From Desulfocapsaceae bacterium (GTDB lineage Bacteria > Desulfobacterota > Desulfobulbia > Desulfobulbales > Desulfocapsaceae): DNA of 57,067 nucleotides. The notes below the pieces were generated by a model. That model was given only the letters and a program-made list of their open reading frames with translations, ran no database searches and had not been told where the DNA came from. Position 1 is the stretch's first letter. Every line of letters begins with the position of its first letter. The stretch is from NCBI GenBank assembly GCA_030653035.1, contig JAUSAB010000093.1, positions 1 through 57,067 of the forward strand. The letters are read 5' to 3'. Made by a program: the position numbers and the translations under genes. This document shows positions 1 to 57,067 of the stretch, one piece after another.

Positions 1-306
1 GAAGCAAACCTGCAAATCCTTGGCAACACCTGTAACTTCACCAATTTGGTCGAAGAGATTGGTCGCTCCGTAAAAATTTCTGGTGGCAACCGTTACCGGC
101 GCTGGCCCAGGCTTGCCCCTCTCTTTCATTAACGACAGAGATGCCTTTTTTTGGGTTGGAACGATCTCCTTTGTCTCAGGATCCAGACGTCCTATGCAAA
201 TACGCTTTGCTCGGGACTGTTGTTTGTCCTTATCCCAATACGATTTCGACTCGTATGCGTAGACTATCCCAGTTTTTTTGTTGGTTTGGTACACGATAGC
301 TGCCAC
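1..306 (-). CDS. IS1634-type transposase, N-terminal part (runs off the window)
   Basis: Open reading frame of 102 codons from a GTG at 306 to the window edge, with a GGGAGG ribosome site about 6 bases upstream. The product opens with a segment reading AAIVYQTNKKTGIVYAYES, then CIGRLDPETKEIVPT and a basic KERGKPGPAP stretch. These are the characteristic first hundred residues of IS1634/IS4-like DDE transposases. The catalytic DDE domain lies outside the window, so intactness cannot be judged. The gene is transcribed out of the window, and the upstream side carries a palindrome and a probable element end. Family assignment is from recognition of the N-terminal pattern. Confidence 0.8.
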   Translation of the reverse strand, partial: MAAIVYQTNKKTGIVYAYESKSYWDKDKQQSRAKRICIGRLDPETKEIVPTQKKASLSLMKERGKPGPAPVTVATRNFYGATNLFDQIGEVTGVAKDLQVCF

Positions 307-318
307 GGTAATCCTCCC

Positions 319-354
319 TTTCCTCGTTACAATATACATGTTGTAACGAGGAAA
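319..354. repeat. Perfect 14-bp palindrome upstream of the transposase, with a third partial copy at 405-415
   Basis: TTTCCTCGTTACAA at 319-332 is perfectly inverted at 341-354 around an 8-base spacer. The core TTCCTCGTTAC recurs at 405-415. The palindrome sits just upstream of the GTG start and could block read-through transcription into the element or bind the transposase. The copy at 405-415 is a plausible outer end of the insertion sequence; the other end is not in the window. Confidence 0.6.
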
Positions 355-570
355 ATGCAAGAAGAATCACGTGCTATTTTAATATTTTTAACAGGTTAAG
401 TCGGTTCCTCGTTACACTTGTTCGGGAACTCAGGTTAAAAGTATATGTCGATTTTTCTTCAGGTGTCAACTTCACGACAACAGATAAATGGGCAGGACAA
501 GGAAATCAGCAACATTGTCCAGTTTGAAAAATTGCATTCGGATAAAGATGTTTCTTTCTTGCACGGCAAA

Positions 571-618
571 TTCACCCTGAGCTTGTTGAAGGGTATTATC
601 AGAGTTCTGCAACTGGCT
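571..618 (+). repeat. Diverged fragment of dispersed palindromic element A
   Basis: Contains a TTCACCCTGAGCTTGTTGAA stretch followed by GGGTATT and a degraded GAGTTNTGCAAC tail. The same order of blocks is found complete at 19916-20003 and as fragments at 36119-36167 and 36387-36418. This copy has several substitutions and no left half. Confidence 0.5.
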
Positions 619-654
619 CTTCTGCAATTTTCTGCGATGCCTTGTCTGCCTGTA

Positions 655-795
655 AGCCAGAGCTATAGCGGCACCGGGGGCGATGTCCTCTTTGCCTACG
701 ACCAGGGGGCCCATGCCGTCGGCCACCTCAGCCGGATTACCGACCGGGAAGGGACGGACGCCTTTAGAAAGAATGGTGCCAGGCTTCCAAGATGA
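655..795 (+). pseudogene. RHS-repeat protein fragment (relic)
   Basis: In one frame this stretch reads DVLFAYDQGAHAVGHLSRIT followed by DREGT. This matches the RHS/YD-repeat pattern of the type F-YD-G-x-x-G-x-G-x-L-x-x-I-T-D-x-x-G. Nothing on either side continues the RHS fold: the residues before it come from a dispersed repeat and the frame stops at 795. It is best read as a leftover of an RHS toxin or polymorphic wall protein gene. The match covers about 30 residues, so confidence is limited. Confidence 0.4.
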
Positions 796-1049
796 TAAGT
801 TGATAAAGAAAAGGGGGTGCATTTTTTCTTTAATCGCGCAGCGACAAACTACGGGCCAACCAAAACCACCACCCTCCGAGCGGAGCAAAGGTACAATGTC
901 GCATAAGACCCACTTATATTGCAGTGCCCCCCATCAAAGCAACCACACCGGCAACAACCACTATACTCCCCAACACCCGCACACCAGCAGGAACAACATC
1001 CACTTAACATAAGTCACCTTATGCCAGGCAGGGAGTGCAGGCAGCTGTT

Positions 1050-1222
1050 CGTCATGCCGGACTTGATCCAGCATCCAGAGCACTCGCAAATATCACAAAT
1101 GCTGGATTCCGGCTAACCCCGGTAAACAGGAAGACAGCCGGGATAAATACCTTACAGGATATTTTCTTACAAAAAAACAAGAAAATATCCTGTAAGGTAC
1201 TAAAAACATGCCGGAATGACGA
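1050..1222. repeat. Dispersed inverted-repeat element with a second perfect hairpin nested inside
   Basis: The outer element begins CGTCATGCCGGACTTGATCC at 1050 and has CTGGATTCCGGC at 1102-1113 and CATGCCGGAATGACG at 1207-1221, a common bacterial dispersed palindrome. Inside it, 1148-1168 and 1179-1199 form a perfect 21-bp inverted repeat (TACCTTACAGG... / ...CCTGTAAGGTA) around a 10-base A-rich loop. The nested hairpin appears to have inserted into the older repeat. The rest of 421-1250 shows no convincing gene. Confidence 0.6.
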
Positions 1223-1251
1223 CCGGTAATAACGTCATCGAGTTTGTTATT

Positions 1252-2103
1252 TTATCTTCCGTCAATCTCAGGTCTGATTGAGTAGGCATGCACCAGAGGC
1301 CCGTTGATGCCGCTTTTTACCAGGGAAATCGAGCTACCGGCATTGATAAGTCTGTCCATATAAGCCGAGGTCAGGAAAAAGGCCTTGTCGTAATCGTTTT
1401 CCCGGCAATGAAAGGCGGCAAAGGCGGAGGCATAGGTGCAGCCGGTTCCGTGCAGATTGGCGCTGTTGATGCGTATTCGTTTGCTCGTTCTGATTTCCTG
1501 ATTTTTCATGACCAGATAATCATGGATATCTGGATTCTCAGGTTCCAGGTGTCCTCCCTTGATGATTACCGCCCGCAGATGTGTATGTCTGGCCAGGATC
1601 ATCCTGGCGCAAGCCAGCGCCACTTCCGGTGTTGCGATGTCCTGTTGGCAGAGTTGGGCCAGCTCCAGGCAATTAGGGGTCAGAACCGTGACCTTGCTGA
1701 TAAGATGATCGCTCAGCTCCGCAAGGCTGGAACAACAAAGCAGAGATTGGCCGGTGGTTGAGGTGAGGACTGGGTCGTAAATCACCTCGCCTTGATAGCC
1801 TGCCAGAATTTTCCCCAAGGCACTCGCTATTTCAAGGGTGCCAACCATGCCGATCTTGATATGCGTCACCCGATGATCACTCAGCACCGCCTGGACTTGC
1901 CGAACCACCAGCCCGCCATCAAGAGCAACAGATTCGGTGACTCCCCTGGAATTCTGGACGGTAATACAGGTAATTGCCGCCGCGCCATAGACGCCGATGG
2001 CGGTCATGGTCTTGAGATCCGCCTGGATACCGGCCCCGCCGGAAGGGTCTGAGCCGGCAATAGTCAAAACAGTTGGCGACAATTGAGGGAGGGGATGATT
2101 CAT
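1252..2103 (-). CDS. thiD: Bifunctional hydroxymethylpyrimidine kinase/phosphomethylpyrimidine kinase
   Basis: ThiD phosphorylates the pyrimidine moiety twice to give HMP-diphosphate for thiamine synthesis; it is cytosolic. The 283-residue product has the ribokinase-fold signatures of the family: [16 protein letters not shown] near residue 17, an IKIGMVG segment around 83, DPVLTSTTG around 110, a KGGHLE block and the anion-hole motif [16 protein letters not shown] near 220. Length is normal. The ATG at 2103 is kept because the first conserved strand, [10 protein letters not shown], starts only 12 residues in. It stands alone, divergent from the topoisomerase genes; no thiE or thiM neighbour is visible, and no TPP-riboswitch motif was seen upstream. 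Confidence 0.93.
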
Positions 2104-2169
2104 GGAATATACCGGAATGAAAAGGGTTTCTTAACACGGGGAGGCGTAGAGACGCTGATAGATCGTTTT

Positions 2170-2293
2170 ATTCCATTTCTAAATCAAGCGTTCACTTCGT
2201 CGAATGCGCTGCGTCGCTCCTCACCGTACTCCTTGTACTGCCTCGTCGCGACTCGCTTTTCTCCTCGTGTGCATCTTGATTTAGAAATGGAAT
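2170..2293. repeat. Palindromic element C: 19-bp inverted repeat around an 86-base core
   Basis: ATTCCATTTCTAAATCAAG at 2170-2188 is perfectly inverted at 2275-2293. The core is rich in CGTCG/CTGCGTCGC and TACTCCTTGTACTGCC pieces. A shortened relative at 31953-31990 joins the left inner GCGTTCACTTC directly to the right arm, as if the core had been deleted. It lies between thiD and the topoisomerase promoter region. Confidence 0.65.
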
Positions 2294-2379
2294 TACATGC
2301 GCCAGTCATGGTTGACCAGGAAGGAATTTCCTCACGGCCCTGTGTCTTTGGCGCAAGAGCAGTCTTTCTGCCATCAGTG

Positions 2380-2408
2380 TTGATTAATATAGTGAAATAC
2401 AATAGTAT
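2380..2408 (+). promoter_or_regulatory. Possible sigma-70 promoter for the topoisomerase pair
   Basis: TTGATT at 2380-2385 and TAGTAT at 2403-2408 are separated by 17 bases, about 64 bases before the ATG at 2472. The region is AT-rich. The -10 box is imperfect. A palindrome AAACATTATGTTT lies further down at 2449-2461. No Shine-Dalgarno sequence is obvious before the ATG. Confidence 0.35.
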
Positions 2409-2471
2409 TGCAAGGCTTGAATCCGAAAGCCAAAAAAGAACCTCATCAAACATTATGTTTAACATCATACT

Positions 2472-4313
2472 ATGACCGCATCTTTGCATAATTACGACGA
2501 AAGCAAGATCAAGACCCTCAGCTCTCTTGAGCATATTCGCAAACGACCGGGGATGTATATCGGCCGCCTTGGCACCGGCACGCACCCCGATGACGGCATC
2601 TATATCCTGCTCAAAGAGGTGGTGGATAATGCCGTCGATGAGTATATCATGGGAGCGGGCAAGCGGGTCAATGTCCATATTGGCGAAGACGGGATGGTCA
2701 CGGTTCGCGACTTTGGCCGAGGCATTCCTCTGGGCAAGATTGTTGATTGTGTCTCCACCATCAATACCGGTGCCAAGTACAACACCGAAGTCTTTCAGTT
2801 CTCCGTGGGCTTGAATGGGGTGGGTACCAAGGCGGTGAACGCCATGTCATCGCACTTCAAGGTCACCGCCTTCCGGGACGGAAAATTCGCCGGCGCCGTG
2901 TTTGCCAAAGGGGAGCTGCTCAGCCAGGAAGAGGGGGAGAGCAGCGAGGCCAATGGCACTTTGGTGGAATTTATCCCGGACCGGGAGATGTTTGCCGACT
3001 ACACCTTTGACCGTGGTTTTATCGAAGAACGTCTCTGGCGGTATGCCTATCTCAATGCCGGACTCAAGCTCTATCTGGACAAGACCTGCTACTATTCCGC
3101 CAACGGCCTGCTTGATCTGCTGGCCAAAGAACTGGATGACCAGAATATTTATGATCCCATCTACTATCGTGACGCCACATTAGAATTTGCCTTTTCCCAT
3201 ACCGACGGCTACGGCGACACCTATTATTCCTTTGTCAACGGCACCTATACCAGCGAAGGCGGCACCCATCTTTCCGCCTTCCGTGAGGGAATCCTGAAAG
3301 GGGTCAATGAGTTTTCCAAAAAAAGTTTTGTCAGCCAGGATGTACGGGACGGCATTGTCGGCACCATGGCGATCAAGATCAAAGACCCGCTCTTTGAGTC
3401 CCAGACCAAAAACAAACTGGGCAATGGCGACATCCGTTCCTGGATCGTCAACAAGGTGAAGGACGCAGTCTCAAGCGCCCTCTATAAAAACACCGAGTCG
3501 GCAGACAGGCTGCTGGAGAAGATCCAGCGCAACGAAAAGGTCAGAAAGGAATTACAGAGTGTACGGCTGGAGGCCAGGGCCAAATCGAAGAAAGTGGCCC
3601 TTAAGATCCCGCAGTTAAAAGACTGCAAGCACCATCCGACGCGCAAGAAACCATCGCCTGATGGCAATGCCAATATGGTATTTATCACCGAAGGGCAGTC
3701 GGCGGCCGGTTCCATTGTCTCTTCCCGTGACCCCATGACCCAGGCCGTCTTTTCGCTCAAGGGCAAGCCCATGAATGTCCTGGGACAAAAGCTGGCGCTG
3801 CTCTACAAGAATGAGGAGATGTATTCGCTGATGCGGGCCCTCGACATCGAGGAGTCCATCTCCAATCTGCGCTACGACAAGGTTATCCTGGCCACCGATG
3901 CCGATGTTGACGGCCTGCATATCCGCAACCTGCTCCTGACTTTCTTTCTCCACTATTTTGAACCGCTGGTCAAGCTCGGCTTTGTCTACATTCTCGAGAC
4001 TCCGCTCTTTCGCGTCCGCAATAAGCAAGAGACCTTTTACTGCTATTCGGAAAAGGAAAAGATAACTGCCGTCAAGAAACTGCAGGGGACAGGGGCCAAA
4101 CAGGGCAATGTGGAGATGACCCGTTTCAAGGGACTGGGCGAGATCTCCCCCAAGGAATTCAAGCAGTTCATCGGTACGGATATCCGCCTGCAACAGGTCA
4201 ATATGGGAACGGTGAGTGAGGTAAACAAGATTCTTTCCTTCTACATGGGTAAAAACACGCCGGAACGCAAGCAGTACATCATGGAGCATCTGGTTACCAC
4301 TGTCTCGATTTAA
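2472..4313 (+). CDS. parE: Type IIA DNA topoisomerase B subunit (ParE/GyrB-like, topoisomerase IV type)
   Basis: ATPase subunit of a type IIA topoisomerase; with the next gene it should relax or decatenate DNA. The 613-residue product shows the GHKL ATPase motifs (EVVDNAVDE near residue 50, DFGRGIP near 78, GLNGVGTKAVNA near 117), the transducer domain, and a Toprim domain with E407 and the D476-x-D478-x-D480 metal triad, ending in GLGEISPKEF. The usual EGDSA Toprim motif reads EGQSAAGS here. Sequence style (SLKGKPMNV, LETPLFRVRN) resembles the second GyrB/ParE group of Bacteroidetes and Chlamydiae more than E. coli ParE. It lies 19 bp before the A subunit. Gyrase and topoisomerase IV cannot be firmly separated by eye; a second GyrB elsewhere is expected. 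Confidence 0.88.
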   Translation: MTASLHNYDESKIKTLSSLEHIRKRPGMYIGRLGTGTHPDDGIYILLKEVVDNAVDEYIMGAGKRVNVHIGEDGMVTVRDFGRGIPLGKIVDCVSTINTGAKYNTEVFQFSVGLNGVGTKAVNAMSSHFKVTAFRDGKFAGAVFAKGELLSQEEGESSEANGTLVEFIPDREMFADYTFDRGFIEERLWRYAYLNAGLKLYLDKTCYYSANGLLDLLAKELDDQNIYDPIYYRDATLEFAFSHTDGYGDTYYSFVNGTYTSEGGTHLSAFREGILKGVNEFSKKSFVSQDVRDGIVGTMAIKIKDPLFESQTKNKLGNGDIRSWIVNKVKDAVSSALYKNTESADRLLEKIQRNEKVRKELQSVRLEARAKSKKVALKIPQLKDCKHHPTRKKPSPDGNANMVFITEGQSAAGSIVSSRDPMTQAVFSLKGKPMNVLGQKLALLYKNEEMYSLMRALDIEESISNLRYDKVILATDADVDGLHIRNLLLTFFLHYFEPLVKLGFVYILETPLFRVRNKQETFYCYSEKEKITAVKKLQGTGAKQGNVEMTRFKGLGEISPKEFKQFIGTDIRLQQVNMGTVSEVNKILSFYMGKNTPERKQYIMEHLVTTVSI

Positions 4314-4332
4314 GGATTGGCAATTTTCAACG

Positions 4333-6387
4333 TTGAACGCATTTATGAACTCACAATACGGCAGACTGCATCACCTCTTTGAACAGAATTTCCTCGAATA
4401 CTCCTCCTACGTCATCAGGGAGCGGGCCATTCCCGACATCCACGATGGTCTGAAGCCGGTCCAGCGCCGCATCCTGCAGACCCTCTTTAATATGGATGAC
4501 GGCCGTTTCCACAAGGTGGCCAATGTAGTGGGCGAGACCATGAAGCTCCATCCCCATGGCGACGCCTCCATCTTTTCCGCCCTGGTCAATCTGGCCAACA
4601 AGGAATACCTGATTGAGCGACAGGGGAACTTCGGCAATATCTATACCGGCGATCAGGCCTCGGCCGCCCGCTATATCGAGTGTCGGCTGACGCCGCTGGC
4701 CAAAGAGATCCTGTTCAACAAGGACCTGACCGAATACGTTGAATCCTACGACAGCCGGATGCTGGAGCCTGTAACCCTGCCGGCCAAGATCCCGTTGCTG
4801 CTCCTGCTCGGGGCCGATGGCATTGCGGTCGGTATGGCCACCAAAATTATGCCCCATAATTTCTGCGAACTCCTGGATGCCCAGATCAAACTGCTTCGCA
4901 ATGAAGAAATTACCCTTTATCCGGATTTCCAGAAGAAAGGACTGGTGGATGTCTCCCATTATGACCATGGCAATGGCCGGATCCGCTGCCGGGCCCGGAT
5001 TGAGGAACTGAACGAGAAGACCATTACGATCAAGGACATTCCCCACGGCGCCACCACCCAATCCCTGATCGAATCGGTTGAGAAAGCGGCCAAGGCCGGG
5101 AAGATCAAGATCCTGTCGATCAATGACTATACGGCAGAGGAAGTTGAGATTGAAATCAACCTGGCCCGTGGTGTCTATGCCAAGGAGACGATTGAGGCCC
5201 TTTATGCCTTCACCGATTGTGAGGTTGCCATCACTCCCAATCTCACCCTGATCAAAGACAATCAGCCGCTGACCTGTACAGTCGAAGAGGTTTTGGAGCA
5301 CAACACCCAGAAACTGGTCCACGACCTGACCAAAGAACTGGAAATTGATCTCGCCAGACTCCTGGAAAAACTGCACGCCCGACTCCTGGAACAGATCTTT
5401 ATCGAGGAGCGTCTCTATAAAAATATTGAGGAGGAGACCAGCTACAAGGCGGTGATCAAAAGTGTGGACATTGCCCTACAGCCCTTTACCGGCGAGCTTC
5501 TCAGGTCAGTCACCAATGATGATATCGAACGGCTGCTGGAGATCAGAATCAAACGCATCTCCCGTTATGATATCAACAAGCAGCAGAAGGAGATCAAGGA
5601 GATCCGCAGCGAGATCAAGACGATCACCCATCATCTTAAGGATATGATTAAGTACACTATCTCCTTTCTGGGCGATCTGCTGAAAAAATATGGCCACCTG
5701 TACCCGCGGCAGACTGAGCTTTGCGAGTTCGAGGAGGTCAGTGCTAGGAGTGTGGCCCTGGCCAATCTGGTGGTCGGCTATCAACGGACTTCGGGTTTCC
5801 TGGGCCACAACATCAAGGCCGAGGATGAAAAGCAGGACTTCACCCTGAACTGCTCTGAGTATGACCGGCTCCTGCTGATCTTCAGCGACGGCATGTACAA
5901 GGTGATCCCGGTGACCGACAAGCTCTTTGTCGGTCATGAACTGGCCTGGCTCGGGGTCGTTGAAGAGGGATTGATCTTTAATATTTTATACCGGGATGGT
6001 CAGGAAAATCTGACCTACGCCAAGCGTTTTACCACCCCGAAATTTATCCTGGAAAAGGAATACCGGCTCTTTTCCGAAGACAAACGTTCAAAGATCCTGC
6101 TGCTCTTGATGGGGGAGGGGGCCAGCGTCCATGTCAGCCTGGCGCCTTCCGCACGCGCCAAGACTAATACGCTGGAGGTCTATTTTGATGAATATCTGCT
6201 CAAGAATCCCAGCGCCAAAGGAAAACGGATCGCGGCCCGGGTGGTAAGAAAGGTGGCGGACTCCACCGGCAAGGCCGCGCCAAAACCACAAAGGCAGAAT
6301 ATGCCCTTGCTTGATCTGGTGGCTGCGCCTCAAGAGGATGACGGCCAGAAAGGCAGGGGAGAAGATGAAGAAGAGGGGAATGAGTAA
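4333..6387 (+). CDS. parC: Type IIA DNA topoisomerase A subunit (ParC/GyrA-like)
   Basis: DNA cleavage and religation subunit partnering the upstream gene. The 684-residue product has the winged-helix breakage-reunion domain with IHDGLKPVQRRIL near residue 36, HPHGDASI near 73 and the catalytic tyrosine Y114 in AARYIE. A tower and coiled-coil region follows (ETSYKAV..., KEIKEIRSEIK) and then a C-terminal domain that lacks an obvious GyrA GQRG box, in keeping with topoisomerase IV rather than gyrase. The tail is acidic and low-complexity (KGRGEDEEEGNE). The start is a TTG at 4333, 15 bases after AAGGA; an ATG at 4345 is the alternative. Confidence 0.87.
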   Translation: MNAFMNSQYGRLHHLFEQNFLEYSSYVIRERAIPDIHDGLKPVQRRILQTLFNMDDGRFHKVANVVGETMKLHPHGDASIFSALVNLANKEYLIERQGNFGNIYTGDQASAARYIECRLTPLAKEILFNKDLTEYVESYDSRMLEPVTLPAKIPLLLLLGADGIAVGMATKIMPHNFCELLDAQIKLLRNEEITLYPDFQKKGLVDVSHYDHGNGRIRCRARIEELNEKTITIKDIPHGATTQSLIESVEKAAKAGKIKILSINDYTAEEVEIEINLARGVYAKETIEALYAFTDCEVAITPNLTLIKDNQPLTCTVEEVLEHNTQKLVHDLTKELEIDLARLLEKLHARLLEQIFIEERLYKNIEEETSYKAVIKSVDIALQPFTGELLRSVTNDDIERLLEIRIKRISRYDINKQQKEIKEIRSEIKTITHHLKDMIKYTISFLGDLLKKYGHLYPRQTELCEFEEVSARSVALANLVVGYQRTSGFLGHNIKAEDEKQDFTLNCSEYDRLLLIFSDGMYKVIPVTDKLFVGHELAWLGVVEEGLIFNILYRDGQENLTYAKRFTTPKFILEKEYRLFSEDKRSKILLLLMGEGASVHVSLAPSARAKTNTLEVYFDEYLLKNPSAKGKRIAARVVRKVADSTGKAAPKPQRQNMPLLDLVAAPQEDDGQKGRGEDEEEGNE

Positions 6388-6442
6388 ATCCCGGCCCTGT
6401 AATGGATAAATCATCTGGTTCCCATCTGGTACATTTGCGCCG

Positions 6443-6470
6443 GACAAAAAAATCTTCGTCTTTTTTTGTC
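6443..6470. terminator. A/T-only hairpin after the topoisomerase operon
   Basis: GACAAAAAAA at 6443-6452 pairs with TTTTTTTGTC at 6461-6470 around an 8-base loop, 55 bases past the parC stop. With As on one side and Ts on the other it could end transcription in either direction, but it has no GC-rich stem, so the assignment is weak. Confidence 0.35.
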
Positions 6471-6734
6471 TCTCAGTAAAAAAACTCTCCTCTCTTGAAT
6501 GGTGATCATCCATTCATCCTTTATCTTTTGCACGATCAATCCCCGCAGGGGCGATTATTGGCCATAGAAGCGAAGCATACGCTCGTCCGATCCCTTCTGG
6601 TACAACATGTCAATAATGCGTATTTTTTGCATTTACTTTTTTTGTTTGATAAGATTTTTGTATTAAGGAGGTTGATTGCTAAGAATCGGCGGATTTCAAA
6701 CAAAAAAATCACAATTTATTGGGAGGTAGCTTGG

Positions 6735-7760
6735 ATGAAAAAACATTTATCAAAAAAGGCAGCAATGTTCGGCCTGGCTTTGCTTTCTGCTTTCAGTGCC
6801 GATTGGGTAATGGCCGCAGACCAGGTGGTGGTAATTCCCATGGCGTCAAGCAAAATCTATACTTTTGGAGTGAATAATTTATTCGCTGGTAAGGATGCCG
6901 GAAATCACACCATGACCGGTACGGATAATACCGGTATTGGGTATGGGGTGCTTCATGCCAACACCACCGGCGGGGCTAACACAGCTATAGGAAGTGCGGC
7001 ACTCAAGTCCAACACCACCGGTATTTGGAATGCAGCCAGCGGACGACGTGCACTCGAGAAGAATATCAATGGCCATGATAACACCGCCAGCGGCGGGGAT
7101 GCACTCCAGGAGAATACCAGCGGCTACTACAACACCGCCAATGGCTCGCTAGCACTCGCGCAGAATACCGTCGGCTGGCAAAACACTGCCGTTGGTGGCT
7201 ATGCAGGGTATTCAAACACCACCGGCTCCTATAATACCTTTGTTGGTTATAATACACATGCAGGGGCAAATAACCTGAACAATGTCACCGCCATAGGGAT
7301 CGATGCCACCCCGACTGTCTCAAACAGTGTGCGGATCGGCAATGGTTTTGTTACGAGCATAGGCGGGAATGCAGCATGGTCCAATCTTTCCGACATGCGC
7401 AATAAAAGGGACATCCAAGATATCACGCGGGGGCTTGATTTTATCAACGCCCTCCGGCCTGTCGAATACAGGATGAATAATGGCAATGATCGTGTTGATT
7501 TTGGCTTCCTTGCCCAGGATATCGAGACCTTGCTAGGCACAGACTACAATGTCCTCGGAATCGGTGGCGACCCGGACCGTACCCTTTCCCTGCGTTATAC
7601 CGATTTTATCGCCCCCATGGTCAAGGCCATGCAGGAACAGCAGGAAATCATTGAACAACAAAAGAAAGTTAATGAACAACAGGAAGAATCTATTACCGAA
7701 ATGCGGTCGGAGCTCAATGACTTGAAGGCCGAGATTAGGGCCATGAAGGCGGGCAAATAA
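6735..7760 (+). CDS. Secreted head-repeat protein with C-terminal S74 (endosialidase-type) chaperone domain
   Basis: The 341-residue product starts at the ATG at 6735, behind GGAGGT, giving a signal peptide MKKHLSKKAAMFGLALLSAF ending near VMAA; the frame stays open upstream to 6495, but that stretch lacks a signal. Residues about 45-175 are repeats of the type NTTG-x-x-NTA-x-G-x-x-AL, as in trimeric YadA-like heads and phage fibres. Residues about 215-300 are a peptidase S74 intramolecular chaperone, with the S-D-M-R-x-K cleavage-site motif and FGFLAQDIE. The end is a trimer-type coiled coil rich in EQQ and KAEIRAMK. In phages this domain trims itself off after trimerisation. Here there are no phage genes nearby; a cell-surface fibre or adhesin is inferred. 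Confidence 0.8.
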   Translation: MKKHLSKKAAMFGLALLSAFSADWVMAADQVVVIPMASSKIYTFGVNNLFAGKDAGNHTMTGTDNTGIGYGVLHANTTGGANTAIGSAALKSNTTGIWNAASGRRALEKNINGHDNTASGGDALQENTSGYYNTANGSLALAQNTVGWQNTAVGGYAGYSNTTGSYNTFVGYNTHAGANNLNNVTAIGIDATPTVSNSVRIGNGFVTSIGGNAAWSNLSDMRNKRDIQDITRGLDFINALRPVEYRMNNGNDRVDFGFLAQDIETLLGTDYNVLGIGGDPDRTLSLRYTDFIAPMVKAMQEQQEIIEQQKKVNEQQEESITEMRSELNDLKAEIRAMKAGK

Positions 7761-7828
7761 GAAAAAGAAAGATACGGCGGAACAATTTAATCAAAATTTG
7801 AAACAAAAACTTTCATGCCTGTTAACTA

Positions 7829-7927
7829 CCCAATAGTTCTCATGTTTCTTGAGAACTATTGGGAAACGTATACGTTTTTCTTCTCGACTCTGCCCCACCT
7901 TTTTGCAGGTTCGTCGATAAGTGGGGC
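7829..7927. terminator. Stacked inverted repeats between convergent genes
   Basis: A perfect 14-bp stem (CCCAATAGTTCTCA at 7829-7842, inverted at 7850-7863) is followed by the palindrome AAACGTATACGTTT at 7864-7877 and TTCTTC. A third stem pairs GCCCCAC at 7892-7898 with GTGGGGC at 7921-7927. The S74 gene and the PHP gene converge here, so these are probably transcription ends, although only the middle one is followed by a T-rich run on the plus strand. Confidence 0.5.
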
Positions 7928-7988
7928 ATCAATTCATGTCTAAATTTTCATAAACGACAGGCCCAAAACCACCTGAACCACCTGAGAA

Positions 7989-8645
7989 TTATCTAATAAG
8001 CGGCAATCCATCGACAAAGGCGTTCGTGTTTATCTGTATCTGCAGATATTCTTCCCCGTTAAGTCCGGCACCAAAAGCTACCATCCGGGCCATATCAGCG
8101 GTGAGGAAATCTCCGGGGTCATGGGCATCGGCATTGACCACGAGCCTGGCCCCTGTTTTGCGTGCCATTTTTGCGACATGACCGTTGGTCAGCGAATGAC
8201 CTTTGCGGCCGGAGAGTTCCAGAAAAACCCCTTTTTGCGCCGCTAAAAGCGCTTCCGCCTCACTGATAAATCCGGGATGTGACAGGATATCAGCCCCAGC
8301 CTCAATGGCCGCCAGGTTGGTACCGGGAGCAACAGGTTCTACAATGGTCTCACCATGCACCACCACCACCTGCGCTCCCAGCTCACGCGCCTTGCGGGCC
8401 AGCGGGCCGATAAGGGCAGGGGGGACATGGGTCAATTCGATACCCGGCAGCAGCCTGGTCTTAAAAAGGGGATTAAGGTCCTTTGCCGCCTGAATCATAC
8501 GGGGAATAATGAAATCCATATTGGAACTGTCGGCATGATCGGTAATGGCGACTGCTTTATAACCAAGGACTTCAACCCGCCGCAGATGCTCGGCAGGAAC
8601 CAGGGCCCCGTCACTGAAAAAAGTATGAGTGTGGAGATCAATCAT
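7989..8645 (-). CDS. PHP-domain phosphoesterase (histidinol-phosphatase-like)
   Basis: The 218-residue product is a single PHP domain. It shows the first metal motif DLHTHTFFSDG at residues 3-13, then ITDHADSSN near 35, an ELTHVPP block, VVVHGET, ILSHPG and a final VVNADAHDPGD. These are the His/Asp ligands of a trinuclear metal centre that hydrolyses phosphate esters. It is shorter than classical HisK-type histidinol phosphatases and no his genes lie nearby, so the substrate is unknown. The ATG at 8645 is preceded by AGGTG. It is the last gene of the minus-strand run, 23 bp after miaB. Confidence 0.8.
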   Translation of the reverse strand: MIDLHTHTFFSDGALVPAEHLRRVEVLGYKAVAITDHADSSNMDFIIPRMIQAAKDLNPLFKTRLLPGIELTHVPPALIGPLARKARELGAQVVVVHGETIVEPVAPGTNLAAIEAGADILSHPGFISEAEALLAAQKGVFLELSGRKGHSLTNGHVAKMARKTGARLVVNADAHDPGDFLTADMARMVAFGAGLNGEEYLQIQINTNAFVDGLPLIR

Positions 8646-8668
8646 GATGCTAACACCTGTTGTTGGAT

Positions 8669-10069
8669 CTATTTATTATAAGTGGCAGGAGTGGAAGATA
8701 TCCCGCCATTGAGTGAATGCTGGCCCGCGTGATTGATGGCAATATGGACAATATCGCCAGGCAAGCACTCAATTTTTTCCTCAATATGGACAATATGATT
8801 GGTCTCAGTACGGCCCACCATACCATCCTCAGTGACTTTTTCAATCATGACCGGCAGGTTTTTACCCACATACAGACTATTCTGTTCCAGACAAATCTCA
8901 TCCTGTCGCTTTTGGAATCTGGCCAATCGTTGTGACTTCACCAATTCATCTACTTTGTCATCAAAATCAGCGGATCTGGTGCCGGGGCGATCTGAATACT
9001 TGAAAGAAAAAGAACTGTGGAAACGAACATGCTCCAGAAGTTCCATGGTCTGCTCAAAGTTAGCATCGGTCTCCCCAGGAAATCCAACAATCACATCAGT
9101 ACTGAGGGCAATATCAGGACGAAATGATCGCAGTTCCTCCACCCTTTGCAGATACAATTCTCGGGTGTACTTCCGGTTCATTTTACTTAACACGGCATTA
9201 GAGCCAGACTGTACCGGAAGATGAAACTGGGGACAGAGAATCTCGATCTCATTAAAACAGCGCATGAGCTCAGGCGACAGATCCTTGGGATTAGAGGTAG
9301 TGAAGCGCAACCGCTTTAAACCTGGAATGGCTGCAACCTCACGCAGAAGCAGCGAAAAAGAGTATTCACTCCCGTCCGTAGTGACCGGATTGGTACGTCC
9401 ATAAGAATTAACGTTCTGACCAAGCAGGGTTATCTCGTGAATTCCAGCATCAACAAGAACATGAGCTTCATTTATTATATCTTCGACTTTCCGCGATATT
9501 TCGCGCCCCCTGGTGTAGGGGACAACGCAGTAGGTGCAATAGTTATTACATCCCTGCATAATGGTGAGAAACTTTCTGAAAGGACGGGCAGGGAAGGGGG
9601 GAGGCAACTCTTTACCCTGGAGCAGTTTGGGCAGAACGGGGATAAAGGCAGGGATTTCATAGGCATCCGACATGGATATTGCCACCTTGCTTGTCCCGCG
9701 GGTTGCCTCCAGCAGCTCAGTCAGTTCATATATATTCTGGGTGCCGATCACCAGATCCACATGAGGCATACGCTCACAAAGCTCTTCTCCTTCCTGCTGG
9801 GCGACACATCCGGCAACACAGATTTTCATCCCTGGACGTCTTTTTTTGGCCTTCCGCAAGGCCCCGAGCAGACTCATGGCCTTTTGTTCAGCCTTGGCCC
9901 GAATAGAGCAGGTGTTCAGGATGACTACATCGGAATCTTCAATGTCTATGGATTCGACATAACCTTTCTCGGCCAATAACTGGGCCATGATCTCAGAATC
10001 ACGTTCGTTCATCTGACAACCGAAGGTTTTAATATTAAACGAAAGCTGCTTCATTGTATTTTTATTCAT
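8669..10069 (-). CDS. miaB: tRNA-2-methylthio-N6-dimethylallyladenosine synthase
   Basis: Radical-SAM methylthiotransferase that converts i6A37 to ms2i6A37 in tRNAs reading UNN codons. It acts after MiaA, whose gene is about 4 kb upstream on the same strand. The 466-residue product has the N-terminal UPF0004 domain with cluster cysteines C18 (in KTFGCQMN), C54 and C88, the radical-SAM triad C174-x3-C178-x2-C181 (CNNYCTYC), a QSGSNAVLSKMNRKYT block near 290, and a TRAM domain from about 375. Length is normal. Two starts are possible (residues 1 and 6); neither has a strong ribosome site. It is followed downstream by the PHP gene. Confidence 0.96.
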   Translation of the reverse strand: MNKNTMKQLSFNIKTFGCQMNERDSEIMAQLLAEKGYVESIDIEDSDVVILNTCSIRAKAEQKAMSLLGALRKAKKRRPGMKICVAGCVAQQEGEELCERMPHVDLVIGTQNIYELTELLEATRGTSKVAISMSDAYEIPAFIPVLPKLLQGKELPPPFPARPFRKFLTIMQGCNNYCTYCVVPYTRGREISRKVEDIINEAHVLVDAGIHEITLLGQNVNSYGRTNPVTTDGSEYSFSLLLREVAAIPGLKRLRFTTSNPKDLSPELMRCFNEIEILCPQFHLPVQSGSNAVLSKMNRKYTRELYLQRVEELRSFRPDIALSTDVIVGFPGETDANFEQTMELLEHVRFHSSFSFKYSDRPGTRSADFDDKVDELVKSQRLARFQKRQDEICLEQNSLYVGKNLPVMIEKVTEDGMVGRTETNHIVHIEEKIECLPGDIVHIAINHAGQHSLNGGISSTPATYNK

Positions 10070-10100
10070 TTGACGATGCGATGGTTATGGTAGCTATATT

Positions 10101-10328
10101 TTACATTAACTTTTGCGCGTATCTACTGAGCCCAGGGGCTAATGCAGACAGGAGTTCAAAGAGCAGGGGCTCTGATTCGACCGGATAACGAAGACGCACC
10201 GTTCCCATTTTTCCATCAACACTGGAAAGGATCGCCAGACCATCATAGCCCTCAAGAATGAACTTAAGAAAATGAAATCTGCCAGGAGCAATCCCTAAAT
10301 AGAGTTCTCTAAATTTTGGTGCATCCAT
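10101..10328 (-). CDS. Small DUF4911-type protein
   Basis: A 75-residue protein with the layout of DUF4911: a beta-rich start (YLGIAPGRFHFLKFILEGYDG), LAILSSVDGKMGTVRLRYP, then a helical end. No catalytic motif is visible and the function is unknown. It sits 12 bp after purB and 31 bp before miaB on the same strand and so is probably cotranscribed. In related genomes small DUF4911 genes often sit beside miaB; that is recalled, not checked. Confidence 0.65.
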   Translation of the reverse strand: MDAPKFRELYLGIAPGRFHFLKFILEGYDGLAILSSVDGKMGTVRLRYPVESEPLLFELLSALAPGLSRYAQKLM

Positions 10329-10340
10329 AACTTGCTCATT

Positions 10341-11786
10341 TTACACTGAAAGCGAGGAGTCAATTGTCCCCATCTGATCCTTGCGAGCAGCAAGAAGGGG
10401 AACGACAACTTCATCCATATATTCAGTGGTTTGGGCTGAAGCCCGGCCGGTGAACTGGGTATAATCGCCAACCAGGGCTTGAAGATCATCGAAGGTAAAG
10501 GGAATACGTGGATCGACAGCCAGTCGCTGCAACAGATCATTGTCTCCGCCTTCCTCTTTGACAACCTTGCCCGCGGCCAGGGAGTGCTCCTTGATTACCT
10601 CATGCATCTCCTGACGACTCTTACCTTTTTCAACAGCCTCCATCAGGATCTTTTCAGTGGACATGAACGGTAATTCCATCCGCAGGTGCCGTTCAATCTG
10701 TTTTGGAAAAACAACCATTTGCGATGTAATGTTAACGTAAAGCTTGAGGATGGCGTCAGTCAACAGGAAGGCCTGAGGGATATCCATCCGCCGAATAGCA
10801 GAGTCATCAAGGGTGCGCTCAAACCACTGATTGGCAAAGGTTGCAGCAAAATCGGCGGGTAATCCCATGAGCTTGCGGGCAAGGCCCGTCATCCTCTCAG
10901 AGCGCATAGGATTGCGTTTATAGGCCATTGCCGACGAGCCTGTTTGATTCTTGGCAAAAGGCTCCTCTTGGACTTTGAGATTAGAAAGCAACCTCAAGTC
11001 AACTGCGAACTTATGAGCGGAACTCCCTATTCCAGCAAGCGTTTCCGCAAGCTTCATATCGAGCTTGCGCGGATAGGTTTGGCCCGTCACCGCAAAAGCC
11101 TCATCAAAGCCAAGCTTCCTGGAAACTAACAGGTCCAGATCCCTGACCTTTTGATTGTCCCCCTTAAAGAGCTCAACAAAGGTAGCCTGGGTACCGACAG
11201 TGCCCTTTGCCCCACGCGCCTTTACCTGACCCAGAAATGAATCAATATACTCAAGATCCATGACTAAGTCCTGAATATAGAGAGTATTTCTCTTGCCGAC
11301 CGTTGTGGGCTGAGCGGGTTGATAATGAGTAAACCCCAGGGTGGGCAGGTCCTTGTGCTTCAGGGCGAATTCAGCCAGATTCTGGATCACCTGGAGCAGG
11401 GCAGCCCTGATCAGAGCAAAGGCCTTCTTCTGGAGGATCAGATCGGTATTGCAGACCACAAATTGCGAGGTGGCGCCAAGATGAATAATCCCCTCCGCCA
11501 GTGGACATTTTGTCCCAAATTCAAAGACATGGGCCATGACATCGTGCCGGATTTCTTTCTCTTTAGCGGCGGCCAGATCATAATCAATATTCTCGACATT
11601 GGCCCGCATCTGGTCAAGCATCTCAGGCTTAACAATATCAGTCAGCCCTAATTCATATTGGGCCTCAGCCAAGGCAACCCAGCATTTTCTCCAGGTTGTA
11701 AATTTGGTTTTTTCCGAGAAGAGTTCCTGCATATCTCGACTGGTGTAGCGGCTCACCAAAGGTTCCTGATAAATATCTCGATTCAT
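10341..11786 (-). CDS. purB: Adenylosuccinate lyase
   Basis: Cytosolic lyase of the aspartase/fumarase superfamily that releases fumarate from SAICAR and from adenylosuccinate in purine synthesis. The 481-residue product shows HDVMAHVFEF near residue 80, HLGATSQFVVCNTDL (catalytic region) near 106, TLGFTHYQPAQPTTVGKR near 152 and the family signature GSSAMAYKRNPM near 283. The start ATG at 11786 has TAGGAG 6 bases upstream. It is the first gene of a short purB-DUF4911-miaB-PHP string. Confidence 0.95.
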   Translation of the reverse strand: MNRDIYQEPLVSRYTSRDMQELFSEKTKFTTWRKCWVALAEAQYELGLTDIVKPEMLDQMRANVENIDYDLAAAKEKEIRHDVMAHVFEFGTKCPLAEGIIHLGATSQFVVCNTDLILQKKAFALIRAALLQVIQNLAEFALKHKDLPTLGFTHYQPAQPTTVGKRNTLYIQDLVMDLEYIDSFLGQVKARGAKGTVGTQATFVELFKGDNQKVRDLDLLVSRKLGFDEAFAVTGQTYPRKLDMKLAETLAGIGSSAHKFAVDLRLLSNLKVQEEPFAKNQTGSSAMAYKRNPMRSERMTGLARKLMGLPADFAATFANQWFERTLDDSAIRRMDIPQAFLLTDAILKLYVNITSQMVVFPKQIERHLRMELPFMSTEKILMEAVEKGKSRQEMHEVIKEHSLAAGKVVKEEGGDNDLLQRLAVDPRIPFTFDDLQALVGDYTQFTGRASAQTTEYMDEVVVPLLAARKDQMGTIDSSLSV

Positions 11787-12178
11787 GAAATACTCCTAAA
11801 TAAACAGATACATATATTGCGATTACCGGGAAAACGCTTTCGGCCCCGTAAGCGATTCTTATAGCAGAACAAACGAATAAGGCCATACGACAAATAAGCA
11901 GTTATTGATACCACGGATTCAACAAAAGAGAAAGAACAACTACTTTCTACAGAGCGTCGCTCGCTTCCTGTTCAAACTTAAAACCAAGGAAGACGTCCAT
12001 GAAAAGTTCAAGAACTACTTGAAAATGTTTAACTGCCTTACAAGAAAGGACGCCTTATCGGCAGGAAAAACAGGAATCAACAAATGTCGCATAATGTATA
12101 TTATGTTTAATTATATATTAGTTCGTTAAATTAAAATATTAACATGAGTTGCTATTGTTAATTCGAGATTATTTTTTA
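11787..12178. other. Intergenic region upstream of purB, AT-rich, no gene seen
   Basis: 392 bp between recJ and purB. It should hold the purB promoter and the recJ transcription end. A weak stem TAACA/TGTTA beside T-rich runs near 12140-12165 could terminate recJ. A near-palindromic ATAATGTATATTATG lies near 12090-12106. Short reading frames here have no ribosome sites or recognisable products. Confidence 0.4.
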
Positions 12179-13996
12179 CTACCCTTCTGTCGCTTGCGGG
12201 AATTGAATACCTATAACCCTTACTTCCCAGTTCAGTACATCGCGATATCGGTTTGCCATGGGACTGTAGGCAATCGTTGGTTTATTGTCTCGATAAAGAG
12301 CTGGCAGATATGGGCCAAGTCCAAAACCGACACCTCTTTGCACAGCGCCGTTACATTGAAACGAAACCTTTAGATGCGTCTGATCGACACCAATTGGCTT
12401 AACCTCAATCAACCGGGCTCTTTTCGCAGAAAAAACCGGACTTCTGTTTCCCGGTCCAAAGGGTTCAAGTAATTGCAATTGCTTTCCAAATTGCCTTCCG
12501 CCTTCATGGGAAAAGATTTCGTCAATCTCCGCCTCTACATCTATGGCCAGCGTCGCTGCAGGATGACCAGCCTGCACCTGTGTGCCGATTTCTTCATTGA
12601 TCCTTGTACAAAAAAGATCGAAGAGCTCTTCAGAAACAGCCATGCCGGCGGCCATGGCATGGCCGCCATAGCGGATCATCGTTTCCGCACATCCTTCGAG
12701 GGCGGCATGAAGATTCACCCCCGGAACCGAACGACCCGACCCTTTGAGCACCTTTCTGCCCTGGGGATCCGTCTCATGGCTAAAAAGAATGGTTGGAAGA
12801 TGAAAGGCCTCTACCAGCCTTGAAGCAACAATTCCAATGACTCCATGATGAAAATCGCCATTTAATATCAGGCAGTTACTGTTAATATTTTTTTCTTTAC
12901 ATAAAGCAGCGGCACGGACATATACATCCTGGCCAATCTTTTTTCTGCTGTTATTTAAGGACAGGATCTCCTGGGCAAGCGGCATGGCTTCCTCTTGGTT
13001 TTTGCTCAGCAGCAATTGGACCGCCAGCCTCGCCTCCGCCAGCCTTCCGGCTGCATTGATCATTGGCGCAAGCACAAAGCCGATATCTTCCGAGCTGAGA
13101 GCACTGATCAAGCTTTTCTGGCTGTTCAGCAACCCACCTACTGCCAGCATTGCGTTGATTCCAGGTCTTTTTTGCTGTTCAATCCGCCGCATTCCCTCTT
13201 TCACCAGGATCCTGTTGACTTTTCCCAAGGGAACCATGTCAGCGATAGTCCCCAGAGCCACAAGATCCAGTAAATTTCGGACATCCGGCTCGCGATTTTT
13301 TTCGTTGAAAAACCCCTCTTTCCTTAGGTATTGACGGATTCCGCAGGCAAGATAAAAAGCCACGCCAACGCCCGCAAGTTCTTCAGTGGGAAAGGTGCAG
13401 GTGGATTGTTTCGGGTTCAGCACAGCATCGGCAAATGAACCCCCAGTCGGAGGTTCATGATGATCAGTCACAATGACCTGAAACCCCATCTTTTGGGCGG
13501 CTACGATTTCCTCGTTTGCCGATATGCCACAGTCAACGGTTATCAGCAGCATTTTCTGCTCTTCTGATTTGCTGGGCGCCAAGTCGTGCAGAAGGTCAAC
13601 ATGCAGACCATAGCCATGCGTTATCCGGTTGGGAATTGTGTATATCACCTCAACGCCAAGTTCTTGAAAAAACGAGACAAGGAGCGCTGTGCCGGTGGTG
13701 CCGTCGACGTCATAATCACCCCATATCACAATGGGCACACCTGTAATCACTGCTTGTCCGGCAAGGGCTGCCGCCTCTTTCATGCCGCCCATTTCCTGGG
13801 GGTGAGGAAGGTCCGCAAGCCGTGGTTCCAGGAAATTTTCTATGCTGGCCAGATCCTGCAGGCCTCTTTGCGCAAGAAGTTTGACAATAACAGGGTGAAG
13901 ATTTCTCTTTTTTGCCAGTTGCTGCAATTCCAGACTGGGAGCAACTGCTGCTGTTAATCGCCATTCTAACTGTGTTTTTTTATCTCGATTCAACAT
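12179..13996 (-). CDS. recJ: Single-stranded-DNA-specific exonuclease RecJ
   Basis: 5'-to-3' ssDNA exonuclease of the DHH superfamily, used in recombination and mismatch repair. The 605-residue product has the DHH motifs in order: WGDYDVDGTTGTALL near residue 93, VDCGIS near 155, the TDHHEPP motif near 178, then AGVGVAFYLA. The DHHA1 domain has GGHAMAAGMAV near 455, followed by an OB-like end. Length is slightly above the usual 570. The start ATG at 13996 has only a weak ribosome site. It precedes no cotranscribed gene and follows miaA by 44 bp. Confidence 0.94.
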   Translation of the reverse strand: MLNRDKKTQLEWRLTAAVAPSLELQQLAKKRNLHPVIVKLLAQRGLQDLASIENFLEPRLADLPHPQEMGGMKEAAALAGQAVITGVPIVIWGDYDVDGTTGTALLVSFFQELGVEVIYTIPNRITHGYGLHVDLLHDLAPSKSEEQKMLLITVDCGISANEEIVAAQKMGFQVIVTDHHEPPTGGSFADAVLNPKQSTCTFPTEELAGVGVAFYLACGIRQYLRKEGFFNEKNREPDVRNLLDLVALGTIADMVPLGKVNRILVKEGMRRIEQQKRPGINAMLAVGGLLNSQKSLISALSSEDIGFVLAPMINAAGRLAEARLAVQLLLSKNQEEAMPLAQEILSLNNSRKKIGQDVYVRAAALCKEKNINSNCLILNGDFHHGVIGIVASRLVEAFHLPTILFSHETDPQGRKVLKGSGRSVPGVNLHAALEGCAETMIRYGGHAMAAGMAVSEELFDLFCTRINEEIGTQVQAGHPAATLAIDVEAEIDEIFSHEGGRQFGKQLQLLEPFGPGNRSPVFSAKRARLIEVKPIGVDQTHLKVSFQCNGAVQRGVGFGLGPYLPALYRDNKPTIAYSPMANRYRDVLNWEVRVIGIQFPQATEG

Positions 13997-14040
13997 TAAC
14001 TATCTTGTTTAACACTTTGAGGTGAAAGTCTATTTGTTGC

Positions 14041-14988
14041 TTACAATGACCGCCCTATCCAACCGGCGATCCTTTCTCTGATTTTTTTATGATCCTGCAC
14101 CTCAAACCATTCCAGAGCAGAATTTGCGGCGAACCAGGTGTATTGCCGCTTGGCGTATCTCCTGGTGTCTCTGGCAAGTAATCGCTCAGTTTCAAGCAGA
14201 TCCCAAACATTATTGAGGTAATTAATCATGTGGCGATAGCCGATTGACTGCATTGATTTTAATTGTGGGTTGTATCCTCTGCCAATCAACCCTTTCACCT
14301 CTTGTTCAAGTCCACTGCCCAGCATCAAGGTGGTTCGCACATCGATCCGTCGATACAAAAGTTCCCGGTCACAGGTCAAGCCAATCTGCAGCATATTGGA
14401 AAATCGTGATGTTTTTTGTTGCTGGTGCAAGGCAATATGTTCAGACCATGGCCTGCCGGTTGCCTGGTAGATCTCCAGCGCCCGCAACAGACGATGCGTA
14501 TCATTGACGTTAATTCTTTCTGCAGAAATACGGTCACATCCACATAATTCTTCATGTAATTTATAAGCTCCTACAGAGGTTAACCGCTGCTGAAGTTGTT
14601 CTCGTATCTCGGGAAACTGTCCTATACCTGCAGAAAGTCCATCAATGAGCGCCCGCAAATATAATCCGGTTCCACCGGTGAGCAGCGGCACCCTGCCCCG
14701 GCTATGAATATCTTCAATGGCGCGCATGGCGTCACCGACAAAACAGGCCGCATCATATTCCTCGTCCGGATCGACCACATCAATGAGATGATGCGGAATT
14801 CGAGCCCGTTCTTCAATGCTTACCTTGGCGGTGCCGATATCCATGAATCGATAGACCTGCATAGAATCAATGCTGACGATCTCACAATGAAATTGCTCGG
14901 CCAGCTGCAGCGACAATTCAGTCTTGCCGATCGCCGTTGGCCCGACCAGCACTAACACGGGGGCATCTATTGTTGGTAACTGGCTCAT
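14041..14988 (-). CDS. miaA: tRNA dimethylallyltransferase
   Basis: Transfers a dimethylallyl group to A37 of tRNAs that read codons starting with U, providing the substrate for MiaB. The 315-residue product has the P-loop GPTAIGKT at residues 16-23, SIDSMQVYRFMDIGTAK near 39-56, PHHLIDVVDPDE near 65, LTGGTGLYLRALIDGL near 100 and RRYAKRQYTWF near 280. Its ATG overlaps the stop of the preceding HhH gene (ATGA), so the two are translationally coupled. Confidence 0.96.
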   Translation of the reverse strand: MSQLPTIDAPVLVLVGPTAIGKTELSLQLAEQFHCEIVSIDSMQVYRFMDIGTAKVSIEERARIPHHLIDVVDPDEEYDAACFVGDAMRAIEDIHSRGRVPLLTGGTGLYLRALIDGLSAGIGQFPEIREQLQQRLTSVGAYKLHEELCGCDRISAERINVNDTHRLLRALEIYQATGRPWSEHIALHQQQKTSRFSNMLQIGLTCDRELLYRRIDVRTTLMLGSGLEQEVKGLIGRGYNPQLKSMQSIGYRHMINYLNNVWDLLETERLLARDTRRYAKRQYTWFAANSALEWFEVQDHKKIRERIAGWIGRSL

Positions 14989-15467
14989 CGACTCACAGCA
15001 AAGGAAAATTGGGAAGCAAACTGGTTCATCCGGGAACGGCCGATGCCAGGAACGGCAAGCAGGTCTTCCGGTTGAGTAAAAAAACCTTTGTTGTCGCGGG
15101 TCTTGACGATCTGAGCGGACAATTCGGGGCCTATCCCCGGTATGGTTGCCAGGAGTTCCGCATCTGCAAAATTAATGGGAATTGGTTGAAATAAAAATGG
15201 AGTCACCGCAGCCGGTGCGCTCTTGGGAATTGCACTCTGCTCTCTGGCCACGACACCAACCTGGATAGCCTTTGTTTGCAGCGCTTGTCCGTCCCAGTAT
15301 AAGGTTAAAAAATGTTCAGGGCTCTTCGCAAACCTTCCCTGAAAAAACAAGGCCAGCATCCAGCACCAAAAGACGATGCCCAGGAAGAGAAGAATCTCTA
15401 CCCGGGCATCGTTCTGAACAGGCGGGGGTTGTGAGTCGGAACTGCTATTTTGCCTGTCTCTGCTCAT
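14985..15467 (-). CDS. Membrane-anchored helix-hairpin-helix (ComEA-like) protein
   Basis: A 160-residue protein: a polar N-terminal tail, one transmembrane helix at about 24-43 (VEILLFLGIVFWCWMLALFF), a 55-residue linker, then two HhH motifs (LLATIPGIGPELSAQIV near 108 and LLAVPGIGRSRMNQFA near 138). This is the fold of the ComEA DNA-binding domain. With its short cytoplasmic end it should display the HhH pair outside the inner membrane. Real ComEA binds incoming DNA in transformation; no comEC is nearby, so that role is only possible. It overlaps cimA by 23 bp and miaA by 4 bp. Confidence 0.75.
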   Translation of the reverse strand: MSRDRQNSSSDSQPPPVQNDARVEILLFLGIVFWCWMLALFFQGRFAKSPEHFLTLYWDGQALQTKAIQVGVVAREQSAIPKSAPAAVTPFLFQPIPINFADAELLATIPGIGPELSAQIVKTRDNKGFFTQPEDLLAVPGIGRSRMNQFASQFSFAVSR

Positions 15468-17043
15468 CGCGCATCAGTTTGTAATTCATGGAATCAACCA
15501 GCGCCTGCCAGGAGGCCTCGATGATATTCAGGGAAACCCCCACCGTCCCCCACTGTTCATGCTGATCACGGGATTCAATGAGAACGCGCACCTTAGCCCC
15601 GGTGCCATGCTCGCCGGAGAGGACCCGCACCTTGTAATCGACAAGATCCACTTCCTGCAGGTTGGGATAAAAATGGATCAATGCCTTGCGCAATGCCTTG
15701 TCCAAGGCATTGACCGGGCCATTGCCCATGGCGGCGGTATGCACCTCTTCCCCCCCCACCTCAAGACGGATGGTCGCCTCGGTCTCGGGCGGCTGATCCA
15801 TGGAGCGCTTGCTGTTCATGGCCCGGAAGCCTTTCAGTTGAAAATAATTTCTCTGGGTTCCCAGGGCGCGGCGCATGAGGAGCTCAAAGGAGGCCTCGGC
15901 CCCTTCGTACTGAAAGCCCTCATTTTCAAGCTCTTTCAACTCCCGAACAATAGCGGCGACGATCGGGCTGTCATCCTCAAGATTAATCCCGAATTTCTTG
16001 GCCTTGTGCAGGACATTACTCTTGCCGGACTGATCGGAAATCAGGATACGGCGGATATTGCCCACTTTTTCCGGCTCGATATGCTCATAGGTCAGCGGGT
16101 TGCGCTTGACTGCCGAGACATGGATTCCACCTTTGTGGGCAAAGGCGGAGCGGCCCACATAGGGTTGATATTTATTCGATGGCAGGTTGGCCAGCTCGTC
16201 CACCAGCCGGGAGGTTTCGGTAAGCCTGCCAACCCTGCGCACGGCCTCGCAGTCGAATTCCATCTTCAGGGCCAGGGCGGGGATAATGGAGGTCAGGTTG
16301 GCATTGCCGCACCGTTCGCCATAGCCGTTTATGGTGCCCTGCACCTGACGAAACCCAAGGCTTAAGGCCAGCAAGGAATTAGCGACCGCTGTTTCCGAAT
16401 CATTATGGGCATGGATCCCAAGCTCCACCTTGGCCCCCCGCTCCCGGACAAAAAGCTGGACTCGTTCGATGATCGGCTGGACTTCCTGCGGCAGCATGCC
16501 GCCGTTGGTATCACAGAGGATCAGGCAATCCGCACCGCCGTCAATGGCCTTGCCAAGGGTCGTCAGGGCATAGTCAGAATTTTTCTTGAACCCATCAAAA
16601 AAATGCTCGGCATCATAAAAGAGTTTGCCGACATGGGGCCGCAGATAGCGCAGCGACTCCTCAATAATCAGCAGGTTATCTTCCAGCTTGATCCGCAGGG
16701 CGTCAAAGACATGGATATCCCAGGATTTGCCGAAGATGGTGATGACCGGCGTCCTGGCCTCAATCAGTGCCTGAAGGTTGGCGTCCTTGTCAACGGGATT
16801 GGCAAACATCCTGGTCGAACCAAATGCCGACAAGCGGGCATGCTTAAGAGTCTGCCCATGCATGGTCCGGAAAAATTCAACCGCCTGCGGATTGGAGCCC
16901 GGCCAGCCGCCCTCGATAAAATCAACACCCATTTCATCAAGCTGATGGCTGATCCGCACCTTGTCGTTGACCGACAGGTTGAAGTTCTCGGCCTGGGTCC
17001 CATCACGTAGCGTGGTATCATAGATCTCTACTTGTCTGGACAT
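15445..17043 (-). CDS. cimA: (R)-citramalate synthase
   Basis: Condenses pyruvate with acetyl-CoA to citramalate, the first step of the threonine-independent route to isoleucine. The 532-residue product begins MSRQVEIYDTTLRDGTQAE, carrying the DTTLRDG metal-binding motif, then GWPGSNP, LCDTNGGMLP near 175, IHAHNDSETAVANSLLAL near 208 and NGYGERCGNANL, and ends in a LeuA-type dimer/allosteric domain. The spacing and the GWPGSNP segment fit CimA rather than 2-isopropylmalate synthase. The ATG at 17043 has CGGAG 8 bases upstream and is preferred over an in-frame start at 17082. It lies 98 bp after lysC. Confidence 0.9.
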   Translation of the reverse strand: MSRQVEIYDTTLRDGTQAENFNLSVNDKVRISHQLDEMGVDFIEGGWPGSNPQAVEFFRTMHGQTLKHARLSAFGSTRMFANPVDKDANLQALIEARTPVITIFGKSWDIHVFDALRIKLEDNLLIIEESLRYLRPHVGKLFYDAEHFFDGFKKNSDYALTTLGKAIDGGADCLILCDTNGGMLPQEVQPIIERVQLFVRERGAKVELGIHAHNDSETAVANSLLALSLGFRQVQGTINGYGERCGNANLTSIIPALALKMEFDCEAVRRVGRLTETSRLVDELANLPSNKYQPYVGRSAFAHKGGIHVSAVKRNPLTYEHIEPEKVGNIRRILISDQSGKSNVLHKAKKFGINLEDDSPIVAAIVRELKELENEGFQYEGAEASFELLMRRALGTQRNYFQLKGFRAMNSKRSMDQPPETEATIRLEVGGEEVHTAAMGNGPVNALDKALRKALIHFYPNLQEVDLVDYKVRVLSGEHGTGAKVRVLIESRDQHEQWGTVGVSLNIIEASWQALVDSMNYKLMRDEQRQAK

Positions 17044-17141
17044 AACATGATCTCCGGGATAGAGGTTAATACTCAGGATCAATGATACTTCTTAACATAC
17101 TATTACAACGAGTTTATTTAAAAACAAGCAAAAGACAAATC

Positions 17142-18383
17142 TTACTTCTCTTCACTGGGCTGGTTGACCTTGTCCAATTCAAAGGCGTCATGCAGGGCCC
17201 TGACCGCAAGCTCGGTGTACTTCTCTTCAATGACGCAGGAAACCTTGATCTCTGAGGTTGAGATCATGGAAATATTAATTCCTTCCTTGGCCAGGACGCT
17301 GAACATGGTGGAGGCAATGCCGGAATGATTGCGCATACCGACGCCAACGATGGAGATCTTAACGATACTGGTATCACCCTGTACCTTTTCGGCCCCAATT
17401 TTGGCCACAACCTCTTCCAACAGTTTGAGGGTGCGTTCATAATCAGAGCGCATCACCGTAAAAGTCATATCCGCCTTGCCCCGTCCCGCATCCTGATTCT
17501 GGATGATCATATCGACAATAATATCGGCATCAGAGATCGGGGTAAAGATCTTGGCTGCAATGCCCGGCTGATTGGGCACGCCTGAGACCGTGATCCTGGC
17601 CTCGTTTTTATTGTAGGTAACACCAGAAACTATCAATCCTTCCATTTGTTTATCCTCCTCAACAACCCATGTTCCTTCCGTTTCAGTGAACGTGGAACGA
17701 ACATGGACTGGAACTTTATAACGTTTGGCAAAAGTCACCGCCCGGATATCAAGCACCTTGGCCCCCAGACTGGCAAGCTCCAGCATCTCATCGTAGGAGA
17801 TACGGTCAATCTTTCTGGCCTTGGCACAGATATTCGGATCGGTAGTATAAACACCCTCAACATCGGTATAGATCTCACAGGAGTCAGCCTTGAGCGCCGC
17901 CGCCAGGGCCACAGCCGTGGTATCGGATCCACCGCGGCCCAGGGTGGTGATGTCTCCCTTGTCGTTGACCCCCTGGAAACCGGCAATGGTGACCACCCTG
18001 CCCTGATTCAACTCGGCCAGGATTTTTTCCGAATCAATGGACTCGATTCGGGCCTTGGTGTGCACGGAATCGGTATTGATCTTCACCTGATCGCCAAGGA
18101 AAGAGACGGCATCGCTACCGGCCTCTTTCACAGCCATGGCAAACAAGGAGATAGTCACCTGCTCGCCGGTTGACAGCAGCATATCCATCTCCCGGGTATC
18201 AGGAAACTCCTGCATCTGCGAAGCAAGAGCTATCAGGCGATTAGTCTCTCCCGACATGGCCGACAAGACCACCACCATCTGATTGCCCTGATTTTTACAT
18301 CTGAGCACCCTTTCCGCCACTGCTTTTATCTTCTCGGGACTTCCCACTGAGGTCCCGCCAAATTTCTGCACAATCAAGGCCAT
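17142..18383 (-). CDS. lysC: Aspartate kinase
   Basis: Phosphorylates aspartate, the entry to lysine, methionine, threonine and, here, homocysteine synthesis. The 413-residue product has the kinase motif [11 protein letters not shown] at residues 5-15, FLGDQVKI and [13 protein letters not shown] near 150 and two C-terminal ACT domains ([13 protein letters not shown] near 270, [16 protein letters not shown] near 350), so feedback control by lysine or threonine is likely. Size and layout match the monofunctional enzymes. Upstream is a terminator-like hairpin that could also act as an attenuator. The product feeds aspartate semialdehyde to the DUF39 protein at 53380. Confidence 0.95.
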
Positions 18384-18438
18384 TATTTTTTTCGACTCCC
18401 GCTTATAGATGAAACCAGCGCAACGAACGCAAACAACT

Positions 18439-18481
18439 CAATAAAAAAAACAAAACGGCAGACCACATGCTTGCCTGCCGT
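18439..18481 (-). terminator. Intrinsic terminator or attenuator ahead of lysC
   Basis: Read on the minus strand, ACGGCAG (18481-18475) pairs with CTGCCGT (18461-18455) and is followed by TTTGTTTTTTTT. It lies about 55-100 bases before the lysC ATG and 220 bases after the small secreted-protein gene. It may end the upstream transcript or attenuate lysC. No lysine-riboswitch architecture was recognised. The remainder of 18384-18700 shows nothing else. Confidence 0.6.
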
Positions 18482-18700
18482 CAGAAGAAACCTTTACCTG
18501 GCAGATTACCCACCAGACTTGACCAGAAAAGTCAAAATGAAAGAAAGAAATATTTTATACGCAAAAAGGAAAAATGCAACATCTTTATAGGGAGTTTCAA
18601 ACTGCAAATGATATGGGATGAAACTTCTTGACTGTGATAGAGGTTGAAAAAATGGGAACCAAGGAGTTCAGCCTTCGATACCCTGCGTGAGATATAATCC

Positions 18701-19066
18701 CTATCTGTCTCTGTATCTGTGATCATAATTATCACCAGGGCGGCGTTCGCTGTCGTGCTTTTCCCTGGAAATGTCACGGTCTAATCGGTCAAGGTCTCGA
18801 TTGATGACATCCCGCTCTCGCTCGCTGAGATGCCCGTCTTCCTTCATGCGGTCGATCTTGTAGAAAATCCCGCTCAGTTCTCGATGGAGCCTCTTTGCTT
18901 CGTGTCGTGTGAGCACTCCTCTCTCGATTCCCCGGTCGATCCGTTCTTCCGCTTCATGAATCCGCGCCCTGATTCCCCCGCGCCACTCTCCAAAATTGGC
19001 ATGGCCCGTTGTTACCATCCCGAACAGCATCAGCACGCACATTATCGCAAAAATAGCTTTCTTCAT
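18701..19066 (-). CDS. Small secreted charged helical protein
   Basis: A 121-residue protein starting at the ATG at 19066 behind AGAGGA. The first 23 residues are a signal peptide (MKKAIFAIMCVLMLFGMVTT, cleaved near GHA). The mature part is almost all charged helix, with two similar segments, RIDRGIERGVLTRHEAKRL and KIDRMKEDGHLSERERDVI, each of the form helix-x-G-x-L-x-x-x-E. This resembles a pair of degenerate EF-hand-like turns. The tail is rich in D, R and H. I recognise no named family; periplasmic metal binding or stress function is only a guess. Confidence 0.7.
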   Translation of the reverse strand: MKKAIFAIMCVLMLFGMVTTGHANFGEWRGGIRARIHEAEERIDRGIERGVLTRHEAKRLHRELSGIFYKIDRMKEDGHLSERERDVINRDLDRLDRDISREKHDSERRPGDNYDHRYRDR

Positions 19067-19355
19067 AAGAAATCCTCTTTTAGGCTTGTTGTTCATTGAA
19101 TACGCATCGGACATACTTGAGCATACCCCAGGATTAGACATAATTATTTATGACGTCAACCTGCAACGTACTATACGTAACTATTACAAAAACAGCAAAT
19201 CACAAGTCAAGATCCTTTCCAAATATTCTGGGCAGGTTTAATATAGATATTGACATTGGGAAGCGGGTAGAAATTTTTTCCCGCAGCAGTTTCATTTTCT
19301 ACTGCATACCAATATATAACTTTTCGTTGCATCTTCTGGTTCTACTGAGGAAAAA

Positions 19356-19679
19356 ATGATAAAAATAGACTACCGAGAGCAAGCGCTGAAGATCCTTCCA
19401 TGGGTCTGCGGAAAATGCGGCCGAGACTTTTCCGGCAAAAAACTGCGAGAGTTGACAGTTCATCACAAAGATCACAATTACAGGAACAATCCGCCCGACG
19501 GCAGCAACTGGGAGCTGTTGTGTATCTATTGTCATGACAACGAGCACTCCCGCTCCCTCGATGCTGAATGGCTACCCACTCAAAATTCAGATACAGAGAA
19601 AAAACCAACGGCCACCTATACCCCTTTCGCAGATCTCATGAACAAGCTCCATCATAAAGAAAAGGACGAAGCAGAATGA
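19356..19679 (+). CDS. yajD: YajD-type HNH nuclease
   Basis: A 107-residue HNH protein closely patterned on E. coli YajD. It has YREQALKILPWVCGKCGRDF, then LRELTVHHKDHNYRNNPP (the HNH core), DGSNWELLCIYCHDNEHSR, and an end reading YTPFADLMNKL. The CGKC and CIYC pairs should hold a structural zinc and the paired histidines the catalytic metal. The cellular role of YajD is not established. The ATG follows TGAGGAAAAA. It stands alone. Confidence 0.9.
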   Translation: MIKIDYREQALKILPWVCGKCGRDFSGKKLRELTVHHKDHNYRNNPPDGSNWELLCIYCHDNEHSRSLDAEWLPTQNSDTEKKPTATYTPFADLMNKLHHKEKDEAE

Positions 19680-19915
19680 TCGACCTATTGATTACAACCG
19701 TGCCGGGAAAACAAGGGGGAGCAGGAACACTTGAAATCTTCATTATGCGCTTTACTGACTATCATTCCAGATCAACCGGAGGGTGTTGACGAATGCAGAC
19801 GAAACCTATATACCTAAAAATACTTAATTTGGTGGATTCTAGCCGGAACATGAGATTCTTTTATGAGTTATCTATTTCAGCTTCACGCCCTCTCCGTAAA
19901 AATGAGTAAACAGAT

Positions 19916-20003
19916 GAGCCTGTTGCAAAAGTATAATTAGTGTAGTTCGACAGGCTCACCCTGAGCTTGTCGAAGGGTATTGCCGGAGTTTTGCAACAGA
20001 CTC
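19916..20003. repeat. Complete copy of dispersed palindromic element A
   Basis: Outer arms GAGCCTGTTGCAAAA (19916-19930) and TTTTGCAACAGACTC (19989-20003) enclose an inner palindrome TTCGACAGGCTCACCCTGAG followed by CTTGTCGAA. Fragments of the same element occur at 571-618, 36119-36167 and 36387-36418. Such mobile palindromes usually spread by a transposase or REP-type tyrosine transposase acting in trans. Apart from this element, 19680-20078 shows no gene. Confidence 0.75.
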
Positions 20004-20078
20004 AGATATAGATTTTTTTTCAGTCCCCGTAACGACAATGGGTAAAGCGAATTTCTATCACTTCACCAGGATGGGCGG

Positions 20079-21128
20079 ATGACGACGGATCCTTTGGCAG
20101 AGTATTGTGGCAAGATTCTTAACGGCGGTTTTTCGACGAAGCTCTGTCGGCGGCTTACGACGTACCTGACTACTCTGGTGGCCTTGGATAAAATGTGCTC
20201 GCCCATCATTCCTTACATCGCCGCGTGGCGCGGGGATGGAAAAATTATTTGGTATGAATATGTTGGAACGCGGTTTTTGACCCTCCTTAATTGTCAACGG
20301 TCCGAAGTTGCCGAGGTCTTTCGGCAGAGTATTGTCGATCGTCGGCTGTATCGCTATGTGGAACAGGAGTTCAAGATTGAGGAAGACATTGTCACCAGGG
20401 AAGAGCTGCGGGGCCATCAATGCGGTCTGCGCGAGGAGGTAAAAAAAGAGGGTGTGGTTGAATGTATTTACCAATTGGCCCTGCCCGGGGAGAAGACGAT
20501 ATGGCTGAAGGATCAGGCCATGATTGAAATATTTGCAGGCGACGAGATCTGTCTCTCCATTGGCTGCCTGACCGAGGTCACCAAGGAGATGAAACAAAAG
20601 AATTTACTGGAAAAATTCGGCTACTTTGATGAACTCACCAAGTTGCCGAAACGGTCCATCATGCAACGCATTATCGAGATGAATATCGGCAACCTTCATC
20701 GGGGCTACATCTCAGATTTTGTTTTTTTGCTGTTGGACATTGATCATTTTAAAGCAGTGAACGACACCTATGGCCATCAGGCGGGTGATCACGTGTTGGT
20801 GAGTTTGGCGGAAGTAATGTGCTCCACCAAACGGCAGGAGGATGAGGTTGGCCGCTATGGTGGGGATGAATTTTATGCTTTTTCCATCGGTTGCTTAAAG
20901 AATGGGCTACAATTTGCCGAGCGCTTACGGTTGGCGGTAGAGGCCACCGATTTTATTTACAACCAGCAACGGATTCCGGTGACTATCTCCATCGGCTTAG
21001 TAGCTGCCAGTCAATTGGCGGAGGTCGGTAAAATTACTGTGGAGGAACTTGTCCGGGTAGCGGATCGGCGGTTGTATGTGGCCAAGAAAGGCGGACGCGA
21101 CCGGGTTGTCGGCGAAGATCCGCGGTAA
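20079..21128 (+). CDS. Diguanylate cyclase (GGDEF) with N-terminal PAS-like sensor
   Basis: Makes cyclic di-GMP from two GTP. The 349-residue product has a 180-residue N-terminal region that looks like a PAS-type fold (PYIAAWRGDGKIIWYEYVGT..., ending in ...EVTKEMKQKNLLE) and a GGDEF domain from about residue 190 (YFDELTKLPKR, LLDIDHFKAVNDTYGHQAGD). The active-site motif RYGGDEF is intact, and an RxxD inhibitory site (RQED) lies five residues before it, so product inhibition is likely. No membrane segments are seen; the protein should be cytosolic. The ATG at 20079 follows CCAGG; an in-frame alternative start was not preferred. Confidence 0.88.
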   Translation: MTTDPLAEYCGKILNGGFSTKLCRRLTTYLTTLVALDKMCSPIIPYIAAWRGDGKIIWYEYVGTRFLTLLNCQRSEVAEVFRQSIVDRRLYRYVEQEFKIEEDIVTREELRGHQCGLREEVKKEGVVECIYQLALPGEKTIWLKDQAMIEIFAGDEICLSIGCLTEVTKEMKQKNLLEKFGYFDELTKLPKRSIMQRIIEMNIGNLHRGYISDFVFLLLDIDHFKAVNDTYGHQAGDHVLVSLAEVMCSTKRQEDEVGRYGGDEFYAFSIGCLKNGLQFAERLRLAVEATDFIYNQQRIPVTISIGLVAASQLAEVGKITVEELVRVADRRLYVAKKGGRDRVVGEDPR

Positions 21129-21250
21129 AAGAGTCAATATCTTTCCAAAAAACAAAGCCCTGTAAATTGTTAAAGGTGAAGGGATAACTCTCTTCACTTC
21201 ATCAAGCCTCATCACAAGCATGACCATAGATAGAAGGAAATTATACATTC

Positions 21251-22450
21251 ATGGGAGAAACACGATTCATAGTGGCGGGACGTCTTATCGACGGCAGCGG
21301 TGCCGATGTGCGCAAGAATGTCTTTCTGAAAGTTACGGACACCATTATTACCGCCATTGGCCCGGCCGCAGACCTTCCCCGCCATGACGGGGCGACAATC
21401 GATAACCTCTCGCACTGTGTCATATTACCGGCGCTGGTTGACTGCAGCGTTTCGCTTACGCGATCGCCCTCCGTAGACTGTCAGGTCCGGTTAGCCGCCG
21501 ATGAGGCCGACCTTGCGGAAAGGACAGCCATGGTGGAACGGCATATCAGCTACTGCCATGCATACGGAGTGCTGGGTGTGGCTGTCAGCGACGATCTCGC
21601 CGACCTGGGTGATCGTTCTCAAAAAGAGATGGCGCCGAGATGCATCCTTGATATTCGCACCTCCGGCGGTCTCTGCCGGAGCTTGCAGGAATGGGCCGCC
21701 GGCACCCCGGCAGGCGGTGATTTTCTTAAACTCGGTTATTCCTCCAATATCGAAGACGAGGAAGCCCCATATTCCCAGCTTACCTATGAAGAGCTGTGCC
21801 ATATTCTACAGCAGAGAGGCGGCAAAAAGGTGGTGGTGGTGGCCAATGGCCGGCAACAGGTAGCGGAGGCGCTGGCGGCGGGGTGCGATTCCATTGAACA
21901 GGGATACAGTATGGGCAAGGACAATCTCAGAAAAATGGCGGAGAATGATGTGTTGTGGATTCCCAGCGTCCTGCGGGCCAAGAATGGTTTGGACGGTGCA
22001 GGCGCAAGCGGAGATGTGTGTTGCCGTTTCTCCCAGCGCTATGTGGCACCCGGAAAGCCAAACCCCGGCGCAGAGGCCTTTTGGAAAAAGATGCTCGCCG
22101 AACAACTCGCGCAACTGCGTCTGGCCAGAGAATTGGGCGTGAAAACGGCGGTGGGAACCGGTGCCGGCAGTATTGGCATACTGCATGGCGAGTCGATGGC
22201 CGAGGAGATGAAATTGTTCATCAAGGCCGGTTATTCGCTGGAGGAGACCATCCGCTGCGCCTCGGCAAACGGCGCCCGATTCTTCGGCATGGAGCAGCTG
22301 GGAACGCTTACTGTCGGACGAAAGGCAACATTTCTGATTACCAGGGGCACGGTGCAACAGCTGCCAAGAAAACTCTCCTATCTCGAAGGCATCTATGTTG
22401 ATGGCGCTCCCAGCGTCACCTATCGTAAAAATCCGGTCAAGACGGTGTGA
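21251..22450 (+). CDS. Amidohydrolase-family protein lacking the metal-binding residues
   Basis: A 399-residue member of the imidazolonepropionase/prolidase-like amidohydrolases by overall layout: a small beta domain (RFIVAGRLIDGSGADVRKN), a TIM barrel, and a closing GTLTVGRKATFLI strand. However, the HxH of LPGLIDAHVHL reads LPALVDCSVSL; the two barrel histidines are replaced (VVVANG in place of VHAHG, IEQGY in place of IEHG); and the catalytic aspartate position reads GTGAG in place of GTDAG. Only the lysine in DFLKLG is kept. It is therefore probably not a metal-dependent hydrolase. The frame is intact over its full length, so it looks selected rather than decayed. Confidence 0.75.
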   Translation: MGETRFIVAGRLIDGSGADVRKNVFLKVTDTIITAIGPAADLPRHDGATIDNLSHCVILPALVDCSVSLTRSPSVDCQVRLAADEADLAERTAMVERHISYCHAYGVLGVAVSDDLADLGDRSQKEMAPRCILDIRTSGGLCRSLQEWAAGTPAGGDFLKLGYSSNIEDEEAPYSQLTYEELCHILQQRGGKKVVVVANGRQQVAEALAAGCDSIEQGYSMGKDNLRKMAENDVLWIPSVLRAKNGLDGAGASGDVCCRFSQRYVAPGKPNPGAEAFWKKMLAEQLAQLRLARELGVKTAVGTGAGSIGILHGESMAEEMKLFIKAGYSLEETIRCASANGARFFGMEQLGTLTVGRKATFLITRGTVQQLPRKLSYLEGIYVDGAPSVTYRKNPVKTV

Positions 22451-22603
22451 GGAGCGCTTTGCATCGCCTGCAAAAAACAACCGCAGGTCTTGGGCTTCTG
22501 GATCATGTCTCTCTCACTTTCGATGAAAATCGATCACTCATTCATAATCTGACCCCTGGTGTTGGTAACGGCCGCCACATTGCGGGCTGTATCATAGTCG
22601 TAA

Positions 22604-22662
22604 CCGGCCCTCTCCCAAAAGGAGAAGGGTGAAAGCTCCCTCTCCTTTTGGGAGAGGGCCGG
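22604..22662. repeat. Palindromic element D (long near-perfect inverted repeat)
   Basis: CCGGCCCTCTCCCAAAAGGA continuing to GAAGGG (22604-22629) is inverted at 22638-22662 around an 8-base loop, a known style of dispersed repeat in many proteobacteria. It may terminate the amidohydrolase transcript. The remainder of 22451-22788 holds no gene. Confidence 0.6.
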
Positions 22663-22788
22663 GGTGAGGGGAAAAATCTGGCAATGCAAGAGGTTATTGC
22701 AAAATTACTATTTCCAACTGCCGTTTCCGCGGATCACAATAATTTCGACATTTGTTACTACATCAAGATAGGCAATCGCCTTGAGAGG

Positions 22789-23031
22789 TTATTTCCTGCC
22801 TAAGACGGATTTCTTTCGCAGCCAGTGATAACGAATGCCGCGCATCCAGGCAAAAGTATAAAGGAAACTCAACGCAAAAATGCCCCATTGCCCAGCAATC
22901 CATGACGAGTAAAACCAGAATGGCTGTCCGCACAAACCAAAAATACAGGCCCACTTCCTCCATTCTGCCCGTTCATCCTGGCTCAACCAAATAGCCGTGG
23001 CACCCGTTAAAGCAATCGCTATCTGATCCAT
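22789..23031 (-). CDS. Small integral membrane protein
   Basis: An 80-residue protein from the ATG at 23031. It has two hydrophobic segments (MDQIAIALTGATAIWL and WGIFALSFLYTFAWMRGI) and the motif CGQPFWFYSSW between them. Similar short proteins with QPFW...YTFAW patterns are frequent in phage and conjugative regions and resemble the end of PnuC-type transporters, but I know no assigned function. A basic C-terminus suggests that end is cytoplasmic. It is separated from the metallophosphoesterase gene by about 180 bp containing a relic. Confidence 0.5.
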   Translation of the reverse strand: MDQIAIALTGATAIWLSQDERAEWRKWACIFGLCGQPFWFYSSWIAGQWGIFALSFLYTFAWMRGIRYHWLRKKSVLGRK

Positions 23032-23070
23032 GCCCCCTCCCCCGCTCACCAACTTGTACCTGATCGATCA

Positions 23071-23135
23071 TCAGGAAAGGTCCTGCGTATAATTAAAAGT
23101 AAAGGTGTCCGGCAGCCTTACTTCTTCCTCAGTCC
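23071..23135 (-). pseudogene. Relic of a U32-peptidase C-terminus
   Basis: In one minus-strand frame this reads TEEEVRLPDTFTFNYTQDLS before a stop. The nine residues LPDTFTFNY also end the U32 peptidase at 33924-36083, and the DNA of the two sites is clearly alike. TEEEV also occurs inside that protein, so this may be a deletion product. The match is short. Confidence 0.3.
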
Positions 23136-23213
23136 TGGAAACAAAACCACCCTGGTAAAATCCTCCTGAGTCATAAACGATATGACCAACAGGCTCTCCT
23201 GTTCGAGGAAAGA

Positions 23214-25016
23214 TTACGATACCGGTGTTCCCGCGCTGGCAATAACATCCTGCATTGCCGAAGTCAACTGCACTACCAGTTCGGCATTAAGCGCGTGGGA
23301 CGTGGAATCATCAATCGTAACAGCCGCGGTTATCCGGGCAGTGGCGATTGCATTTCCCCGTGATGTTGTTGCCGGCGACTCTGCCGCAACTGCCGGGTCA
23401 ACGTTGGTGATGATGATGGAAACAGTGTTGTTGCTGTTGCGGTAAATTTGAAAGGTACGGAACTGCTGCGGAAAATCCCGCAGGGATGAAGTCTCGACCT
23501 CCCAGAAGCTGAGGGTCGGGTCAGTAGGATGAATTTGAGGCGTAACGGTATTCATATGGCGGTGTCCGGCAATCCACATGATCAGATTCGGATAGTTTTG
23601 GAGCTCGGCAAGCAATGATGCATCACTGACAACGGAGGTAGCTCCATAAACAGGAGCTGGAATAAAAAGGTTCATAGTTTCCGGATTTGACGCTACAAGG
23701 GCGGGATCAGTCACAAGACTCTTATAGACCTTAAACGGAATATGGGCGGCGATGATCATCAGCTGGTTATTGTCCTGACCTGCCTGGAGCTGATATCTGA
23801 GCCAGTCCAACCGGAGCTGATCAAGACTGCCGGCGGCATAATTTGGCTCACCAGGTTTCTTGCAGGTATCGTCCAGCACAATGATCTTGATCGGGATATC
23901 GGCCTTGGGCACAAAGCTGTAGCAGGCAAAACCGCTGTTTCTCATGGCCGGGTCCACCAGGTTGAAACCATGGCCGACCGGGGTTGAAGTGGTCGTAAAG
24001 AATTCATTGATCCAGTTCCGGCTTGAAGAGGTCAGCGTCGAGAGAGAACGGCGATTCGGGTCGGCAACAACGGTCGGGGGCACGGGGTAGTCACCTATTG
24101 GTCCTGACTTGATCACCGGACCTAATGGGTCCGAGCCATCGATCACCCCCGAATAGAAGCCGGTTTTAGTTATGCTCTCACAGGGCGAGTCCGTATTATC
24201 CGAGGTCTGGATGGCGCTCGAGATATGGGCCGCCTGGATCGTTGCATCTTCATAACAGGACCCCATCCAGAACTGATCGTGGTTGCCCAGAACCTGGTAC
24301 CAGGGGATTGACTTATCGAGTCCGGCGGCCCGGTACGGTTTCTGATAAATGATGGTAGAGGCCCCGATATGAGTGCCGGAGCTGGGGGTGATATCCCTGC
24401 CGTCAAGCACGTCAATATACCATCTCACCTCGTTATACTGGTTGTTGTTGATGGCATCGCCAAGGGATATCCCGAAGTCAAACGGCGATTTTTTATGCAA
24501 GGCATTAATGGTCTGAACAGCGGCATTCAGAACATGGGTCGTCGCGAGTATCACCGGCGAATAGGCCGACGAATTGCATGTCGGGCCGTAGGGCTTGCTC
24601 CACTCGTAATAGAGCGGTTGCGCCGGGGATTCCTTATCGGCAATATGGATGTCGGTTATGGTAAAAAAAGACAGCAGATGCGCAGCGTTAGGTGATTTAG
24701 TCGCGATGGTTTCCCACACCGTACAGGGCAACCCCGGCCCTACCGTCCACGAGCTGTAATTATACTGGGAGTAAAGCGCAAGGTCTTTGGGATCGATGTG
24801 TGGCGCGTCTACAGATACCGGAACCGGAAGGATCTGGTGTTCGGCTGTGGTATAGACATTGTTTGCAATCGGCCATCTTTGTTTACGGGTCAGGAGAAAA
24901 AGAGGACCAGGCAGGCTGAACGAGGCGAAAGACATATAGGTGGTTGTTCCGGCAAGACATTTAACAAACTCTCGCCGTGTTAGCTCACTGCTCTTTTGCA
25001 GATCGTCGTTCATCAT
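23214..25016 (-). CDS. Tat-exported metallophosphoesterase (TIGR03768-like)
   Basis: A 600-residue calcineurin-type phosphoesterase. The start ATG at 25016 has GAGG upstream and gives a twin-arginine signal with TRREFVKCLAG near residue 15, so the folded protein should be exported to the periplasm. Metal motifs follow in order: ITDIHIADKES, SLGDAINNNQYNE, VLGNHDQFWMG, IIAAHIPF and AGHRHMNT. Order and length fit the large TIGR03768 family, whose substrate is not known to me. The end, MQDVIASAGTPVS, looks complete. It has no operon partner. Confidence 0.82.
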   Translation of the reverse strand: MMNDDLQKSSELTRREFVKCLAGTTTYMSFASFSLPGPLFLLTRKQRWPIANNVYTTAEHQILPVPVSVDAPHIDPKDLALYSQYNYSSWTVGPGLPCTVWETIATKSPNAAHLLSFFTITDIHIADKESPAQPLYYEWSKPYGPTCNSSAYSPVILATTHVLNAAVQTINALHKKSPFDFGISLGDAINNNQYNEVRWYIDVLDGRDITPSSGTHIGASTIIYQKPYRAAGLDKSIPWYQVLGNHDQFWMGSCYEDATIQAAHISSAIQTSDNTDSPCESITKTGFYSGVIDGSDPLGPVIKSGPIGDYPVPPTVVADPNRRSLSTLTSSSRNWINEFFTTTSTPVGHGFNLVDPAMRNSGFACYSFVPKADIPIKIIVLDDTCKKPGEPNYAAGSLDQLRLDWLRYQLQAGQDNNQLMIIAAHIPFKVYKSLVTDPALVASNPETMNLFIPAPVYGATSVVSDASLLAELQNYPNLIMWIAGHRHMNTVTPQIHPTDPTLSFWEVETSSLRDFPQQFRTFQIYRNSNNTVSIIITNVDPAVAAESPATTSRGNAIATARITAAVTIDDSTSHALNAELVVQLTSAMQDVIASAGTPVS

Positions 25017-25142
25017 CGTAGCCTCTTTTTCTATGGTCACAGAATGGGTTGGATTGAGCCATTAAAAGATAACCGATCTTGAAATAATACATAGAAACAT
25101 CGGAAGTGTCCCGCATTTCTTCCCTACTTATAATCCCGGCAT

Positions 25143-25229
25143 GATGGGCACGCTCGCTTTGCCCATCCTACACTTTGAACTAGCCACAGTACCCGTAGGA
25201 TGGGCAAAGGCCGACAGGCCGTGCCCATC
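25143..25229. repeat. Two copies of dispersed hairpin element B
   Basis: GATGGGCACG...CTTTGCCCATCCTAC at 25143-25171 and its inverted, longer form GTAGGATGGGCAAAG...CGTGCCCATC at 25195-25229. Further copies lie at 33177-33206, 36225-36254 and 36279-36313. Each copy can fold on itself, and the two here also pair with each other. They lie between the metallophosphoesterase and M48 genes, both on the minus strand. Confidence 0.7.
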
Positions 25230-25242
25230 AACCCAAAGCCCA

Positions 25243-26478
25243 TCAAATCGTGGTCATTGCTCGCAACCTCTGCAAAAGCGGGGGATGGGAGTAGTGGAAA
25301 AACACATAGAGCGGGTGCGGGCTCAAATTGCTGAGATTGTTTACCGAAAGCTTTTTCAAGGCCGATCCCAGGGCCGCAGCGTTAAAATGGTCGGCGGCAA
25401 AACGGTCCGCCTCATACTCATTCTTGCGGGAGAAACTGTTCATGGCCAGCCCCATGATCGTGGAGAGCGGTGAGTAGAGCAGCGCAAAACTGATCAGGGC
25501 CAGATGGAAGCTGTGGATATCGGCGCCGAGGGCCGCAGACAGCACCGGGTTGGCAATAAACAACGATAAAATATAGAGCATGATGCCGGTCTGACAGAGG
25601 GCGGCGATAATCCCCTTGATCGTGTGCTTTTTCTTGTAATGGCCGATCTCATGGGCCAGTACCGCCACCAGTTCCTCCACCTCCAGGTCTTTAATCAGGG
25701 TATCATAGAGGACGATGCGCTTTTTGGCGCCCAGGCCTGCGAAATAGGCATTGGCCTTGGTGGAGCGGCGGGAGCCGTCAATGACAAAGACATTATCGAG
25801 CTGAAAACCGGACTTGGCGCTGAAGGCCTCGATGGCATCCCGCAGCCCACCCTGCTCCAGCGGTGTCTGCTTGTTAAAAAGGGGCACGATCAGGGTGGAG
25901 TAGAACATGGTCAGAAAGATCGTGAAGCCACTCATCAATAGCCAGGCATAGATCCAAAAATTACCCTGCGTCATCTGGTAAAACCAGATCACCGCCGAAA
26001 GCAGTGGCCCGCCCAGAAGGACGACGAGGAGCCAGCCCTTGAGTTTGTCGGTGATAAAGGTGAGCTTGGTGGTCTTGTTAAAGGCAAAGCGCTCCTCAAG
26101 GACAAAGGTGTGATAGAGGGTAAAAGGCAGAAAGAGAATTTCCGAACCCAAAAAAAGCAGGGCAAAGAAGAGCAGGGAGACCAGCAACTCCCCCTGCACC
26201 ATGCCCCGGACAAGCCGGTCGATAAAGGCAAAGCCGCCACCCATGAGCAGGGCCAGGAGGATCACAACCTGCAGGCTGGCGGTGACCAGCTCAAACCGGC
26301 AGTTGGCCCTCTTGTACTCCTGCGACCGTTGATACTTCTCCTCGCTGTAAATCCCCTTCACCTCATCAGGCAGTTGCGTGGAGATACTCCGGCAGTTAAG
26401 AAAGCTGAGCCCCCTTTCCAGGAGATAATCAGCAAGAACGATGGTGATAATGGCGGTAAGGATGGTTGTGGAATTCAT
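25243..26478 (-). CDS. M48 (Ste24/CAAX-protease type) membrane metalloprotease
   Basis: A 411-residue multi-pass membrane zinc protease. Hydrophobic segments occur near 4-20, 65-88, 98-122, 148-168, 175-200, 290-312 and 322-345. The zinc motif H276-E277-x-x-H280 is in VLAHEIGHYKKKH, and the third ligand is the glutamate of NEYEADRFA near 352. Layout and length match the Ste24 group. Bacterial members are thought to take part in membrane-protein quality control. The 5' end of the gene and its upstream flank are duplicated at 28095-28485. Confidence 0.88.
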   Translation of the reverse strand: MNSTTILTAIITIVLADYLLERGLSFLNCRSISTQLPDEVKGIYSEEKYQRSQEYKRANCRFELVTASLQVVILLALLMGGGFAFIDRLVRGMVQGELLVSLLFFALLFLGSEILFLPFTLYHTFVLEERFAFNKTTKLTFITDKLKGWLLVVLLGGPLLSAVIWFYQMTQGNFWIYAWLLMSGFTIFLTMFYSTLIVPLFNKQTPLEQGGLRDAIEAFSAKSGFQLDNVFVIDGSRRSTKANAYFAGLGAKKRIVLYDTLIKDLEVEELVAVLAHEIGHYKKKHTIKGIIAALCQTGIMLYILSLFIANPVLSAALGADIHSFHLALISFALLYSPLSTIMGLAMNSFSRKNEYEADRFAADHFNAAALGSALKKLSVNNLSNLSPHPLYVFFHYSHPPLLQRLRAMTTI

Positions 26479-26587
26479 GGGATTTTTTTATTAAATATCA
26501 GGTTGTTAGCGGGGCCTTACCCCTGTGTACTTCAAAGAATAAACTTAACATCTTGGCGGCCTGACTCCCAATTTTTCTTTGTTCGGG

Positions 26588-27994
26588 TTAAACAATACGA
26601 ACCTGCACTGTTTCTATAAATTTGCCACCTGCAAGAATATCTGAGAGCACTATCAAGCGGTCGCCTTCCTTTAAGAGTTCTTTGTGCTGCAGCTGCGTGA
26701 CAGCCCGAGCTATCGAGACTTCAGGATCATTGGAAAATTTGATGCGAAAGGCAGAAACGCCCCAATGAATACCAAGCCTACGCCGCACATGCGTTGTGTT
26801 GGTAAAAGCATAAATTGGCCCATTAGGCCGGCATTGTGAAAGCAGAACAGCCATTAAGCCGCGTCTTGTGAAAACCAGGGTGGCGGCAGCTTTCAGATTG
26901 TTGTTGAGTATTGATGCGCTTCTGGCAATTTCATGCTTTGCATTATCTGATGCCTGCACCATCACTTTCGTATCCTGTTCCATTTCTCTTTCTATCCTGC
27001 GGGCAATGACATCCATCACCTCCAAGGCCTTCAGTGGATGTTTGCCCGTTGCTGTTTCTCCAGACAGCATTATTGCATCAGTACCTTGAAGTACAGCTTG
27101 AGTAATGTCTGTCACTTCAGCTCTTGTCGGCGTTGGGTTAACAATCATAGATTCAAGCATATGCGTGGCCACGATTACCGTTTTTCCAGCAATACGGCAT
27201 TTTTTGATTATCTGTTCCTGAAGAAGTGGAACCTCTTCATAAGGCAACTCGGCTCCAAGGTCTCCTCTTGCTATCATAATTCCATCGCTTACTGCTATGA
27301 TTTCGTCAATGTGGGGAATTGCCTCAGCGCTTTCTATTTTTGCAATAATATCAATGGGCACATTTTTTTCAGTGATAAATTGCTGTAACTCTTCAATGGC
27401 AGGGGCTCCCTTAACAAAAGAGAGGGCAATGAAATCAACACCATTTTCAATGCCCAAAGCAATATCTTGCCAGTCTTTTTCTGTTATTGATGGCAGGTCT
27501 GCGCTTTTACCTCGAATATTAACGTGACGCCGAGAGCTCAGAACGCCATTATCAAGACACTCGCATCTGATATCTGTTTGCGTAATATTCATGACCTTGA
27601 GGCTAAGCATCCCTCCATCAATTAAGACTATATCGCCCAGAGCACCATCGGAAACAAAGCCATCATAGTTTATTTCAACACAGTAAGGTTCGAGCTCAGC
27701 CTGGCGCCTGATCGTCAGAGTTACAATCTCCCCTTTACGCAAGACAATATCACTCTTCACATCACCTGTTCGTACTTCAGGCCCCTTGGTGTCGAGAAGA
27801 ATGGCAACAGAAGAACCTGTTTGCTCATTAATGGTTTTAACGTGCTTAATTACCTCACTATGCCATTTATGTGTGCCATGGGACATGTTGAGACGGGCAA
27901 CATTCATTCCATTTTCAACAAGCTGTTTTAGAATCGTAAAATCTGAGGTCGCAGGGCCTATGGTGCACACTATTTTAGTTTTACGTGTAATCAT
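26588..27994 (-). CDS. pyk: Pyruvate kinase
   Basis: Converts PEP and ADP to pyruvate and ATP. The 468-residue product has RKTKIVCTIGPAT at the start, RLNMSHGTH near 34, LDTKGPEVRTG near 65, the catalytic-lysine signature IDIIAKIESAEAIPHIDEI near 213, MIARGDLGAELPYEEV near 240, VIVATHMLESMI near 268 and TRAEV...SGETATGKHP near 289-318. Length is normal for a bacterial type I/II enzyme without a PEP-utiliser domain. The gene lies exactly between two direct copies of the M48 5' region, which suggests it was placed here by recombination or was the spacer of a duplication. Confidence 0.95.
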   Translation of the reverse strand: MITRKTKIVCTIGPATSDFTILKQLVENGMNVARLNMSHGTHKWHSEVIKHVKTINEQTGSSVAILLDTKGPEVRTGDVKSDIVLRKGEIVTLTIRRQAELEPYCVEINYDGFVSDGALGDIVLIDGGMLSLKVMNITQTDIRCECLDNGVLSSRRHVNIRGKSADLPSITEKDWQDIALGIENGVDFIALSFVKGAPAIEELQQFITEKNVPIDIIAKIESAEAIPHIDEIIAVSDGIMIARGDLGAELPYEEVPLLQEQIIKKCRIAGKTVIVATHMLESMIVNPTPTRAEVTDITQAVLQGTDAIMLSGETATGKHPLKALEVMDVIARRIEREMEQDTKVMVQASDNAKHEIARSASILNNNLKAAATLVFTRRGLMAVLLSQCRPNGPIYAFTNTTHVRRRLGIHWGVSAFRIKFSNDPEVSIARAVTQLQHKELLKEGDRLIVLSDILAGGKFIETVQVRIV

Positions 27995-28094
27995 AGCGGT
28001 AGCTCATATCTGAAGTACGGAGAGTTTGCTGATAAAAACAAGGAGTTTTGGGTACGCAAAAAGGAAAAAACAGGGCCAGGCTCCCAAGTTAACA

Positions 28095-28379
28095 CTGCAC
28101 CCTACCCCGGACAAGCCCGTCGATAAAGGTAAAGCCGCCACCCATAAGCATGCCTAAGAGGATCACAACCTGCAGGCTGGCGGTGACCAGCTCAAACCGG
28201 CAGGTTGCCTTCTTGTACTCCTGAGATTGCTAATATTTCTCCTCACTGTAAATCCCCTTCACCTCACCAGGAAGCTGCGTGGAAATACTCCGGCAGTTGA
28301 GAAAGCTGAGCCCCCTTTCCAAGAGGAAGTCGGCAAGAACGATGGTGATAATGGCAGAAAGGATGGTGGTGGCAGTCAT
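28095..28379 (-). pseudogene. Truncated second copy of the M48 protease 5' end
   Basis: Matches 26194-26478, the start of the intact M48 gene, with scattered substitutions. From the ATG at 28379 it reads MTATTILSAIITIVLADFLL and continues as in the intact gene to YSEEKY, where the next codon is TAG (28232-28230) in place of glutamine. Homology carries on past the stop to about 28095 and is then cut off. The upstream flank is duplicated too, to about 28485. It is a dead fragment. Confidence 0.85.
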
Positions 28380-28492
28380 GGTGTGGTTTTATTCAATATC
28401 AGATTGGTAGCGGTGCCTAGCCCCGGGGGGAGGGGGGTACTTCAAAGAATAAACTTAGCATTTTGGAGGCATGTCCTCCAATTTTCCCCTAA

Positions 28493-28556
28493 CAGCTGCC
28501 AAGAAAACTCTCCTACATAGAAGGCATCTATGTTGAAGGCGCACCCGCCATTCCCA
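28493..28556 (+). pseudogene. Fragment of an amidohydrolase 3' end
   Basis: Reads QLPRKLSYIEGIYVEGAP, nearly the same as QLPRKLSYLEGIYVDGAP near the end of the amidohydrolase at 21251-22450, with about 40 of 48 bases identical by eye. The surrounding parts of the gene are missing. It abuts the stop codon of the unknown gene at 28559 on one side and the M48 relic on the other. Confidence 0.75.
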
Positions 28557-28558
28557 TG

Positions 28559-29503
28559 TCACGTTGGGTCACCAACAGTAGGCAAGTGTGGTCCAATATA
28601 AGGAACAACAACAATGTTTGAGCTAGCATAATGCAAAAAATAAATTCGCCAGCTATCAACACTTATCTTGCTATGCCAAGTAAAAGTCACATTACTGCCA
28701 TCGTCCAAAGTAAATAGTCTATCTTCGCCATATTTATTCATAGTGGGGCCGCTTTCCTCAGAGCAAGGATAGGGATAACCAGTCGTATACACGCCGTTAG
28801 TCCAATTACAACATTGACTATTTAATGCAAGAAGATGCTTAACTACAAATGGAAATACTTTCTCATTACCAGTCAATTTATCCAGGTGTCTCCTAGATAA
28901 TGGAGTGAATTTAATTCTACTTAACACAACGTCTGATTTATCTAGTATATCTTGCCCACTGTTAAGTTCACTCGCAAGCTGCAACTTAATCAGTTCGTGA
29001 TTGCATCTAACTCGTTGTGGATTATACAAATTACAAACAGATTCTGTACGTATAACAGTTTCAGTCTCAGACAGATAACTACACAATACTTCAATAGGAT
29101 CTATACACCACTGATCAGTGCATAAACTCACAGCTGGATTGCTAGTTATAATAGCAGCGCCTAATCCATTTGTTTGATTACCGCCAGAAGAATATTCATG
29201 TAATTGATTTACATTAGCTTCAAATGTTTTAATGATACTTTCTATAAATGGAGCCTTATTAGTGCAAGATTTAATTTTTCTTCTTAGTTCTATGTCAACT
29301 GTATGATCAAATCCCCAATCTGCGATTGAATACCCAGGAGCCAAAACTCCTCCCCAAAAATCTTCATGTGTTCTAACTATTGGGGAACTGCCAAAATACG
29401 AAGCGAGATTTATAGTATCTGCAAAAATTTTCATTGTTACCTTTGCAGAATCTTTGTTTTGTAACGATGCATCCAAACTATTATTGTTAAATATCAGTTC
29501 CAT
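28559..29503 (-). CDS. Unknown protein, third gene of the DUF262/AAA operon
   Basis: A 314-residue protein I do not recognise. Its ATG follows the stop of the AAA gene with no gap, so it is almost certainly made with it. It has about a dozen cysteines (CTDQWC, QCCNW, CSEES among them), no signal peptide or membrane segment, and many polar residues. The last 45 residues, with DSWRIYFLHY, then IVVVPYIGPHLPT, resemble the closing strand and tail of RelE/HigB-fold RNases (R-I-Y-F followed by IG-x-HLP). A toxin-like effector domain is thus possible but unproven. The stop lies against a relic, so the original 3' end may have been altered. Confidence 0.6.
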   Translation of the reverse strand: MELIFNNNSLDASLQNKDSAKVTMKIFADTINLASYFGSSPIVRTHEDFWGGVLAPGYSIADWGFDHTVDIELRRKIKSCTNKAPFIESIIKTFEANVNQLHEYSSGGNQTNGLGAAIITSNPAVSLCTDQWCIDPIEVLCSYLSETETVIRTESVCNLYNPQRVRCNHELIKLQLASELNSGQDILDKSDVVLSRIKFTPLSRRHLDKLTGNEKVFPFVVKHLLALNSQCCNWTNGVYTTGYPYPCSEESGPTMNKYGEDRLFTLDDGSNVTFTWHSKISVDSWRIYFLHYASSNIVVVPYIGPHLPTVGDPT

Positions 29504-30589
29504 TTAAACCTCTGATGGGAACAATAACGTGTCTAATGCTTTATCCCACTCATCGAAAAAACCCTCAGGCCATTTATCAATTCTTCCATCTTTATCCATT
29601 TCAGGACTACATATATTCGCCATGCCATCAGTTTTTCTAGAGAAGAAATGTACTTTCACATCAATATGTGACAAAATTCCTTTATGAACAGCAATTCTTA
29701 ATCCATTAAATATGTGGTCACTATGGCTTTCAACTAATACCTGCAGGCCTGTCTTTGCAGCCTTTGCTAATAGCATACCCATTTTCACCTGACCGCGTGG
29801 GTGCAAATGAGCTTCAGGGTTCTCAATTAGCAATAATGGGTAAACGGGGGTAGATCCAGGAAATGACTCTGTATCCTCTGAGGAACTACATGATGATGCA
29901 ACACCGAGTAAAGTTACAATTATCGGCAGAGCATAACTCAAGCCGAATCCAGTATTTGTGGGTCTAAAGCCATCTATAGTTGCAAAGGAAGAATCGCGTA
30001 GTGCTTCGGAAGCATGTCTAAAAATTACATTTGGAGATATTTCACCTAGCCATGCTCTTACATTGTATTCAAGAGTTTCACCTTCCGCGTTCGGATGTCT
30101 AAGCAAAGGAGGGACAATGTCATTTTCGTGTCGAGACAAATAATCTAATACATATTCCCCATATTCACCAACGTGAGAAAGTTCATCTGATGAAGTATAT
30201 AAAGGCAGTGAAACTCGTGGCCCCCATCTGTCAGCACTCAAATATGATAAGGGTGGTAAAATTTCACAGTCTGCATGAACAGAACTTATTAAAGGCTTAA
30301 ATGTATCTGAAAAGCTTATGCTCATTCCAGATGATTTATCGTTTAAAAATCTACAAATTATTTCGATAGATGATTTGGGAGATGAATTAATGTTCTTGCA
30401 CTCATGGAGCCTTCCATAACCAGAAAGGGTTGGATCTACCCCTTTCCGCCATTTTGATATCATGCGAATAGCCTGAAAAACAGAACTTTTCCCTGAATTG
30501 TTTAGTCCAGTAAACAAGGTTAACTTAGATAATCCTATCTCACTATTTGTAAAACACTTAAAATTATTTAGAATAATATTGGTAATCAT
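29504..30589 (-). CDS. AAA ATPase with DUF3696-type end (ABC/SMC-like)
   Basis: A 361-residue ATPase of the OLD/RecF-like branch. Walker A is GLNNSGKSS at residues 28-36 inside an N-terminal strand pattern INIILNNFKCF-like. The middle is an insertion without known motifs. Walker B is LLLIENPEAHLHPRGQ near 252, followed by VESHSDHIFNGLRIA near 285. The end, with DKDGRIDKWPEGFFDEWDKAL, is the DUF3696 signature. Such ATPases serve as sensors or regulators in several phage-defence operons. The start has GAGGT 6 bases upstream; the gene begins 9 bp after the DUF262 stop and ends directly at the next ATG. Base composition is clearly more AT-rich than the housekeeping genes. Confidence 0.88.
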   Translation of the reverse strand: MITNIILNNFKCFTNSEIGLSKLTLFTGLNNSGKSSVFQAIRMISKWRKGVDPTLSGYGRLHECKNINSSPKSSIEIICRFLNDKSSGMSISFSDTFKPLISSVHADCEILPPLSYLSADRWGPRVSLPLYTSSDELSHVGEYGEYVLDYLSRHENDIVPPLLRHPNAEGETLEYNVRAWLGEISPNVIFRHASEALRDSSFATIDGFRPTNTGFGLSYALPIIVTLLGVASSCSSSEDTESFPGSTPVYPLLLIENPEAHLHPRGQVKMGMLLAKAAKTGLQVLVESHSDHIFNGLRIAVHKGILSHIDVKVHFFSRKTDGMANICSPEMDKDGRIDKWPEGFFDEWDKALDTLLFPSEV

Positions 30590-30598
30590 ATCAATACC

Positions 30599-31834
30599 TC
30601 ATATATATTTATTTACTAATGATTGTATTGAAGTATATCTTGACAATACCCCAGAATATTTCCAGCTATCTCTTGATATGACAGAAACGAAATTTTCGTC
30701 ATTTAGCATAGATGAGTATTCATGATTAAATCTAGACTTGTTGGTTTTTAAAGTATTAAATTGATCCCCACTCAAATTTGCTAAGACATTACCCCACACC
30801 TCAAATAGTGTCTTGTTGATAGGTGATTTTCTGTGATTCCCATATGATTTTCTGAAAGCGTGCCCACCGAACAATACCGTTGATCTTATCATTGCGATTG
30901 TAAATTTTATTTTTAATGCTTCAATATTACTACAACTAATTTCTGGTATATCTGAGTGTTTAAATATTTTCTGTAGTCTTTTGTTGTCTAGCTCAGGCAT
31001 GAGATTTATAATCCTCATTGTGTTACTAAGAAATGCATCCATATCTGAGGTTCTTGGGTAATCTACATGATTATGAATTGAAAAAGCTAAAAACCTAAGT
31101 ATTAATTCTCTTGCTGCCATACGGCTATCATTTACAGAGTTATTAGTCGCATCTAAAAACGCACCGTTATTAGACAATTCTTGAAGTAAACCGGTTGAGT
31201 TCCCTTGATATAAGGCGTGTCTTATTTCCTGTGATGTCAATGGCATTCCGCCCGTATTAATGCGTTTAAATATGTTTCTTTTTACCTCTTCAGGAGTTCC
31301 TGGGTTGATTATAGTGAATCTGAATTCGCTTTCCAGTATTCTGTTTGTTATTCCTTCTGGCAAAGTGGAAAACATTAATCCATCGTATTTGTCACCCCAA
31401 AACTCTAATTTCTTTAAACGAAATCCATTTCCTTTATCTTTGTCATCACGAGTTTGCATATAATGATTGCCTAGCACAAACTCTTTTATAGTAGTTAGCC
31501 GTTGTAATCCATCAACTACATCCCAATTCCCTTTCTCATCTGCTGCAACATAAAACATTGGTAGAGGGATCTTTAACATCATTGATTCAATAAGTTGACT
31601 CTTCCGTTCAATGTCCCAGACCTCATTTCTCTGAAAGGCAGGAGCTAATCGCATTGATCCTTGAATTAGACGACGTATTAAAGTTTCCATGGGAACTATT
31701 TTCCCATCAATAGAAATCTTTTCTGGATCAAACGGATCTTGGAGGTCTACTTCCTCACTTTCAGCTTCAACACCAGATAAATTACCAGAAGCGGCTAATT
31801 CCTGTGGTATAATTAATTCATCCTCGTTTTTCAT
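30599..31834 (-). CDS. DUF262 (GmrS/ParB-like nuclease fold) protein
   Basis: A 411-residue protein, first gene of the three-gene operon. The N-terminal half is DUF262: LIQGSMRLAPAFQRNEVWD near residue 60, then DVVDGLQRLTTIKEF (the DGxQR motif of this fold) near 106, and FKRINTGGMPLTSQEIRHALY near 190. The C-terminal half is helical without a DUF1524 HNH motif. In GmrSD-type enzymes DUF262 binds nucleotide and drives a nuclease; here no HNH is fused, so cleavage, if any, must come from DUF262 itself or a partner. The ATG at 31834 is chosen over a TTG 14 codons upstream. The gene is AT-rich, which suggests transfer. Confidence 0.85.
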   Translation of the reverse strand: MKNEDELIIPQELAASGNLSGVEAESEEVDLQDPFDPEKISIDGKIVPMETLIRRLIQGSMRLAPAFQRNEVWDIERKSQLIESMMLKIPLPMFYVAADEKGNWDVVDGLQRLTTIKEFVLGNHYMQTRDDKDKGNGFRLKKLEFWGDKYDGLMFSTLPEGITNRILESEFRFTIINPGTPEEVKRNIFKRINTGGMPLTSQEIRHALYQGNSTGLLQELSNNGAFLDATNNSVNDSRMAARELILRFLAFSIHNHVDYPRTSDMDAFLSNTMRIINLMPELDNKRLQKIFKHSDIPEISCSNIEALKIKFTIAMIRSTVLFGGHAFRKSYGNHRKSPINKTLFEVWGNVLANLSGDQFNTLKTNKSRFNHEYSSMLNDENFVSVISRDSWKYSGVLSRYTSIQSLVNKYI

Positions 31835-31933
31835 AATATCCAACTTTATTGTTTGATGATGATAAGAAATTTTCAATCAAAAAGAAAATAACAGAAAGAA
31901 AATAACAGGGTCAAGCTTCCAAGTTGACGTAAC

Positions 31934-31990
31934 TCATTCCGGTTGCCCTTGCGCGTTCACTTCTTGATTGAGAAATGAAATTATGCGCCG
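31934..31990. repeat. Composite scrap: vapC-derived segment joined to shortened element C
   Basis: 31934-31953 (TCATTCCGGTTGCCCTTGCG) repeats a piece of vapC at 32514-32533 with one change. It runs directly into GCGTTCACTTC plus CTTGATT-type sequence (31953-31990), a core-deleted relative of element C at 2170-2293. The last codons of higA are inside this scrap. It marks a rearrangement point between the defence-like operon and the toxin-antitoxin cluster. Confidence 0.5.
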
Positions 31991-32334
31991 AGCAATGATT
32001 CATAAGGCACATTTAATTGTGCGTGCAGATTCCGGATCATCGTGAGAGAAAGTTTCCGTTTATGATGAAGCACTTCGGAGACTTTGGAGCGAGATCCGAT
32101 AATAGGTGTCAAATCTCTGGGCTCCATTCCCAATTGCTCCATCCTGAACCGGATTGCTTCAACGGGATCGCATCCGGGGATAACAAAGTGCTTGGCCTCA
32201 TAACTCTCGACAAGTGTTGTCAAGATATCGAGTTCATCACCCTCGGGCGTATTCAACTCCGCATCCATAAGCGAATCAATACGGGCTAACGCGGCCTCGT
32301 AATCGGCATCTGTCCGGATTGGAAAAATATTCAT
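31981..32334 (-). CDS. higA: HigA-type antitoxin
   Basis: A 117-residue protein from the ATG at 32334, behind GAGGAGA. It begins MNIFPIRTDADYEAALARID, the usual HigA opening, and has a Cro/C1-type helix-turn-helix in its second half (PRDLTPIIGSRSKVSEVLHHKRKLSLTMIRNLHAQLNVP). HigA normally binds HigB and represses its own operon. Here only the tail of higB remains just upstream, so this antitoxin is orphaned. Its last residues lie in a repeat scrap but match the family's usual end (YESLLGA). Confidence 0.85.
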   Translation of the reverse strand: MNIFPIRTDADYEAALARIDSLMDAELNTPEGDELDILTTLVESYEAKHFVIPGCDPVEAIRFRMEQLGMEPRDLTPIIGSRSKVSEVLHHKRKLSLTMIRNLHAQLNVPYESLLGA

Positions 32335-32335
32335 T

Positions 32336-32452
32336 TTATATCTCCTCTGCTTGTATCTTGTCATATTCAGCATGGGTGCCGACGAATCGAATATACACCA
32401 TCCCGTAAGGGTAATTGATCTTGACTATCAGGCGGTATTCTATTCCGCACAC
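32336..32452 (-). pseudogene. higB: C-terminal remnant of HigB toxin
   Basis: In frame with a TAA at 32338-32336, this reads EYRLIVKINYPYGMVYIRFV followed by GTHAEYDKIQAEEI. This is the closing half of HigB toxins (VVYIRFIGTHAEYD). There is no start: upstream it runs into the 3' end of vapC, whose stop TAG overlaps the first recognisable HigB residues. The N-terminal half of the toxin was lost in a junction with vapC. It leaves higA immediately downstream intact. Confidence 0.8.
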
Positions 32453-32844
32453 CAGTTTTCTATCAGCAACCCCTGCACTCGCGCAAACTCTTTTTCATTA
32501 TTGGTCACCAGAATCATTCCGGTTGCCCTCGCGTGTCCGGCAATCATCATATCGTATGGGCCTATTGGCTGGCCAATCCGGTACAGCTCTGAGCGTATCC
32601 GGCCAAAATGATTTGCTTCCGTCATGCCAAACGGGAGAACCTCAAGCTGGGCAATCATCATTTCAATATCTGCCAGATTCCGTTCAACCTGTTGAGAATG
32701 TTCAGCGCCAAAGACCAGCTCGCCTAGACTGATGGAAGAAATACACATTTGCCCCGCATGTTGATTGAAGCGTTTTTTCACATGGGCCGGGCGGTTTTTC
32801 ATGGCGTAAATCAGGATGTTGGTGTCCAGCATGTATTTCAACAT
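32440..32844 (-). CDS. vapC: VapC-type PIN-domain toxin
   Basis: A 134-residue PIN endoribonuclease: MLDTNILIYAMKNRP at the start with the first catalytic aspartate, SLGELVFGAE with the glutamate near 43, IGPYDMMIAGHARATG with the third acidic residue near 97 and LVTNNEKEF near 115. VapC toxins cut tRNA or rRNA. The ATG at 32844 shares its A with the stop of vapB (TGATG), a typical coupled arrangement; an ATG 9 bases upstream is also possible. The 3' end merges with the higB remnant, but the protein end looks normal. Confidence 0.92.
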   Translation of the reverse strand: MLKYMLDTNILIYAMKNRPAHVKKRFNQHAGQMCISSISLGELVFGAEHSQQVERNLADIEMMIAQLEVLPFGMTEANHFGRIRSELYRIGQPIGPYDMMIAGHARATGMILVTNNEKEFARVQGLLIENWCAE

Positions 32845-33080
32845 CACAGGCACTCCCTTATCTGGTCCTCCGGCTGCAATCGTTCCGTCATAAAGTCATC
32901 GGAAACTCCGGGTGAATCAAACCAATCGTCCCAAGAATGGGCCGCAGGGGTGATAATGCGCTTATTGCCGATCGCAATAATTTCGACATTGGTTACTGAG
33001 TCGGGAAAGGCAATGGCTTTGGGAAGACGAACAGCCTGGCTTTTATTGCTTTTGAAGAGTTTGGTTTGGATACAGGGCAT
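32844..33080 (-). CDS. vapB: VapB-type antitoxin
   Basis: A 78-residue AbrB/SpoVT-fold antitoxin. It begins MPCIQTKLFKSNKSQAVRLP, has the swapped-hairpin pattern KAIAFPDSVTNVEIIAIGNK, and ends in a VapC-binding tail WDDWFDSPGVSDDFM. It should neutralise VapC and repress the operon. The ATG at 33080 follows GGAGG. The frame is open upstream, but only through repeat element B, so the longer start is rejected. Confidence 0.9.
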   Translation of the reverse strand: MPCIQTKLFKSNKSQAVRLPKAIAFPDSVTNVEIIAIGNKRIITPAAHSWDDWFDSPGVSDDFMTERLQPEDQIRECL

Positions 33081-33176
33081 AATGGGGCCTCCATAAGATG
33101 AAGTGGATGGGTTTTCTTCATTATAGCGGGCTTGACGTGGATATGTCAACGGGATATACACGCAACATCGCAACCT

Positions 33177-33206
33177 GATGGGCACGCTGCGCTTTGCCCA
33201 TCCTAC
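33177..33206. repeat. Copy of dispersed hairpin element B
   Basis: GATGGGCACGCTGCGCTTTG followed by CCCATCCTAC. It lies between the divergent vapBC and Phd/RelE-type operons. See the copies near 25143 and 36225. Confidence 0.7.
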
Positions 33207-33254
33207 CAAACTGGCTCCGAAGTTGACTTCATTTTTGTAAACTCATTTACATCC

Positions 33255-33300
33255 TTTACAGGAACAAGCGCACTCTTTATAGTACGATCAAGAACACTAT
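33255..33300 (+). promoter_or_regulatory. Promoter with overlapping inverted repeat for the Phd-type operon
   Basis: TTTACA (33255-33260) and TATAGT (33278-33283) are 17 bases apart, about 50 bases before the antitoxin ATG. ATAGT at 33279-33283 is inverted as ACTAT at 33296-33300, overlapping the -10 box, where an autoregulating antitoxin could bind. The operator role is inferred. Confidence 0.55.
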
Positions 33301-33332
33301 GAATAATGCGACAACTGACAAGAGGAGCTTCC

Positions 33333-33590
33333 ATGACCACTATATCTGCTAATGACCTAAAGACTAAAGGAATTTCCGCCATTGAGTCCGTTCTTGCCCT
33401 GCAAAGCGAGGCGGTCATTTCCGTTCGCGGTAAAGAGCGTTTTGTGATAATGGACCTGGAACACTATCATTACCTGCGTGAGTGCGAACTGGAAGCCGCC
33501 CTGGCCCAGACTCGCGCTGACATCGCCGCCGGACGGCTGGTCAAGGAAAGCGCCAACGAGCACCTGGCCCGTCTCAAGGCTTCCCTGTGA
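33333..33590 (+). CDS. Phd/YefM-type antitoxin
   Basis: An 85-residue protein from the ATG at 33333, behind AGGAG. It begins MTTISANDLKTKGISAIESV, has VISVRGKERFVIMDLEHYHYLR, and a helical toxin-binding end. This is the Phd/YefM DNA-binding fold, and it would repress its own operon as well as neutralise the toxin. The stop overlaps the GTG start of the next gene. Confidence 0.85.
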   Translation: MTTISANDLKTKGISAIESVLALQSEAVISVRGKERFVIMDLEHYHYLRECELEAALAQTRADIAAGRLVKESANEHLARLKASL

Positions 33591-33862
33591 GTTGGTCGCT
33601 GGTCTTTACCGATCAGTATGAGAAACGCGCCCTCCGTTTCCTCAAGCGTCATCCCGAGTTGGAGCGGCAGTACCTGAAGACCTTGCAACTGCTGGAGGCC
33701 AACCCCTTTCATCCATCGCTCCGACTGCATCGCCTGTCCGGACGACTTACAGACCTGCACTCGGTATCGATCAACCTTTCCTACCGCATCACCATGGAAT
33801 TTCTCATTGAAAATCAAGAAATTATTCCTGTCGATGTGGGCGACCACGATACGGCTTATTAA
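33587..33862 (+). CDS. RelE/YafQ-fold toxin
   Basis: A 91-residue RelE-superfamily mRNA-interferase-like protein starting at GTG 33587, overlapping the antitoxin stop by 3 bases. It shows FLKRHPELERQYLKTLQLLE, HPSLRLHRLSGRLTDLHSVS, and a closing SYRITMEFLIENQEIIPVDV GD strand pair with final H-D-x-x-Y residues (YafQ/HigB-like). The expected action is ribosome-dependent or free mRNA cleavage. The pair looks intact. Confidence 0.85.
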   Translation: MSWSLVFTDQYEKRALRFLKRHPELERQYLKTLQLLEANPFHPSLRLHRLSGRLTDLHSVSINLSYRITMEFLIENQEIIPVDVGDHDTAY

Positions 33863-33923
33863 GCTTTCCGGATTACTTCCATCATCTCGCCCCATTGCGG
33901 CACTGGGGAGTAAAAAGAAAGAA

Positions 33924-36083
33924 TCAAGCTAAGCCCTGCAAATAATTAAAAGTGAAGGTATCCGGCAAAGACTGATCTGCGGCCAGGGCTGCCAGGACCT
34001 GTCGCCCTTTTGCTGAGGCCACGCCGCAATGGCTGAGATCGACCATGATCCGGGCGCACCCCATCTCCCGCAGTTCCCGCAGACGACCCACCAGCGAAAA
34101 ATCCTGGCCGCTCATAACCTCGGTCAACCCGCTGTCGGTGATAACCCGGTACTCTTCCTCCTTGTCGGAATGGAGAACATTGCCGGAACGCAACCCCTTG
34201 AGGGGAATCCGCGACAGGAGCAGGGTGACTCCGCTGTAGACTGTAAGCGTCAGCGGAATCGGCAGTGGTCGATGAAAGAGGTCGCGGATATTTTTTTGCT
34301 CATCTTCCAGGCTCAGGGTCAGCTCGGCAAGGCCCAGCTCCTGCCAGGCAAGCGCCGCCTGGCTGTTGAGGGTATAGCAGCGGAAGCCGCCAAGCAGGAC
34401 CACATCAGAAAGTCCTGCAAACAAAGGGATATGCCCCAGATTGTTAATCCTGAATCTCCGGTATCCTGAACCATGGAGCATCTGCACCGCCCGCCGGTAT
34501 TCGATCCAGTCGGGGCCAAAGAGCATGGCCGGGAGCTCCCAAATCAATCGCTCTTTCTTCTGCGCCAACTGCCGCTCGGCCCCCTTGAGGGCGGCAAGGT
34601 TCCTTGAGGTCAACGGCAGCTCCAGGCGCGCCAACTGTTGCTGGTCGTCGAGCAGTCCGATATCTTGGACCTCCCGGCCCCGGACCGTGATCTCCACCAT
34701 CGCTGTCGGTTTCACCGTCATTTTCGGCAACAGAGCAGCCAGGGCCTGAGTGACAGCGGCCTCCCGCAGCTTGACCTCCTCCTCAGTCCGGGGAGCCAGA
34801 GCCACCTGAGTAAGCCGCTCAAGACAGGCATCCGGGCTCAGGGTGAAAAGCGGCCTGCCGCCCACCTTGAGCACCGCGTCCCCTACCCGGAAAAATCCCT
34901 TTTCCGGGATCTTGACCTGGACAAAATCACCGGCCTTGGCCACCTTGGCCTTTTTCTTTTCGCAGAACAGTTCCCGCACCGTAAAGCCGATCCCGGCCTG
35001 ATCATTCTGCGGCTGAATCCGGATCCGGTCGCCCACATGTAGCCGTTCCTTGGCCGTAAAACCGATCATGCCGCCGCGCAGCGATACCACCTCACCCAGA
35101 GGACGCCCAAGGGTCCCATGCTGGGTGGAATCGGCAATGCCGGTGGGGACAAAACCGGTGAGAAAACCCTTGGTGGCCTGACGGCCGAAAGAGAGCTCCA
35201 GGTGTTCGGCCGCCTCCAGGAGGGCGGTCTTGCGCCGGCTTTCAGGGGCATCAAGCATCAGGCGATAGGCCGCCACCACCCGGGCCACGTACTCGGCGCT
35301 CTTCATCCGCCCCTCGATCTTGAAGCTCATGACCCCGGCCTGGAGCAGTTGGGGCAGAAGTTCGATGGCGCTAAGATCACTGGTGGAGAAATGATAGCCC
35401 GGTTGTTTGCGGTTATGCAGACGGCGGCGGCAGGGCTGGGCGCAGCGGCCGCGATTGCCGCTGGCGCCGGTCAGGGCCGAGGAGAAAAGACACTGGCCGG
35501 AGATGGAAAAACAGAGGGCCCCATGGACAAAATGCTCGAGCTCGATGGTGGTCTGACTGCGGACCTCGGCAATCTCGGCCAGAGACAGCTCTCGGGCCAG
35601 CACCGCCCGGGTGAACCCCATCTGCTCCAGCATCTTGACCCCGGCGGCGTTATGGACGGTCATCTGGGTCGAGGCATGGAGGGGGAGCTGGGGGAAATGG
35701 AGATGGGCCAGCCGCCACACTCCGAGGTCCTGGATAATCAGACCATCGACAGGGATAGCGGCCAGGGAGGCGAGAATATCCACCAACTTGGGCAGCTCGG
35801 CCTCCTTGATCAGGGTGTTGAGCGTCACATAGAGCTGTTTTTTCCGGCTATGGGCATAGGTCGTCATCCGCTCTACATCGGCCAGGGTGAAATTGCGGGC
35901 CTTGGCCCGGGCTGAAAATTCCTTGAGGCCGCAGTAAACGGCATCGGCGCCATGATCAAGGGCGGCAAAAAAGGCCTCAAGACTGCCGGCTGGGGCCAGG
36001 AGCTCTGACTTTCCCGGTTTTACTGATTTCTCCGGCTTCCCGGATTTTCCAGGGGCCGAACTTTTTGTTTTTTCTGTTGTCAA
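33924..36083 (-). CDS. U32-family peptidase / putative RNA-hydroxylation enzyme (with DUF3656-type region)
   Basis: A 719-residue protein of the U32 family. It has ELLAPAGSLEAFFAALDHGADAVYCG near residue 25, LDLGVWRLA-like barrel strands, LHASTQMTVHN near 137 and the U32 signature ELEHFVHGALCFSISGQCLFSSALTGASGNRGRCAQPCRR in pieces near 183-222. The cysteines of that block bind an Fe-S cluster in E. coli relatives that hydroxylate tRNA or 23S rRNA. The C-terminal half carries the DUF3656 collagenase-associated region. The start is TTG at 36083, then a lysine/serine-rich tail. Whether it is a peptidase or an RNA enzyme is open. Confidence 0.85.
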   Translation of the reverse strand: MTTEKTKSSAPGKSGKPEKSVKPGKSELLAPAGSLEAFFAALDHGADAVYCGLKEFSARAKARNFTLADVERMTTYAHSRKKQLYVTLNTLIKEAELPKLVDILASLAAIPVDGLIIQDLGVWRLAHLHFPQLPLHASTQMTVHNAAGVKMLEQMGFTRAVLARELSLAEIAEVRSQTTIELEHFVHGALCFSISGQCLFSSALTGASGNRGRCAQPCRRRLHNRKQPGYHFSTSDLSAIELLPQLLQAGVMSFKIEGRMKSAEYVARVVAAYRLMLDAPESRRKTALLEAAEHLELSFGRQATKGFLTGFVPTGIADSTQHGTLGRPLGEVVSLRGGMIGFTAKERLHVGDRIRIQPQNDQAGIGFTVRELFCEKKKAKVAKAGDFVQVKIPEKGFFRVGDAVLKVGGRPLFTLSPDACLERLTQVALAPRTEEEVKLREAAVTQALAALLPKMTVKPTAMVEITVRGREVQDIGLLDDQQQLARLELPLTSRNLAALKGAERQLAQKKERLIWELPAMLFGPDWIEYRRAVQMLHGSGYRRFRINNLGHIPLFAGLSDVVLLGGFRCYTLNSQAALAWQELGLAELTLSLEDEQKNIRDLFHRPLPIPLTLTVYSGVTLLLSRIPLKGLRSGNVLHSDKEEEYRVITDSGLTEVMSGQDFSLVGRLRELREMGCARIMVDLSHCGVASAKGRQVLAALAADQSLPDTFTFNYLQGLA

Positions 36084-36100
36084 AAGCGGTCACGAAGATA

Positions 36101-36418
36101 GAAATAAAAATCGTAATTGAGCCTGTTGCAAAACTCCGGCAGTACCCTTCGATAAGCTCAGGGTGAACGGTATCTTGATTGGATTCATGAGCCTTTTCCC
36201 GTTCGTGGTAAGTACCTTAGTACAGTAGGATGGGCAAAGCGAAGCGTGCCCATCAAATCTGTATCGAGCCAAGGAGTTGATGGGCACGGCCTGTCGGCCT
36301 TTGCCCATCCTACATTTACGCAACCAATAGCTTCAGCCATTGGTTGCGGGTGTTAGCCCGCTTTAGATGAAATAAAAATCGTAATAGAGCCTGTTGCAAA
36401 ACTCCGGTAACACCCATC
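36101..36418. repeat. Repeat cluster: two element-A fragments in direct repeat flanking two element-B copies
   Basis: A segment of about 40 bases (GAAATAAAAATCGTAAT then GAGCCTGTTGCAAAACTCCGG) occurs at 36101-36140 and again at 36369-36408. Between them are element-B copies at 36225-36254 and 36279-36313 in inverted order, and a 9-bp hairpin GCAACCAAT/ATTGGTTGC at 36317-36345. The space between the U32 and acyltransferase genes is filled with these and holds no gene. Confidence 0.7.
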
Positions 36419-36423
36419 CCTTC

Positions 36424-37091
36424 TCAATGCTCCGTCTTCCCGTGCAAGGCCCAGGCCTGTGCATACAGTTCATTCAACCGCTTTTCCAGTTCCAGGCGGT
36501 ATTCTTCTACCTGTTCTTCTTTTAAGTCCGGCGGCACCCGCAGGGGCTCACCGTAAAAGAAATCAATTCGGGAAAAGGGCATCGGCAGGGCCGTGCCGTC
36601 CCAGGAGCCAAAGCGTTTGTAGCGATTGCAGGACCAGAGCATGGGCAGGATCGGCGCGCCGGTATGGGAGGCCAGAACAACAGAACCGGCCTGCGCCACC
36701 CGGGCCGGTCCCTGCGAACCGTCGCAAACCAGGGCCGCATGATGCCCGCCCCGAATGGCCCGAATCAGGCCCTTGATGGCCCCGCCCCCACCCTTGCCGC
36801 GGGAGCCGCGCACCGTGACATGCCCGAGTTTCTGGGCGACACGGGCGATATATTCACCATCGCGGCTGGCGCTGACCATGACCGCCGCCCTCTCGTTGCG
36901 GACAAAATAAAAAAGATAGAGAATCCCATAGTGCCAGAATGAAGCGACTGCCGGACCACCAAGGGCATCAATCTGTCGGCGGTATTCCTGACCATGGATC
37001 ACGACCCGGCAGGTGGCAAACCAGATCCTGATCAGCCAGACAAAGACAAACGGGACCACCTTCAGCGACACTTGATACCAGAACCCCTCTT

Positions 37092-37095
<4 letters not shown>
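36424..37095 (-). CDS. DUF374-type lysophospholipid acyltransferase
   Basis: A 223-residue membrane-associated protein with an N-terminal hydrophobic helix ([15 protein letters not shown]) and the DUF374 pattern [90 protein letters not shown]. These belong to the LPLAT superfamily, and such genes often sit with lipid A or lipoprotein genes. The acyl acceptor is unknown. The ATG overlaps the uvrB stop by 4 bases, so the two are coupled. Confidence 0.85.
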
Positions 37096-39161
<2,066 letters not shown>

Positions 39162-39228
39162 GATCAGACAATGACTCCCTTGTCACACGCAACTTCACCC
39201 ACAGATTCAGCGGGCGAACCATAAGTTA

Positions 39229-39438
39229 TCACGACCGGGATGCCGCAATCGACGACTCTGCGCTGGGCCAGATCACGGCCTGGGCCACGATCACGGAGTC
39301 GCCGTTAAATGTTGCCGCCGGTGAGCCGTAAAGTTTATAACCAAGGGCCAGGGCCTCGCTTACACGGCGACAAAACATCGCGTCATCGGGTCCGGTCAGC
39401 AAACGATAGACTGACATGCCATCTGGTGGTGGGTTCAT
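39229..39438 (-). CDS. DUF1737 small protein
   Basis: A 69-residue protein from the ATG at 39438 behind AAAGGAG. It reads MNPPPDGMSVYRLLTGPDDA, FCRRVSEALALGYKLYGSPA and a final VIVAQAVIWP, the pattern of DUF1737 (Y-R-x-L-x-G-x-D-D, G-W/Y-x-L-x-G, AQA-hydrophobic). The function is unknown; these proteins may bind ligands or partners. It lies 67 bp before uvrB. Confidence 0.75.
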   Translation of the reverse strand: MNPPPDGMSVYRLLTGPDDAMFCRRVSEALALGYKLYGSPAATFNGDSVIVAQAVIWPSAESSIAASRS

Positions 39439-39649
39439 GGAAAATTCTCCTTTCTTGACACTCAATATTGACATTCACCGTCCCCGCAACATTGCCCGCA
39501 GGTGAAGTGAATACGCCGCTACAATCGTCGCTTTACCTGACAGGAACCGCTTTATCAAGTTCTTTTCAAACAAAAAACGCCAGCAATGATCATTGTTGGC
39601 GCCGGATATGCAGAAGCTACGGCCAAAAGACACTCCGTCATTGGCAATC

Positions 39650-39945
39650 GTTTCCGTTTTGGCAGAGAGTAACTCGATGCTTTCAACAATTTGAGCCTGT
39701 GCTTCGACATTCTTTGGAATCGGAATTGGAATCAAGTTCAGCATTTTCTGATTCAGCTTCGGCTGGGCTGCGCCGGTAATGTATTCGTCCAGCTTGATGC
39801 TTCCCAAGTAGAATTCGACAAATCGCTGTGTCGCCATGTCCTCAAACTTCAGAATATGGGCATGATTGTTTACCCAGTACTTCCAAGTTACCGAGAATGC
39901 TATGGGAGTTGATCGTGCCAGCAAGTTGGCGCCATCTTCATTGTC
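39650..39945 (-). pseudogene. hsdS: Fragment of a type I restriction specificity subunit (HsdS)
   Basis: Reads NEDGANLLARSTPIAFSVTW, YWVNNHAHILKF, KLDEYITGAAQPKLNQ and LNLIPIPIPKN, followed by AQIVESIELLSAKTE. This is the second half of an HsdS target-recognition domain and the start of the following coiled coil. Before and after, the frame continues into unrelated sequence, and no hsdM or hsdR is nearby. It is a relic of a type I restriction system. Confidence 0.75.
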
Positions 39946-39978
39946 GTGAGACAATGATTCATGCAAATCGGAGTGCAA

Positions 39979-40151
39979 CCTTGTCTTCCCATAACTTAAA
40001 AACCGGGGAATGCGTCACATATGACCATCGGTTATATGTAACCATTTTGCACTCATATTCATGACGGTTTCGGAAATGGCTTCCGGGTAAATTATCATTA
40101 AAAATCAGCGCGATGGGCGATATGACGCTGAATATTTTTGGCATGGCATAA
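39979..40151. other. Intergenic DNA, no gene seen; one imperfect palindrome
   Basis: Together with the next feature this covers the gap between the hsdS relic and the lipoprotein gene. CATATGACC at 40018-40026 is inverted with one mismatch at 40030-40038 around three bases and could be an operator or a small hairpin. Nothing else stands out. Confidence 0.3.
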
Positions 40152-40166
40152 TGGCATAAAGATTGC
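40152..40166 (+). promoter_or_regulatory. Sigma-54-type promoter
   Basis: TGGCATAAAGATTGC matches the -24/-12 consensus TGGCAC-N5-TTGC with correct spacing (GG and GC 12 bases apart) and one change (C to T). It points at the small lipoprotein gene about 170 bases downstream. An enhancer-binding activator would be required. Similar ATAATGGCATAAA pieces repeat just after it. Confidence 0.5.
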
Positions 40167-40337
40167 TTCAACAAAGAGGAGTGGATAATGGCATAAACAT
40201 TTCTCTCTGACGCCTCATTACCGCCATCTTTGTCATTCATACTTTTGGGAAGGAGGAGAATGAGGAATTTTCAGATGATTGTTGGCCGTTTCTCCGCTCT
40301 CTAACTTGGACGGCAAATTGAAACAAAGGAGGATTAA

Positions 40338-40529
40338 ATGAAGAAAATCATCATGTTGGGAATGGTCTTGATGACAATGCTGGTATCTCTTGGCGGATGT
40401 TTTGTGGGATATCCTGATCATGACAGGGACAGGGATGGAAGGCATGACAGAGGTGAGAGACACGACCATGACAGGGGTGAGAGATATCTCTTCAATGACA
40501 GGGACGGCGGACATGAACAAATGAGATAA
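40338..40529 (+). CDS. Small Asp/His/Arg-rich lipoprotein
   Basis: A 63-residue protein with a textbook ribosome site (AAAGGAGG) before its ATG. A signal peptide leads to a lipobox LVSLGGC with the acylated cysteine at 21. The mature part is almost only D, R, H, G and E (YPDHDRDRDGRHDRGERHD), which suggests metal binding in the periplasm. No family is recognised. It resembles in composition the tail of the secreted protein at 18701-19066. Confidence 0.65.
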   Translation: MKKIIMLGMVLMTMLVSLGGCFVGYPDHDRDRDGRHDRGERHDHDRGERYLFNDRDGGHEQMR

Positions 40530-40657
40530 CCCCTGTGCATTCTGGAAGCTAGTCAAACTGGTTGATAAGGTGTATCCACAGAAGTTTACCCACTCATCTT
40601 AACAAGTACCTTGATACGCTTTCCAGCGGGTAGAAGTCAGGAAATCCTGTTAAAATG

Positions 40658-41755
40658 TCACTCCTGCCCCTCATGTCGGCCCGACTTCTTTTGGGTAATC
40701 TGCGAAACCCAGGTGGGGATCTTCTTCATGCACGGTTTTTCCACCAGGGTGTAGGTCAAGCAGGATAAGGCGTAGGTAACAAGGCCGACAAAAAGAAAAC
40801 ATGTTCTTTTTCCCAGGAATGGGGCCAGCGGCGCATAATACTGAATCATGGGTAAATGGAGCAGGTAAAAGCTGTAGCCAACCACCCCCAGGGCACGGAA
40901 CGGGCCGAAACAGAGCAGCCGGCTCAGCCAGGACGGACCTGGAAGTTGGACCGTCACCAGCAGCAGGGAATAGAGGATACCAAACCGCCAAATCCCTCCG
41001 TTTTCTGCGGCAACCGGCCAGCGCCAGTTGCAGAAAAGAAGCAGGCCAAGAATAAGGAGAAGCAGAAACCCCTTGCCTCTCCGAGCGAAAAGTGTCGGGG
41101 GCAGAGAAGCAAAGAGATAGGCGGCGCCCATTCCGGCCAGAAAAGGGGCCACTTGAAAGGGCACAAATCCGAAACGATGAATAGCATGCAGACGGATAAT
41201 GTCGGGGCCGAGATAGAGACCGGAAAGGACGGCCAACCCATAAAGCAACGCCGCCTTGAGCCAATTACGACGCCCGAGAAAGGCGATGAGGAAGAGCAGG
41301 CCCGGCAGAAGCAGATAAAAAAGCAACTCTTGTTGGACGGTCCAGAGGTGCAGGTCTCCCCGGCGGAAGGTGAGATGAAGAACGACCCAGTGCCAATAAT
41401 ATTTGGATTGCAGAACGTAGTAACCCAAGACCACCAGCCAATACATCGGCAGTATCCGGGCCAGACGTCTGCTGACATAGAGAAGGAGACTCCGGGATGT
41501 CCACGCCTCGTGTCGTTCAATAAAAGGCCGAGTAAGCAGATAACCGCTGAGGGCGAAAAAGAGCCAAACCCCGTTGCCTCCCCGGCCATTCTGGATCATA
41601 GCGGTGTGATCGGCAAGGACAATGATGGCGGCAATTCCCCGCAAGGTATCGAGCTCGGGGATGGCACGTCCGATACTGGAAGTCCGGTGAGAGATATCCG
41701 ACCAGCAGGACAGCCGTCCCAAACGGGCGAACAGGGACGTGCGCCAACCACTCAA
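40658..41755 (-). CDS. Acyltransferase 3 family membrane protein
   Basis: A 365-residue multi-pass protein of the OafA/acyltransferase-3 family, which O-acylates sugars of lipopolysaccharide, peptidoglycan or exopolysaccharide. It has the opening ELDTLRGIAAIIVLADHT (R and H of the catalytic R-x10-H pattern) near 34, GVWLFFALSGYLLTRPF near 62, SRRLARILPMYWLV near 92 and about ten hydrophobic helices. The first 30 residues are polar and may be dispensable; the true start could be internal. It has no operon partner. Confidence 0.8.
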   Translation of the reverse strand: MSGWRTSLFARLGRLSCWSDISHRTSSIGRAIPELDTLRGIAAIIVLADHTAMIQNGRGGNGVWLFFALSGYLLTRPFIERHEAWTSRSLLLYVSRRLARILPMYWLVVLGYYVLQSKYYWHWVVLHLTFRRGDLHLWTVQQELLFYLLLPGLLFLIAFLGRRNWLKAALLYGLAVLSGLYLGPDIIRLHAIHRFGFVPFQVAPFLAGMGAAYLFASLPPTLFARRGKGFLLLLILGLLLFCNWRWPVAAENGGIWRFGILYSLLLVTVQLPGPSWLSRLLCFGPFRALGVVGYSFYLLHLPMIQYYAPLAPFLGKRTCFLFVGLVTYALSCLTYTLVEKPCMKKIPTWVSQITQKKSGRHEGQE

Positions 41756-42163
41756 ACGGAGTTCCCTCCTTCACGAAGAAGCTTCAAGATCGTATTGGCT
41801 TGCATATTCAGATTCATAAATTCATACACGTCAAACCAGAAAAAGGAAAAAACTGAATTTTTCCATTATAAGGCAACAAAGACAGGATTTATTTTTATAT
41901 AATAATTCAATAATGTTAGCGCGGAACGAGACAATCATGCAGGTACTTTTCAAGCCCTGGCGCGAACATATCAGTCACGTGTCAAAATGTCAAACCTGAT
42001 CCCGAGATGCACCTCTAAATGAAAGGAGCTCTCACAATCTTTCCATAAACTATTCCAAAAAAATCCTCTAACAACAAAAAAACCTCCTTTTTTTTCTGGT
42101 TTTCATTTATCCTTCGGCAGTGATTATCATCTTTTTCCCATCATCCATCCAGGATACGCGGCC
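41756..42163. other. Intergenic region upstream of the succinate/fumarate operon, no gene seen
   Basis: 408 bp between divergent genes. It must contain promoters for both sides, but no clear -35/-10 pair was found. An A7/T8 inverted run (ACAAAAAAACCTCC then TTTTTTTT) lies near 42075-42097, just before the operon, and could pause or end upstream transcription. Confidence 0.3.
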
Positions 42164-42847
42164 ATGTGGTTTGTCAGATTTATCACCTCTTCCATTGGTA
42201 AAAAATGGATTATGGCCGTAAGCGGCCTGTTGCTGCTTTTCTTTCTTTTTGGCCATATTGCCGGTATTGCCACTCTGTACCTGGGCAGAACGGCCCTTCA
42301 AAGCTACGCTGAACAACTGCACAGTCATATGTTTTTTTTAAACATCTTCAGAATTGGACTTTTACTTCTCTGCATCATTCATTTTTCCACCGGCCTGTTC
42401 CTCTTCTACCAGAACCGGAAGACGCGACCAATCCCCTACAGGATATCAGTCAGGGTTGCCACCCAAGCCGCCGGGGCAATCCCTGTTGCGAGCGGGTGGG
42501 CATCCCTGCCCTTTGCCGCGCGCACTATGCCCTACACCGGGATTGTGATCCTCACGTTTATCATTATCCATATTTTTGGTTTTTCCATTGGCCCGCAAGA
42601 CATTCCTGTCGCCAAAACTGTTGTCACCCTGCTTGGCAACCCTGTTTATGGCCTTCTCTATATCTTCTCGTTTACAGTGCTGGCAATTCATATGCATCAC
42701 GGGATCTGGTCCCTGCTCCAGACCCTGGGGCTGAGTCACCCCCGTTATACGCTGTTCGTCACCAGGATGACCACAATCGCCCCTGTCTTTTTTTTGATTG
42801 TGGCTGGCGGCATCCCCCTGTTGTTGATCTGTGGGGTGGAATTTTGA
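42164..42847 (+). CDS. frdC: Succinate dehydrogenase/fumarate reductase cytochrome b subunit
   Basis: A 227-residue membrane anchor with five hydrophobic helices, the layout of type B enzymes, whose single subunit carries two haems b. Likely haem ligands are histidines in FGHIAGI, CIIHFSTGLFLF, FIIIHIFGF and IHMHHGIWSLLQTLG. It passes electrons between menaquinone and the FrdAB catalytic part. In sulfur-cycling anaerobes the complex can run either as succinate oxidation or fumarate reduction. It lies 32 bp before frdA. There is an alternative name sdhC; direction cannot be read from sequence. Confidence 0.9.
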   Translation: MWFVRFITSSIGKKWIMAVSGLLLLFFLFGHIAGIATLYLGRTALQSYAEQLHSHMFFLNIFRIGLLLLCIIHFSTGLFLFYQNRKTRPIPYRISVRVATQAAGAIPVASGWASLPFAARTMPYTGIVILTFIIIHIFGFSIGPQDIPVAKTVVTLLGNPVYGLLYIFSFTVLAIHMHHGIWSLLQTLGLSHPRYTLFVTRMTTIAPVFFLIVAGGIPLLLICGVEF

Positions 42848-42879
42848 TAATCTCTACCCCCTTCCCGTCCTGAACAACC

Positions 42880-44808
42880 ATGGAACTTCACGCCCACATC
42901 CCGTCCGGCCCGTTGGCCCAGAAATGGGATACTCACCGTCTGGCCAGTGGCCTGATCAGCCCGGCCAACCGCCGCAAGTTCAAGATCATCGTCGTCGGCA
43001 CGGGTCTGGCCGGGGCCTCTGCTGCCGCGACCCTGGCTGAACAAGGGTATCAGGTGACGGCCCTCTGCATCCAGGACAGCCCCCGGCGCGCCCATTCCAT
43101 TTCCGCCCAGGGCGGGATCAACGCCGCCAAGAATTACCAGAATGACGGCGACTCCGTCCTTAGGCTCTTCCAAGACACCATCAAGGGTGGCGACTTCCGC
43201 GCCCGTGAGGCCAATGTGTACCGGCTGGCCCAGATCAGCAACGGCATCATTGATCAATGCGTGGCCCAAGGAGTGCCCTTTGCCCGGGAGTATGGCGGGA
43301 CCCTGGCCAACCGTTCCTTTGGCGGCGCTTTAGTTTCCCGCACCTTCTACGCCCGGGGCCAGACCGGCCAGCAGCTGCTGCTCGCAGCCTACGGCGCCCT
43401 CTCCCGGCAGATCAAGGCCGGCCGGGTGACCATGCTGCCCCGGCGCGAGATGCTGGAACTGGTGGTGATTAATGGCTGCGCCCGCGGCATTGTCACCCGC
43501 AACCTGATCAACGGCGACCTGGAAAATCATCCTGCGGATGCGGTCATCCTCGCCACCGGCGGCTATGGCAACGCCTATTTTCTTTCCACCAACGCCATGT
43601 CCTCCAATGCGACCGCCATCATGCGGGCCTGGAAGGCCGGGGCCGGTTTTGCCAATCCCTGTTTTGTCCAGATCCACCCCACCTGCATCCCGGCCCAAGG
43701 CCACCACCAGTCTAAGCTCACCCTCATGAGCGAAAGCCTGCGCAATGACGGCCGGGTCTGGATTCCCAAAATCTTTGGCGACCGGCGAGATCCGGCCGCC
43801 ATCCCTGAAAATGAACGGGACTATTATCTGGAGGAGAAATACCCCCGCTTCGGCAATCTGGTGCCGCGGGACGTGGCATCGAGAAATGCCAAGAAACAGT
43901 GCGACGCCGGTCGTGGAGTGGGAGAAACAGGGATGGCAGTCTATCTTGATTTCTGCGCCGCCATCGAGCGCGACGGTGAGGCCGTCATTCTCAGAAAATA
44001 TGGCAACCTGTTCAAGATGTATGAAAAGATCACCGCCTGCGACCCCTTGCAGGTACCGATGCTGATCGCTCCGGCGGTCCATTACACCATGGGCGGCCTG
44101 TGGGTGGACTACAACCTGATGACCACCATCCCCGGCCTCTTTGCCATCGGGGAATGCAACTTCTCGGACCATGGCGCCAACCGCCTTGGCGCCAGCGCCC
44201 TGATGCAGGGGCTGGCCGATGGCTATTTCATTATCGGCACCAGTATTGCCCATTATCTGAGCTCCACATCCCTTGATTATGTCACCCCCCAGCATGTCGG
44301 ATTTCTCGAGGCCCAGAAAAACGCCTATGACCGTACCCAACGGCTGCTGCGCAACAACAGCAGAATCACCGGCAAAAAGGCAACGGTGACCACCATGCAC
44401 CGGGAACTGGGCAACCTGCTCTGGAATCATTGCGGGATGTCAAGAAACCGAGCCGGCCTTGAACAGGCGCTGGCCAAAATCCCTGTGCTCCGCGAGGCCT
44501 TCTGGGACCAGGTCTGCGTCCCCGGCACCGGCCATGAACTGAACCAGTCACTGGAGCGGGCCGGACGGGTTGTCGATTTCATCGAATGCGCCGGAATCAT
44601 GCTCCGTGACGCCCTGGCCCGCGAGGAATCCTGCGGCTGCCACCTGCGGGAAGAAAGCCAGACTGAGGAGCAGGAGGCCAAACGTGACGATGACCGCTAC
44701 AGCCATGTCTCCGTCTGGGAATACCGAGGCGATGAAGAACAGCCGATGCTGCATAAAGAGGCGCTGTCCTTTGAAAATATCAACCCCAGCCAGAGAAGCT
44801 ATACCTGA
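42880..44808 (+). CDS. frdA: Succinate dehydrogenase/fumarate reductase flavoprotein subunit
   Basis: The 642-residue catalytic subunit carrying covalent FAD. Its Rossmann motif is [20 protein letters not shown] near residue 32. The [20 protein letters not shown] block holds the histidine that attaches [37 protein letters not shown], the active-site arginine region and [12 protein letters not shown] follow, then [19 protein letters not shown]. The C-terminal part is helical with an acidic charged tail. All expected residues are present. It is followed 22 bp later by frdB. Confidence 0.96.
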
Positions 44809-44830
44809 TTGGCAACCGGAACAATCCCCC

Positions 44831-45586
44831 ATGAAAACCATTAACCTTACCCTCCAGATCTGGCGTCAGAAAAACAAGGATGCCCCAGGTGATTTTGAAA
44901 CCTTCACCCTGAACAACATCTCCACTGCCATGTCGTTTCTGGAGATGCTGGATCTTCTCAACGAGAACTTGACCCTGCAGGGCCAGGAACCGGTTGCCTT
45001 TGACCACGACTGTCGAGAAGGAGTCTGTGGGATGTGCGGGGCCATGGTCAATGGCATTGCCCATGGCCCGGAGCCGGAGACCACCCTCTGCCAGCTCCAC
45101 ATGCGCCATTTTCAAAGCGGCGACACCCTGGTTATCGAGCCGTTTCGCTCCCGGGCTTTTCCCATCAAAAGAGATCTGGTGATCGACCGCTCGGCCCTTG
45201 ACCGGATCATTCAGGCGGGAGGCTATATCTCCGTCAATACCGGTGGAGCGCCTGAGGCGGGCACCATTCCCATTCCCGCAAAGACTGCAGAACTGGCCAT
45301 GGACGCGGCGGCCTGCATCGGCTGCGGGGCCTGCGTCGCCAGTTGTCCGAGCGGAGCGGCCATGCTCTTCACCGGTGCCAAGATCTCGCAACTGAGCCGG
45401 CTGCCCCAGGGCCAGCCGGAGCGCAAGGAACGGGCCCTGGCCATGGTTCAGGCCATGGACAGGGAGGGTTTTGGCAACTGTTCCAATGAAAGGGAATGCG
45501 AGGCGGTATGCCCCAAGGCCATCTCCATCCGCCACGTTGCCCGCATGAACCGTGAATACCTCTTGGCCTCTTTTTTCGGGGAATAA
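44831..45586 (+). CDS. frdB: Succinate dehydrogenase/fumarate reductase iron-sulfur subunit
   Basis: A 251-residue subunit with three cluster sites: the [2Fe-2S] ferredoxin-like part CREGVCGMCGAMVNG plus a later cysteine (TTLCQ), the [4Fe-4S] motif CIGCGACVASCPSG near 160, and a third site NCSNERECEAVCPK near 220 for the [3Fe-4S] cluster facing the quinone. The ATG at 44831 gives the correct MKTINLTLQIW start; the frame is open further upstream only as a shadow of frdA. It completes the frdCAB set. Confidence 0.95.
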   Translation: MKTINLTLQIWRQKNKDAPGDFETFTLNNISTAMSFLEMLDLLNENLTLQGQEPVAFDHDCREGVCGMCGAMVNGIAHGPEPETTLCQLHMRHFQSGDTLVIEPFRSRAFPIKRDLVIDRSALDRIIQAGGYISVNTGGAPEAGTIPIPAKTAELAMDAAACIGCGACVASCPSGAAMLFTGAKISQLSRLPQGQPERKERALAMVQAMDREGFGNCSNERECEAVCPKAISIRHVARMNREYLLASFFGE

Positions 45587-45588
45587 TT

Positions 45589-46245
45589 TTGGCCCTTGTA
45601 TCTTCAGTACAGGGGATTACTGAATCGCCGCTCCTTTCAATTCTGGCTCCAGACTCGTTTTTCCGGCTGTTTGTGCAGATGAATCACCTGAAGCAGGTCT
45701 CGCGTTTTCTCTTTCTGCCCGGCATGTTGTTCAACGACACCCAGCAATGGTGGGGAACAAAAAAAAGGAAACATCCCCATGAAGGCATTGACATTTACTT
45801 GACCCAGTCTGATGAAGAGGGAGTCAGAAATATCCTGCCACAGATGCTGATCCCGGCTATCCTCCCCGGTCAGCCGGTTCATTTTCATCGTGATTTTCTG
45901 GGAGAAACCCTTTATATTCGACACCCGGAGATTAGGCGGGAAGGCATGGTCCTGCACACCCTCTACGGTCACGGACAATTCAATATTGATCTGAACACTC
46001 CCTCCTTCATCAACAAAGGTGATATCCTGGGGACGATCAGCGATCCACCCGCAACAAGCGCCGTCCCCGCGCATCTGCATATTAGTTGCGCCTGGATACA
46101 GGAAGATCAGCGGCCGGAAGAGCTCAACTGGGAGGACATGGCCGCTTACGCCATCCCTGGCTCTCGCGGCATTAAGCCGTCCTTGGCCGTCGCCACAAAC
46201 CGCAATGTGCATTTTATTGACCCACTCCCCTTTCTCCTCCGGTAA
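45589..46245 (+). CDS. M23 (LytM)-like domain protein
   Basis: A 218-residue protein starting two bases after frdB at a TTG (an ATG at 45679 is the alternative). It has HPHEGIDIYL near residue 62 (the H-x(3)-D pair of M23 zinc peptidases), LHTLYGHGQFNIDLN, a VKKGDILG-like FINKGDILGTI turn near 142 and PAHLHISCAW (the HxH pair) near 160. These are the four metal-site pieces of M23 in order, though no signal peptide is evident. The link to the fumarate reductase operon may be only read-through. Substrate unknown. Confidence 0.6.
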   Translation: MALVSSVQGITESPLLSILAPDSFFRLFVQMNHLKQVSRFLFLPGMLFNDTQQWWGTKKRKHPHEGIDIYLTQSDEEGVRNILPQMLIPAILPGQPVHFHRDFLGETLYIRHPEIRREGMVLHTLYGHGQFNIDLNTPSFINKGDILGTISDPPATSAVPAHLHISCAWIQEDQRPEELNWEDMAAYAIPGSRGIKPSLAVATNRNVHFIDPLPFLLR

Positions 46246-46288
46246 CAAGGGCAACTATCATCAACCTATCTTGTCAAGAACCTCTTTA

Positions 46289-46747
46289 ATGCATATTCTG
46301 GTGGACGCCGACTCCTGCCCCGCAATCATCAAGGAGATCCTATACCGGGCAGCGGACAGGACTGGGACCCGGATGACTCTGGTGGCGGATCGTCCGCTGA
46401 CGATCCCTGAATCCCCTTATATCAAAAGGGTCCAGGTCAGGCCGGGACTCAACGCAGCGGATAGCCGGATCGTTGATCTGGCACAGCCCGGCGATCTGGT
46501 TATTACTGATGACATCCCCCTGGCCTCGGCGGCAGTTGGCAAGGGCTGCCTGGTGATCAATCAACGGGGCGAGATGCTGCGAGAAGAAAATATCGCCGAA
46601 CGGCTCTCGGCCCGCGACTTCATGACCGAACTACGAGAGTCCGGCATCGACACCGGGGGACCGGCGCCCCTGAGCCAGAAAAACCGACAATCCTTTGCCA
46701 ATCAACTGGACCGGCTCCTGGTTCGACAGAAGGAAAACACCTTATAA
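46289..46747 (+). CDS. YaiI/YqxD family protein (DUF188, PIN-like fold)
   Basis: A 152-residue protein: MHILVDADSCPAIIKEILYR, LVADRPLTIPESPYIKRVQV, GLNAADSRIVDLAQPGDLVITDDIPLA and INQRGEMLREENIAERLSARD. These are the DUF188 signatures. The fold is related to PIN/NYN nucleases and the conserved aspartates are all present, but no activity is established that I know of. The correct start is the ATG at 46289. Confidence 0.9.
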   Translation: MHILVDADSCPAIIKEILYRAADRTGTRMTLVADRPLTIPESPYIKRVQVRPGLNAADSRIVDLAQPGDLVITDDIPLASAAVGKGCLVINQRGEMLREENIAERLSARDFMTELRESGIDTGGPAPLSQKNRQSFANQLDRLLVRQKENTL

Positions 46748-46771
46748 TTTTAGAACAAGGATAAACACACT

Positions 46772-47533
46772 ATGGAATGGCTTGCTTCACCAGAAATCTG
46801 GATGGCCCTTATCACCCTCACCGCCCTTGAAATTGTCCTCGGGGTTGATAATATTATCTTCATTGCCATCCTGGTTGGTCGTCTTCCCCCGCACCAGCAG
46901 GCCAAAGGCAGAACCTTTGGTCTGGCCCTGGCCATGCTCACCCGTCTCGGCCTGCTCTTCTCCATTACCCTGATCATGCGCCTGACCCATCCCTTTGTCA
47001 CCCTGTTTGCGCATGGGATCTCCGGCCGCGACCTGATCCTCATCGGCGGCGGCCTGTTCCTGCTCGCCAAAAGCACCATGGAGATCCATGAAAGCCTGGA
47101 GGGAGAAAAACTTAAAGAACACTCGACCCATAAAAAATATGCCTCCTTCTTGGCCATCATTATTCAGATCGCAATCCTTGACATCGTTTTTTCGCTGGAC
47201 TCGGTAATTACCGCAGTGGGTCTTTCCGACCGACTAGCAATCATGGCCACCGCCATTATCATTGCCGTGGGGGTGATGCTCTTTCTGGCCGGCCCCATCT
47301 CCGATTTCGTTGAAAAACACCCGACCGTCAAAATCCTGGCCCTCAGTTTTCTGATAATGGTGGGCATGGCCCTGATCGGTGAAGGATTCACCTTCCATAT
47401 CCCCAAGGGTTATATCTACTTTGCGATGGCCTTCTCGGTCTTTGTGGAGATGCTCAATATGCGGCTGCGGGCCAAGAGGATTGAACCGCTACGTCTGCGC
47501 AAATCCGCTCCCATCGATCTGGACGTCGAATAA
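46772..47533 (+). CDS. TerC-family integral membrane protein
   Basis: A 253-residue protein with seven to eight hydrophobic segments and the paired TerC motifs LTALEIVLGVDNIIF near residue 16 and AILDIVFSLDSVITAVG near 133, whose acidic residues lie in the membrane and probably bind a divalent metal. Relatives are linked to tellurite resistance and, in other bacteria, manganese export at the Sec translocon. The end is basic and cytoplasmic. AGGATAAA precedes the ATG. Confidence 0.9.
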   Translation: MEWLASPEIWMALITLTALEIVLGVDNIIFIAILVGRLPPHQQAKGRTFGLALAMLTRLGLLFSITLIMRLTHPFVTLFAHGISGRDLILIGGGLFLLAKSTMEIHESLEGEKLKEHSTHKKYASFLAIIIQIAILDIVFSLDSVITAVGLSDRLAIMATAIIIAVGVMLFLAGPISDFVEKHPTVKILALSFLIMVGMALIGEGFTFHIPKGYIYFAMAFSVFVEMLNMRLRAKRIEPLRLRKSAPIDLDVE

Positions 47534-47538
47534 TTCCC

Positions 47539-48570
47539 ATGCATTTCCATACGGTCATTGTCGGTGCCGGCCCAAGCGGCCTGGCATGCGCCAGGATGCT
47601 TGGTGATCGCGGCATCCAGGCCCTGGTCATTGAACGGCATGAAACCATCGGGGCCAAGGTCTGCGCCGGCGGCATCACCTGGGGTGGTCTGATCAGCCGG
47701 GTGCCGCCTGACCTTGCCGAAAAATCCTTCCCTGTGCAGCACATCATCACCCGCCTCCAGAAGGTGCGCATCGAAGAACCGACACCGATTATTGCTACCG
47801 TCAACCGGGTCAAACTGGGGGGATATATGGCCAGGCAGGCCATAACAGCCGGGGCCGAGATCATGACCGGCTGGCAGGTAAAGGGGATCAAAGGGCAAAC
47901 CCTGATTATTGAGGAAAAAGAAAGCAGGAAAAAGCAGGAGATCAGCTTTGACTATCTGGTGGGGGCAGACGGTTCACACTCGCTGGTACGGAGACATCTG
48001 GGACTTGCGAACAACAAGATGGGCATCGGCCTCAACTATCAGATCAGCGGCGACCTGCAAAAAATGGAGTGGCACCTGAATAGCCGTTTTTTCAGGAATG
48101 GCTATGGCTGGATCTTTCCCCATAAAGATACCATCTCAATCGGCGCCTATGTCCCCAGATCCGTAATGCCCGCCCACCAGTTGAAAAAAGGGCTGATCGC
48201 CTGGGCCGGAACCTTGGGATTTTCCCTTGCCAGGGAACAAGCGAGGGCCGAATATATCAACTATGATTATCAGGGCTGGCGGTTTGACAGAATTTTTCTG
48301 ATTGGCGATGCCGCTGGTCTGGCCTCGGGATTGACTGGCGAGGGCATCTACCCGGCCATCATCTCCGGGGAAGAGGCGGCCCGCGCCATCATTGACCCGG
48401 CTTACAGCGCTGTTATAATGGAAGGCCTGCTTCGCAAGCACCGCCTGCACAGCCACATGGCAGACTGGACGGGAACGAACCCCATCTTCAATATCATTGC
48501 CGGAGAAGTCGTGACTCTGGGGCTACGATGTGGTTTAATCAAATTCAACAAACTGGAAATGGCGGTTTAG
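47539..48570 (+). CDS. FAD-dependent geranylgeranyl-reductase-family protein
   Basis: A 343-residue flavoprotein with the dinucleotide motif VGAGPSGLACARMLGDRG near residue 7, FDYLVGADGSHSLVRRHLG near 137 and IGDAAGLASGLTGEGIYPAI near 255. These are the pattern of the geranylgeranyl reductase/p-hydroxybenzoate hydroxylase-like family. It probably reduces isoprenoid double bonds or acts on a quinone; menaquinone saturation is one possibility given the frd block. It starts 5 bp after terC. The stop is immediately followed by a hairpin. Confidence 0.82.
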   Translation: MHFHTVIVGAGPSGLACARMLGDRGIQALVIERHETIGAKVCAGGITWGGLISRVPPDLAEKSFPVQHIITRLQKVRIEEPTPIIATVNRVKLGGYMARQAITAGAEIMTGWQVKGIKGQTLIIEEKESRKKQEISFDYLVGADGSHSLVRRHLGLANNKMGIGLNYQISGDLQKMEWHLNSRFFRNGYGWIFPHKDTISIGAYVPRSVMPAHQLKKGLIAWAGTLGFSLAREQARAEYINYDYQGWRFDRIFLIGDAAGLASGLTGEGIYPAIISGEEAARAIIDPAYSAVIMEGLLRKHRLHSHMADWTGTNPIFNIIAGEVVTLGLRCGLIKFNKLEMAV

Positions 48571-48735
48571 GTGCCGTTATGAAATAAGCAGTGCTTTTTT
48601 GCTTATTTTATTACGGCACCTTATGCCGCTTCAAAGAAACAGCCAATCTTTACCGGCTTTTTCTTTGAACGGCGTCTTGCAGATAACATACAAGATGCCG
48701 TTCATGATGTTACAATGTTACTTAGCAATAACATT
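48570..48735. repeat. Four hairpins in tandem, two of them mutually exclusive
   Basis: Hairpin 1: 48570-48590 with 48600-48620 (GGTGCCGT... / ...ACGGCACC, 19 of 21 pairs). Hairpin 2: GCCGCTTCAAAGAAA at 48625-48639 with TTTCTTTGAACGGC at 48660-48673. Hairpin 3: GAACGGCGTCTTG at 48667-48679 with CAAGATGCCGTTC at 48691-48703. Hairpin 4: AATGTTA/TAACATT at 48714-48735. The GAACGGC piece is shared by hairpins 2 and 3, so only one can form at a time. It may terminate the upstream operon or control the cytochrome gene. Confidence 0.6.
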
Positions 48736-48777
48736 GCTTTCACTTATTAACTTCATTCAACACCCAGAACAAAAACC

Positions 48778-49050
48778 ATGACCACTCCCCCTAATAAAAG
48801 GATCAGACCTCTCTTCCTGAATATCGCCTTCGTCCTCACCGGCGCCGCTATTCTTTTTTTCCTTTTCAACGCCCCGAAAGAGACCACAAAAAAGCTGCCG
48901 AAAGATGCAAACCACAGCCGCTTCCAGGACATGAAGAAAAAGGAGGCGGAAAAATTCTGCATGGAATGTCATGCCCCGGAAAAAGAGTATCCCCTTCCCC
49001 AAGACCACCCCCCCAAATATCGCTGTTTATTCTGTCACAAGAGAAACTGA
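48778..49050 (+). CDS. Small membrane-anchored c-type cytochrome (two CxxCH motifs)
   Basis: A 90-residue protein: a short basic start, one transmembrane helix (PLFLNIAFVLTGAAILFFLF, about 11-30), a lysine-rich stretch, then CMECH near residue 61 and CLFCH near 82. Both are haem c attachment sites. It should carry two haems on the outer face of the inner membrane. No close family is recognised, though it resembles truncated NapC/NrfH or cytochrome c7 ends. The ATG has no clear ribosome site, and a set of hairpins lies upstream. Confidence 0.7.
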   Translation: MTTPPNKRIRPLFLNIAFVLTGAAILFFLFNAPKETTKKLPKDANHSRFQDMKKKEAEKFCMECHAPEKEYPLPQDHPPKYRCLFCHKRN

Positions 49051-49084
49051 CAGCAAAATCAAATCATACTGGTTCGGAAGCTAA

Positions 49085-49585
49085 TCAATTCAAGAGATGC
49101 TTCTGCCCACGTTTCTGCCTGATTTTTATAAAGAAACGCAACGAGACATAATAACCGGCAAGAGCACAGGGAAGCGCCAGCACTGTCCCTCCAACCACCA
49201 GGACAATAGCCGCCTCATAGCCAAGCCCGATAAGGGCCTCGATGGATTTCTGAAACCCCTGATGTTGCAGCAGAACATCAAGTACTCCCTTGATGCGGCT
49301 CCAGGTGAGCTCATACGGCGTCAGGACATTGCCGATAATGGTGGCGAGATAATATTGCGGAACATACGTTATTGGATTACAGACGAGAAGACTTCCCAGC
49401 AAGGCTGCAATGGTCGAGCTTCTGGTCACAAGCGTAACCGGGATAATGACAATGGTATGCAAAGGCATGGTGGGAGTGATGCCAATAAAAATACCAATGG
49501 CTGTACCCAGGGCCAGGGATTGGGGATCCCCCTTTAACCGCATGAATTTTAAATAATAATATTTGGCACTTCGTTTCGGATTCAT
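49085..49585 (-). CDS. DUF2062 membrane protein
   Basis: A 166-residue protein of the DUF2062 family: LKFMRLKGDPQSLALGTAIG, IFIGITPTMPLHTIVIIPV, LLVCNPITYVPQYYLATIIG and a last hydrophobic helix near 130-152. Three membrane segments are likely. These genes often sit near glycosyltransferase or tRNA-related genes; their function is unsettled. It lies 15 bp after tsaD on the same strand and is probably cotranscribed. Confidence 0.85.
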   Translation of the reverse strand: MNPKRSAKYYYLKFMRLKGDPQSLALGTAIGIFIGITPTMPLHTIVIIPVTLVTRSSTIAALLGSLLVCNPITYVPQYYLATIIGNVLTPYELTWSRIKGVLDVLLQHQGFQKSIEALIGLGYEAAIVLVVGGTVLALPCALAGYYVSLRFFIKIRQKRGQKHLLN

Positions 49586-49600
49586 CTGCTCATCTATTTC

Positions 49601-50710
49601 CTAAAGTTGAGAACGGGAATAAACATCTTGTTCATAAGAGCCTGGCACTGATTCACGGGAATAATAAAAACCGGCCATGGCAATCATCGCTCCATTGTCG
49701 GTACAAAAAGAAGGGCGAGGGACAAAGAAGGCCTTCCCTTCCAGCTGACAACGGGAAGACATCGCTTCGCGTAACCGGGGATTAGCTGAAACTCCGCCAC
49801 CCAAAACAATCGTCTGCACATTGTGCCTCATAGCAGCCAGCATGGTCTTTTCCACCAGGACATCAACGATAGCTTCTTGAAATGAGGCACAGATATCAGC
49901 AAGTTGCAGAGGGATGCCCATCTGCTTGGCGTGATTGCAGTGATTCAGCACAGCGGTCTTCAAACCGGAAAAACTGAAATCCAGCGATTCTTCTTCGATG
50001 GCCAGGGATGGCTTCGTGTCACGGGTGCCAGGGATGGCACAGGAGTGACCGATGGCCAGGGATGGCTTCGTGTCGCTTGCTCCAGGGAAGGATAATGAGC
50101 GACCAAGCCAGGCCCTGGGAAATTTGATAGCACTCCTGTTGCCGGCCATGGCCTCCGCCGAAACCCGGGGGCCGCCGGGATAGGGCAGGCCGAGAAGTTT
50201 CGCCACCTTGTCAAAGGCCTCGCCGGCGGCATCATCACGGGTTCTGCCCAGAAGCGAAAAAGAAGTGTGACTCTGCGCCAGATAGATTGAGCTGGTCCCG
50301 CCGGAGACAATGAGGGCGATATAGGGGAAATCGGGTTTGTCTTCTTCCAAAAATGCCGCCAATAGATGCCCTGCCATATGGTCAACGCCGATAAAAGGAA
50401 TTTTGGTTACATAGGAAAGGGCTTTGGCGTAGGAAAAGCCAACAAGCAGCGAGCCGATCAGGCCTGGTCCTTGGGTGACCGCGATCAGATCAATATCCTT
50501 GAGCGTCACGCCGGCCCGATTCAGGGCCTCATGGACGATCGGCACGATTGCTTCAAGATGTTGACGGGACGCAAGCTCCGGCACCACCCCGCCAAAACGG
50601 GTATGAATCTGGTCCTGACTGCTGAGCACGCTGGAAAGCAGCGTATCGCTGTCTTTCAACACCGCCGCCGCTGTGTCATCGCATGAAGTTTCTATTCCCA
50701 GGGTCAACAT
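49601..50710 (-). CDS. tsaD: tRNA threonylcarbamoyladenosine synthase catalytic subunit, with in-frame insertion
   Basis: With TsaB, TsaC and TsaE it makes t6A37 in tRNAs that read ANN codons. The 369-residue product has GIETSCDDTAAAVL at the start, the metal-binding GVDHMAGHLLAA near 107, VSGGTSSIYLAQSHTSF near 133, GLKTAVLNH and VLGGGVSANPRLREA near 303. It is about 25-30 residues longer than usual because an insert near residues 203-232 repeats DTKPSLAIGH and DTKPSLAIEE. The insert lies in a loop between conserved blocks and keeps the frame, so the enzyme may still work. Confidence 0.94.
   Translation of the reverse strand: MLTLGIETSCDDTAAAVLKDSDTLLSSVLSSQDQIHTRFGGVVPELASRQHLEAIVPIVHEALNRAGVTLKDIDLIAVTQGPGLIGSLLVGFSYAKALSYVTKIPFIGVDHMAGHLLAAFLEEDKPDFPYIALIVSGGTSSIYLAQSHTSFSLLGRTRDDAAGEAFDKVAKLLGLPYPGGPRVSAEAMAGNRSAIKFPRAWLGRSLSFPGASDTKPSLAIGHSCAIPGTRDTKPSLAIEEESLDFSFSGLKTAVLNHCNHAKQMGIPLQLADICASFQEAIVDVLVEKTMLAAMRHNVQTIVLGGGVSANPRLREAMSSRCQLEGKAFFVPRPSFCTDNGAMIAMAGFYYSRESVPGSYEQDVYSRSQL
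49996..50074. repeat. 25-bp direct repeat pair within tsaD
   Basis: The same 25 bases, starting CGATGGCCAGGGATGGCTTC, occur at 49996-50020 and 50050-50074, 54 bases (18 codons) apart. Additional CCAGGGATGGC pieces lie between and around them. The repeat unit encodes DTKPSLAI twice. Confidence 0.85.
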
Positions 50711-50857
50711 GATATTTCGTTATACGAAAACTTTGAGGGGAAAAGTCGAATATCTCTTGGCAGAAACAGAGGATTCAGGGTAATAAAAGTTTCCCCATCT
50801 ATATGGTCTTTTTTAAAGGAAAAGTCAACATTCGCACAGATCAGGAACCCTTTCATC

Positions 50858-51931
50858 ATGTGTTCATCAGCAACAGCAACTATGCAAACAGGTAAGCGAA
50901 ACGAAGGCCGGAGTCCGGCGCAACTTGTCGATCAATACTCCCGAACCATCTCGTATCTTCGCCTTTCCATCACCGATCGTTGCAACCTGCGTTGTCTCTA
51001 CTGCATGCCCCAGCAGGGCCTCAACTCTTCTTCCCTGGTAAAATGCGCCGACCTGCTCAGTTATGAAGAGATGCTGCGGATCGTAGGGATTGCCGTCGGC
51101 ATGGGCATGAATAAATTGCGCCTGACCGGCGGCGAACCGCTGGTCAGAAACGGGGTCATGGACTTTATCCGCTGCCTGGCCGGGATCAAGGGGCTTGAGG
51201 ATATCCGTCTGACCACCAACGGTGTCCTGCTCCACGAAAAGGCGGCGGAACTGTACAGCGCCGGGATCAGGAACCTCAATATCTCGCTCGACTCGATGAA
51301 ACCCGAGCGGTTCAAAGCCATCACCGGGTCAGACCTCTTCGATCAGGTCTGGCTGGGCATCCAAACGGCCTGTGATCTGGGATTCAATGTCAAACTCAAC
51401 ATGGTGGCCATGAAGGGAATCAATGATGATGAATTTGCGGATTTCGCCAGACTGGCAACGCAACGGCCCATGCAGGTGCGATTCATCGAATTTATGCCCA
51501 TCGGCAATAAGGAAAGCTGGGACAAGTCGCGGTTTATTTCCGCCGATGAACTCAAGGAAATTTTCTCGACATTGGGAACCCTGGAGCCGGTTGCCGGTTC
51601 ACGGATGGAAGGGCCGGCCAGGGTCTATCAACTGACGACCCCGGATGGGAAAAGCGGACGGATTGGTTTTATCAGCCCCATCAGTCATCACTTCTGCGAC
51701 AAATGCAACCGGTTGCGCCTGACCTCCGAGGGAAGGCTGCGGGCCTGCCTGCTGCACAGCCATGAAACTGATCTGAAGGCCATATTACGTCAGGGCGGCA
51801 CCGACAGCGACATCCAGTCGGCAATCCAGCAGACCATCCTCAATAAGCCCAAAGGCCATACCCTGCAGGATGACCTGGCCGGAGAGAACCAGATTAACTG
51901 CCAGGGTCAGATGTCACGCATCGGTGGATAA
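50858..51931 (+). CDS. moaA: GTP 3',8-cyclase
   Basis: Radical-SAM enzyme that rearranges GTP in the first step of molybdopterin synthesis. The 357-residue product has the N-terminal cluster motif ITDRCNLRCLYCMP (C-x3-C-x2-C) near residue 39, LRLTGGEPLVRNG near 87, RFIEFMPIG near 203 and the second cluster motif CDKCNRLRLTSEGRLRACL near 271-289, and it ends in the essential GG dipeptide (SRIGG). All are intact. Its 3' end overlaps pheA on the other strand by 18 bp. Other moa genes are not in the window. Confidence 0.95.
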   Translation: MCSSATATMQTGKRNEGRSPAQLVDQYSRTISYLRLSITDRCNLRCLYCMPQQGLNSSSLVKCADLLSYEEMLRIVGIAVGMGMNKLRLTGGEPLVRNGVMDFIRCLAGIKGLEDIRLTTNGVLLHEKAAELYSAGIRNLNISLDSMKPERFKAITGSDLFDQVWLGIQTACDLGFNVKLNMVAMKGINDDEFADFARLATQRPMQVRFIEFMPIGNKESWDKSRFISADELKEIFSTLGTLEPVAGSRMEGPARVYQLTTPDGKSGRIGFISPISHHFCDKCNRLRLTSEGRLRACLLHSHETDLKAILRQGGTDSDIQSAIQQTILNKPKGHTLQDDLAGENQINCQGQMSRIGG

Positions 51932-53014
51932 GTATTCATGGCAGGGATACGAACCAAGCCATTCAAAGTAAGAACAGATCTCCCGTAAACGGTCACAGCC
52001 CCTTTTGATCTTCTCGTCTTCCATATGCCCCATCATATCCAGGAAAAATAAATACTTCCATTGTTTACCCTTGATCGGGCGGGACTCGATCTTGGCCAGA
52101 TTGATATCTTCCTCCGAGAGAATCGTCAGCACCTCGTTCAGGGCCCCGGGGCGATCCATGAGTCCCAGAAGCAGAGAGGTGCGGTCGGCGCCGCTAGGCG
52201 ATGGCGAATGGTCGCCGATCACCAGAAAGCGGGTGGTATTGCCCCGGTAATCTTCAATCCCCTTCACCACCACCTGCAGGTCATAGGTCTTGATGGCAAG
52301 CGAGGAGGCAATGGCCCCGATATTGGGGTTATTGGCGGCCATCTGGGCGGCGGCCCCGGTGGAGAAGACCGGCAGGGTCGGCGTCTGGGGCAGGTGTTTG
52401 CGCAGCCATTCCCGGCATTGGGCCAGGGGCTGGGAATGGGAGGCCACGGTCTGGATGTCCTCAATATTGCCGGAGCGGCAGACCAGATTATGGCTGATCT
52501 CGAGCAGCACCTCGCCACAGATCTTGACCTTGTACTTCATAAACGAGTCAAGGGTGTTAAAGATTGAGCCCTCAATCGAATTTTCCACCGGGACAATGCC
52601 ATAGTGCGTCCGGTTCTTCTCTACCTCGGAGAAGACATCATCAATAGACTCCATGGGCTCAAAAGTGGCGGAGTGGCCGAAGTACTTCACCCCGGCCAGG
52701 TGGGTAAAGGTAGCCTCGGGTCCCAGATAGGCGACCGCAATCTTTTTCTGGGAGAGCCGGCAACTGGTGATAATCTCATTAAAAATAGAGCGCAACGCCG
52801 TCTCGGGAAAAACACCATTGTTCAACGTAGTCAGCCGCTCATAGATCTGACGTTCACGCAATGGATCCCATTTAGCCCGGTTGCTCTCGTTTTTCAGCCT
52901 GCCGATATCCTTGGCATGACCAATCCGTTCCTTGAGAAGGGAAACAATCTGGTTATCTATGGCGTCTATCTGGTCACGCACCTGAGCAATATCCGGTTTC
53001 TTTTCAGTTGCCAT
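51914..53014 (-). CDS. pheA: Bifunctional chorismate mutase/prephenate dehydratase (P-protein)
   Basis: Converts chorismate to prephenate and on to phenylpyruvate for phenylalanine. The 366-residue product has an AroQ-type chorismate mutase at 8-90 (RDQIDAIDNQIVSLLKERI..., KWDPLRERQIYE), a prephenate dehydratase from 97 (VAYLGPEATFTHLAGVKYFG, YGIVPVENSIEGSIFNTLD, GNTTRFLVIGD), and an ACT domain near 285-360 with KIESRPIKG, the phenylalanine-binding ESRP. Feedback inhibition by phenylalanine is expected. A hairpin precedes it in the 5' leader. Confidence 0.96.
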   Translation of the reverse strand: MATEKKPDIAQVRDQIDAIDNQIVSLLKERIGHAKDIGRLKNESNRAKWDPLRERQIYERLTTLNNGVFPETALRSIFNEIITSCRLSQKKIAVAYLGPEATFTHLAGVKYFGHSATFEPMESIDDVFSEVEKNRTHYGIVPVENSIEGSIFNTLDSFMKYKVKICGEVLLEISHNLVCRSGNIEDIQTVASHSQPLAQCREWLRKHLPQTPTLPVFSTGAAAQMAANNPNIGAIASSLAIKTYDLQVVVKGIEDYRGNTTRFLVIGDHSPSPSGADRTSLLLGLMDRPGALNEVLTILSEEDINLAKIESRPIKGKQWKYLFFLDMMGHMEDEKIKRGCDRLREICSYFEWLGSYPCHEYLSTDA

Positions 53015-53030
53015 GGTCTTTCCTGTTTAG

Positions 53031-53079
53031 TACCTTAGAAATTCGTTTCTTGTTTTTTGAAACGAATTTCGTGAAGGTA
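53031..53079. repeat. Hairpin in the pheA leader (TACCTT...AAGGTA type)
   Basis: GAAATTCGTTTC (53038-53049) pairs perfectly with GAAACGAATTTC (53059-53070) around TTGTTTTTT. The outer TACCTT/AAGGTA also pair, with a bulge. The overall plan (TACCTTA, a T-rich loop, AAGGTA) matches the nested hairpin at 1148-1199. It lies just before pheA and could act in its leader or be a mobile palindrome. Confidence 0.55.
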
Positions 53080-53130
53080 ATTATCCCGTTTACCGGGGTT
53101 AGTATTGATGAGTTCAAAAAATATTGAATA

Positions 53131-53192
53131 TCGTGATGAATGGTAATTACTCAGGTGTTTAGGTGAAACCTGAAAGCTGAGTTAATCATCAC
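53131..53192. other. Nested inverted repeat upstream of the DUF39 gene
   Basis: Outer arms TCGTGATGA / TCATCACG, middle ACTCAG / CTGAGT and inner AGGTGAAACCT form a three-level imperfect hairpin about 200 bases before the DUF39 ATG. TTTAGGTGAAA and ACAGGTGAAAG pieces recur at 53230-53265. It could be a structured leader or a mobile palindrome; no known riboswitch was recognised. The rest of 53015-53379 has no gene. Confidence 0.4.
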
Positions 53193-53379
53193 GCATTATT
53201 TGTCCCTAAAAACCTTCGGCCTTCAGTCTAAAATACAGGTGAAAGAATTTAGGTGAAAGAAAAAAGTATGTCAAGCTGTAAAAAGGTTGATATATGACTA
53301 AGGTGTACGATAAGATCAGAAATCACTCTAGCATAATTGACAAACACCAAGCACCCATTTCCTTGAGAGCGAAACAGAT

Positions 53380-54579
53380 ATGAGCAATATCCAAAAGACC
53401 TATGAAGAGATTAACGCCAGAATCAGATCTGGTGAGGCCGTGGTGGTAACTGCCGAAGAGATGGTGGACATTGTCCGGGCCAAGGGACCGGAGCAGGCCG
53501 CCCGTGAGGTCGATGTGGTGACCACCGGCACCTTCTCCCCCATGTGTTCATCCGGTGCTTTTTTTAATTTCGGCCAGATGACTCCCACCATCAAGGCCTC
53601 ACATGTTTGGCTGAACAAGGTTCCCGCCTATGCGGGGCTTGCGGCAGTCGATGCCTATATCGGGGCAACGGAACCGGCAGAGGATGATCCGCTCAACAAG
53701 ATTTATCCCGGCGAATTCCGCTATGGTGGCGGCCATGTGATTGAAGACCTGGTAGCCGGAAGAAAGGTCTTTCTGGAGGCCAAGGGCTATGGGACTGACT
53801 GCTATCTGGGTCGCAAGATGCAAAAGGAAGTGACCCTGGCCGATCTCCCCTATGCCTTGTTGTGTAATCCGAGAAACGCTTACCAGAATTATAACTGCGC
53901 GGTTAATCTCTCGGACAAGACCGTTCACACCTATATGGGCATGCTCAAGCCCCATTGCCGCAATGCCAATTATTGCAGCGCCGGGGAATTAAGCCCCCTG
54001 CTGAACGACCCCCATTACCAGACGATCGGGATGGGAACCCGAATCTTCCTGGGCGGCGGGATCGGCTATGTCACCTGGCATGGAACCCAACACAATCCCA
54101 ATACCCCGCGCACTGAAGGCGGAGTGCCCCGCAAGCCATCCGGCACGATCATGGTGCAGGGTGACCTGAAACAGATGTCCGCCAAGTGGCTGCGCGGGGT
54201 CTCGATTCTTGGCTATGGCAATACCATGGCTGTTGGTATCGGCGTACCCATCCCCATCCTCAATAGCAAGATGGCTGCCTATACCGGGGTCTCTGACGCC
54301 GAGATATTCACCCAGGTCATTGACTATGGCTATGATTATACCAATGGCATTGCCCGCAACTACGGTGAGGTCAGTTACGCCCAACTGAAATCAGGATCCA
54401 TTGAGGTGAACGGCAAACAGGTGCCAACCGCCCCGCTCTCCAGTATGGTCAAGGCCAGGGAGATCGCGGAGACCCTCAAGGGATGGATCAGGGATCGTAA
54501 GTTTCTGCTCAACCAGCCGGCCCAGTTATTACCTGACGCGGAAATGATGAGTACGGGTGTGCAGGGATCTGAAAAATAA
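53380..54579 (+). CDS. Homocysteine biosynthesis protein (DUF39, L-aspartate semialdehyde sulfurtransferase type)
   Basis: A 399-residue protein with the HcyBio/DUF39 layout: TYEEINARIRSGEAVVVTAE at the start, TTGTFSPMCSSGAFFNFG near 48, KVFLEAKGYGTDCYLG near 130, ANYCSAGELSPLLNDP near 200, GTRIFLGGGIGYVTWHGTQH and ARNYGEVSYAQLKSG near 325. In methanogens and sulfate reducers this family converts aspartate semialdehyde plus sulfide to homocysteine, usually with a ferredoxin-like partner. The CBS or ferredoxin domain seen in some relatives is absent here. Cysteines C56, C137 and C203 are candidate sulfur carriers. The stop overlaps the start of larE. Confidence 0.9.
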   Translation: MSNIQKTYEEINARIRSGEAVVVTAEEMVDIVRAKGPEQAAREVDVVTTGTFSPMCSSGAFFNFGQMTPTIKASHVWLNKVPAYAGLAAVDAYIGATEPAEDDPLNKIYPGEFRYGGGHVIEDLVAGRKVFLEAKGYGTDCYLGRKMQKEVTLADLPYALLCNPRNAYQNYNCAVNLSDKTVHTYMGMLKPHCRNANYCSAGELSPLLNDPHYQTIGMGTRIFLGGGIGYVTWHGTQHNPNTPRTEGGVPRKPSGTIMVQGDLKQMSAKWLRGVSILGYGNTMAVGIGVPIPILNSKMAAYTGVSDAEIFTQVIDYGYDYTNGIARNYGEVSYAQLKSGSIEVNGKQVPTAPLSSMVKAREIAETLKGWIRDRKFLLNQPAQLLPDAEMMSTGVQGSEK

Positions 54580-55411
54580 ACTAGCAAGACTTCAACAGCT
54601 GTTGCAGGCTACCGGAAAAGTTGCCATTGCATTTTCCGGCGGCGTCGATTCCACCCTGCTTCTGCGGATAGCCTGTGACACCTTGGGGCCGGAGAATGTA
54701 ACGGCGCTGCAAGCGGTTTCTTGTCTTATTCCTGAGCAGGATCAGCTCAAGACGAGAAAACTGGTAGCAGCCCCGGAAAACGGCATCCGCTGTTCTTACC
54801 AGATCGTGCAGGTACAGCCATTGCTTTGGCCCGAATTTGTGGTTAACTCGGAACGACGTTGTTATTTCTGTAAAAAAAGGATCTATGGTGCCTTTTACGC
54901 AACGATGAGTCAAGGTGACCATCCCTACTCCACCCCGGAATATTTGTCTCGCTTCGTTTACCTGCTGGATGGCACCAATATCGACGACCTGCAAGAGCAT
55001 CGACCGGGATTACAGGCCATCCAGGAGCTTTCTGTGGGAACGCCCCTGGCCCAGGCCGGGCTCAACAAAAAAGATATCCGCTCCCTGGCCAAAAAGATGG
55101 GGCTGACAAACTGGAACCAGCCATCAAATTCCTGCCTCGCCACCCGCATCCCGGTTCATCAACAAATCACCAAAGTCATTCTGGAGCATATCGCGCAAGC
55201 GGAGGCGTTTCTCCAGGAAAAGGGCTTTATCGGGTGCCGGGTAAGACCCGGACACCATACAGTTGAAGTACAGGTTATGACCAATGATCTTGAGCGTTTT
55301 TCCGATGAATCATTACGTCCTGAAATCACTCAACATCTTGCAACTCTTGGTTTTGACAATATTTTCTTTAACTCACAAGGACGGGACTCACAAGGACGGG
55401 ACAAGGTTTAA
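54557..55411 (+). CDS. larE: LarE-type ATP-dependent sacrificial sulfur transferase
   Basis: A 284-residue PP-loop enzyme: IAFSGGVDSTLLLRIA with the P-loop near residue 26, RRCYFCKKRIY with C102 and C105, and SNSCLATRIP with C193, the counterpart of the cysteine whose sulfur is lost in Lactobacillus LarE. LarE adds sulfur to the nickel-pincer cofactor of lactate racemase. No larA, larB or larC is in the window. The GTG start at 54557 lies 23 bp inside the DUF39 gene, so the two are coupled. The last residues SQGRDSQGRD come from a 15-bp tandem duplication. Confidence 0.87.
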   Translation: MCRDLKNKLARLQQLLQATGKVAIAFSGGVDSTLLLRIACDTLGPENVTALQAVSCLIPEQDQLKTRKLVAAPENGIRCSYQIVQVQPLLWPEFVVNSERRCYFCKKRIYGAFYATMSQGDHPYSTPEYLSRFVYLLDGTNIDDLQEHRPGLQAIQELSVGTPLAQAGLNKKDIRSLAKKMGLTNWNQPSNSCLATRIPVHQQITKVILEHIAQAEAFLQEKGFIGCRVRPGHHTVEVQVMTNDLERFSDESLRPEITQHLATLGFDNIFFNSQGRDSQGRDKV

Positions 55412-55455
55412 GGGAATCTGAAAAAGTTTTTTTCTGAAGAAACATTTATTTTTCC

Positions 55456-55606
55456 TTGATTCGTGCCCTGGATTCAATTATGCTCTTTAACGTACATGAA
55501 GCGTCACAGCTTGATTTTAAAGGAGTGTAAGAAGGTTAATGGTTGTTAAAAAGATTAGAGGAAAGAGGTCTTTTCTTTTGACAATTCAATTTGCTTCTAT
55601 TAAAGC
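55456..55606 (+). promoter_or_regulatory. Two possible sigma-70 promoters for hup
   Basis: TTGATT (55456-55461) and TATGCT (55479-55484) are 17 bases apart. A second candidate has a perfect TTGACA at 55578-55583 and TAAAGC at 55601-55606, also 17 bases apart. The HU ATG is at 55687. HU genes are commonly strongly and multiply promoted, which fits. Confidence 0.5.
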
Positions 55607-55686
55607 ACTATCAAGCATTGTTGGAGGAAGGGGAGCAATACTGTCTGCCCCTGTAAACTAAAGAATTATTTTTCCGGGAGGGATCC

Positions 55687-55959
55687 ATGAACAAGAAGGA
55701 ATTAGTTGAAAGTATTGCAGGTGCCGCAGATATCAGCAAAGCCGCAGCAGAGAAAGCATTAAATGGAACCCTTGCTGCCGTTGCCGAGGCCTTGAAAAAA
55801 GGTGACAAGGTAACACTTGTCGGTTTTGGTACTTTTTCCGTTTACAAACGTGAAGCTCGCACTGGCCGGAATCCCCAATCTGGAAAGACCATCAAGATTC
55901 CTGCCAAGAATATTGCTAAATTCAAGGCTGGTTCCAAGCTTTCCGAGGCTATCAACTAA
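55687..55959 (+). CDS. hup: HU-family DNA-binding protein
   Basis: A 90-residue HU nucleoid protein: MNKKELVESIAGAADISKAA at the start, KGDKVTLVGFGTFSVYKREA at the beta saddle, then the arm signature RTGRNPQSGKTIKIPA and the final FKAGSKLSEAIN. Dimers bend and coat DNA. Length and motifs are standard and the gene is complete. GGGAGGGATCC precedes the ATG. It is followed by a strong terminator. Confidence 0.97.
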   Translation: MNKKELVESIAGAADISKAAAEKALNGTLAAVAEALKKGDKVTLVGFGTFSVYKREARTGRNPQSGKTIKIPAKNIAKFKAGSKLSEAIN

Positions 55960-56100
55960 AATACCTGTAATCAATTACTCTTGTTTCTTCGTTGATTATA
56001 TCCCTTTGTTCTGAAAACAGTCAGACGTGAAGAGTTAATATTTTTCACACTTGACGGTTACCGTTCAACAAGATAGAGCGGATTGATATTGGATTGAAAA

Positions 56101-56132
56101 GCCGTACAGTAATTTACTGTACGGCTTTTTTT
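56101..56132 (+). terminator. Strong intrinsic terminator after hup
   Basis: GCCGTACAGTA (56101-56111) pairs with TACTGTACGGC (56115-56125) around three bases and is followed by seven Ts. It separates hup from cbiD. Confidence 0.9.
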
Positions 56133-56160
56133 ATGAGTACACAACAATGAGCTTCTGTGG

Positions 56161-57067
56161 ATGAAAAAATTACGGTCAGGATACACTACAGGGGCCTGCG
56201 CCGCAGCAGCAGCCAAGGCCGCGACTATCATGCTGATCAAAGGAGTAGCTCAGGATCAGGTAGACATCCCCTTCCCCGATGGAACGCGGGTCTCTTTTCA
56301 ACTCTGCGCCTGCCAGTGGTCTGACCCAACCCACACCGCAACTCTGGCTGCAGTGATCAAGGATGCAGGCGATGACCCAGATGTAACCAACAGGGCTCGA
56401 ATCGAGGCTGAGGTCAGATTTATCCAACAGGTCCAAAAACAAGATGAGCAGATAATCATTGCCGGCGGCAAGGGGATTGGCACCGTGACCAAACCCGGGC
56501 TGGCCATTCCCGTGGGCGAGCCTGCAGTGAACCCGGTCCCAAGGAAGATGATTCGTGAAGCAATGCTTGAGGCCCTTTCCCTGTCAGAAACAGATTTCAA
56601 CCGATCTTTACAAGTAATCCTCTCCGTCCCCAACGGAGAGGATTTGGCAAAAAAGACCCTGAACCACCGACTGGGGATTATTGGCGGCCTTTCCATCCTT
56701 GGAACAACCGGAATCGTCAGACCCGTTTCAGCCGAGGCCTGGACTGCCACCATCAGCGCCTCAATGAATGTCGCCTGCAAATCCGGGGTAAAAGAAATTG
56801 TTCTCTCCACCGGTCGGACTTCAGAGCTTGCAGCACAACAGCAACTTCTGTTGCCCGATGAGGCCTATGTGATGATGGGCGACTACCTCCAGTTTTCATT
56901 GGAGGATGCAAAAAAACATGGCTTTGCCGCCATCCATCTGGCGGCCATGTGGGCCAAGGTGCTGAAAGGTGCCATGCGTATCCCCCAGACCCATGTCCGC
57001 CATGGAGCCCTTGAAATCGAAGATGCCATCTCTTTTCTGGCGACCTTGGGGGTCGCGCCCGCTGTCC
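56161..57067 (+). CDS. cbiD: Cobalt-precorrin-5B C1-methyltransferase (partial, runs off the window)
   Basis: The first 302 residues of CbiD, which methylates C1 in the anaerobic cobalamin pathway. From the ATG at 56161 it reads MKKLRSGYTTGACAAAAAKA (the LRSGYTTGACA family opening), then AGGKGIGTVTKPGLAIPVG near 98, NPVPRKMIREA near 119, GIIGGLSILGTTGIVRPVS near 180 and LSTGRTSE near 218. About 50-60 residues of the usual length lie beyond the edge. The ribosome site is weak. No cobalamin riboswitch is visible upstream; other cob/cbi genes are presumably to the right. Confidence 0.94.
   Translation, partial: MKKLRSGYTTGACAAAAAKAATIMLIKGVAQDQVDIPFPDGTRVSFQLCACQWSDPTHTATLAAVIKDAGDDPDVTNRARIEAEVRFIQQVQKQDEQIIIAGGKGIGTVTKPGLAIPVGEPAVNPVPRKMIREAMLEALSLSETDFNRSLQVILSVPNGEDLAKKTLNHRLGIIGGLSILGTTGIVRPVSAEAWTATISASMNVACKSGVKEIVLSTGRTSELAAQQQLLLPDEAYVMMGDYLQFSLEDAKKHGFAAIHLAAMWAKVLKGAMRIPQTHVRHGALEIEDAISFLATLGVAPAV

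What the first reader, a model, noticed from the sequence alone, without database searches (positions are those of the whole stretch)
21251..22450. Amidohydrolase that kept its frame but lost every metal ligand except the lysine
HxH reads SxS, the two barrel histidines read N and Q, and the catalytic aspartate reads G, while the reading frame is intact for 399 codons. Loss of the whole metal site with a preserved fold suggests a pseudoenzyme with a binding or regulatory role rather than decay.
Basis: partly seen in the sequence, partly recalled or inferred. Interest (0 to 1): 0.6.

Follow-up and report, generated by a model that had tools for sequence, protein, structure and literature searches.

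The report
Order-wide metal-free amidohydrolase look-alike
A gene that looks like a zinc-dependent amide-cutting enzyme has lost its metal site, and relatives across one order of sulfur-cycling bacteria carry the same replacements and an added loop, so it is probably a maintained protein with a new job rather than a dying gene.

Summary
ORF 21251-22450 (+), 399 codons, is a prolidase/ochratoxinase-type amidohydrolase by sequence and predicted fold (Z 36.5 to 2qs8 and 3mtw). HxH reads S66-x-S68, the strand-6 His Q217, the strand-8 Asp G304. The lysine is not fixed: K 67, R 13, E 1 of 81. It is not decay. 109 of 257 genomes of the order carry this form. S66, Q217 and G304 are identical in 81 of 81 aligned copies. 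The metal-free rows form one clade, 100/100, 100/99 without the trait's own columns. dN/dS is about 0.25. The clade also lost an Arg (A111) and a strand 3-4 loop, and gained a loop with invariant C258-R259-F260-S261, absent from 41 of 41 metal-intact relatives. No gene neighbour is widely shared. Best reading: a metal-free ligand-binding pseudoenzyme, probably moved between families. Function is inferred; metal-free catalysis is not excluded.

The parts
21251..22450 (+). Gene for the metal-free amidohydrolase-like protein (399 aa plus stop)
   Evidence: Pfam Amidohydro_1 2.7e-12; PDB matches; fold Z 36.5
21446..21454 (+). Codons S66-x-S68, in place of the HxH metal motif
   Evidence: S66 in 81 of 81, S68 in 69 of 81 copies; H in 40 of 41 and 41 of 41 metal-intact relatives
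21581..21583 (+). Codon A111, in place of an Arg fixed in the metal-intact relatives
   Evidence: A in 80 of 81 copies, R in 41 of 41 metal-intact relatives
21728..21730 (+). Codon K160, position of the bridging carboxylated lysine; K, R or E in the clade
   Evidence: K 67, R 13, E 1 of 81
21839..21841 (+). Codon V197, in place of the strand-5 metal His
   Evidence: H in 41 of 41 metal-intact relatives, none of 80 readable copies; spacing of 20 to Q217 as His287-His307 in ochratoxinase
21845..21847 (+). Codon N199, kept from the metal-intact relatives; position of His289 of ochratoxinase by spacing
   Evidence: N in 80 of 80 readable copies and 41 of 41 metal-intact relatives; for His289
21899..21901 (+). 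Codon Q217, in place of the strand-6 metal His
   Evidence: Q in 81 of 81, H in 41 of 41 metal-intact relatives
22010..22066 (+). Inserted loop, about residues 254-272, with invariant C258-R259-F260-S261 and R263-Y264
   Evidence: invariant in the 81-row alignment; gap in 41 of 41 metal-intact relatives and in L028 and L172; low confidence in the model
22160..22162 (+). Codon G304, in place of the strand-8 Asp
   Evidence: G in 81 of 81, D in 41 of 41 metal-intact relatives
21194..21250 (+). 5' flank conserved in part of the relatives, with the ribosome-binding block next to ATG
   Evidence: upB block in 20 of 79 loci against 0 in shuffled controls, ribosome-binding block 43 of 79 against 3; window matches upB with 6 mismatches at -57
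22450..22474 (+). 3' flank element (TTTGCA...TGCAAA) conserved in part of the relatives
   Evidence: 21 of 81 loci against 0 in shuffled controls
28491..28546 (+). 56-base remnant of the gene's 3' end (about codons 369-388), 91% identical

Best explanation
The gene encodes a metal-free pseudoenzyme of the amidohydrolase superfamily (prolidase/carboxypeptidase/ochratoxinase branch) that arose once in Desulfobulbales from a metal-intact relative. Shown by sequence: the five His/Asp ligands are replaced, the bridging Lys is free to vary, an Arg and a strand 3-4 loop are gone, a Cys-Arg loop has been added, and Asn199 stays fixed. Inferred: the barrel still binds a small ligand in the old pocket, probably one with a carboxylate such as an N-acyl amino acid or small peptide; without metal it does not hydrolyse it; the added loop (C258-R259-F260-S261...R263-Y264) closes over the mouth and passes binding on to a partner or a redox signal. 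It probably acts on its own, not as a fixed subunit of its metal-intact sister, because most carriers showed no full sister gene. It has probably also spread between families of the order as a single gene.
For: Fixed replacements in 81 of 81 copies at S66, Q217, G304. The 34 metal-free rows are one clade, 100/100 (67 rows) and 100/99 after removal of the ligand, switched, insertion and strand 3-4 loop columns. 109 of 257 genomes of the order have it at E <= 1e-120. dN/dS median 0.248 within the genus, 66 pairs. Fold: Z 36.5, 365 residues, rmsd 3.5 to 2qs8; Z 36.5 to 3mtw. Switched residues and new loop. D64, N199, G200, E216 and G218 are identical in both groups. 16 of the 109 carriers are among the 51 genomes with a metal-intact copy of 475 bits or more (my own cross-count of the printed rows). 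Two early-branching copies (L028, L172) lack the metal site and the strand 3-4 loop and do not have the new loop. Synonymous divergence equals lysC within the genus (median pS 0.27 and 0.28; lower in 30 of 66 pairs) but is lower in 129 of 132 pairs across the genus border (0.55 against 0.73) and in 49 of 55 pairs outside it, which fits transfer between families.
Against: No ligand, partner, expression or activity data. dN/dS is higher than that of lysC (0.248 against 0.066), so constraint is weaker than on a housekeeping gene. The new loop is predicted with low confidence (block pLDDT 42-52). No neighbour hints at a pathway. The clade's stem is long (0.9) and its exact place among the metal-intact rows is weakly supported (88/75). 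The gene tree does not reject the genus as one clade (AU p 0.116), so transfer rests on synonymous divergence. Replacements are not perfect outside the 81: L028 reads A at 304, and one of the 81 has H at position 68. One copy, in a 2-contig genome (G447, L174), is split between two reading frames, so loss occurs in places.
Confidence: 0.6

Rival explanations
1. It is still an enzyme, with a new metal-independent chemistry. The invariant Cys258-Arg259 of the inserted loop, with S66, N199, Q217 and the retained H312-x-E314, would form a new active site in the old barrel.
For: C258, R259, F260, S261, R263, Y264, S66, Q217, H312 and E314 are invariant in the 81-row alignment, as expected for a catalytic site; the loop is absent from 41 of 41 metal-intact relatives.
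Against: H312 and E314 are shared with most metal-intact relatives (40 and 36 of 41), so they are not new; two early-branching copies (L028, L172) lack the loop although their metal site is gone; the loop is not predicted with confidence.
Confidence: 0.22
2. The gene is mainly a mobile passenger: a single-gene unit that spreads between Desulfobulbales, with little benefit to the host.
For: No widely shared neighbours, low synonymous divergence across families, flanking blocks conserved in part of the loci, extra fragments in several genomes and in this window.
Against: Pairwise dN/dS about 0.25 and invariant pocket residues need selection on the protein. No moving element was identified, but transposases and integrases were not searched for by family.
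Confidence: 0.1
3. Plain decay of an amidohydrolase gene.
For: The metal site is gone; one copy (L174) is split between frames and fragments exist.
Against: 109 of 257 genomes, the same replacement residues in 81 of 81 aligned copies, dN/dS well under 1.
Confidence: 0.03
4. It is a regulatory or structural subunit of the metal-intact sister enzyme, as pseudo-dihydroorotase is for aspartate transcarbamoylase (recalled).
For: 16 of 51 genomes with a metal-intact copy of 475 bits or more also have it (my cross-count).
Against: 93 of 109 carriers are not among those 51, though some genomes are incomplete and shorter sister fragments were not counted; where both occur in the printed rows they lie at different places.
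Confidence: 0.05

Closest known systems
Metal-intact Desulfobacterota clade of this family (L131-L159 and others; no name found in Pfam or NCBIfam beyond 'amidohydrolase')
   Same: Shared HANG/VANG, IE(H/Q)G, HGE and PRKLSYLE-like stretches; 32-40% identity to the window protein
   Different: Has HxH, K, H, H, D and the Arg, plus the strand 3-4 loop GRYGxLIGR; lacks the Cys-Arg loop
Prolidase and L-Arg/L-Lys carboxypeptidase type amidohydrolases (PDB 2qs8, 3mtw Cc2672, 3be7, 3feq) and ochratoxinases (4c5y, ADH3 8ihq)
   Same: Predicted fold, Z 33.9 to 36.5; best sequence matches in the PDB
   Different: Ochratoxinase carries the two-metal site, the others by recall; this protein has none of its His or Asp ligands
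Molinate hydrolase (4wgx, 4ub9)
   Same: Same superfamily; partial erosion of the metal site: one alpha-site His is Asn and the Lys is not carboxylated (passages of PMC4407906)
   Different: Keeps the strand 5 and 6 His pair and one metal, and is active
Other amidohydrolase pseudoenzymes: defective dihydroorotase-like domain of yeast URA2, CRMPs (mostly recalled)
   Same: Kept fold, lost metal site, new non-catalytic role (recalled)
   Different: Other branches of the superfamily; only a reference title on URA2 was seen, CRMPs are recalled

Membership tests
Amidohydrolase superfamily (fold) | Distorted (beta/alpha)8 barrel with the N- and C-terminal beta-sandwich | tested here: met
   Pfam Amidohydro_1 above its cut-off, 47 against 25 bits; predicted model aligned to 2qs8 over 365 residues, Z 36.5. 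Model only, no solved structure.
Amidohydrolase superfamily (catalytic metal site) | HxH, Lys or Glu, His, His, Asp metal ligands | tested here: not met
   S66, S68, K160, V197, Q217, G304; spacing fits but residues do not (motif)
NCBIfam NF051886 Xaa-Pro dipeptidase | Score above the curated cut-off | tested here: not met
   63.5 bits against 500
   18.3 bits against 298.15; the fold is similar, Z about 30, but less so than the prolidase type
Pseudoenzyme (as a kind) | Homology to enzymes, loss of catalytic residues, conservation of the lost state | tested here: met
Pseudoenzyme (as a kind) | Absence of catalytic activity and presence of a non-catalytic role | not testable with these tools
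   needs purified protein and genetics

The most novel reading that the evidence does not exclude
A barrel of the amidohydrolase superfamily has been rebuilt into a metal-free active site or redox-sensing receptor around a clade-specific Cys-Arg loop, in two steps (metal loss first, loop gain later), and this new protein has spread between families of one bacterial order.
Probability: 0.25. Interest if true: 0.7.

Novelty: new variant of a known kind. Interest (0 to 1): 0.47.

Why it matters
Family models call these proteins amidohydrolases, yet they lack every His and Asp ligand of the metal site. The clade gives a natural series (metal-intact; metal lost without the loop; metal lost with the loop) in which the steps from enzyme to pseudoenzyme can be tested, and it is a widespread protein of unknown function in sulfur-cycling bacteria.

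Tried and rejected
Metal ligands elsewhere in the barrel: rejected on motif order and spacing. A new metal site from other invariant residues was not tested, since model coordinates are not returned.

Decay of this gene alone: rejected. In one search, 12 printed rows flag one stop inside the match; in 12 of 12 the listed open frame is at least as long as the match (my arithmetic), so the stop lies at an end. Short rows: G351, G387 and G461 begin 8-23 bases from a contig start and G538:C50 ends 11 bases from its contig end; G447 (L174) is split between two frames.

Operon partner: none found. Apart from ORFs inside or overlapping the gene, clusters near it reach at most 16 of 81 loci (mechanical ORFs; only 49 of 81 loci hold 2 kb or more on both sides). 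lysC and cimA clusters cover 11 of 81 each. In 10 regions around metal-intact copies (anchor found in 8) no neighbour cluster covers more than 3; 10 ORFs there gave unrelated Pfam families.

Selection on the DNA itself: synonymous conservation is spread fairly evenly along the gene (ratio 1.4-2.2 per 20-codon block) and synonymous divergence equals lysC within the genus. At equal protein identity the clade has lower synonymous divergence than metal-intact relatives (0.46, 707 pairs, against 0.69, 15 pairs, at 70-75%), which fits weaker protein constraint and later spread. A long antisense frame was judged chance by reasoning, not by a test.

Gene-tree proof of transfer: the protein tree is poorly resolved; holding the genus together is not rejected (p 0.116).

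Mobile-element ends: a 3' flank motif tried in the own genome found nothing. Rfam gave 4 matches, 4 of 4 below their gathering scores. The promoter/terminator scan was within its shuffles.

Papers: searches listed no title on this clade (one search showed 15 of 24); the library holds open-licence papers only.

Selection of rows: one search uses the best 80 of 125 loci found through two peptide patterns, one of which contains Q217, so that count is partly built in. Without that filter, 29 of 29 metal-free rows (protein search, same organisms in part) read S66 and Q217, and 28 of 29 read G304 (L028 has A). One search left out duplicates (L001, L011, L015), L045 and hits under 250 residues. Searches used 67 rows chosen by hand, 26 of them from the 80 named loci. 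One search uses 23 of the 27 genomes searched (4 without a lysC match).

Full report
What is there. The ORF at 21251-22450 on the plus strand is open for 399 codons. Pfam places it in Amidohydro_1 (2.7e-12, 47 bits against a cut-off of 25) and the nearest solved relatives are prolidase, arginine-carboxypeptidase and ochratoxinase-type enzymes. A predicted model from 50 sequences has mean pLDDT 76.7 and pTM 0.83. It aligns to 2qs8 (Z 36.5, rmsd 3.5, 365 residues) and 3mtw (Z 36.5), ahead of imidazolonepropionases (Z about 30). So the fold call is sound for a model, and the closest type is prolidase-like, not imidazolonepropionase.

The metal site. HxH reads S66-x-S68, the bridging Lys is K160, the strand-6 His is Q217 and the strand-8 Asp is G304. 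The strand-5 His position is V197, not N199: metal-intact relatives read H at 197 and N at 199, 41 of 41 each. In A. niger ochratoxinase the ligands are His111, His113, Asp378, His287, His307 and carboxylated Lys246, while His289 is described near the substrate carboxylate (passages of PMC11342369). The spacings fit the superfamily motif given in PMC4407906 (passages). The Arg that is fixed in 41 of 41 metal-intact relatives is A111.

It is a clade, not an accident. Among 80 named loci plus the window, S66, Q217 and G304 are the same in 81 of 81, N199 in 80 of 80 readable, and the Lys is K 67, R 13, E 1. One of the two peptide patterns that fetched these loci contains Q217, so that count is partly built in; among rows from the protein search, 29 of 29 metal-free rows read S66 and Q217 and 28 of 29 G304. 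In a tree of 67 rows the 34 metal-free rows form one clade (100/100); the metal-intact rows do not. With the ligand, switched, insertion and strand 3-4 loop columns taken out the clade stays at 100/99 (bootstrap not fully settled). The split of the order's own sequences, both kinds, from metal-intact rows of other orders has 92/95, while the exact sister of the clade is weakly supported (88/75), and the stem is long. At E <= 1e-120, 109 of 257 genomes of the order carry it, 69 of 148 of those at least 90% complete and at most 5% contaminated. Of 297 genomes spread over the phylum, 5 matched at 1e-60, the window's own among them, all in the same order. The order is Desulfobulbales by the names of the fetched loci: by my count 45 of 80 bear names of that order, most others are unplaced Proteobacteria or Deltaproteobacteria, and the cultured ones are Desulfobulbus alkaliphilus, Desulfogranum marinum and Desulfosediminicola flagellatus (lineage of the order). 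One short contig is labelled Planctomycetota (L069), which may be misbinned.

What changed besides the metals. Comparing 81 metal-free with 41 metal-intact sequences, switched positions include S66, A111, A214, Q217, G304, I237, A243, N245 and F344. A loop of about 16-20 residues after strand 6 (GDVCCRFSQRYVAPGKP in the window) is new, and C258, R259, F260, S261, R263 and Y264 in it are invariant. A strand 3-4 loop with GRYGxLIGR is gone. Two early-branching copies (L028, L172) lack the metal site and that loop but also lack the new loop, which suggests that metal loss came first; the order of those two branches is weakly supported (88/21). D64, N199, G200, E216 and G218 are the same in both groups, so part of the old pocket is kept.

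Selection and movement. Within the window's genus dN/dS is 0.248 (median of 66 pairs), against 0.066 for lysC: constrained, but less than a housekeeping gene. Synonymous divergence equals that of lysC within the genus (0.27 and 0.28; lower in 30 of 66 pairs) and is far lower across the genus border (0.55 and 0.73; lower in 129 of 132 pairs) and outside it (0.61 and 0.76; lower in 49 of 55). Constraint on synonymous sites should lower all; transfer between families lowers only the distant ones. The gene tree alone does not prove transfer (AU p 0.116). For the window's own genome the neighbours lysC and cimA are unusually diverged, so the genus medians are the fairer comparison. The gene has no widely shared neighbours (flanks often short); short blocks on both sides are conserved in part of the loci; partial extra copies occur in G006, G013, L071 and in this window at 28491-28546. 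One copy in a 2-contig genome is split between frames.

Relation to the metal-intact sister. Of 51 genomes with a metal-intact copy of 475 bits or more, 16 also hold the metal-free form (cross-counted by me from the printed rows). So 93 of 109 carriers are not among those 51, and a fixed partnership is unlikely, allowing for incomplete genomes and uncounted fragments.

Reading. The best-supported account is a pseudoenzyme: fold and part of the pocket kept, metal chemistry lost once and no full site regained in the sample, replacement residues under selection, and a new loop with an invariant Cys-Arg pair. That it binds a carboxylate-bearing small molecule, and that the loop relays binding or redox state, is inference from the kept Asn and from ochratoxinase. 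A metal-independent enzyme is the main rival. Literature searches listed no title on this clade in the open-licence library; pseudoenzymes in other branches of the superfamily are known mostly from recall here (one search showed only a reference title on yeast URA2).

Noticed in passing
window 28491-28546 (+): A 91% identical 56-base remnant of the gene's 3' end lies 6 kb downstream, beyond a metallophosphoesterase-like gene (Pfam match below cut-off) and genes that look like an M48 peptidase and a pyruvate kinase (by eye); the only other match in the held assembly.
   Followed up: partly
L055 / G006:C120; L044 / G013:C17; L071: Partial extra copies of the gene, mostly its 3' part, on the same contig as the full copy; G013 also has a second full-length match on another contig.
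   Followed up: partly
window 25243-27994: The M48 peptidase-like and pyruvate kinase-like genes have lower dS to relatives (0.13-0.37) than lysC and cimA in the same window (0.47-1.22), though the sets of relatives differ in part; recombination or a foreign lysC-cimA segment could explain it.
   Followed up: no
window 22603-22663: An imperfect inverted repeat (about 87% over 60 bases; CCCTCTCC...GGGAGAGGG) of a kind often dispersed in proteobacterial genomes (recalled); matched only by sub-threshold miRNA models.
   Followed up: no
L174 (G447:C1): A copy of the metal-free gene split between two reading frames in a genome that also has a metal-intact relative.
   Followed up: partly
L036 (G025:C147): A member of the metal-intact group in which the first His of HxH is Cys, perhaps another start of metal-site loss.
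   Followed up: no
L186, L189-L193: Shorter amidohydrolase relatives (frames of 311-351 aa) in other lineages of the phylum whose matches begin at about residues 53-59 of the metal-intact protein, as if the N-terminal sandwich part were missing or different.
   Followed up: no
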